Virus record (IMG/VR): IMGVR_UViG_3300034685_000074
Location: 1-30,177 of that record
DNA: 30,177 nucleotides
Strand: one strand, 5' to 3'
Source of the DNA: a virus
The notes beneath the pieces are model-generated. The model searched no databases. It was not told the DNA's origin and saw nothing but the letters and a program-made list of their open reading frames with translations. Each line of letters begins with the position of its first letter. The stretch's first letter is position 1. The position numbers and the translations under genes were made by a program. Below are positions 1 through 30,177 of the stretch, in pieces.

Positions 1-31
1 GGTTATGAGCAAAGGTCTAATTAAGATAAAC

Positions 32-71
32 AAAAAAGCTTTCGGAGGCTAATTCCGAAAGCCTTGTTTTT
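32..71 (-). terminator. Stranded host terminator of tRNA-Trp
   Basis: A 9-bp perfect stem (38-46 with 54-62) and 7-nt loop is followed on the minus strand by a run of six T (complement of 32-37). In an uninterrupted chromosome it would lie just after the 3' end of tRNA-Trp on the same strand, so it is most simply the native tRNA terminator, now about 30 kb from its gene. A weaker T run (67-71) could also let it work on the plus strand. Confidence 0.75.
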
Positions 72-76
72 CCTAC

Positions 77-126
77 TGGCAGGGGAGACAGGAATCGAAC
101 CCGCAGCCCACGGTTTTGGAGACCGT
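77..126. repeat. attL: attL core (displaced 3' part of tRNA-Trp)
   Basis: These 50 bp are identical to 30052-30101 and match tRNA-Trp from the anticodon stem to the encoded CCA, read on the minus strand. Identity stops at both edges (c76 versus a30051; a127 versus t30102). Here the tRNA lacks its 5' part, so this copy is a remnant and not a working tRNA gene. Confidence 0.96.
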
Positions 127-272
127 AAAAAGCCATTTTGTATGGTTGTGTTAATTTCTGAAAGCCTTGATTTAAAAGGGTTTTATAAGTTTGGAATTAA
201 GTTACATTAGGTGATTTTGTGTCCCCAATTGGGAATTGTGTCCCCAATTTGTCACCAAAAAATTTTAATATT
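127..272. other. Non-coding attL-proximal region with candidate integrase arm sites
   Basis: I see no gene here. The motif GTCCCCAATT occurs twice in direct orientation, at 221-230 and 240-249, and the extended form GTCCCCAATTTG (240-251) recurs exactly at 29978-29989 beside attR. Short repeats flanking both att cores are the usual form of arm-type binding sites for tyrosine integrases; the function is inferred. No clear terminator hairpin for the leftward gene ending at 273 is visible. Confidence 0.5.
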
Positions 273-824
273 TTATTTCAATAAAACAGTTATAACCATT
301 GTAGCAACTCCTAAAATAGTTGTAACTGCTATTCCTATAATCCACTTTCTGTCTTCTTTTATTTCCTTACGAATCTCGTCTATTTTTTTGTCAACAGAAT
401 TAGTAAAATAATCAACCTTTTGATTTATATGAAGAAATTCTTGATGTCTCTGGTTATCTCTATCTCTTATTTCTGATAAAGTTTGATTTATCATTTGTGC
501 AATTTTATTTTCTGTATCCCTTAAACTTTGTTTCATTTCCGTAATGTTTTGGTCTAATTTATCTATATATTTTTCTTGCCAATCCATATAATCTCCCTCC
601 TTTGATGAAGAAAGCCGTTGATAAGTTCCTTCAAAAAATTTTCTCCAAAAAACTTTTTTGTATTCTTGCTCAATTTTAGGGTATATTTTTTCAATTTTTT
701 TTATGGTTTCTTCCAATGCTTTGTTCTCTTCATATTTCTTTTTAAGTTCATCTCCAGTTTGCAATTCTCTTACATTAGTACTATTAAATCCTTCAATTTC
801 TTTATAAAGTTTCTCACCTAGCAA
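273..824 (-). CDS. Unrecognised coiled-coil protein with C-terminal membrane anchor
   Basis: I do not recognise a family for the whole protein. From a TTG start at 824, preceded by GAGGTG at 7-nt spacing and overlapping the upstream stop by 11 bp, it has 183 residues; an ATG at 869 would give 198 but has no ribosome site. The first ~60 residues are charged and helical. The middle (about 80-160) is a heptad-rich acidic/basic helix. The last ~20 residues are one hydrophobic segment (IIGIAVTTILGVATMVITVLL), giving a tail-anchored topology. A second strong start lies inside the frame at 587 and would make a 104-residue product. The gene is at the lysogeny end, cotranscribed with the gene at 814-1422, and is probably expressed in the lysogen. 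An exclusion or defence role is only a guess from position. Confidence 0.7.
   Translation of the reverse strand: MLGEKLYKEIEGFNSTNVRELQTGDELKKKYEENKALEETIKKIEKIYPKIEQEYKKVFWRKFFEGTYQRLSSSKEGDYMDWQEKYIDKLDQNITEMKQSLRDTENKIAQMINQTLSEIRDRDNQRHQEFLHINQKVDYFTNSVDKKIDEIRKEIKEDRKWIIGIAVTTILGVATMVITVLLK
585..603 (-). promoter_or_regulatory. Internal ribosome site and ATG inside the 273-824 gene
   Basis: On the minus strand a near-perfect Shine-Dalgarno (AAAGGAGGGAG) is followed five bases later by an in-frame ATG whose first base is 587. Translation from here gives a 104-residue protein beginning MDWQEKYID and keeping the coiled coil and membrane anchor. It is stronger than the site at the gene's own start, so a second, shorter product or a fusion of two formerly separate genes is plausible. 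Confidence 0.5.
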
Positions 825-1422
825 TTCCAAACACCTCGTTAAGCAGTTGTTTTGCAGCTTCAAAATCATTACTTAACTTTTCTTCAATTTTTTCGGCAAG
901 AACTTCTAACACAAGATTTTCATCATGGTGAATGTTGATATGTACTCCTAAAGCTGGTTTACCATCCGACACTTCTATAATGAATAAAGCGTCTTCTTTT
1001 TTAAAAGTTAATTTTAAAAAGGTTGCTGGCTGATAAGAAAATGATGTGGGTCTTATGGTTATATTAAATATATCTTTAACCTCTCTGTTCTCTTTGCATG
1101 AAAAGTAAAAATTAAATCCATATGCTATTGCATATCTAGTTTTAGCGGCTAACAATGCTTTTTTAAGGGTTTCTTGGAAGTAAGAAGGTATATTATCATC
1201 AATTGCTTTGGATTGTATTTGGTAACGATTTTCAAATATTGATATATCAAAACCGGAGGTTTGATAACTAATTATTCCTGGACTTGTAGGTATTTGATTA
1301 TCCCAAAATATAGCTGGAGTTTCTTTTGTGAATAAATTTGTTAATTCATTTATTTCTATTGCATGTTTACCAGTATCAGAAAATACTACTACAAGATTTA
1401 GACCATCAAGATTATAGTTCAT
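814..1422 (-). CDS. Unrecognised 202-residue soluble protein (lysogeny-side cargo)
   Basis: I do not recognise a family. The protein is soluble, with alternating hydrophobic/charged stretches suggesting a mixed alpha/beta fold and no signal peptide or membrane segment. A histidine-containing stretch (GVHINIHHDEN, about residues 159-169) precedes a C-terminal helix. The ATG start at 1422 has a good ribosome site (AAAGGGGG, 8-nt spacing). Its end overlaps the start of the coiled-coil membrane protein at 273-824, so the two are probably translationally coupled and may act together. It has its own promoter (1463-1490), separating it from the repressor transcript. Placement between attL and the repressor is where many temperate phages carry lysogenic-conversion or anti-phage genes; that role here is inference. 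Confidence 0.72.
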   Translation of the reverse strand: MNYNLDGLNLVVVFSDTGKHAIEINELTNLFTKETPAIFWDNQIPTSPGIISYQTSGFDISIFENRYQIQSKAIDDNIPSYFQETLKKALLAAKTRYAIAYGFNFYFSCKENREVKDIFNITIRPTSFSYQPATFLKLTFKKEDALFIIEVSDGKPALGVHINIHHDENLVLEVLAEKIEEKLSNDFEAAKQLLNEVFGIAR

Positions 1423-1462
1423 AAGTTAATCCCCCTTTAAATCTTTCGATCCTTACAATTAT

Positions 1463-1490
1463 ATTATAACATTTTGTAAAATAAGTTGAA
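1463..1490 (-). promoter_or_regulatory. Promoter for the 814-1422 / 273-824 gene pair
   Basis: On the minus strand a perfect -10 TATAAT (1463-1468) lies 16 bp from a weak -35 TTCAAC (1485-1490), about 40 bp upstream of the ATG at 1422. No 17-bp operator copy overlaps it, so expression in the lysogen could be independent of the phage repressor. Confidence 0.5.
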
Positions 1491-1529
1491 TAAAATTTAT
1501 TAAATTTTAAGTTGTTTTTATTTATATCT

Positions 1530-2612
1530 CTAAAAAGGCAAATCATCTATATCTGCTGTTGATATTTTTTCTAATTCTTCTTTAGCTTCTTGCCATGGCT
1601 TTAATAGCCCATCCTTAAAAAATGTTGTTTCTGAACCACAATAAGGACAATATCTTGCATTACCTGGGACTATTTTCCCACATGCAGGTTTAATTATTTC
1701 ACCTGTGAAATTATTAAATTCATCATAGTCATGAGTACACTTATTTACTAAATACGTACCGCAGATGATACAATATTGTTCATCTGGATCTTCTCCTATC
1801 TCTTCATTCCCGCATACAGGGCATATAACAGCTCGGCCATTCTTATCAAGTTTATATCCATCGTTATATATCATGTTACCGCTTCTCCTTTCTAATTTCG
1901 CCCCACATATAGGGCAATAAACATAATCAAGTGATTTAGTATCATATCCACATACAAGACAGTGTTTTTTATGTAAAAAATCATTGAAGTACTCTAATAT
2001 TAATAAATCTTTTTTATCTATCTTTTTATTTCGACTCCATTTTTTATAATCTTCAAATCTATATGAAGCAGCTTCCTGTGATATCCCACAAATGCTTGCA
2101 ATATCGGCACTGTTTTTTATCTTTAATTTGTATAATATAATTGGATAAGCAAGCAACAATGATGCAAAATAGTTTGCTTCTTTTTCCATCCAATTGTATT
2201 CCTTGTTTGTTAAAGCATTTCCAAAAATTCGCGTGTTATTTGTAATAATGTGGTGCCCTAATAGTATATGTCCTAGTTCATGAGCCAAGGTCCATCTTTG
2301 TCTTTCAGGAGTTTTAATATAAATAAATCCGAACTTTATGTCATTATAATAAATGATATACCTATTGGTTTTAGGATCATAAACCGTACATCCTTCATCA
2401 GTATTTAAATACATATAAACTTCATGAAGAGAAAGACTATACTTTTTCATAAATTTACTAAATGGGACAACCTGAGAATTAGGAATTTTGCGAAAAAGTT
2501 TTTTAACATCAATGGGGTAAGAATCTATTTTAAATTCAATATATAAATCGGAGACGACATTTTTTATATAACCAAACCTTGGTGAGTTATATTTAATTCT
2601 ATTCATTTTCAT
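1530..2612 (-). CDS. ImmA/IrrE-family metallopeptidase with C-terminal zinc ribbons
   Basis: Predicted zinc metalloprotease of the ImmA/IrrE family; the best-known member, ImmA of ICEBs1, cleaves the element's repressor after DNA damage. From the start at 2612 (360 residues) the catalytic HELGH is at about 111-115, followed about 35 residues later by the EANYFA motif with the expected third ligand. A long C-terminal extension (about 215-345) carries at least three CxxC-paired ribbon-like units (CLVC...CPIC, CPVC...CIIC, C...CG...CPYC). This makes the protein longer than simple ImmA proteins. The start overlaps the repressor end; ATG at 2612 or 2606 both fit, with GAGGA upstream. The repressor immediately upstream is the obvious substrate. 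The extension could bind nucleic acid or sense metal or redox state; this is inferred. Confidence 0.88.
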   Translation of the reverse strand: MKMNRIKYNSPRFGYIKNVVSDLYIEFKIDSYPIDVKKLFRKIPNSQVVPFSKFMKKYSLSLHEVYMYLNTDEGCTVYDPKTNRYIIYYNDIKFGFIYIKTPERQRWTLAHELGHILLGHHIITNNTRIFGNALTNKEYNWMEKEANYFASLLLAYPIILYKLKIKNSADIASICGISQEAASYRFEDYKKWSRNKKIDKKDLLILEYFNDFLHKKHCLVCGYDTKSLDYVYCPICGAKLERRSGNMIYNDGYKLDKNGRAVICPVCGNEEIGEDPDEQYCIICGTYLVNKCTHDYDEFNNFTGEIIKPACGKIVPGNARYCPYCGSETTFFKDGLLKPWQEAKEELEKISTADIDDLPF

Positions 2613-2976
2613 CTTCTTCCTCATCTTCGTTGAAGAAATCTTCAAACGAAGCTTTTAAAATTTTCATCATTCTTTCTCGATCTTTAGGGGACATTTTTTG
2701 TCGTGCTCTCTCAATTATTCTTAGATCTGGGTCATCTTCTACGGCCTCTGTGATTTCGTCAGAGGGGTTGCGTATGTCAGTATGTCCTAGGAGGTAGTCT
2801 ACGCTGACATTAAAAATCTTTGCTAGTTTTTCTACAAACTCGATATTGGGAACTCTTTTACTGTTTTCATATCTTGACAAAGTTGCTTTGGTTGTACCCA
2901 TCATTTCCGCTAATTTTTCTAAACTAATTCTTTTTTCTTTTCTTAATTCTCTCATTCTTTCCGAAAAAGTTGCCAT
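2599..2976 (-). CDS. XRE-family phage repressor (CI-like)
   Basis: A 125-residue protein with an N-terminal HTH_3 domain (about 5-62; MRELRKEKRISLEKLAEMMG then the recognition helix TKATLSRYENS) and a short acidic C-terminal region ending EDEEEDENE. It lacks a LexA-type self-cleavage domain, which fits control by a separate ImmA-type protease encoded just downstream with overlapping ends. It is transcribed leftward from the promoter at 2999-3027 and faces the rightward early operon, the standard repressor position. The start has a GGGTGGTG ribosome site. The likely targets are the five 17-bp operators at 3000-3125 and 3352-3368, one of which sits in its own promoter, implying autoregulation. 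Confidence 0.93.
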   Translation of the reverse strand: MATFSERMRELRKEKRISLEKLAEMMGTTKATLSRYENSKRVPNIEFVEKLAKIFNVSVDYLLGHTDIRNPSDEITEAVEDDPDLRIIERARQKMSPKDRERMMKILKASFEDFFNEDEEEDENE

Positions 2977-2998
2977 ATTAACACCACCCTTGTTTTTT

Positions 2999-3027
2999 AT
3001 TATATACTTCGGTTACCATTTTTAAAA
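2999..3027 (-). promoter_or_regulatory. Repressor promoter (leftward)
   Basis: On the minus strand TATAAT (2999-3004) is spaced 17 bp from a weak -35, TTTTAA (3022-3027). Operator O1 fills the spacer and overlaps the -10, so repressor binding would block it. It is about 23 bp upstream of the repressor start. Confidence 0.6.
3000..3016 (-). promoter_or_regulatory. Operator O1
   Basis: GTAACCGAAGTATATAA on the minus strand, matching the consensus GTTACCAAAAGTATAAC except for five positions. It lies in the spacer and -10 of the repressor promoter. Confidence 0.55.
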
Positions 3028-3032
3028 GATAA

Positions 3033-3049
3033 GTCACCAAAAATATAAT
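3033..3049 (+). promoter_or_regulatory. Operator O2
   Basis: GTCACCAAAAATATAAT, between the -35 elements of the two divergent promoters. It is the member with the weakest palindromic right half. Confidence 0.5.
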
Positions 3050-3066
3050 TTTTTTAAAAGAGACTA

Positions 3067-3095
3067 TTGACAAGTTACCAAAAGTGAACTATAAT
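3067..3095 (+). promoter_or_regulatory. Early rightward promoter (PR-like)
   Basis: Perfect sigma-A consensus: TTGACA (3067-3072), 17-bp spacer, TATAAT (3090-3095). Operator O3 (3074-3090) occupies the spacer exactly. It drives the cro-like gene at 3148 and the early operon behind it. Confidence 0.88.
3074..3090 (+). promoter_or_regulatory. Operator O3
   Basis: GTTACCAAAAGTGAACT fills the PR spacer. Its first 16 bases form an imperfect palindrome (GTTAC half-site against GTGAAC). Confidence 0.65.
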
Positions 3096-3108
3096 AAAAT
3101 CAGAGGAA

Positions 3109-3125
3109 GTTACCGAATGAATAAC
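3109..3125 (+). promoter_or_regulatory. Operator O4
   Basis: GTTACCGAATGAATAAC, with GTTA/TAAC ends, just downstream of the expected PR start point. A bound protein here would block clearance of PR. Confidence 0.6.
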
Positions 3126-3147
3126 AAAGAGGAGGTGGCAGGATACA

Positions 3148-3393
3148 ATGAAAAGAAATCCAAATTTTAAATTAAAAGCATTAAGGTTAGAGCACAATTT
3201 AAAACAAACTGATATGGCTAAACTATTAGGGATGAGCGAAACTACTTATAATCGTAAAGAAAATGGGATAACTGAATTTACTGAAAGTGAAATAGAGAAG
3301 ATTTGTGACATCTTTAATAAAAAGCCCGAAGAGATTTTTTTTAGAAACAATGTTACCAAAAGTATAACAAAAATAAAAGAGGAGGTGAGTTAA
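3148..3393 (+). CDS. Cro-like XRE-family regulator
   Basis: An 81-residue protein made almost entirely of one HTH_3 domain (KALRLEHNLKQTDMAKLLGM followed by a SETTYNRKENG recognition helix). It is the first gene of the rightward operon and faces the repressor, so it should be the Cro-equivalent that competes for the same operators and commits to lysis. The start has a strong GAGGAGGTGG ribosome site. The final ~15 codons contain operator O5 and a putative second promoter, and its stop is followed after one base by the antirepressor ATG. It has no cleavage or dimerisation domain beyond the HTH. Confidence 0.9.
   Translation: MKRNPNFKLKALRLEHNLKQTDMAKLLGMSETTYNRKENGITEFTESEIEKICDIFNKKPEEIFFRNNVTKSITKIKEEVS
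3340..3368 (+). promoter_or_regulatory. Putative antirepressor promoter inside the cro-like gene
   Basis: TTTAGA (3340-3345; 4 of 6 to the -35 consensus), 17-bp spacer, TATAAC (3363-3368; 5 of 6). Operator O5 overlaps the spacer and -10 in the same way O1 overlaps the repressor promoter. It lies 26 bp upstream of the antirepressor ATG. Confidence 0.45.
3352..3368 (+). promoter_or_regulatory. Operator O5 (intragenic)
   Basis: GTTACCAAAAGTATAAC is the best palindrome of the set (GTTA at one end, TAAC at the other). It lies in the coding end of the cro-like gene, about 230 bp from the main operator cluster. Confidence 0.6.
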
Positions 3394-3394
3394 T

Positions 3395-4165
3395 ATGAAC
3401 GAATTACAAATTTTTAAAAACGACGAGTTTGGAGAAATAAGAATTTTAATGAGAGATGGTGAACCTTGGTTTGTTGCAAGTGACATATGCAAGGTTTTGG
3501 AATTAAGTAACATAACAGAAACACTGAAAAGAGTAGATGAGGATGAGTTAAGTATTACTGAAGTCATCGATTCATTAGGCAGAAGGCAACAAGTTTATAT
3601 AGTCAATGAAGCAGGATTGTATAACTTGATTTTGTTAAGCCGAAAGTCAGAGGCTAAAAAGTTCAAAAGATGGATAACACATGAGGTTTTACCTTCTATA
3701 AGAAAGCATGGAGCATATCTAACGCCAGAGAAAATTGAAGAGGTTCTTTTAAATCCAGACACTATAATTCAGCTTGCACAACAATTAAAAGAAGAAAAGC
3801 AAAAGCGATTAGAGGCAGAAAAAACAATCCAGATTATGAAACCGAAAGCCGAGTTTTTCGATGCAGTAGCTGGCAGTAAAGATGCAATTGACATGAATAG
3901 AGCAGCAAAATTGATATACGAGGAAACAAGAATGGGCAGGAACAAACTCTTTAAACTTTTACGAGAGAAAGGTGTCCTCATGAAAGACAATATACCTTAT
4001 CAGGAATATATCGACAAAGGCTACTTCAGAACAATCGAGCAAAAATACACCAAACCAGATGGCACAACACATATCTACATCAAAACTCTTGTATATCAAA
4101 AAGGTTTAGACTTCATAAGAAAAGTCATTAAAGAGGACAATGTCATAGCTTTGAAAAGAGCATGA
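3395..4165 (+). CDS. Phage antirepressor (BRO-N + KilAC)
   Basis: A 256-residue two-domain protein. Residues ~1-110 form a BRO-N domain (EIRILMRDGEPWFVASDICKVL; later FKRWITHEVLPSIRKHGAYL). A helical linker at ~112-150 is followed by a C-terminal KilAC/phage antirepressor domain (about 150-250; DAIDMNRAAKLI, GRNKLFKLLREKGVL, KGLDFIRKVI). Proteins of this type inactivate phage repressors or rewire early transcription. It directly follows the cro-like gene with a GAGGAGGTGAG ribosome site and may also be transcribed from the operator-controlled promoter at 3340-3368. It offers an induction route separate from ImmA proteolysis. Confidence 0.93.
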   Translation: MNELQIFKNDEFGEIRILMRDGEPWFVASDICKVLELSNITETLKRVDEDELSITEVIDSLGRRQQVYIVNEAGLYNLILLSRKSEAKKFKRWITHEVLPSIRKHGAYLTPEKIEEVLLNPDTIIQLAQQLKEEKQKRLEAEKTIQIMKPKAEFFDAVAGSKDAIDMNRAAKLIYEETRMGRNKLFKLLREKGVLMKDNIPYQEYIDKGYFRTIEQKYTKPDGTTHIYIKTLVYQKGLDFIRKVIKEDNVIALKRA

Positions 4166-4178
4166 GGAGGTGAGAGGG

Positions 4179-4352
4179 ATGGAAAAGTCTATGAAAGGTG
4201 AAAACAATAAAATCAATATACTATCGGATTTGTACACAAAATTAGTTGTTGAAACAGATGAAGATAACCCTGAAACCATAGCTGTGATAACAGATACGGA
4301 TGTTATCCCAGCAGATGGTTACAGGGTTAGACTAACACCTAAATATGATTAA
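4179..4352 (+). CDS. Small hypothetical protein
   Basis: A 57-residue acidic protein of unknown function (MEKSMKGENNK start, ITDTDVIPADGYRVRL near the end). The ATG at 4179 has GGAGG 8 nt upstream; a GTG at 4170 is too close to it. It immediately follows the antirepressor. Its TAA overlaps the stop of the opposing gene at 4349-4573 in a shared TTAA, an unusually tight convergent junction. Confidence 0.65.
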   Translation: MEKSMKGENNKINILSDLYTKLVVETDEDNPETIAVITDTDVIPADGYRVRLTPKYD

Positions 4353-4573
4353 CCTTTAGGCGGGAACGGATCATTACCATGACTATCTTTGCTCTGAATC
4401 TTACCATCCTTGCCATGGATAATTAATTCGGAGCCTTGATTTTTGGCAATCTGCCTAGCAATATCAATGGCCTCTTGTTTAGTATCAGTTACCTTAGTAG
4501 CTTTTTGATTGCCTTCGCCTTTGACTTGCCAACCGCCACTAGGATGTGGAGTAACGTGTTGGTTTTTACCCAC
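4349..4573 (-). CDS. DUF2188-family protein, opposite to the early operon
   Basis: A 74-residue protein that matches DUF2188 throughout: GKNQHVTPHPSGGWQVKGEG, a KATKVTDTKQEAIDIA helix, then GSELIIHGKDGKIQSKDSHG and NDPFPPKG. The family is widespread in bacteria and its biochemical role is unknown. A GTG start at 4573 follows a textbook GGAGGTGAT ribosome site. It is the only leftward gene inside the rightward early operon and has its own extended -10 promoter (4597-4605). It is therefore most likely an independently expressed moron, possibly active in the lysogen. Confidence 0.85.
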   Translation of the reverse strand: MGKNQHVTPHPSGGWQVKGEGNQKATKVTDTKQEAIDIARQIAKNQGSELIIHGKDGKIQSKDSHGNDPFPPKG

Positions 4574-4596
4574 AATATCACCTCCTCTCCAAGAAC

Positions 4597-4605
4597 ATTT
4601 TACCA
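4597..4605 (-). promoter_or_regulatory. Extended -10 promoter of the DUF2188 gene
   Basis: On the minus strand the sequence is TGGTAAAAT, a TGn-TAnAAT extended -10, about 24 bp from the GTG start. No convincing -35 is visible. Confidence 0.4.
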
Positions 4606-4639
4606 CTAGAGGGAGGGAAAAGAAAAGGAGGTATGCAGG

Positions 4640-4885
4640 ATGGATAATCTCCAAGGACAAGCGAGCGTAGAAAGAATCACAATGTCAGCAAAGGAGGCAG
4701 CAGCTTATTTAGGAATAAGTTACTGGCTTATTCTTGAAATGGCCAAAAGGCATGAAATACCGTACATTGCTTGTGGCAGTCGTAAACTTTTCAGAAAAGA
4801 AGCGCTTGATAAATGGATGGAAGAACAGGAGAAGAAAGCTTTAGAAAGACCGAGTCAATACGGTGTCTTGAGAAAAATTTATTGA
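4640..4885 (+). CDS. Excisionase-family HTH protein
   Basis: An 81-residue MerR/excisionase-type DNA-binding protein (HTH_17): TMSAKEAAAYLGISYWLILEMAKRHEIPYIACGSRKLFRKEALDKWM covers about residues 14-60 (key residues cited: AAAYLGIS turn, GSRKLFRKEALDKW wing). It has an AAGGAGG ribosome site. In temperate phages such proteins direct excision with the integrase or regulate early promoters. The integrase here is at the far right end of the prophage, but in the circular genome the early operon and attP are a few kb apart. Excisionase is the favoured role; a regulator is the alternative. Confidence 0.8.
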   Translation: MDNLQGQASVERITMSAKEAAAYLGISYWLILEMAKRHEIPYIACGSRKLFRKEALDKWMEEQEKKALERPSQYGVLRKIY

Positions 4886-4898
4886 AAGGAGAGTAAGC

Positions 4899-5072
4899 AT
4901 GAACATAAGTTGGGGACATGAACCCTTATCAGAACGAGAAGAAGAGTATATTTTAAAACTTACATGGAAAGAAAAATTTGAAATAGAACGACTTATTTAC
5001 ATTGAAAAAGAAGAAGTTACTAAAAATATTGATTTTCTGAAAAAAATAAAAAAATCAGAGGAGATGAAATAA
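4899..5072 (+). CDS. Small hypothetical phage protein
   Basis: A 57-residue highly charged helical protein beginning MNISWGHEPLSEREEEY, with an AAAGGAGAG ribosome site 6 nt before the ATG. I do not recognise it. It sits in the tightly packed early operon and ends in GAGGAGATGAAATAA, which supplies the ribosome site for the following micro-gene. Confidence 0.6.
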   Translation: MNISWGHEPLSEREEEYILKLTWKEKFEIERLIYIEKEEVTKNIDFLKKIKKSEEMK

Positions 5073-5165
5073 ATGTCAATCAGGCTTGCAATGTTATTAT
5101 ACAAACTTGGTTTTAGCGTCACACACGACGCAGACAAGAAGAGAGTTATAATTTACAGATCTTGA
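5073..5165 (+). CDS. Possible 30-residue micro-protein
   Basis: This frame (MSIRLAMLLYKLGFSV start, ending VIIYRS) begins directly after the upstream stop with GAGGAGA about 9 nt before its ATG. Its look is that of a short basic/hydrophobic peptide. It is kept because the spacing is operon-like and the stretch would otherwise be empty, but length alone gives little support. Confidence 0.4.
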   Translation: MSIRLAMLLYKLGFSVTHDADKKRVIIYRS

Positions 5166-5205
5166 GTATAGCACATTTTTATAAAAAAAGAAAGGAGAGT
5201 TTATT

Positions 5206-6135
5206 ATGCAAGCTAGTGTTTTAGTTAAAACGAAGGATATGGACAAATCTGAGTGGCTTCAATGGAGAAAGAAGGGCATAGGCGGTTCAGATGTTGCTGC
5301 TATAGCTGGATTAAGTAGATATAAAAGCCCAGTACAGGTATGGCTAGAGAAAACAGGCCAAGTCGAGCCGGAGGAACCCGGAGAAGCAGCTTATTGGGGA
5401 CAGGTTTTAGAAGAGATAGTTGCAAAAGAATTTACAGCCAGAACAGGGAAGAAGCTTAAAAGAAGATTGGCTATTCTTCAACATCCACGGTATCCCTTCA
5501 TGATTGCAAATATTGACCGTGTGGTTGTTGGAGAAGAAGCAGGATTTGAAGCTAAGACCACCAGTGAATGGCACAAAAATGAATGGGAGGACGATAAAAT
5601 CCCAGATGAATATATATTGCAGGTCCAGCATTATATGGCCGTAACTGGTTTCTCAAAATGGTATATAGCCGTACTTATAGGAGGTAACAAATTTCGCTGG
5701 AAGGTTATTGAAAGAGATGAGGAAATTATTCATTACCTTTTCAAAATTGAAAGCGACTTTTGGAAACTAGTAGAGACTAATACACCTCCAGAAATGGATG
5801 GAAGTCAAGCTAGTACTGAAGCACTAAAATTACTTTATCCAAAAGCTGAAGAAGGAAAGGCAATAGAATTACCGTTGAGTACTCAGGACCTCATAGAAGA
5901 ATATGAACAAATATGTGAAAAAGAAAAAGAGATAGCTGAACAAAAAGAAGCAGTAGTCAATAAACTTAAAGCATTATTAGGCGATGCTGAAATTGGATAC
6001 GTCGGAAATAAGCGTGTGATATGGAAAAATATTAGCTCAGCCAGACTTGATACTAAGGCCTTAAAAGAAGAAATCCCAGAAGTATATGAAAAATACGCAA
6101 AATTAACAACTTATAGGCGTTTTGAAATTAAATAG
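5206..6135 (+). CDS. YqaJ-type viral recombinase (alkaline exonuclease)
   Basis: A 309-residue exonuclease of the YqaJ/lambda-Exo-like PD-(D/E)xK fold. Motifs in order: GIGGSDVAAIAG (~25-36), AYWGQVLEEIVAKEF (~62-76, first acidic residue), FMIANIDRVV (~98-107, metal-binding Asp), GFEAKTT (~113-119, the E-x-K pair), then VQHYMAVTG. A coiled helix at ~230-260 precedes the C-terminus. It resects double-strand ends to give 3' overhangs for the annealing protein encoded next (RecT), forming the phage's recombination pair. Ribosome site AAAGGAGAG. Confidence 0.93.
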   Translation: MQASVLVKTKDMDKSEWLQWRKKGIGGSDVAAIAGLSRYKSPVQVWLEKTGQVEPEEPGEAAYWGQVLEEIVAKEFTARTGKKLKRRLAILQHPRYPFMIANIDRVVVGEEAGFEAKTTSEWHKNEWEDDKIPDEYILQVQHYMAVTGFSKWYIAVLIGGNKFRWKVIERDEEIIHYLFKIESDFWKLVETNTPPEMDGSQASTEALKLLYPKAEEGKAIELPLSTQDLIEEYEQICEKEKEIAEQKEAVVNKLKALLGDAEIGYVGNKRVIWKNISSARLDTKALKEEIPEVYEKYAKLTTYRRFEIK

Positions 6136-6150
6136 AAGGAGGATTTTATC

Positions 6151-7047
6151 ATGGGTAAAACAGTAAAAAATGATGAATTAAAAAATAAATTAGCCAAAAA
6201 AGCTGAAAATACTCCAGCACCGGGGAAAACATTAAAAGCTCTGCTTCAGGACCAGAGTGTTAAAAATAGATTCAATGAGTTGTTAGGTAAAAAATCTGCA
6301 GGTTTTATATCCTCTCTGCTTAATGTTGTAAATTCTAACCCACAACTTCAAGCTGCAGATCCGCACAGTATTCTTTCTGCTGCTGCTCTTGCTGCTGCTT
6401 TGGACCTTCCTATAGATCCAAATCTCGGTTTTGCATATATAGTCCCATATAACGTGCGTCAAGGTGATGCTCATATTTTAAAAGCTCAGTTTCAACTTGG
6501 ATATAAAGGATATATTCAATTAGCAATGCGTACAGGTGCATACAAGACAATAAATGCAACAGAGGTATATGAAGGAGAAATAAAAAATTATAACCGCTTT
6601 ACAGGTGAATTTGAATTTGGTGAAAAGGAATCAGATAAGATAATAGGCTATATAGCATATTTCAAGTTGTTAAATGGCTTTGAAAAGTATCTTTACATGA
6701 CTGTTGAAGAAATAGAGAGACATGCAAAACGTTACTCTAAAAGTTATGACAGCAAAAACAGTCGTTGGAAAGAAGATTTTCACAGCATGGCACTTAAAAC
6801 AGTGATAAAAAGATTACTCTCTAAATACGGTATTCTCTCAATTGAAATGCAGACCTCACTCTTAGCGGATCAGGCAGTAGTAAAACAAGATGAAGAAGGC
6901 AATATAAACTATGAATATCCAGATAATATCACACTGGATGAAGAGTATTATATAGTGCATGATGAAGAAGAAACCCAAGAACAGCAGAGCGAAAGTGAAA
7001 ATAACGAAGAAAAAGAAACTACTGGACAGATTAGTATAGAGGCGTAG
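6151..7047 (+). CDS. recT: RecT-family single-strand annealing protein
   Basis: A 298-residue RecT protein with core about 25-235: the AALAAALDLPIDPNLGFAYI segment, FQLGYKGYIQLAMRTG, KRYSKSYDSKNSRWKEDF and MALKTVIKRLLSKYG are all hallmark RecT regions. The last ~60 residues are acidic and low complexity (DEEETQEQQSESENNEE). It anneals complementary single strands produced by the YqaJ exonuclease immediately upstream (15-bp gap, AGAAGGAGG ribosome site). The stop codon lies inside a large stem-loop (7035-7102). Confidence 0.95.
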   Translation: MGKTVKNDELKNKLAKKAENTPAPGKTLKALLQDQSVKNRFNELLGKKSAGFISSLLNVVNSNPQLQAADPHSILSAAALAAALDLPIDPNLGFAYIVPYNVRQGDAHILKAQFQLGYKGYIQLAMRTGAYKTINATEVYEGEIKNYNRFTGEFEFGEKESDKIIGYIAYFKLLNGFEKYLYMTVEEIERHAKRYSKSYDSKNSRWKEDFHSMALKTVIKRLLSKYGILSIEMQTSLLADQAVVKQDEEGNINYEYPDNITLDEEYYIVHDEEETQEQQSESENNEEKETTGQISIEA

Positions 7048-7102
7048 ATAGAAAGGCAGTCAGGAGGTTATCCACTCTCTGGCTGCTGCCTCTACCTCTA
7101 TA
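7035..7102 (+). other. Long stem-loop across the recT stop and leader of the next gene
   Basis: TATAGAGG (7035-7042) pairs with CCTCTATA (7095-7102). Inside it TAGA pairs with TCTA, and GGCAG pairs with CTGCC, with small bulges. The loop contains AGGAGGT (7063-7068) with no start codon at a usable distance. It ends just before the ribosome site of the replication gene at 7122. It has no U tract, so processing or translational control is more likely than termination. Confidence 0.55.
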
Positions 7103-7121
7103 GCAAAGGAGAGGAGAAATA

Positions 7122-8045
7122 ATGCCAAATAGAATTTTAAAAGAAAGCATAACGACAAGTGATACAATAAATGAACTCACTCCAGAGGAAGAAGTTTTCT
7201 TTTATAGATTGTTAGTGGTTTGTGATGACTATGGCCGTATGGATGCAAGACCAAGCATATTAAGGGCTAAGTGCTATCCTCTTAAGCTTGATAGTGTGAG
7301 TGAAGATGATATCAAATCATGGCTTAATAAGTTAGTTAAAGTTGGCTTAATAAAGCTTTATATCGGTAGTGATAATAAACAGTATCTTCAGGTAGTTACG
7401 TGGGATAAACATCAGCAGGTGAGAGCAAAGAGAAGTAAATATCCTGAGCCTGTTGAATATATAGAGGGAAATGATAGAAGCAATAATGCAGATGATAGTA
7501 ACATGATATCATCTGATATCAAATGTAATCAAATGAATGCATATGTCCCCGAGAATCCTAATCCTAATCCGAATCCTAATCCGAATATAAATACATATGT
7601 CGCAACTGACGTTGCTCAGTGTGTGTCTGTCCCGGCTGAGAAGCCATCTGACTCTACGGAAGATGGTGGAGCGCAGTCTAAAAAGACTGGCAAAGACGGA
7701 TACACACAAGAGTTTGAGGAGTTTTGGAAGCATTATCCCCGAAAGATAGAGAAAAAGCGTGCTTTTAGAGCATGGAAAGCAAGGTTAAGAGAGGGAGTAG
7801 ACCCTGAAATTCTAATTCAGGCATGTAAAAATTATGCTGCTTATTGTACTAAACAGGGTTTAGAGCAGCGGTATATAAAACATGCTAGTACTTTCTTGGG
7901 GCCTGATAAACCGTTTGAAGAGTATGTAGATGGGCCTCCTGAAACTGTGCAAGATGGAAGCAGTCTGCTTAAAGAGCCTAAAAGTTGGGGCATTTTGAGG
8001 AATCTTTATGATAAATACAGGCAAGAGGAGGAAAAAGGGGTATGA
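7122..8045 (+). CDS. Phage replication initiator / DnaD-like replisome organiser
   Basis: A 307-residue protein with two domains joined by a variable linker. The N-terminal winged-helix region (~1-115; ELTPEEEVFFYRLLVVCDDYGRMDARP, then VTWDKHQQVRAKRSKYP) is typical of Gram-positive phage origin-binding proteins. The linker (~120-195) contains a PN repeat. The C-terminal part (EFEEFWKHYPRKIEKKRAFRAWKA, ~197-275) resembles the DnaT/DnaD-type region of replisome organisers. It should bind the phage origin and recruit the helicase loader, whose gene overlaps its stop by 4 bp. The linker DNA carries TGATATCA repeats that may mark the origin. Confidence 0.88.
   Translation: MPNRILKESITTSDTINELTPEEEVFFYRLLVVCDDYGRMDARPSILRAKCYPLKLDSVSEDDIKSWLNKLVKVGLIKLYIGSDNKQYLQVVTWDKHQQVRAKRSKYPEPVEYIEGNDRSNNADDSNMISSDIKCNQMNAYVPENPNPNPNPNPNINTYVATDVAQCVSVPAEKPSDSTEDGGAQSKKTGKDGYTQEFEEFWKHYPRKIEKKRAFRAWKARLREGVDPEILIQACKNYAAYCTKQGLEQRYIKHASTFLGPDKPFEEYVDGPPETVQDGSSLLKEPKSWGILRNLYDKYRQEEEKGV
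7504..7521. other. Candidate phage origin repeats inside the initiator gene
   Basis: Two TGATATCA palindromes (7504-7511, 7514-7521) start exactly 10 bp apart, one helical turn. A third copy lies at 7307-7314, and the first and third share TGATATCAAAT. Many Gram-positive phages and lambda keep their origin in the linker of the initiator gene, which is where these lie. Origin function is inferred. Confidence 0.4.
7554..7586 (+). repeat. Hexanucleotide repeat encoding a Pro-Asn linker
   Basis: Five tandem AATCCT/AATCCG units plus a final AAT encode alternating Asn-Pro. It is low complexity, in frame, and best explained as a flexible interdomain linker; copy number probably varies between related phages. 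Confidence 0.8.
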
Positions 8046-8578
8046 AAAAAACTGAAGTGGTAAAACTCTTGGTGGTTATCAATGCAGCCTTTCCAAACAT
8101 GCAAGTAACTGAGGCCATGGTGGACTTATGGCATGAGCTACTTGGTGATATTGATTTTAATCTTGCAAAGGCTGCTGTTAAGAAAATACTTCTTGAAAGT
8201 CCTTATCCTCCAACAATAGCTGATATTCGTAAACAGGCAGCAGAAATAATAATGCCGAAGGAAAATAAAATTGACGCTGCGGAAGCATGGGGAGAAGTGG
8301 AAAGAGCGATACGCTTGTATGGTTCATACATGGAGGAAGAGGCAATATCCAGCATGAGTCCTGCTGTAGCAAGAGTAGTGAAATATATTGGCTGGAGAGA
8401 AATATGTCTTTCTGAAGAACCGGGGGTAGTAAGAGGACAATTTTTGAAAATGTATCAACAATTACAAGAGCGGGAGAGAAAAGAGGCTCTATTACCGGAA
8501 GGATTAAAAAGAGATATAGCGATGCTTACGGAACAACGTTTAATGCTGGGAGAAGGGGGAGAGGCAGATGATTCTTAA
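8042..8578 (+). CDS. Replicative helicase loader/inhibitor (G39P-like)
   Basis: A 178-residue protein whose N-terminal ~75 residues (TEVVKLLVVINAAFPNMQVT, LLGDIDFNLAKAAVKKI, YPPTIADIRKQA) match the SPP1 G39P-type loader/inhibitor family. The C-terminal half is helical and charged, as expected for the flexible helicase-binding part. It would load a DnaB-type helicase at the origin selected by the upstream initiator. No helicase gene exists in this prophage, so its partner must be the host DnaC/DnaB helicase. ATG overlaps the upstream stop (ATGA). Confidence 0.85.
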   Translation: MKKTEVVKLLVVINAAFPNMQVTEAMVDLWHELLGDIDFNLAKAAVKKILLESPYPPTIADIRKQAAEIIMPKENKIDAAEAWGEVERAIRLYGSYMEEEAISSMSPAVARVVKYIGWREICLSEEPGVVRGQFLKMYQQLQERERKEALLPEGLKRDIAMLTEQRLMLGEGGEADDS

Positions 8579-8744
8579 TGAAATAGCTCAGGCTATTGAA
8601 CAGCTTAAAATTGCAGAAGAGAGATTCAATAATGCTATTGGCGATGAAATAGAGATAGCGATATATGAGCTAAAGGCTGCTGAGTTGAGATTGAATATGC
8701 TATTGAGAGAAGTTAAAGAGGCCAAAAAGAAGGTGACAGCATGA
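8568..8744 (+). CDS. Small helical phage protein
   Basis: A 58-residue, almost wholly helical amphipathic protein (MILNEIAQAIEQLKIAEERF start, YELKAAELRLNMLLREV later). It begins inside the end of the helicase loader gene and its stop overlaps the RusA start (ATGA), so it is tightly embedded in the operon and very probably translated. I recognise the type as a common small early protein of Firmicutes phages but know no function. Confidence 0.7.
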   Translation: MILNEIAQAIEQLKIAEERFNNAIGDEIEIAIYELKAAELRLNMLLREVKEAKKKVTA

Positions 8745-9088
8745 GATACAAAATTGTGATACCTGGAAGGCCGGTCCCTAAAGGGAGGCCACGTTTTTCA
8801 AAAGGACATGCTTATACACCAGAAAAGACAAGAATGTATGAGGAACTAGTAGGTTGGAAAGCAAAGCAAGTAATAAAAAGCCCTCTTAGAAAGAATATTG
8901 CGGTCTATATAACTATCTACGCAAGTAGCAAGATACAGGGTGATCTGGATAATTACGCAAAGTCTATTCTTGATGGAATGAATGGCGTAGCTTACATAGA
9001 TGATAAGCAAATATGCAGTTTATCTATACAGAGAATTTCTGACAAGGAGGAGCGTGTGGAAATTGAAATAGAGGAGATGTTAGTATGA
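8741..9088 (+). CDS. rusA: RusA-family Holliday junction resolvase
   Basis: A 115-residue RusA-type endonuclease. It opens with IVIPGRPVPKGRPRFS and carries the catalytic acidic cluster GDLDNYAKSILDGMNGVAYIDDKQI (~67-91) with its conserved Asp residues and Lys. Length is normal for the family. It resolves branched intermediates from YqaJ/RecT recombination or replication before packaging. ATGA overlaps on both sides place it firmly in the early operon. Confidence 0.95.
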   Translation: MRYKIVIPGRPVPKGRPRFSKGHAYTPEKTRMYEELVGWKAKQVIKSPLRKNIAVYITIYASSKIQGDLDNYAKSILDGMNGVAYIDDKQICSLSIQRISDKEERVEIEIEEMLV

Positions 9089-9423
9089 CTGAGAAAATAA
9101 AACCTCTTGGTGAACCTATAGAAGCACTTGCGATAGGGCTAAAACTGATGAAATTGGCTATGAATAAGTATAATATAAGTGCAGAAGAAGCTGTAAGCGA
9201 AACATTAAGACGTATAAATATTATGCAAAGAGAAGGCATGATTTTTGATAAAAATTTTAGGGGATGGTATCATAAACAAAAGATTTCAGGAATGTGTGTA
9301 ACATGTGGGAAAAGACCCGCAGAACCCGGATATACAAGATGTAAAATTTGTAGGGTTAAAGCTAAAGAATCACAAGATAAGTTTTGGAAGAGAGGTAAGT
9401 ATAAAAAGGAGGTATCGCTATGA
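9085..9423 (+). CDS. Hypothetical protein with C-terminal zinc-knuckle-like motif
   Basis: A 112-residue protein. The N-terminal half is helical with no recognisable motif. The C-terminal part has CVTCGKRPAEPGYTRCKIC (~71-89), a CxxC-N14-CxxC arrangement suited to one zinc ion, followed by a very basic tail (KESQDKFWKRGKYKKE). Nucleic-acid binding is likely by composition but unproven. It overlaps both neighbours by 4 bp. Confidence 0.75.
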   Translation: MTEKIKPLGEPIEALAIGLKLMKLAMNKYNISAEEAVSETLRRINIMQREGMIFDKNFRGWYHKQKISGMCVTCGKRPAEPGYTRCKICRVKAKESQDKFWKRGKYKKEVSL

Positions 9424-9623
9424 GTGAAGATGTTCTGAAATACTGCTACAGGTCGATAGTGCGATACCTGAACGGAGATATGGCACTTTTCCTTCAATAC
9501 ATGGACAAGGCAATGGAGCTATACGAAGAAGAGAAGAAGAAAGGGAGACTGTACATAACAATAGAGGAGCTCTTGGATTTAGCTACGAAAGAAAAATTAA
9601 GCCTGATTATGAAAGGTGGCTGA
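9420..9623 (+). CDS. Small hypothetical early protein
   Basis: A 67-residue acidic helical protein (MSEDVLKYCYRSIVRYLNGD start). No family is recognised. Its ATG overlaps the upstream stop and it is followed 6 bp later by the late regulator gene. Confidence 0.68.
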   Translation: MSEDVLKYCYRSIVRYLNGDMALFLQYMDKAMELYEEEKKKGRLYITIEELLDLATKEKLSLIMKGG

Positions 9624-9629
9624 AAAAAT

Positions 9630-10037
9630 ATGACAAAATACGATTTAATGCAATATAGGTGGATTCTTAAAAACATAGAAAAGCTAGAAGAGAAATTGTT
9701 AGAGATAGATGCGCAGTTACAAAGAATTACAACACGGTATACGCTAGTGGCGGTATCCAGAACGGGTAATAGAGATGTGATGGGGGATTTGATTATAAAG
9801 AAAATGGAAGTAGAGGAAGAAATAAATAAAAAATTGCAAGAAAGTTATAAAAAGCTAAACGAGATAGAAAAGGCAATAAAAAAACTGGATGAAAGAGAAA
9901 AACTGCTGATAAGGTTGAGGTATATATATGGCAAGAGCTGGGCAGAAATATGCGATGAGATGAACTACAGTTGGGCGCAAATACATAGAATACACAAAGA
10001 AGCATTAGAAAAATTAAAAAAAGATGAGACTAAATGA
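9630..10037 (+). CDS. ArpU/sigma-70-like late transcription regulator
   Basis: A 135-residue protein with a long N-terminal coiled coil (~5-90) and a C-terminal sigma-region-4-like HTH (DEREKLLIRLRYIYGKSWAE then ICDEMNYSWAQIHRIHKEAL, ~90-128). This arrangement is seen in ArpU/RinA-type late activators and related phage sigma-like proteins. It is the last gene of the early operon, immediately before a promoter/terminator pair and the packaging genes, exactly where a late switch is expected. It probably activates late transcription; whether it acts at a promoter or by read-through is not visible. Confidence 0.85.
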   Translation: MTKYDLMQYRWILKNIEKLEEKLLEIDAQLQRITTRYTLVAVSRTGNRDVMGDLIIKKMEVEEEINKKLQESYKKLNEIEKAIKKLDEREKLLIRLRYIYGKSWAEICDEMNYSWAQIHRIHKEALEKLKKDETK

Positions 10038-10049
10038 TACACTTTTGTA

Positions 10050-10058
10050 TGATATAAT
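10050..10058 (+). promoter_or_regulatory. Candidate late promoter with extended -10
   Basis: TGATATAAT is a perfect extended -10 with no good -35, the form often used by activator-dependent phage late promoters. It lies 13 bp after the late regulator stop and only ~30 bp before a strong terminator. Confidence 0.5.
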
Positions 10059-10089
10059 GTAAGTGGAATTATATAAATTTTATTTGTTT

Positions 10090-10114
10090 AGCCCGGTCAC
10101 CCCGCCGGGCTTTT
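10090..10114 (+). terminator. Rho-independent terminator after the early operon
   Basis: AGCCCGG (10090-10096) pairs with CCGGGCT (10105-10111) across an 8-nt loop, followed by T residues. It would end early transcription and any short transcript from the promoter at 10050-10058. Confidence 0.85.
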
Positions 10115-10121
10115 GTTATGC

Positions 10122-10150
10122 TTGTAAGAAAATTTATGTTGGTGTAGAAT
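10122..10150 (+). promoter_or_regulatory. Promoter of the 10188-10484 gene
   Basis: TTGTAA (10122-10127), 17-bp spacer, TAGAAT (10145-10150). It starts just after the terminator, giving the downstream small gene its own transcription unit. Confidence 0.5.
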
Positions 10151-10187
10151 ATATTTATAAAAATATTTTTGAAATGGGGGTATAATT

Positions 10188-10484
10188 ATGGCACTATTTG
10201 GCGGTAAAGACAATAAAGAAGAAAAACGACAAGAAGAAATGCAAAAATTTATGGAGAAATACCAATTAGAAGATTTAGATGAAAAAGACTTAGTGGTGTT
10301 ACGAAGGATATCGCAAGATTTAGCAGGGAATAAATGGTTCAAAGCAGGTATGGCACTAAGTTTTGCAAAAGCAGAAGAACAAGCAAAAGTAACGTATTTG
10401 TCCGCATTGGTAGAGCAAAATTGGATGATAATAAGACAATTAAGCAGATTAAACAGAAATATAGAAAAGCTATTAGAAAAATAA
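10188..10484 (+). CDS. Hypothetical protein with own promoter (possible moron)
   Basis: A 98-residue charged helical protein: MALFGGKDNKEEKRQEEMQK at the N-terminus, then KYQLEDLDEKDLVVLRRI, a more hydrophobic KWFKAGMALSFAKAEEQ middle, and LVEQNWMIIRQLSRLNRN. I have the impression of similar proteins in Firmicutes chromosomes outside phages but cannot confirm it. Function unknown. It is bracketed by a terminator upstream and its own promoter, with a GGGGG ribosome site, so it can be expressed apart from the early and late operons. Confidence 0.75.
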   Translation: MALFGGKDNKEEKRQEEMQKFMEKYQLEDLDEKDLVVLRRISQDLAGNKWFKAGMALSFAKAEEQAKVTYLSALVEQNWMIIRQLSRLNRNIEKLLEK

Positions 10485-10501
10485 GACATGTAGGTGATAG
10501 C

Positions 10502-10804
10502 GTGAAGCCATGGGCAGAGCGTTTTTATAAATCAAAAGCTTGGCAGGAAGTTCGCCAGGCTTATTTTATTTATCAGCATGGAATATGTGAGAGGTGTGGG
10601 AAACCGGGAGAAATAGTTCACCATAAGATATATTTAACGCCAGAAAATATAAACGACCCGAATATAACACTTAGCTTTGATAATCTTGAACTGTTATGTC
10701 AGGATTGCCATAACAAAGAGCATAGTACAAAAATGCCTGTTGCAGAAGGCTTAGCGTTTGATGATGAAGGGAACTTAATTCAATCCCCCCCACCTTCTAA
10801 ATAG
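10502..10804 (+). CDS. HNH endonuclease (packaging-associated)
   Basis: A 100-residue HNH nuclease: CERCGKPGEIVHHKIYLTP carries the first zinc pair and the catalytic His, DNLELLCQDCHNKEH the conserved Asn, second zinc pair and last His. The GTG start at 10502 has AGGTGAT just upstream; the open frame further left only overlaps the preceding gene. In HK97-like phages an HNH protein encoded beside the terminase stimulates cos cleavage by the large subunit. The position directly before the candidate cos region and terminase supports that role over a homing endonuclease. Confidence 0.92.
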   Translation: MKPWAERFYKSKAWQEVRQAYFIYQHGICERCGKPGEIVHHKIYLTPENINDPNITLSFDNLELLCQDCHNKEHSTKMPVAEGLAFDDEGNLIQSPPPSK

Positions 10805-10952
10805 AGGAGGGGCTTGGAGACCGGCGGCGCGGCCCTTCGAAAACCTCGGAATGGGCTTTTACACGAGGGGGGCTGACCAGCAGCGGCCAAAATCGGCCAA
10901 AACGTCGCAAAACTGGCCAAAGTTGCGCAAAAATTTTTTAAAGGTGGTAAAA
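10805..10952 (+). other. GC-rich non-coding candidate cos/packaging region
   Basis: A 148-bp gap between the HNH and small terminase genes. Its left part (about 10806-10880) is far richer in G and C than the flanking genes (for example CCGGCGGCGCGGCCC at 10821-10835), includes a TTCGAA palindrome, and ends in a G-rich stretch. The right part holds five phased 10-bp repeats (10881-10930) and then an A/T tract. A reading frame runs through it from 10851 but lacks a ribosome site. The location between HNH and terminase is the usual cos position in HK97-like phages of Gram-positive bacteria. Confidence 0.55.
10881..10930 (+). repeat. Five 10-bp phased repeats (candidate terminase binding sites)
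   Basis: Five consecutive decamers all end in CAA or CCAA (CAGCGGCCAA, AATCGGCCAA, AACGTCGCAA, AACTGGCCAA, AGTTGCGCAA). The exact 10-bp period matches one DNA turn and is not a multiple of three, so it cannot come from a protein repeat. Helically phased short A-runs would also favour bent DNA. Confidence 0.65.
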
Positions 10953-11309
10953 ATGCTTAAAGAAGAAAAGGAAAAATTATACAAGAAAGAATTACAGAAA
11001 CTGAATAGATACTTCAAGAATATTCCAAAGGCAGACCAACAATTGATAGAAGGGCTCAAACAACAAGCTGCGTTTTTATATGCGACATTGCAGGAACTAC
11101 AGGAGCGCATAAACGAGGAAGGACCTGTCGAATTGTTTGTGCAGGGCAAACAGCGTTTATTACGTGAACATCCAGCGTCAAAGATTTATAACGAGATGGT
11201 TAAGAGCTATGCTGCTATTATTAAACAGTTGCTTAGTATGTTGCCAAAAGAGGAGGCAAAGCCAGTAGAAGATGAGTTGATGGCTTTTGTTAAAAGGGCG
11301 GGAAGATAA
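10953..11309 (+). CDS. terS: Terminase small subunit (P27-like)
   Basis: A 118-residue helical protein (LYKKELQKLNRYFKNIPKAD, QQAAFLYATLQELQERINEE, ending in VEDELMAFVKRAGR) typical of the P27-family small terminase. The ATG at 10953 is chosen because of AAAGGTGG six bases before it; an upstream in-frame ATG at 10851 has no ribosome site and would translate the phased repeats. It recognises the packaging site, probably the repeats just upstream, and hands DNA to the large subunit. Its TAA overlaps the next ATG (TAATG). Confidence 0.88.
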   Translation: MLKEEKEKLYKKELQKLNRYFKNIPKADQQLIEGLKQQAAFLYATLQELQERINEEGPVELFVQGKQRLLREHPASKIYNEMVKSYAAIIKQLLSMLPKEEAKPVEDELMAFVKRAGR

Positions 11310-12973
11310 TGCAGAACTATATACTGGAATACTGGGAGAAGATAGAAAGAGGCGAGATAGCGGCATGTAAAAGATTAAAACAACAATACAAAAAACTTGT
11401 CGATGAAATAGAGAACCCACGTGAACCGTGGGTTTTTGATTTAGAGAAGGCCAATCAGCCCATCGAGTTCATAGAGAAATTCTGTAAGCACTCCAAGGGC
11501 AAGTGGGCAGGCAAGCCGGTCAAGCTGGAGCTCTTTCAGAAGGCGCTTATTCAAGCCGTGTATGGCTTTGTGCATAAAGAAACAGGATTGAGGCGGTGCA
11601 GGGAAGTATTTATCTTGTTGGGGCGGAAGAATGGTAAATCAACGCTCATGAGTGCTTTGGGGTTATACATGCTCGTAGGTGATGGTGAAGGTGGGGCAGA
11701 ATGTTATTCGGTAGCCACAAAAAAAGATCAGGCAAGGATCGTGTTCGCTGAAGCTTGCAACATGGTAAGCCAAAGCCCGGCACTCAGAAAACATTTAAAG
11801 AAGCGCAAGACGGATTTATACTTTCCTGTTACATTTGGCAAGTATGAGCCGTTGGCATCGGAAAGTAACAGCTTGGATGGGCTTAACTCTCACTGTGTAA
11901 TCATGGATGAGCTACACGCTATTAAGGACCGGAACTTATACGATGTCATGAAGCAGTCGATGGCGGCAAGAGAACAGCCCATTCTGTTTATGATTACAAC
12001 TGCTGGCTTTGTTCGTGAATGTATTTTTGATGATATATACAACTATGCCTGTAAGGCCCTTGATGGCGTGATAGATGATGAAAGGTTTTTGGCGTTTATT
12101 TATGAGCTTGATGATAGAAGCGAGTGGACGGATTTTCGGGCATGGGAGAAGGCCAACCCAGGGCTTGGGACGATTAAGAATTACGAGGAACTGGCAGCAA
12201 ATGTAGAGCGTGCCAAAAACGATCCTAATTTCTTGCCAACAGTCCTTACCAAAGATTTTAATGTTCGCGAAACTCTATCCAGTGCATGGTTAACCTTTGC
12301 TGAGGCGAACAATGAAGAAACGTTCGATATGGAAGAGATTCGAGGATGCTATGCTGTAGGTGGTGTGGACTTGAGTGCTACCACCGACTTGACGGCTGCA
12401 GCACTTCTGGTGATGAAGCCTGGGAGCGAAAAGATATATGCTATTGTGCAAAGTTTTATGCCGGCTGACGCTGTAGAGGAGCGCACTAAAGAAGATAAGG
12501 TGCCATACGATATTTGGGTTCAGCGCGGATTAATAACACCCAGCCGTGGCAACAGGGTTGACTACAGAGATGTGACTGATTGGTTCTTGATGATGAAGGA
12601 TAAATACGACATCTATCCTTATTGGGTTGGCTATGATAGCTGGAACTCACCCGCATGGGTTGAAGATATGGAAATGCGGGCAGGCTTTGAGCGTAACAAA
12701 ACGCTAATACCAGTGATTATGGGAGCGAAGACATTGAGCGCTCCCATGAAACTTTTGAAGGCCGATCTGGGGAGTAAGCGAATAAACTATAACAACAATC
12801 CTGTATTGAAGTGGGCCTTGACAAATCTGGAAGTAGAAGTAGATAAGAACGAGAATATTAGACCGGTGAAGGGTAGAAATAAACGGCGTCGTATTGACCC
12901 GGCGGTAGCCCTCATCATTGCTTACACTGTTCTGTTGCAGGTTTATGAAGACTACCGTAACTTGAATTGTTGA
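11309..12973 (+). CDS. terL: Terminase large subunit (HK97-like)
   Basis: A 554-residue packaging motor of the Terminase_1 family. The ATPase domain has Walker A GRKNGKST (~105-112) and Walker B CVIMDELHA (Asp/Glu ~200-201), with the coupling motif MITTAGF (~228-234). The RNase-H-like nuclease domain has GVDLSATTDLTA (~352-363) and a late acidic RRIDPAVALIIAY (~530-542). Length is normal. It pumps DNA into the prohead and cuts the concatemer with help from TerS and the HNH protein. Confidence 0.97.
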   Translation: MQNYILEYWEKIERGEIAACKRLKQQYKKLVDEIENPREPWVFDLEKANQPIEFIEKFCKHSKGKWAGKPVKLELFQKALIQAVYGFVHKETGLRRCREVFILLGRKNGKSTLMSALGLYMLVGDGEGGAECYSVATKKDQARIVFAEACNMVSQSPALRKHLKKRKTDLYFPVTFGKYEPLASESNSLDGLNSHCVIMDELHAIKDRNLYDVMKQSMAAREQPILFMITTAGFVRECIFDDIYNYACKALDGVIDDERFLAFIYELDDRSEWTDFRAWEKANPGLGTIKNYEELAANVERAKNDPNFLPTVLTKDFNVRETLSSAWLTFAEANNEETFDMEEIRGCYAVGGVDLSATTDLTAAALLVMKPGSEKIYAIVQSFMPADAVEERTKEDKVPYDIWVQRGLITPSRGNRVDYRDVTDWFLMMKDKYDIYPYWVGYDSWNSPAWVEDMEMRAGFERNKTLIPVIMGAKTLSAPMKLLKADLGSKRINYNNNPVLKWALTNLEVEVDKNENIRPVKGRNKRRRIDPAVALIIAYTVLLQVYEDYRNLNC

Positions 12974-12986
12974 GGAGGCAGGCTCC

Positions 12987-14165
12987 ATGAGTTTATTAGG
13001 CACTATAGCGAATTTATTCAAAAAGAAACAGTACACATATATGCAGCCCGTGGATGATTATGAGCCGATTTTTATCCAATGGGGTGGAATACCATACGAA
13101 AATGACGTGGTGCGTGCTGCAGTGGATACTATAGCCAGGAACGCTGCAAAGCTGAATCCCAAACATGTGCGTGTGTCAGATGCCGGGATTTTTTGGATGA
13201 GAAGCAATTTGGAAAGGCTTCTTGCTTTGGAGCCCAACCCGTACATGTCGGCTTTTGATTTTTACTATCGTCTTGTAACTATGCGGGAACTGGATAACAA
13301 TGCTTTTGCGTTGATTGTTTGGGGTGATTCAGGGGAAGTCCAGCAGCTTTTGCCAATCAACTGTTCGCAGGCAGAAATTCTTGAAGACAGGACAGGTACT
13401 CTTTATGTACGTGTGTGGTTGCTTGGAGAAAAATTTGAGTTTCCTTATAGCGAAGTCATTCATCTGCGCAAACATTATTACAAAAGTGAAGTGTGGGGAG
13501 AGAGTAATGATCCTATCAACACCGGCCTAAACATTCTTACAACTGTGGAACAGGGACTTGCAGAAGGGGTAAAAACCTCCACGTATTTACGTGGGATTAT
13601 AAAATATCAAGGGGTCCTAAAAGATGAGGACATAAAGAAAAATCGAGATAAATTTGTAGCCGAATATATGGATATTCAGAAGTCTGGTGGTGTGGCAGCT
13701 CTTGACGCCAAAGCGGAATATATTCCAGTCGAAAGTAAACCACAACTGGTTGATGCCGAGCAATTAAAAGTACTTAAAGACAAGGTTTATCACTACTTTG
13801 GCGTTAATGATGCAATTGTAACTGGAAATTACAACGAAGACCAGTGGACTGCTTTTTATGAAAGCATCTTGGAGCCTATTGCAGTGCAAATGAGCTTGGA
13901 GTTTACCAGAAAAATTTTTACGCCAAAAGAAATCGGCCACGGTAACCGGATTATTTTTGAGAGCAATCGCTTGCAGTATGCAAGCGTACGGACAAAAACT
14001 CAACTTATAAAAGAGCTTATGCAATTTGGGATTTTGACGATTAATGAAGCCAGAGAAATTCTTAACCTAGCGCCTATTCCCAATGGTGATAGGCGGTTAG
14101 TGAGCTTGAATTATGTTAATGCTGACAAACAGGACCTTTATCAGGTAGGAAAGGAGGAAGAATAA
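12987..14165 (+). CDS. Portal protein (HK97 family)
   Basis: A 392-residue portal protein. Typical segments: FIQWGGIPYENDVVRAAVDT near the N-terminus, LLALEPNPYMSAFDFYYRLV, LDNNAFALIVWGDSGEVQQL, YHYFGVNDAIVTGNYNEDQW and the C-terminal LTINEAREILNLAPI. It forms the dodecameric ring at the head vertex through which DNA enters. It follows the large terminase after 13 bp with GAGGAGG and precedes the protease gene by one base. Confidence 0.96.
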   Translation: MSLLGTIANLFKKKQYTYMQPVDDYEPIFIQWGGIPYENDVVRAAVDTIARNAAKLNPKHVRVSDAGIFWMRSNLERLLALEPNPYMSAFDFYYRLVTMRELDNNAFALIVWGDSGEVQQLLPINCSQAEILEDRTGTLYVRVWLLGEKFEFPYSEVIHLRKHYYKSEVWGESNDPINTGLNILTTVEQGLAEGVKTSTYLRGIIKYQGVLKDEDIKKNRDKFVAEYMDIQKSGGVAALDAKAEYIPVESKPQLVDAEQLKVLKDKVYHYFGVNDAIVTGNYNEDQWTAFYESILEPIAVQMSLEFTRKIFTPKEIGHGNRIIFESNRLQYASVRTKTQLIKELMQFGILTINEAREILNLAPIPNGDRRLVSLNYVNADKQDLYQVGKEEE

Positions 14166-14166
14166 A

Positions 14167-15129
14167 ATGCCTGCTGTGCCTGTGCATCACACAGATTGGG
14201 TAGATAAGCCGTGGGACGGACCCGGCAATGTGGCAAAGCTGCGTAGCGGGGAACCTAGAAGTTATTACAGAAAAATGTTTGCTTGGGAAGCACCAGAAGA
14301 CGAGGCAGATCCCACAACCAAGTCGGCGTATAAATTGCCGCATCACGAAGTGGACAATGATGGCAATCCTGGCCCTGCGAATGTGCGTGGATGTATTGCA
14401 GTTATAGCTGCCTTGAACGGCAGCCGTGGAGGGGTTGATATCCCCGACAAAGATAGACAACCTACCTGGAAACACGTTGCAACGCATTTGTGGGATGCAG
14501 ACATGGAGCCTGCCGAGCTTAAAAAATTGATTATACCTGAAAGAGAAACAAGAAGGGCAGAAATAAGGATCACACAGATACAAGACAATGATGAAGAAAT
14601 GATTGTCGAAGGCAGGGCTATAGTTTACAATTCACCCACGGTTATAGCGGAAATCGATGGGCAGAAGTATTATGAAGTTATTATGTCAGGCGCTTTGGAT
14701 GGTGCAGATTTGCGGGATGTGCCTTTTAAGTACAATCATAGTGATCACATTATGGTTATGGCCAGAACACGCAATAAAACCCTGGAATTGATACCAGACG
14801 ATAAGGGGTTGCTGATAAGGGCCAAACTTGCCAACACAACTGCGGGAAGAGATTTATATGCACTGATAAAGCGTGGCGATGTTGATAAAATGAGCTTTGC
14901 GTTTACCGTGGCAGAGGATAGTTATGACTCCGAAACAAGAACACGAAAAATATATCGTTTTAAGCGTATTTGGGATGTATCTGCAGTGGACATACCGGCC
15001 TATGAAGATACGTATATAGCTGCACGTAGCTATTTGCTTGAGCACGAGGCAGTAAATCAGATATATAAGTGGATAGAAAAAGAAAAAGCCAAAAAGCGCA
15101 GAAAGCTGTATTTGATGACGTTTGTTTAG
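14167..15129 (+). CDS. Prohead protease with N-terminal extra domain
   Basis: A 320-residue protein. The C-terminal ~190 residues are an HK97-type serine protease: EVIMSGAL, then FKYNHSD with catalytic His at ~191, KMSFAF with catalytic Ser at ~243, and WDVSAVDIPAY. The first ~125 residues form a separate conserved block (DWVDKPWDGPGNVAKL, KSAYKLPHHEVDNDGNPG, RGGVDIPDKDRQPTWKHVA) that I have seen fused to or near phage head proteases but whose function is unknown. The protease cleaves the scaffold-like delta domain of the capsid protein. It ends in a basic helix. A 126-bp gap follows. Confidence 0.92.
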   Translation: MPAVPVHHTDWVDKPWDGPGNVAKLRSGEPRSYYRKMFAWEAPEDEADPTTKSAYKLPHHEVDNDGNPGPANVRGCIAVIAALNGSRGGVDIPDKDRQPTWKHVATHLWDADMEPAELKKLIIPERETRRAEIRITQIQDNDEEMIVEGRAIVYNSPTVIAEIDGQKYYEVIMSGALDGADLRDVPFKYNHSDHIMVMARTRNKTLELIPDDKGLLIRAKLANTTAGRDLYALIKRGDVDKMSFAFTVAEDSYDSETRTRKIYRFKRIWDVSAVDIPAYEDTYIAARSYLLEHEAVNQIYKWIEKEKAKKRRKLYLMTFV

Positions 15130-15255
15130 CCCTTGCTTCCTGGAGAGGAAGAATAGGGTTTGATACTTGGCTTGCTGTGCCGGACGGCAAGCAGGCACCA
15201 CTGGAGAGTGGGATATATAACGAAAATCAAAAATAAAATGGGGAGGTAGAATTGT
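15130..15255 (+). other. Non-coding gap with two small hairpins before the capsid gene
   Basis: No gene is seen. CTTCCT/AGGAAG (15136-15151, 4-nt loop) and GCTTGC/GCAAGC (15170-15192) could form hairpins in the mRNA ahead of the capsid ribosome site GGGGAGGT. A leader role in processing or stabilising capsid mRNA is possible but unproven. Confidence 0.4.
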
Positions 15256-16449
15256 ATGGAGAACAGACTTGCTCTGAAATTAGAGGAGCGTTTAAACGAA
15301 ATTGAGGCACGGAGGGTTGAAATCCGTGCAATGTTGGAAACTGATGATGATGTAGATCTTGATGCTCTGGAAAAAGAGTTGAGGGAGCTAGAAGCTGAAG
15401 AAAAGAAGTTGAGGGCGCGCATTGAAGTAATTTCAAAGTTGGCAGGGCAGCCTGGGCAGAATTATAATCCTAGGAGTTTAGGTGCTGCTCCTGAAACAGC
15501 AGCCCCCAAAGACGCAGAGAGAGAAGAAGCCGAAAAACGAGGTCAGGCTCTAAAGGAAGGCCGTACCGTAACAATAAGCTCTACGCAGCTTATTCTGCCA
15601 AAGCATTATGCTACTGACATTAAGCCTACTTTCCGTGAAGTGTCCAGTTTAATCGACAGAGTAAATATAAAGGAGTTGAAAGGCGGCGAATCTTTCCAGC
15701 AGCCTTACCTTGTTGGATACGGTGAGGGCGATTATACACTTGAGGAGGCCGATTATGCAGTAGCGAAGACACAGTTTGGGTACGCAACAATAAACAAAGC
15801 AAAGGTTACGGCTTATGCAGAGGACACCGAGGAGGTTTTGAAGTTGCCTGCGGCAGATTATGATGCTGAGGTGCGCAAAGGCGTTCGTGAAGCACTGCGT
15901 AAACGCATTACAAAGCAGATACTGGTAGGCGCTGGAACGTCTAATGCTATTGTGGGTATTTTCAGCGCCAACGCAACGGCCATCGATCCAGCAACTGACC
16001 TGCCCATTGCAGCTATAGACGCTAATACCTTGGACGAGATAATTTACAGCTTTGGTGGCGACGAGGCAGTAGAGGAACAGGCGGTGCTGATTTTAAACAA
16101 GAAAGACTTAAAAGCTTTTGCGCAGCTCCGCACCACCGATGGCAGAAAATTACATGAAATTAAATTCAATGCTGATGGAAACAGCGGTACCATTGACGGC
16201 ATTCCGTTCATCATCAACTCTGCGTGCAAGGCCATTTCCGATCCGGCCACTGTTGCAGGCGATTACTGCATGGCTTACGGGCCTCTGGCTAATTACATGC
16301 TAGTAATATTTAGTGATATTGAAATATTGAGGTCCACGGATTACAAATTCCGCCAGGGTGTTGTAGCGCATAGGGCATCCATATTTGTGGGTGGTAATGT
16401 GGTGGCTAAGAACGGATTCCTGAGAATCAAGAAGGCTTCTACTGTATAA
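15256..16449 (+). CDS. Major capsid protein (HK97 fold)
   Basis: A 397-residue HK97-family capsid protein. Residues ~1-75 are a strongly predicted coiled coil (the delta/scaffold domain), ~76-105 a linker likely holding the cleavage site, and ~106-397 the HK97 core (SSLIDRVNIKELKGGESFQQ, AYAEDTEEVLK, KRITKQILVGAGTSNAIVG, AVLILNKKDLKAFAQL, FRQGVVAHRASIFVGG). The protease encoded upstream should remove the N-terminal domain. It is followed at once by a strong terminator. Confidence 0.97.
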   Translation: MENRLALKLEERLNEIEARRVEIRAMLETDDDVDLDALEKELRELEAEEKKLRARIEVISKLAGQPGQNYNPRSLGAAPETAAPKDAEREEAEKRGQALKEGRTVTISSTQLILPKHYATDIKPTFREVSSLIDRVNIKELKGGESFQQPYLVGYGEGDYTLEEADYAVAKTQFGYATINKAKVTAYAEDTEEVLKLPAADYDAEVRKGVREALRKRITKQILVGAGTSNAIVGIFSANATAIDPATDLPIAAIDANTLDEIIYSFGGDEAVEEQAVLILNKKDLKAFAQLRTTDGRKLHEIKFNADGNSGTIDGIPFIINSACKAISDPATVAGDYCMAYGPLANYMLVIFSDIEILRSTDYKFRQGVVAHRASIFVGGNVVAKNGFLRIKKASTV

Positions 16450-16459
16450 AACAGAACTG

Positions 16460-16496
16460 GGCTGGAGTGAACTAATAGTTTCACTCCAGCCTTTTT
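16460..16496 (+). terminator. Strong terminator after the capsid gene
   Basis: A perfect 12-bp stem (16460-16471 with 16480-16491), 8-nt loop and TTTTT. It is the strongest hairpin of the window and lies inside the late operon, so it must be partly read through for the tail genes to be expressed, unless a downstream promoter exists. Confidence 0.92.
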
Positions 16497-16512
16497 CTAA
16501 AGAGGTGATAAT

Positions 16513-16716
16513 GTGAAAGTTTTAGTCATTAAAGCGTTTATAGATAAACGTACCGGTATTCCTTATAACAGTGGATATTATTATGAAAGTGATGATTTGG
16601 AGCGAATAAAAGAATTGCAGCGATTGGGGTACTTGGAGCAGGTTTCGTTTGAAGAAGGACCGGAGCAGGCTGTGTTGACCAAACCAGAGAAAACCAGCAA
16701 GAAGCGAAAGCTGTAA
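16513..16716 (+). CDS. Small hypothetical head-region protein
   Basis: A 67-residue protein starting at GTG with AGAGGTGAT upstream. The N-terminal ~45 residues (VLVIKAFIDKRTGIPYNSGY, DDLERIKELQRLGYLE) resemble small proteins often encoded between capsid and head-tail connector genes; the C-terminus is basic (EKTSKKRKL). Possibly a minor head protein; function unknown. Confidence 0.75.
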   Translation: MKVLVIKAFIDKRTGIPYNSGYYYESDDLERIKELQRLGYLEQVSFEEGPEQAVLTKPEKTSKKRKL

Positions 16717-16750
16717 TTTGTGCTACCTGTTTTTTTAAGGTGGTGATGTG

Positions 16751-17032
16751 ATGATAGTAACACTTGAGGAAGCTAAACAGCATCTTAGGGTAGACACAAA
16801 CGACGATGACGGATATATTCTGACTCTAATTGCTGCAGCAGGGAAATTTATTCAAGATGCGACAGGTAAAACGTTTGATAGTACAAATCCTCTTGCTAAA
16901 ACTGTAGTTCTTTTGCTTGTAGGTGACTTGTACGAGAAACGAGAACTCACAACAGATAAGGCAAGTGAGAAGATACGAGACATTGTAACAATGATATTGA
17001 CGCAGCTTAGCTTAAGTGGTGATAGCACATGA
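16751..17032 (+). CDS. Head-tail connector protein (gp6-like)
   Basis: A 93-residue helical protein: VTLEEAKQHLRVDTNDDDGY followed by ILTLIAAAGKFIQDATGKTF and VVLLLVGDLYEKRE is the classic gp6-type adaptor signature. It forms the ring below the portal. The ATG at 16751 is preferred over GTG 16748 because AAGGTGG is 7 nt upstream. ATGA overlap with the next gene. Confidence 0.92.
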   Translation: MIVTLEEAKQHLRVDTNDDDGYILTLIAAAGKFIQDATGKTFDSTNPLAKTVVLLLVGDLYEKRELTTDKASEKIRDIVTMILTQLSLSGDST

Positions 17033-17361
17033 TTAGCATTGGTGATTTAAGACATCGAATAACATTACAAAAACGCATAGACACGACAGATGCTGACGGT
17101 TTTACTACTCAGCAGTGGCAAGATGTTGCAACAGTTTGGGCAGCGGTTGAAAATCTACACGGGAGAGAATATTGGGAAGCGGCAGCGGTGCAAGCAGAGA
17201 ATACTGTTAAATTTACGATTCGCTATAGAGCAGATGTTGATACTTCTATGCGAATCAAATTCAGAGATAAATACTACAACATCGTTGCGATTGATAATAT
17301 CAAATACCGTAATGAATACATCGAAATCAAAGCACAGGAAGTGGTGCAGAGTGGCAGTTGA
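17029..17361 (+). CDS. Head closure (head-tail stopper) protein
   Basis: A 110-residue protein of the SPP1 gp16 / HK97 head-closure family: IGDLRHRITLQKRIDTTDAD, TVWAAVENLHGREYWEAAAV, MRIKFRDKYYNIVAIDNIKY. It seals the connector after packaging and provides the tail docking surface. It overlaps both neighbours. Confidence 0.93.
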   Translation: MISIGDLRHRITLQKRIDTTDADGFTTQQWQDVATVWAAVENLHGREYWEAAAVQAENTVKFTIRYRADVDTSMRIKFRDKYYNIVAIDNIKYRNEYIEIKAQEVVQSGS

Positions 17362-17728
17362 AGTCAAATTTGAGGGCATGGATGAGCTTATAAAAGCTGT
17401 GGAAGCACTTGGGCAGAAAGGCAGTAGAATAGAGAACGAAGCATTGCGTGAAGCAGGAACATATCTTGCTGAAGAGATGAAGAAAGAAGCACCGGTTAGG
17501 ACAGGAGCGCTACGGGACAGTATAGAGGTGTCAAACGCCAAAACAAAGCAAGGACAGAAATACGTAGAAATTGGGCCCAATAAGGACACAAATTGGAGAG
17601 CGAAATTTATTGAATTTGGCACTGTGAAGATGAGAGCTAATCCATTTATGAGCAGAACATACGGAAAAAACAAAGACAAAGTACAGGAGATAATTAGACA
17701 GAAGCTCAAAGAAGGGCTGGGATTGTGA
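17351..17728 (+). CDS. HK97 gp10-like tail-completion protein
   Basis: A 125-residue gp10-family protein: FEGMDELIKAVEALGQKGSR, LAEEMKKEAPVRTGALRDSI, KFIEFGTVKMRANPFMSRTY are characteristic. GTG at 17351 gives an 11-bp overlap with the head closure gene and a normal length; the frame is open further left but that part only shadows the preceding gene. It helps join or complete the tail. Confidence 0.92.
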   Translation: MAVEVKFEGMDELIKAVEALGQKGSRIENEALREAGTYLAEEMKKEAPVRTGALRDSIEVSNAKTKQGQKYVEIGPNKDTNWRAKFIEFGTVKMRANPFMSRTYGKNKDKVQEIIRQKLKEGLGL

Positions 17729-18054
17729 TGAGTATAAACCAGCTTGTAATAAATGCATTGAAAAGCGTAAATGTGCCTGTTTCTTTTCAAACATATTCAG
17801 GCACAGCAGACCCTTATATCACATTCTTTTGTTACTTGGAAACAGGTGAACTGTATAGTGATGACGTTCAACAAGGGACAGCTTACTATGTGCAAGTGGA
17901 CGTTTGGAGTAAGGGTAACTACTCAAGTATAGTCGAACAGGTAAAGTCAGCTATGAAGCAAGCTGGCTTTTCTTTTCTGAGTGCGTATGATTTGTACGAG
18001 AATGATGTGAAAGTGTATCACAAGGTTCTGAGATTTTATTATTTGGAGGTGTAA
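17728..18054 (+). CDS. Tail terminator-like protein
   Basis: A 108-residue protein at the expected tail-terminator position between gp10 and the tail tube. Typical features are ITFFCYLETGELYSDDVQQG, YYVQVDVWSKGNYSSIVEQV and the closing KVLRFYYLEV. ATG at 17728 overlaps the upstream stop by one base; GTG at 17725 is an alternative. It should stop tube growth at the correct length. Confidence 0.85.
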   Translation: MSINQLVINALKSVNVPVSFQTYSGTADPYITFFCYLETGELYSDDVQQGTAYYVQVDVWSKGNYSSIVEQVKSAMKQAGFSFLSAYDLYENDVKVYHKVLRFYYLEV

Positions 18055-18057
18055 TAA

Positions 18058-18627
18058 ATGGCTAACAGCGTTAAGATAGGGCTTAAAGATGTTTACTATG
18101 CATTGCTTACTAAAGACGATGCAACAGGTGTGACATATCAAACTCCTGTTCAAATTGCAGGAGCTATATCAGCTAAGATTTCAGCAAAAACAGACAGTGT
18201 AACGCTTTATGCTGATGATGGAGCTTTTGAGACTGCGTCTTCATTAGGAGAAATTACATTAGAGCTTGAAATGGCAGATTTGCCTTTGTCAGTACAAGCT
18301 GCTCTATTGGGACACACGGTAAATAATGGCGTTTTAGAGGCAAAAAGCACAGACCAAGCACCTTATGTAGCAGTAGGGTTTAGAGCGTTGAAAAGCAATG
18401 GTAAGTACCGTTACTATTGGCTACTTAAAGGTAAATTTGAAATACCGGATGATGAGAGTCAGACTAAAGAGGATAAAGTGAAATTTCAGACAGCGAAGTT
18501 GAAAGGCACTTTTGTTTGCAGAGTATATGACGGAAAATGGAAGCTTGTTGGAGATGAAGACGAGCAAGGCTTTACAGCAACAGACTGGTTTACAGCAACA
18601 AAGATTAACGCTGGCACAGGAGCTTAA
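18058..18627 (+). CDS. Major tail (tube) protein, phi13 family
   Basis: A 189-residue tail-tube protein of the phi13 type: SVKIGLKDVYYALLTKDDAT, AISAKISAKTDSVTLYADDG, ETASSLGEITLELEMADLPL, VAVGFRALKSNGKYRYYWLL, FQTAKLKGTFVCRVYDGKW. There is no C-terminal Ig-like decoration. It polymerises around the tape measure. Its stop codon lies in the loop of a terminator hairpin (18613-18640). Confidence 0.95.
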   Translation: MANSVKIGLKDVYYALLTKDDATGVTYQTPVQIAGAISAKISAKTDSVTLYADDGAFETASSLGEITLELEMADLPLSVQAALLGHTVNNGVLEAKSTDQAPYVAVGFRALKSNGKYRYYWLLKGKFEIPDDESQTKEDKVKFQTAKLKGTFVCRVYDGKWKLVGDEDEQGFTATDWFTATKINAGTGA

Positions 18628-18640
18628 TCCTGTGCCTTTT
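18613..18640 (+). terminator. Terminator overlapping the tail-tube stop codon
   Basis: GGCACAGGA (18613-18621) pairs with TCCTGTGCC (18628-18636), 6-nt loop, then TTTT. The stop codon TAA (18625-18627) lies in the loop, so ribosomes finishing the gene would disturb the hairpin. Confidence 0.8.
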
Positions 18641-18667
18641 ACATATTTAGAAGGGAGTGTAACATAG

Positions 18668-18991
18668 ATGGGCAATGTTAGAGATATAAGAACAAAACTA
18701 ATACCAATACAACTTGACAAAGAAAGACATCTTAAATTTGATCTAAACGCATTTGCGGAGCTTGAAGAACTTTACGGCGATATAAATACTGCATTTGAAG
18801 CAATGCAAAAGGGGAGCATAAAGGCTATAAGAGCTATGTTGTGGTGTGGTTTGATACATGAAGACAAGAGCCTAACACTTGAGCAAGTGGGCGAAATGGT
18901 GCATTTAGGGAATATGAACGAAGTAATGAATGCAATTACACAAGCTATATCTGAAGCAATGCCAGAGGTGGATAAAACCGAAAAAAACTAA
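18668..18991 (+). CDS. Tail assembly chaperone, short form (gpG-like)
   Basis: A 107-residue acidic protein (HLKFDLNAFAELEELYGDIN, IRAMLWCGLIHEDKSLTLEQ, AISEAMPEVDKTEKN) of the type encoded just before the tape measure in siphoviruses. Its last codons contain the slippery heptamer A AAA AAC (18982-18988) immediately before TAA, giving a longer frameshift product from the same start. It binds tape measure during tail assembly and is not expected in the mature virion. Confidence 0.9.
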   Translation: MGNVRDIRTKLIPIQLDKERHLKFDLNAFAELEELYGDINTAFEAMQKGSIKAIRAMLWCGLIHEDKSLTLEQVGEMVHLGNMNEVMNAITQAISEAMPEVDKTEKN

Positions 18992-19191
18992 CTGAACCCA
19001 GTGAGAAAAGCTGGGATTGGGCTTGGATTTATTATCTTGGGAGAAATATATTGGGGCTTTCGGAAGAAGAGTTTTGGGCCAGTACACCAAGAAAGATAAT
19101 TGCTCTGTTTAATGTGTATAAGAAGGTTCGAGGAATAGAAACAGCAGAAGAAGAACAAGAAGTATTCATAGACCAGATACCTTTCTTATAA
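18668..19191 (+). CDS. Tail assembly chaperone, -1 frameshift product (gpGT-like)
   Basis: A -1 slip on A AAA AAC at 18982-18988 moves ribosomes from the short form into an open frame reading LTEPSEKSWDWAWIYYLGRN and ending IDQIPFL at 19191: join(18668..18988,18988..19191), 174 residues. The added 67 residues have no start codon or ribosome site of their own and match the usual T extension (a Trp/Tyr-rich start, then GLSEEEFWASTPRKI). The gpG/gpGT ratio set by such slippage is needed for correct tail length in lambda; here it is inferred from sequence and position. Confidence 0.88.
18982..18988 (+). other. Slippery heptamer A AAA AAC for -1 frameshifting
   Basis: X-XXY-YYZ heptamer in the correct phase (gaA AAA AAC TAA), with the zero-frame stop immediately after it. 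No strong downstream stem is obvious within 20 bp. Confidence 0.85.
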
Positions 19192-19210
19192 TGAAAGGCA
19201 GGTGAGAATA

Positions 19211-21442
19211 GTGCCGAACGAAGAAATTGGTAAACTTAACGTCGTTGTTAATTTGGATAGCACGGGTTTTCAAAACGGAATATCGCAGCTTAACAGACAA
19301 ATGAAGTTAGTACAATCAGAATTTCAAGCTGCTACTGCAAAGCTTGGGGATTTTGGAAGCAGCACAGACAAACTAAAGTTGCAAGCTGATGCTCTGTCAA
19401 AACAAATAGAAATACAAAAGCAAAAGGTAGCAGCGCTTGAACAAGCTTATCAAAGAAGTGTCGAAACAAAAGGTGCAGATGCGAAAGCTACACAGGATTT
19501 AGCTATTAAGCTTAACAAAGCACAGGCTGAACTTGCTAACTTGGAGAACGAATTAAAGAAAACAACAACAGAGTTAGAAAAACAAAGCTCTGTTTGGTAT
19601 AAACTGTCGCAATCTGCTAAAGAGGCTGGCGAAAAGTTAAAAGATGTTGGCAAAAAAGTTAGTGATGTCGGGGAAAGCTTGACAAAGAAAGTAACAGCAC
19701 CGATTTTGGCTGCAGGAACAGCAGCGGTTAAATTTAGCATAGATTTTGAAAATGGGATGGCTAAGGTTGCAACGATAGCGGATACAAGTAAAGTATCTTT
19801 AGATAGTTTAAGAAAAGGACTATTAGAACTTTCAAATCAAACTGGTATTTCAGTAAACGAACTTACTGAAGCAACGTATCAGGCTATAAGTGCTGGCGTA
19901 GATACTGCTAATTCTGTAAAATTTCTTGAGACAGCAGTGAAAGCAGCAAAAGGCGGCTTTACAGACACTACAACAGCGGTAAATGCACTTTCTACAGTGC
20001 TTAATGCATATGGGCTAAAAGCTTCAGAGGCAAAAAGAATTACTGATGAGATGATGGTTGCGCAGAACTATGGTAAGACAACATTTGGCGAAATGGCAAG
20101 GTCTATTGGTAATGTCATTCCTATCGCATCAGCTCTAAATGTTAGCACAAAAGAACTTTTTGCTTCTCTTGCAGTGCTGACTAAAAATGGTATTCAAACA
20201 TCGGAAGCAGTGACAGGGTTAAAGGCAGCCTTTTCTAACATCATGAAACCCAGCTCAGAAGCAGCTAAGCTGGCGGAACAGCTGGGGTTGAGCTTTAACG
20301 CAGCACATTTGCAATCCGTAGGCTGGGCTAAATTCTTAGAGGAAGTTCGAGAAAAAACTGGCGGCAACGCTGAGATGATGGCTAAACTGTTTGGCAGTGT
20401 CGAAGCTCTAAACACAGTAACGGTGCTTGCTGGTAAAGGTGCTCAGGACTTTGCACAAGCATTAACACTTATGGGAAATGCAGCAGGCACGACAGATAAA
20501 GCATTTGTGCAAGTAACAAATACAACTGGTGCTAAGCTGAACAAAGCTCTAAATGAGCTAAAAAACAGTGCTATACAGTTTGGAGATGCATTAGCTCCAA
20601 TGGTGCAACGACTTGCGGATATTCTCAGTATGCTTGCTGATAAGTTTAATGCACTCACACCTGCGCAACAACAACTAATCATACAATTTGCAGCGGTTGC
20701 AGCAGCAATAGGACCTGTTATTTTGGTTGTGGGTAAGCTTATTACAGCGGTTGGCACAATCAGCACAGCGTTTAGCACATTGAGCGGTGCAATGGCAGCA
20801 GCAGGCGGTGCAAGCGGTGCTGTCGGTGCAGCTATATCAGCATTGACAGGTCCGATTGGCATAGCCGTTGCTGCAATAGTAGGATTAACTGCTGTGGGCG
20901 TTACACTTTATAAAAATTGGGATACAATCAAACAAAAAGGTATAGAGTTAAAGGACAATTTAATAACTACTTTTAATAACATGAAAGAGAAAGTTATTAA
21001 TGCATGGGATAGTTTAAGAACGGCAGCGAGTGATATCTTCAATAAAATCAAGGAAGCAATTTTAGCACCTTTTAGAAATTTGCATATTCCACTGCCTCAC
21101 GTGTCGGTGTCATGGAGGTCGGTTGGGGTTGGTCCACTTTCGATCACGATACCCGACTTCAACGTTAAATGGTATGCGACAGGCGGTATATTTAATAGTC
21201 CTGCAATAATCGGTGTAGGTGAAGCAGGTCCGGAAGCGGTCATTCCAATCGAGAAGCTCACTTACATTATTCGAGATGCACTTATGCAGATACAACCGCA
21301 GCAGACAGTAGCAAGGCCAAACGAGATACACCTACACATTGGTGCATTAATCGCCGATGATTATAGTTTGAAGCAACTGGAAAGAAAACTTATGAATATT
21401 AGGATTTTAGAGAATAACAGGCTTGGAGTGATGGGCGGATGA
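19211..21442 (+). CDS. Tail tape measure protein
   Basis: A 743-residue protein from GTG at 19211 (AGGTG six bases upstream; GTG 19202 is an alternative adding three residues). Residues ~1-150 are coiled coil (LNVVVNLDSTGFQNGISQLN, LANLENELKKTTTELEKQS). A TP901-type core follows at ~160-470 (NGMAKVATIADTSKVSLDSL, GVDTANSVKFLETAVKAAKG, MAKLFGSVEALNTV). Hydrophobic stretches lie at ~490-560 and ~565-590, and a C-terminal ATGGIFNSPAIIGVGEAGPE motif near ~665. Length suggests a tail of roughly 110 nm by the ~0.15 nm per residue rule. There is no obvious lytic transglycosylase or peptidase domain. Confidence 0.96.
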   Translation: MPNEEIGKLNVVVNLDSTGFQNGISQLNRQMKLVQSEFQAATAKLGDFGSSTDKLKLQADALSKQIEIQKQKVAALEQAYQRSVETKGADAKATQDLAIKLNKAQAELANLENELKKTTTELEKQSSVWYKLSQSAKEAGEKLKDVGKKVSDVGESLTKKVTAPILAAGTAAVKFSIDFENGMAKVATIADTSKVSLDSLRKGLLELSNQTGISVNELTEATYQAISAGVDTANSVKFLETAVKAAKGGFTDTTTAVNALSTVLNAYGLKASEAKRITDEMMVAQNYGKTTFGEMARSIGNVIPIASALNVSTKELFASLAVLTKNGIQTSEAVTGLKAAFSNIMKPSSEAAKLAEQLGLSFNAAHLQSVGWAKFLEEVREKTGGNAEMMAKLFGSVEALNTVTVLAGKGAQDFAQALTLMGNAAGTTDKAFVQVTNTTGAKLNKALNELKNSAIQFGDALAPMVQRLADILSMLADKFNALTPAQQQLIIQFAAVAAAIGPVILVVGKLITAVGTISTAFSTLSGAMAAAGGASGAVGAAISALTGPIGIAVAAIVGLTAVGVTLYKNWDTIKQKGIELKDNLITTFNNMKEKVINAWDSLRTAASDIFNKIKEAILAPFRNLHIPLPHVSVSWRSVGVGPLSITIPDFNVKWYATGGIFNSPAIIGVGEAGPEAVIPIEKLTYIIRDALMQIQPQQTVARPNEIHLHIGALIADDYSLKQLERKLMNIRILENNRLGVMGG

Positions 21443-21783
21443 AAATAGGATATTCAGGAATGGAGCAGGACATTCCTAAGCCTAAGCAAATTAGCATAGT
21501 AGATACTGAAATAGCAAAAGCGAATAGAACAGCAAGCGGGCGGTTGGTGAAGGATATAATTGCAATTAAAAAGAAAATACAGCTCAAATACGATGGGCTT
21601 ACTGCGGCAAGTTTTAATCTTTTTAGGACTTACTACGAAGCAGGCAAGCCCGTTAATTTTATATACGATGAAGCAGGGCAAACTAAAACGATACAATGCT
21701 ATATAACAGAAATGCCGCGGAATGTATTTGTTCACAATACGAATTATGTTAGTGACATTACCATCACCCTTGAAGAAGTGTAG
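21439..21783 (+). CDS. Small tail protein after the tape measure
   Basis: A 114-residue protein (PKPKQISIVDTEIAKANRTA, FNLFRTYYEAGKPVNFIYDE, NYVSDITITLEEV). The position directly after the tape measure is where the distal tail (Dit) protein usually lies; this protein is shorter and looks like a minimal N-terminal Dit-like or related adaptor unit with no galectin-like extension. ATGA overlap with the tape measure. Function inferred from position. Confidence 0.8.
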   Translation: MKIGYSGMEQDIPKPKQISIVDTEIAKANRTASGRLVKDIIAIKKKIQLKYDGLTAASFNLFRTYYEAGKPVNFIYDEAGQTKTIQCYITEMPRNVFVHNTNYVSDITITLEEV

Positions 21784-21791
21784 GTGGTTTT

Positions 21792-24089
21792 ATGTATCCA
21801 GTGACGCAAGATTTTTTAGAGAAGATGAAAGCAACAGAAAGACGTGTTTATGGGCGCATCCAAATCGACTACACAGACCCTTTCCTTGACCAATCTATAC
21901 AAGTCCAAGCCTCCGAGCAAGCGAATATAAGCTACCCAACCCAAACCGCCGACACCATATCGGAGCCTTTCGTCAAAATAGCCAGCCTGGACGGCTCCTG
22001 GGTGCTTGACGGCACCTTCGCACTTGCGCCAGACCCCGACGAAGCAGAGACGCATCAAATGGGCTGGTGGGGCAGTCAGCTGTCGCAGGCAGACGGAACA
22101 TTTGTAAGCCCGTATCCGTCCTTGACAGTCACGCATTTTGCAAGACCAATCCACAACCTAAAGGTTGTCGGTGATAGCGCAAGAGGCGAATATCCAGTAG
22201 ATTTCACGATTGATTTGTACGCAGCAGACGGAACGAAGCTGTATACAAAGTCCGTCACTGGCAACAATCAGGTGAATTGGACATATCAGCTTCCTTCGCC
22301 TGTTTTGGATGTAACAAAGCAGGTATTGACTATCACGAAGTGGAGTCATGCAGGACGACAGGTAAAGATACTGGAATTCTTCACATCCATACAGGAAACC
22401 TACGAAGGTGACGATATCCTGCTCATTCACCTACTTGAGGAAAGAGAAGTTAGCCAAGGCAGCCTCCCCGTCGGCAATATCAGTGCTAACGAGATAGACA
22501 TTAGGCTCAACAACGCAAGCCGCAAATTTGATGCTGGCAACAAGCAAAGCCCGCTATATCAGCTTTTGAAGCAAAACAGAAGAATAAAAGCATGGCTTGG
22601 GCTAAAAGGAGATGGCGAAGGCACAAACTTACAACAAAGCGTAGACTTTACACAGGGTACGTTAAACAACCTTGTAGTGGTAAACAACAAACTGCAACTG
22701 CCTTCTGTTGCTGCACCGAGCTTTACCAGAAACAGCATAGCCTACCTCTCCGACGGCACTCTTGTTAACACCAACCTCCCCCGCTACGAAACAGGCAAAT
22801 TCGGCAAGGCGATTATGGTGGAGGAAGGGACGACGAATTTAGTTGCAAATGGAAGTTTTGAAAATGGAACAACAGGTTGGACTTTATCGAGCAATATGTC
22901 AATCACGAATACAAATAAATATTTTGGTAGTTACTGTTTAATGATTTCAAATCCGACAGGTGCACAAGAAACAGATTCAAGTATAATAACAGTATCACCA
23001 AATGTAACTTATACGCTTAGTGCTTATGTATACAATCAAATGAGCGGTAGTATGCGTATTTATGTAAAAGAATTAGATAGTAATAATAATCTAATAGATC
23101 TGGATAAGTATGGCTTTGAAGTTAGTCCTAATTCAGGTTGGACAAGATATACTTATACATGGACTACACCATCTAATGTTGCAAAAGTACAAGTACGTGT
23201 TATCGTAGATGTAGCAAGAACTGGCAATTGCTATATTGATGGTATACAACTCGAAGCCAAGCCCTACGCCACCAGCTTCATCGACGGCACCCGCTCCCCC
23301 GAGACCCTGACCATCCCCACGGCGGGGGTGCTGAATCCGCAGGAGGGGACGGTGGAGTGTTGGGTTTACATTGACAATAGGTTTATCAACGGTATGGCTG
23401 GTAAGTATGCATGGATTTGGGGAACGAAGGGTATACCGTACTATCCCATCTTAAATCTTTATAGGAATGGGCCTACTAATACCTTGCGATTTGTAAGTAG
23501 AGACGCTAATAATAACCAAAGCTATATTGAGAAACCTTTATCGCAAATATCTGTTGGCTGGCATTATATAGCATGTACTTGGAAATCGTCTCGTTTGGCA
23601 TTTTTACTAGACGGGCAGCTTGTTGGTGAAGTGGTTAGCCCCTACTTGCCAAATGCTGTGGATGCTCAAATGTACATTGGACATAACCCAAGTGCTGGGG
23701 AACAATGCAACTCCCTCATCGACGACCTCCGCATATCCAGCCGTGCAAGGACGGATGAGGAGATAGCGGCGGCGTACCAGAGTGGGCAGCCGTTGCCGGT
23801 GGATGAGTGGACGACGTATAAGCTCAATTTTGACGGCAACCTCAATTTTGGACAAGGCGGATATTATCTCAGTCCCGAATTTGACCTGTCAGCGGTAGGC
23901 ACGGCGGTAGGCAGCAAGATAAGCTGGCAAGAAGATGCTGACGGAATACAAAGAAGCGTATACGCAAAGCTGGATAATCAAGCAGATTGGACGCAGGTAG
24001 TGAATGGTGGGAAGCTGCCTATCGGCTATGGTGATGTGCTGACAGGTAGGAAACTACAGCTTAAAGCAAAGTTGCTTAAATCAGCGTAA
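21792..24089 (+). CDS. Tail-tip protein with carbohydrate-binding (CBM-like + LamG-like) cassette
   Basis: A 765-residue mosaic protein. Residues ~1-280 look like the N-terminal part of a Gram-positive phage tail hub (FLEKMKATERRVYGRIQIDY, NISANEIDIRLNNASRKFDA, SPLYQLLKQNRRIKAWLGL). Residues ~280-355 are a linker (FTRNSIAYLSDGTLVNTNLP, KAIMVEEGTTNL). About 355-495 is a CBM_4_9-like beta-sandwich (VANGSFENGTTGWTLSSNMS to CYIDGIQLEAKPYATSF). About 505-665 is a concanavalin/LamG-like sandwich (GTVECWVYIDNRF, LIDDLRISSRARTDEEIAAAY). The end is a short beta region. In related proteins, the hub continues after RIKAWLG with a PLGTFW motif; here that part is in a separate gene at 24367. It probably binds cell-surface glycans. 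Confidence 0.85.
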   Translation: MYPVTQDFLEKMKATERRVYGRIQIDYTDPFLDQSIQVQASEQANISYPTQTADTISEPFVKIASLDGSWVLDGTFALAPDPDEAETHQMGWWGSQLSQADGTFVSPYPSLTVTHFARPIHNLKVVGDSARGEYPVDFTIDLYAADGTKLYTKSVTGNNQVNWTYQLPSPVLDVTKQVLTITKWSHAGRQVKILEFFTSIQETYEGDDILLIHLLEEREVSQGSLPVGNISANEIDIRLNNASRKFDAGNKQSPLYQLLKQNRRIKAWLGLKGDGEGTNLQQSVDFTQGTLNNLVVVNNKLQLPSVAAPSFTRNSIAYLSDGTLVNTNLPRYETGKFGKAIMVEEGTTNLVANGSFENGTTGWTLSSNMSITNTNKYFGSYCLMISNPTGAQETDSSIITVSPNVTYTLSAYVYNQMSGSMRIYVKELDSNNNLIDLDKYGFEVSPNSGWTRYTYTWTTPSNVAKVQVRVIVDVARTGNCYIDGIQLEAKPYATSFIDGTRSPETLTIPTAGVLNPQEGTVECWVYIDNRFINGMAGKYAWIWGTKGIPYYPILNLYRNGPTNTLRFVSRDANNNQSYIEKPLSQISVGWHYIACTWKSSRLAFLLDGQLVGEVVSPYLPNAVDAQMYIGHNPSAGEQCNSLIDDLRISSRARTDEEIAAAYQSGQPLPVDEWTTYKLNFDGNLNFGQGGYYLSPEFDLSAVGTAVGSKISWQEDADGIQRSVYAKLDNQADWTQVVNGGKLPIGYGDVLTGRKLQLKAKLLKSA

Positions 24090-24107
24090 GTAAGGAGGTA
24101 AGGTAAA

Positions 24108-24359
24108 ATGGCGAATTTTGTGATTGAGTTTACACCGTTTGAGGCTAATAGTAATGGGCAATTAACAACAACTGCAATAGTAAAAAACCCTGACACAGGC
24201 AAGATATACTGGTCAGAGCCTGTCATTGTTGATGTTACACCTGATATGACACAGGAACAGATAAATGAGGTTGTAAAACAGAAAGTAAGTGGTTTTGCTG
24301 CAAGGGGGGAAGCGATTGAAAAGGCTAAAGAATTTGAAGGCTTAATACCGCAAATTTAG
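24108..24359 (+). CDS. Small hypothetical protein between two tail-tip genes
   Basis: An 83-residue protein with good AAGGAGG ribosome site (FVIEFTPFEANSNGQLTTTA, VTPDMTQEQINEVVKQKVSG). No family is recognised. It separates what look like the two halves of a tail hub, so it may be a passenger of the cassette that split the gene, or a small tail component that bridges the halves. Confidence 0.72.
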   Translation: MANFVIEFTPFEANSNGQLTTTAIVKNPDTGKIYWSEPVIVDVTPDMTQEQINEVVKQKVSGFAARGEAIEKAKEFEGLIPQI

Positions 24360-24366
24360 GTGATGA

Positions 24367-25437
24367 ATGATGTATAATCTCAGCTTTGCCGTTAATCATG
24401 AGGAATGGGTTCCGCTTGGCACATTCTGGAGTGGCGACTGGTCAGCTCCCGAGGATGATGTATACGCTGCCACGACCGGCAGGGACAGGCTGGAACTGCT
24501 TAGAAAGAGCACCTACAGTACGTCGAAGGTGCAGCAAAACAAAACACTTTATGACCTTGCGGTAGCAGTTTTGCAAGACGCTGGGCTAAAACCCGAGGAA
24601 TACTGGGTGGACCCGGAACTACAGCAGTATACTGTCCCATACGCCTACTTCGAGCCGCAATCGCACCGAGAAGCCCTACGCAAAATTGCCGAAGCCTGCC
24701 TTGGGCAAGTTTACTGCGATAGAAACGGCATTGTAAGAGTGGAGGGGCCTTCGTATCTTGCCAGCAAGACGGAAGCGGAACTGGAAATCACAGCAGACGA
24801 CTACTTTCGCAAAGACAACCCCGTCAAATGGAGCGGAATCGCCAACTATATCGAAGTTGAGACACAACCGCTCCGTCCGGTAGACACACCGCAGGAAGTA
24901 TACAGAAGTAACGAGCCTGTCTCAATCGGCGCAGGGCAAACTGTATCAATCACCGCTTATTACAACGAAACGCCCTGCATCGACGCCGTGGCAAGTCTGG
25001 AAAATGCGCCGTCGGGGTGCGTGATACAGAAAGCCATATACTACGCCTGGGGAGCTGACGTGAAGGTATATAGTCCGAACGCCGGAAGTTTTACTCTAGT
25101 GATAAATGCTAGGCCGTTAATCTTGAACAAAGAAAGAGTCGTGGCAAAGGACGACGCCAGCATAACCGACAACGGCCTGATAAAATACACCTTCCCGGCA
25201 AATCCCTTGGTGCAGACACGGGAGGTGGCTCAGGACATAGCAAACAAGCTCCTAGCGGCGTTCAAGAATCCCCGCCGTGACGTCGAGGTGGAGTGGCGTG
25301 GCAACCCGGCTCTATTGCTTGGCGACAGAGTGAAAGTGACCGACCGTAACGGGCAGAACGACTACTACGTGGTGCGCCAAGAGTTTGAATATTCCGGCGC
25401 ACTTCGGGCAAGATTAAGCGGAAGGAGGGTGACATAA
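24367..25437 (+). CDS. Tail-tip hub C-terminal part (separate gene)
   Basis: A 356-residue protein that begins with EEWVPLGTFWSGDWSAPEDD (~11-30) and ATTGRDRLELLRKSTYSTSK, motifs that in Gram-positive phage hub/minor structural proteins normally follow directly after an RIKAWLG segment in one longer chain. Here RIKAWLG is at ~271-277 of the protein at 21792-24089. The rest (LYDLAVAVLQDAGLKPEEYW, HREALRKIAEACLGQVYCDR, DIANKLLAAFKNPRRDVEVE, GDRVKVTDRNGQNDYYVVRQ) is the usual hub body. The start ATGATG has AGGTGATG upstream, so it is a translated gene and not debris. Its codons are more G/C-rich by eye than the neighbours. Confidence 0.85.
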   Translation: MMYNLSFAVNHEEWVPLGTFWSGDWSAPEDDVYAATTGRDRLELLRKSTYSTSKVQQNKTLYDLAVAVLQDAGLKPEEYWVDPELQQYTVPYAYFEPQSHREALRKIAEACLGQVYCDRNGIVRVEGPSYLASKTEAELEITADDYFRKDNPVKWSGIANYIEVETQPLRPVDTPQEVYRSNEPVSIGAGQTVSITAYYNETPCIDAVASLENAPSGCVIQKAIYYAWGADVKVYSPNAGSFTLVINARPLILNKERVVAKDDASITDNGLIKYTFPANPLVQTREVAQDIANKLLAAFKNPRRDVEVEWRGNPALLLGDRVKVTDRNGQNDYYVVRQEFEYSGALRARLSGRRVT

Positions 25438-25880
25438 TGGCATGGCAGACGCCGAAAACGAACTGGAAAACAGGAGACATTCCCCTAGCCGGTGATTTCA
25501 ATAGAATTGAAGGGAATATACAGGAGTTGCAAAACACGAAAGAAACCCCTGCCGGAGCACAGGCGAAGGTGGATACGCATAATGCCAGTAAGCAAGGGCA
25601 TGGTGCAACCGGCGGCTACTATATAGCGAAAACCAGCCGGAGTGACCAGCTTCCGGCGTGGAATGATATACAGGGGAAGCCGTCTACATTTACGCCAGCG
25701 GCGCATACGCATAGTGGGAGCGATATAACCTCTGCTGTTGCAAGTGCTAAAAATGCTGATATGGTAGATAACTTACATGCTACAGATTTTCCCCGCCGCA
25801 GAGCAGGAGCAAGCAACATTTGGGTACAATCATCGCAGCCGACCGCACAGGCAACTGGTGATATCTGGATACAAATCTGA
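25437..25880 (+). CDS. Tail fibre-like protein
   Basis: A 147-residue protein: WKTGDIPLAGDFNRIEGNIQ at the N-terminus (often at the base of Firmicutes phage fibres), a KVDTHNASKQGHGATGGYYI stretch, and FTPAAHTHSGSDITSAVASA followed by NADMVDNLHATDF, the HTH-type repeat motif common in phage tail fibres. The C-terminus ends in a WVQSSQPTAQATGDIWIQI strand. Its ATG overlaps the hub stop (TAATG). It probably forms a trimeric fibre at the tail tip. Confidence 0.82.
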   Translation: MAWQTPKTNWKTGDIPLAGDFNRIEGNIQELQNTKETPAGAQAKVDTHNASKQGHGATGGYYIAKTSRSDQLPAWNDIQGKPSTFTPAAHTHSGSDITSAVASAKNADMVDNLHATDFPRRRAGASNIWVQSSQPTAQATGDIWIQI

Positions 25881-25889
25881 GGTGATAAC

Positions 25890-26519
25890 ATGGCACAGCT
25901 TAAAGTGTGGAATGGTTCTGCTTGGGTGGACGCAAAAGCAGTGTACTATTGGGATGGCTCCGCTTGGCAAAAGAAAAAGCTCAAAGTATGGAACGGCTCT
26001 GCTTGGATAGATGCAATACAATATATTTATACAAAACAATATACGCCGACTGCACTGCAAAACTTCTGGAACAATGGTAGTCCCGACAACCAGTACCCTG
26101 GCGAACATATACAGGGTACTTGGGATAGTACAACTTCGAATATTCGTCGAGCACTAATTATCTTCCCATACAGCACGATTGCAGCCGATTTGGCGGGAGC
26201 AACAATACTGAGCGTAAAACTTCGTCTGATGCGGATGAACACCTCACACGGCACATCTGGTGAGGGCATAGCTGTTATAAATTCCCACAACATAAGCAGC
26301 ATACCCTCAAGCTGGACGGGCACTGGTCTGACGCAGCAGGCAACGGCGGGTTTGTATAGGGGAGAGGAAAAATGGATTGATTTGCCGATTGCGGTTGGAA
26401 ACGGACTGAGGGACGGAACGATAAAAGGGCTTGCGCTGTCAACAACAAACACAAACATAGCGTATTATGTGCGGTTTGATGCAAGTAGAACGTTGCTTGA
26501 AATTACGTACGAAAAATAA
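25890..26519 (+). CDS. Tail fibre / receptor-binding-like protein with WNGSAW repeats
   Basis: A 209-residue protein. The first ~45 residues hold three repeats (LKVWNGSAWVDA, VYYWDGSAWQKK, LKVWNGSAWIDA), a unit seen in many phage fibres. The remainder is a predicted beta-sandwich similar to DNRLRE/CBM-type domains (RRALIIFPYSTIAADLAGAT, ILSVKLRLMRMNTSHGTSGE, GLALSTTNTNIAYYVRFDAS). It is the last structural gene, 10 bp after the fibre gene and right before a terminator, consistent with host recognition. Confidence 0.78.
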   Translation: MAQLKVWNGSAWVDAKAVYYWDGSAWQKKKLKVWNGSAWIDAIQYIYTKQYTPTALQNFWNNGSPDNQYPGEHIQGTWDSTTSNIRRALIIFPYSTIAADLAGATILSVKLRLMRMNTSHGTSGEGIAVINSHNISSIPSSWTGTGLTQQATAGLYRGEEKWIDLPIAVGNGLRDGTIKGLALSTTNTNIAYYVRFDASRTLLEITYEK

Positions 26520-26543
26520 GCCCAAACGGGCTTTTTATTTTTG
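26518..26543 (+). terminator. Terminator after the tail fibre genes
   Basis: AAGCCC (26518-26523) pairs with GGGCTT (26528-26533) across AAAC, followed by a T-rich tract. It includes the stop codon of the preceding gene and separates the tail block from the lysis genes. Confidence 0.82.
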
Positions 26544-26561
26544 CTTATGGAGGTGTTTACT

Positions 26562-27347
26562 GTGAATGTGTTAGACGCTGGTTTTAAGTTTACAAAACCT
26601 TTGCAAAGCCGTACGAGAACAGACTACATCGTGTTACACCATGCTGCGGCGTCTAATGCTAGTGTGGAAACTGTGCATAACTGGCACTTACAACGAGGAT
26701 TTAGTGGTATAGGGTATCACTATTACATTCGAAAGGACGGAACAGTCTATCGAGGCCGTCCTGAAAATGCTATAGGCGCTCATGTTGATGGTTATAACAG
26801 TGTTTCTGTGGGTGTTTGTGCAGAGGGCGACTACACAAAGGAGACTATGCCAGCGCCTCAAAAAGAGGCGCTTATTTGTTTAGTGCGAGAACTAAAAAAG
26901 CGTTATCCCAATGCACGTGTTGTTGGGCACAAGGATTTAGCCAAGACAGTGTGCCCCGGGAGTAATTTCCCGCTTGATGAACTTAAAAACATAAAGGAGG
27001 ATGAGGATATGCTTCTCAAAATTGGTTCACGTGGTGAGGCTGTCAAAAAGCTTCAGGAGAGCCTGAATAGATTGGGGTTTAATTGCGGTGCGGTTGATGG
27101 TATCTTTGGGCGGAATACTGAAAGTGCTGTAAAAACGTTTCAAAAAGCATACGGTTTGATGGTTGATGGTATTGCAGGCCCAGCGACATTGGGAAAAATA
27201 GATGAACTCTTAAAAGATAACGGCAGGCTAAGAGAACTTGAGCTTGAATTACAAAAAGCAAATGCACAAATTGTAAACCTGAACGTACAACTAGACAAGT
27301 ACAAGAAGGTAATACAGGACATAAAGCAAATTGTCAGTAGTGTATAA
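26562..27347 (+). CDS. Endolysin: Amidase_2 + peptidoglycan-binding domain
   Basis: A 261-residue N-acetylmuramoyl-L-alanine amidase. Residues ~15-140 are the PGRP/Amidase_2 fold: VLHHAAAS with zinc His ~26, GYHYYIRKDGTVYRGR, and VVGHKDLAKTVCPG with His ~123 and Cys ~131. Residues ~150-215 are PG_binding_1 (GSRGEAVKKLQESLNRLGFN, GIFGRNTESAVKTFQKAYG). The last ~45 residues are a coiled coil suited to oligomerisation. No signal peptide, so release depends on the holin encoded next. GTG at 26562 is chosen for GGAGGTG six bases upstream. Confidence 0.95.
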   Translation: MNVLDAGFKFTKPLQSRTRTDYIVLHHAAASNASVETVHNWHLQRGFSGIGYHYYIRKDGTVYRGRPENAIGAHVDGYNSVSVGVCAEGDYTKETMPAPQKEALICLVRELKKRYPNARVVGHKDLAKTVCPGSNFPLDELKNIKEDEDMLLKIGSRGEAVKKLQESLNRLGFNCGAVDGIFGRNTESAVKTFQKAYGLMVDGIAGPATLGKIDELLKDNGRLRELELELQKANAQIVNLNVQLDKYKKVIQDIKQIVSSV

Positions 27348-27361
27348 GGAGGGAATAAAGG

Positions 27362-27781
27362 ATGAACATCAAAAGTATAATCAATTCCATTCAAGGGCTT
27401 CTTGCAGTAGTAGGAGGTTTTCTTGGATGGTTTTTAGGGGAGCTGAATGGTTTGTTGTACGCACTTATTGCCTTTGTTGTTGTAGACTACATTACGGGTG
27501 TTTTGGTGGCATTGCTAGAGAAAAGACTTTCAAGTGAAGTAGGTTTTAGGGGAATTTTGAAAAAAGTATTTATCTTTGTGCTTGTTGGCATAGGGAACAT
27601 TATAGATATTCACTTACTCAAAAATGGTGGCGCGATAAGAACAGCAGTAATATTCTTTTACCTCAGCAACGAGGGGATAAGCATTCTTGAGAATTGTAGC
27701 AATGCAGGGTTGCCTATACCTGATAAGCTCAAATTTGTGCTTGAGCAATTCAGCAAAACGGAGAAAGTCGAGGGACAGTGA
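27362..27781 (+). CDS. Holin (phage_holin_4 / toxin-secretion type)
   Basis: A 139-residue holin with three to four hydrophobic segments (~10-32, LYALIAFVVVDYITGVLVAL ~32-52, VFIFVLVGIGNIIDIHLL ~68-86, IRTAVIFFYLSNEGISIL ~92-108) and the family's VVDYITGV and YLSNEGISILEN motifs. It makes pores in the inner membrane to free the endolysin. AAGGAGGG ribosome site. Its final codons form part of a terminator. Confidence 0.94.
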   Translation: MNIKSIINSIQGLLAVVGGFLGWFLGELNGLLYALIAFVVVDYITGVLVALLEKRLSSEVGFRGILKKVFIFVLVGIGNIIDIHLLKNGGAIRTAVIFFYLSNEGISILENCSNAGLPIPDKLKFVLEQFSKTEKVEGQ

Positions 27782-27794
27782 GCCCCTCTTTTTT
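27770..27794 (+). terminator. Terminator at the end of the holin gene
   Basis: GAGGG (27770-27774) pairs with CCCTC (27784-27788), 9-nt loop, then TTTTTT. The stem is short and part of it lies in the holin coding sequence. Confidence 0.6.
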
Positions 27795-27837
27795 AATTGC
27801 TTTTGAAGAATGTTTGATGCTGTGTTTTATCTGAACT

Positions 27838-27978
27838 ATGAGGGATGTAAAGTCTACACTCATTGGCGCTTGGTTTGCTTTTACCACAGGCGAGTTATGG
27901 TTGCTGGCGGGTATAAAGAAACATGAAATACGTTTTGGAGACAAAGAGAAAGAAGGTGATGGTGAGAATGGCATATAA
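27838..27978 (+). CDS. Possible small membrane protein in the lysis region
   Basis: A 46-residue frame (MRDVKSTLIGAWFAFTTGEL, then a WLLAGI hydrophobic end and a charged EIRFGDKEKEGDGENG tail). It has one likely membrane segment and a hydrophilic C-terminus, the layout of a small holin or holin-modulator, and overlaps the start of the broken amidase. No ribosome site precedes its ATG, so it may be a remnant. Confidence 0.3.
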   Translation: MRDVKSTLIGAWFAFTTGELWLLAGIKKHEIRFGDKEKEGDGENGI

Positions 27979-28626
27979 AATTTTTTTAGACCCCGGACAT
28001 GGTGGGAAGGATTCTGGGCAGTTGGAAATGGACTAAAGGAGAAGGATATAACGCTAGAAATTTCTAAAATGATACGTCAATATCTTCTCGACAACTACAC
28101 AAACATAGAAGTGCGGTTAAGCCGTGAATTCGACGCTTTCCTGGACTTATCAGACAGAGCACAAAAGGCAAATACATGGGGAGCAGATATTTTTGTAAGC
28201 ATACACATCAATGCTGGTGGCGGTACCGGTTTTGAAAGTTTTGTGCACACAAATGCCAGCGCAAATGCAGTAAAGTTACAAAACTACATCCATAGCGAAG
28301 TGATAAAAGCCACCGGTTTTACAGACAGGGGACTAAAAAGGGCTAATTTTGCAGTGTTACGACTTTCAAAAATGCCGGCAATCCTTACAGAGAATGGTTT
28401 TATCGACAATATAAACGATGCAAATAAACTCAGAGATAAAACTTTTCTACAGAAGATAGCCATAGCCCATGCGGAAGGCATAGCAAAAGCTTTTGGGTTA
28501 CAAAAGAAAAGACCTACTAGGCTATATAAAGTACAAGTAGGTGCGTTTATCGATAGAAAGAATGCTGAACGATTAGTTGATGAACTAAAAAGCAAAGGAT
28601 ATAATGCATTTATCAAAGAAGAATAG
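27968..28626 (+). pseudogene. Frameshifted Amidase_3 + SPOR-domain endolysin
   Basis: From ATG 27968 (AAGGTGATGGTGAG upstream) the frame reads YKIFLDPGHGGKDSG, the zinc-binding start of Amidase_3, then hits TAA at 28034-28036. The other frame continues as AVGNGLKEKDITLEISKMIR and runs through VSIHINAGGGTGFESFVH and PAILTENGFID to a SPOR-like LYKVQVGAFIDRKNAERLVD domain. One extra base in the GGG run at 28016-28018 would rejoin both into a ~219-residue enzyme, so a single-base deletion (or a sequencing slip) is the simplest reading. The downstream frame alone lacks the first zinc ligand. No slippery heptamer is present. Confidence 0.85.
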
Positions 28627-28628
28627 GG

Positions 28629-28652
28629 AGGCCCTTCGGGGCCTGTTTTTTT
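28629..28652 (+). terminator. Terminator after the lysis module
   Basis: AGGCCC (28629-28634), TTCG tetraloop, GGGCCT (28639-28644), then seven T. UUCG-capped and strong. Confidence 0.92.
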
Positions 28653-28726
28653 ATGCTTTTAAAAAGGATTTCGATAATAAATGTCGAATAAATTATTATA
28701 AAATATGAGCACAAAAGGTGATATTT

Positions 28727-29920
28727 ATGCCAGGTTCAATAGAAAAAAGGGGAGAGAATTCATATAGGCTTATTGTATCTGCTGGATATGGACCTGATGG
28801 GAAAAGGAAAAGATATACTAAAACGATAAAAGTACACGGCAAAACGGAAGCAGCAAAATTAAAAGAGGCCGAAAAAGAGCTTGCTAAATTTATTGCAGAA
28901 ATTGAAGGCAACATGTTCATTGAACCTTCCAGATTAACTTTTAAGGCATTTATTGAAAAATGGTTAAAAGAATATGCAGAAAATAATTTAGCTCCAAAAA
29001 CATTGCATCGTTACAAAGAGATGTTAGAAAAGCGTATAATTCCAGCATTAGGTCACTTAAAATTAAACAAAATAAAACCTATACAAATACTTGAATTTCT
29101 TAATAATCTTAAAGATGATGGCATACGATTAGACGGCAAAAAAGGTGGTCTATCACCTCAAACAATAAAACATCATTATCGCCTTATTCATGCCATTTTT
29201 GAAGATGCGGTTAAATGGCAGCTTATTACTTCTAATCCTGCTTCTAATATTGAACCACCAAAAGTTCCTAAAAAAGAAGCTGGCTATTATAATGAAGAAG
29301 AGGTTAGAAAACTCATCAAAGCACTTGAAAATGAGAAATTAAAATACAAGGTAGCAGTTATGGTTACTCTAGCAGCAGGATTACGTATTGGCGAGCTTAT
29401 GGGATTAAAGTGGGAACATGTTGACTTTGAGAATAACACAATAAAAATAGAACAGGTAAATCAATATTTACCTGGAGAAGGGACCTTTACTAAAGACCCT
29501 AAAACAGAAACATCAAAGAGACTAATAGCCATGCCAAAAGAAATAATGGATTTACTTAGAGAATATAAAAAAGAGCAAAATATTGAGAGACTGAAAAAAG
29601 GAAGTATGTGGATTGATACAGGATATGTGTTTACACAATGGAATGGACAACCCATGTATCCATATACTTTCACAAAATGGTTCCCTAAATTTTTAGAAAA
29701 GCATGGATTACGACGAATAACATTTCATCAACTCAGACATACATCTGCAACTTTATTAATTAATGCAGGAGAGAATGTAAGAACTGTATCAGCACGATTA
29801 GGGCATAGTAATACATCTACTACGATGAACATATATGCTCATGCATTGAAATCAGCCGACAGAAATGCTGCTGATAAAATTGCAAATTATTTATTCGAAA
29901 AAAATAAAAACCAGGCTTGA
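28727..29920 (+). CDS. int: Tyrosine integrase
   Basis: A 397-residue phage integrase. An N-terminal arm-binding domain (~1-60; GSIEKRGENSYRLIVSAGYG, GKRKRYTKTIKVHGKTEAA) is followed by a SAM-like core-binding domain (~70-175; TFKAFIEKWLKEYAENNLAP) and the catalytic domain with Arg ~220 (AAGLRIGEL), His-x-x-Arg ~334-337 (FHQLRHTSAT), His ~360 (LGHSNTSTT) and the nucleophile Tyr ~370 (MNIYAHA). ATG at 28727 is preferred over GTG 28718 because AAAGGTG lies 6 bases upstream. It recombines attP with the tRNA-Trp attB. The stop lies in a bidirectional terminator. Confidence 0.96.
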   Translation: MPGSIEKRGENSYRLIVSAGYGPDGKRKRYTKTIKVHGKTEAAKLKEAEKELAKFIAEIEGNMFIEPSRLTFKAFIEKWLKEYAENNLAPKTLHRYKEMLEKRIIPALGHLKLNKIKPIQILEFLNNLKDDGIRLDGKKGGLSPQTIKHHYRLIHAIFEDAVKWQLITSNPASNIEPPKVPKKEAGYYNEEEVRKLIKALENEKLKYKVAVMVTLAAGLRIGELMGLKWEHVDFENNTIKIEQVNQYLPGEGTFTKDPKTETSKRLIAMPKEIMDLLREYKKEQNIERLKKGSMWIDTGYVFTQWNGQPMYPYTFTKWFPKFLEKHGLRRITFHQLRHTSATLLINAGENVRTVSARLGHSNTSTTMNIYAHALKSADRNAADKIANYLFEKNKNQA

Positions 29921-29935
29921 TAGCCTGGTATGTTT
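29898..29935. terminator. Bidirectional terminator between integrase and tRNA-Trp
   Basis: ACCAGGC (29910-29916) pairs with GCCTGGT (29923-29929), 6-nt loop. On the plus strand TTTTT follows at 29932-29936; on the minus strand the T tract is stronger (complement of 29898-29910, thirteen bases with one interruption). It can end the integrase transcript and also the tRNA-Trp transcript coming from the right. Confidence 0.85.
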
Positions 29936-29965
29936 TTGTGTTATTTGGTTTCGTTTAGTTATTTT

Positions 29966-29989
29966 TGTTCCCAAATTGTCCCCAATTTG
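29966..29989 (+). other. Candidate integrase arm sites near attR
   Basis: TGTTCCCAAATTG (29966-29978) and GTCCCCAATTTG (29978-29989) form two adjacent copies of a motif also found twice at 221-251. The shared 12-mer is exact. I see no gene between 29921 and 30051. Confidence 0.5.
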
Positions 29990-30051
29990 CGTTTGAATTT
30001 GTGTTTGCTATATTTATCCAACCTTAAAAACCTTGATTTTAGGCACAATAA

Positions 30052-30127
<76 letters not shown>

Positions 30128-30138
30128 GCGCGCTTTTT

Positions 30139-30168
30139 ATTATAGCATACAAAATAAACCCTCGTCAA
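30139..30168 (-). promoter_or_regulatory. Promoter of tRNA-Trp
   Basis: On the minus strand TTGACG (30163-30168), 18-bp spacer, TATAAT (30139-30144) preceded by TGC, giving an extended -10. The expected start point is about 5 bp before the tRNA 5' end. Confidence 0.85.
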
Positions 30169-30177
30169 TAATTTATA

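Follow-up and report, generated by a model that had tools for sequence, protein, structure and literature searches.

A phased A-tract array of predicted curved DNA next to the probable cos of a temperate phage of the HK97 type

One intergenic region of the prophage record IMGVR_UViG_3300034685_000074 (30,177 bases, all of which were analyzed and are referred to here as the window) combines a GC-rich block with a short array of 10-bp repeats. The explanation that we favor, with moderate confidence, is that the block (10785-10872) is the cos of a temperate HK97-type phage and the array (10880-10939) a stretch of lineage-specific curved DNA, the static bend of which would aid packaging. The 3′ part of a tRNA-Trp gene is repeated directly at both ends of the prophage (77-126 and 30052-30127). 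These repeats are likely attL and attR, and the whole prophage is thus apparently contained within the record. The order of the packaging genes (HNH, cos, small terminase terS and large terminase terL) matches that of the Firmicute HK97-type, HNH-associated cos packaging module (Table 1). A preliminary description of this DNA had placed the block between HNH and terminase genes, and such are its flanks, with a PF01844 HNH on one side and a putatively P27/Terminase_4-like terS followed by TerL on the other.

Table 1. Features of the packaging region (window coordinates)
Feature	Position	Strand	Basis
HNH endonuclease gene, packaging module	10503..10804	+	PF01844 E=5e-10 on 10490-10801; PHROG HNH families; start codon uncertain
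C-run upstream of cosN	10785..10791	+	5-8 C kept here in nearly all relatives read
Putative cosN, GACCGGCGGCGCGG	10819..10832	+	By-eye alignment with phiSLT annotated cos; 27-sequence alignment
Putative 10-nt cohesive overhang, CCGGCGGCGC	10821-10830	+	Alignment with phiSLT cos
Conserved cos core, CCTTCGAAAACCTCGGAA	10834..10851	+	27-sequence alignment
Motif CACGAGGGGGG closing the cos core	10862..10872	+	Conserved across relatives, 27-sequence alignment
Phased A-tract array, predicted curved DNA	10880..10939	+	Five decamers (10881-10930) plus A5T6 and A3
terS ribosome-binding site, AAAGGTGG	10940..10947	+	Sequence; 5 nt ahead of ATG 10953
Small terminase gene (terS), 118 aa	10953..11309	+	phrog_1066; weak Pfam Terminase_4/P27
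Large terminase gene (terL)	11309..12973	+	TerL ATPase PF03354 and nuclease PF20441

The GC content reaches 0.59 to 0.64 at 10775-10899 (75-bp windows) against about 0.25 to 0.47 in the flanks, a compositional contrast as sharp as had been described, and is ca. 63% at 10800-10899, with ca. 25-45% on either side. Between HNH and terS, the relatives have in common CCCCCC...GACCG...CCTYCRAAAACCYCGGAA...CACGAGGGGGG. The C-run, GACCG, the AAAACC-CGGAA core and ACGA-GGGGG were found in about thirty relatives read, the distant ones keeping only part of them, and these motifs are common to relatives from several Firmicute hosts. The annotated 10-nt cos of Staphylococcus phage phiSLT (CCGGAGAGGC) aligns, by eye, with the ACCGG of the window and, since it falls on the same ACCGG, we placed the putative overhang there. 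The HK97 record terminates at GACCGCCGCCAAA. The exact cut is tentative because the records of iA2 and PLE2 end in the same block but about 20 bp further downstream. Based on the phiSLT alignment and on the HNH-cos-terS-terL architecture shared by many phages, we identify the GC-rich block as the cos region, as the preliminary description had proposed. A DNA similarity search of phages with 10700-11000 gave a single match, at chance level. The TerS site of HK97 is located at +15 to +29 bp from the cut (PMC11331095), and the same offset applied to the window gives a candidate TerS recognition site at 10845-10859, overlapping the conserved core.

The PF05119 profile matched all 13 TerS homologues (best E value, 4.6e-5); the TerS of the window scored 20.9 bits, under the cut-off of 24.7. 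Its structural model (pLDDT 85.5) matched P27-annotated TerS at E values of 0.03-0.25 and no PDB structure at E≤0.001, and the sequence search of the PDB returned weak, chance-looking matches only, with no terminases among them. The small terminase of HK97, in which the DNA is threaded through the channel (PMC11331095), had no fold match to the model. This weak profile and fold evidence hints that the protein may be P27/Terminase_4-like.

The five decamers of the array (CAGCGGCCAA AATCGGCCAA AACGTCGCAA AACTGGCCAA AGTTGCGCAA) all end in CAA, in a 10-bp register. Identity at lag 10 is 34/60, compared with a mean of 15.0 (standard deviation, 3.7) in dinucleotide shuffles, and none of 5,000 shuffles equaled the array at this lag or attained its fraction of matches at any of the lags 5-20. 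Independently, TRF reported a period of 10 at 10884-10921, so that the exact 10-bp period of the preliminary description was confirmed by both approaches. The centers of the A/T tracts are 9.5-10 bp apart over the first four tracts. Another tandem repeat, with a period of 12 bp (AATCCGAATCCT), is located at 7554-7586 within the ORF 7122-8045 and encodes an NPNPNP stretch.

To predict curvature we used dinucleotide wedge parameters that are reportedly those of Bolshoy et al. 1991, with the sign convention set by controls, requiring curvature in A4T4CG and none in T4A4CG. With this model, 10880-10939 exceeds every other 60-mer of the window in curvature, with 96° (mean, 26°; standard deviation, 14°), in line with the bending that had been suggested for it, and it still ranks first when AA/TT steps alone are counted. 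The three homologous arrays have predicted bends of 74°, 95° and 114°, each the largest of its locus, and in array-less relatives the predicted bend downstream of the G-run is at most 66°. For the I2 element of phage lambda the same model gives 33.7°, and the measured bend is 28° (PMC4856287). Changing the length of the unit in silico to 12-19 bp removed most of the bend of the array, which was restored at 20 bp. However, in simulations of neutral substitution from the window to its relative L083, a bend equal to or larger than that of L083 appeared in 11-20% of the trials (P=0.20 and 0.11), and thus preservation of the bend over this distance is unsupported.

The array is an insert present only in the clade of the window, in four distinct versions (window, L083, L021 and L095); the arrays of L015-L019 are identical to that of the window and were not counted as independent versions. 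The terS ATG lies 80 bp past the end of the G-run in both the window and L083; the same distance measures 90 bp in L021 and 99 bp in L095, versus 18-30 bp, as read from the sequences, in the array-less relatives. One of the latter, L024, has a TerS 71% identical to that of the window. Sequence and copy number vary among the versions, but the phase of ca. 10 bp between A/T tracts is kept both internally and with respect to the cos core, with tract centers in all four at distances of ca. 50, 60, 70 and 80 bp from the core A-tract. Some units of L021 and L095 have T4 in place of A4 without loss of phase. The lag-10 signal of L095 is weaker (P=0.016, or 0.15 if any lag is allowed). Identity between the window and L083 is 55/70 in the array, 65/68 in the cos core and 316/354 in terS. 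By these comparisons, the array is an addition to cos, outside its conserved part, and it is inessential to this type of cos because most relatives lack it. The proposal of a terminase recognition site made up of the decamers is not supported, given that they are missing from most relatives that retain the cos core and that they diverge faster than the core, with the phase kept and the bases changed.

We scanned IMG/VR for three phased SSCAAAA units and found 70 stretches at 10-bp spacing versus 16 for a 14-bp control (a 15-bp control was set aside, as 15 is divisible by 3). Among the matches were 936-type (Skunavirus) lactococcal phages, of which we gathered eleven genomes, nine records chosen for reading plus two of the pattern matches (L234 and L236). 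They have an array of 10-bp A-tract units, variable in copy number, ca. 30-110 bp downstream of cos and ahead of terS, with lag-10 identities of 0.36-0.60. Ahead of terS, the maximum bend predicted over 60 bp ranges from 44° to 98° in this set, although in bIL170 it falls outside the array. The cohesive ends of 936 phages, CACAAAGGACT, come from sequencing across ligated ends (PMC4759559), and AATCT direct repeats and putative terminase-binding sites R1-R3 have been described in the vicinity of their cos (PMC6105707). The arrays of these phages were seen within positions 1-190 of L234, L236 and L379-L387, and the terS starts of these records cluster at values ten apart, as copied by hand and with values shifted in some records that begin past the 11-nt overhang.

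Like the window, 936 phages have a 10-bp A-tract array directly downstream of cos, which in their case is mapped, and upstream of terS-terL. The arrangement thus has a precedent, contrary to the preliminary description, which had treated a one-turn array as unknown at packaging sites. There are also clear differences. The TerS of 936 phages belongs to an unrelated family (phrog_1437/PF07141, versus phrog_1066 in the window), their HNH gene is located downstream of terL, their cohesive-end sequence is another, and their array, 30-110 bp from the end, is ca. 150 bp away from terS, whereas that of the window abuts the terS ribosome-binding site. We therefore discarded that the window carries a 936-type cos region, on account of its TerS family and cos sequence, and, as the TerS families differ, the likeness between the arrays was taken as convergence rather than homology. 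Phage lambda also has intrinsic bends (I1 and I2) beside cosN, and an I2 replacement mutant without a static bend has a severe packaging defect (PMC4856287). Unlike the array of the window, these bends are modest (28-34°), enhanced by IHF at I1, and lack a regular one-turn array. The pacL site of SPP1 is bent DNA where TerS appears to read DNA structure (PMC4856287), similar in its intrinsic bend to the one predicted in the window, but SPP1 is a pac headful phage and the window has cos. HK97 and phiSLT share with the window the HNH-cos-terS-terL gene order and an ACCG-type cos beside terS, although neither has a decamer array. The array is, in sum, a variant of the bent or repeated DNA known beside the packaging sites of lambda and dairy phages and not a new system.

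Outside these groups, phased A-tract arrays were observed upstream of small terminases of three other families, phrog_83 (L218, reverse strand, ca. 6230-6320), phrog_3064 (L196, reverse strand, ca. 13500-13560) and phrog_1482 (L178, ca. 3040-3080, and also L205). Arrays were upstream of TerL in 5 of 21 collapsed records versus 1.3 expected (P=0.006), in a post hoc test with TerL located by two profiles, related records grouped by judgement, and one of the five arrays (L208) inside an ORF. The enrichment had P values of about 0.002-0.013 for distances of 1.2-1.5 kb, also in a test devised after the cases had been seen. The phrase “phased A-tracts” together with phage and terminase was not found among the papers listed by the literature search.

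The decamers could instead be repeated, sequence-specific TerS sites, i.e., R-like elements of a cosB set at one-turn intervals, in which curvature is incidental. The recurrence of a common SSCAAAA unit in the array would fit, as would the three TerS sites of lambda cosB (PMC4856287) and the putative R1-R3 sites near the 936 cos (PMC6105707). We consider this unlikely, if worth keeping in mind, given that the array is more divergent than the cos core (55/70 versus 65/68), that the units with T4 for A4 retain the phase while losing the bases, and that L024, with such a similar TerS, does without it. A role in setting terS expression, as curved or A-rich leader DNA unrelated to packaging, seems improbable. 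The array does stop just ahead of the terS ribosome-binding site and could fall in the 5′ leader, but a promoter cannot fit between it and the ATG, promoter-like matches are absent from the + strand of 10735-11400, RNA structure is ordinary (z=-0.19 versus shuffles) and the 936 array adjoins cos, about 150 bp from terS. A structured RNA leader was likewise discarded, with folding no better than that of shuffles and no Rfam matches in 9000-13000.

Tandem duplication of a short unit could also have occurred neutrally, in a spacer free of constraint, which would account for the variable copy number within the clade and among 936 phages. This is nevertheless very improbable as the origin of units that have diverged and still retain their phase to the cos core, with A/T swaps that occur in phase, and of arrays that, in unrelated phages, precede terminase genes more often than random placement gives (post hoc). 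Finally, the array region could be coding, as an N-terminal extension of TerS from the ATG at 10851, the frame of which is open in the window. This we regard as almost certainly wrong, since the frame is interrupted by a stop codon in L083 and does not match that of terS in L021 and L095, and terS starts just past the G-run in the array-less relatives. The earlier statement that the 10-bp period is not due to coding is therefore upheld, and translation from 10851 is unsupported.

Under the favored explanation, cos with an adjacent static bend, a staggered cut would be made at 10821-10830, and the A/T tracts of the array, one helical turn apart, are predicted to make the DNA intrinsically curved. 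The bend would lie on the downstream side of the cut, in the end presumed to enter the capsid first, and may help TerS-TerL, the supposed partner, to assemble on the cos end or to hold it, as with I1/I2 in lambda and pacL in SPP1. More speculatively, phased A-tract arrays might be a recurrent cos-side element, gained independently in unrelated phage families and tuned by the addition of whole turns, the shape of which the terminase reads and which could replace IHF bending in hosts devoid of IHF; this is possible, but we hold it as doubtful. In any case, nature offers here an experiment on the part of DNA shape in packaging, as close relatives have the same cos core and only some of them a strong predicted bend, and the carriers of the array differ by about whole helical turns. 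If the interpretation is true, selection beside cos acts on curvature rather than sequence, and the direct repeats of 936-type phages may be the same device.

Some of the records had peculiarities of their own around terL. The metagenome record L224 contains two inverted copies of a 936-like terL region and is possibly a chimeric assembly. In L027 (around 3300-4001) and L096, a segment resembling an inserted intein or homing endonuclease immediately precedes the portion of terL that was matched, the match beginning at residue 111.
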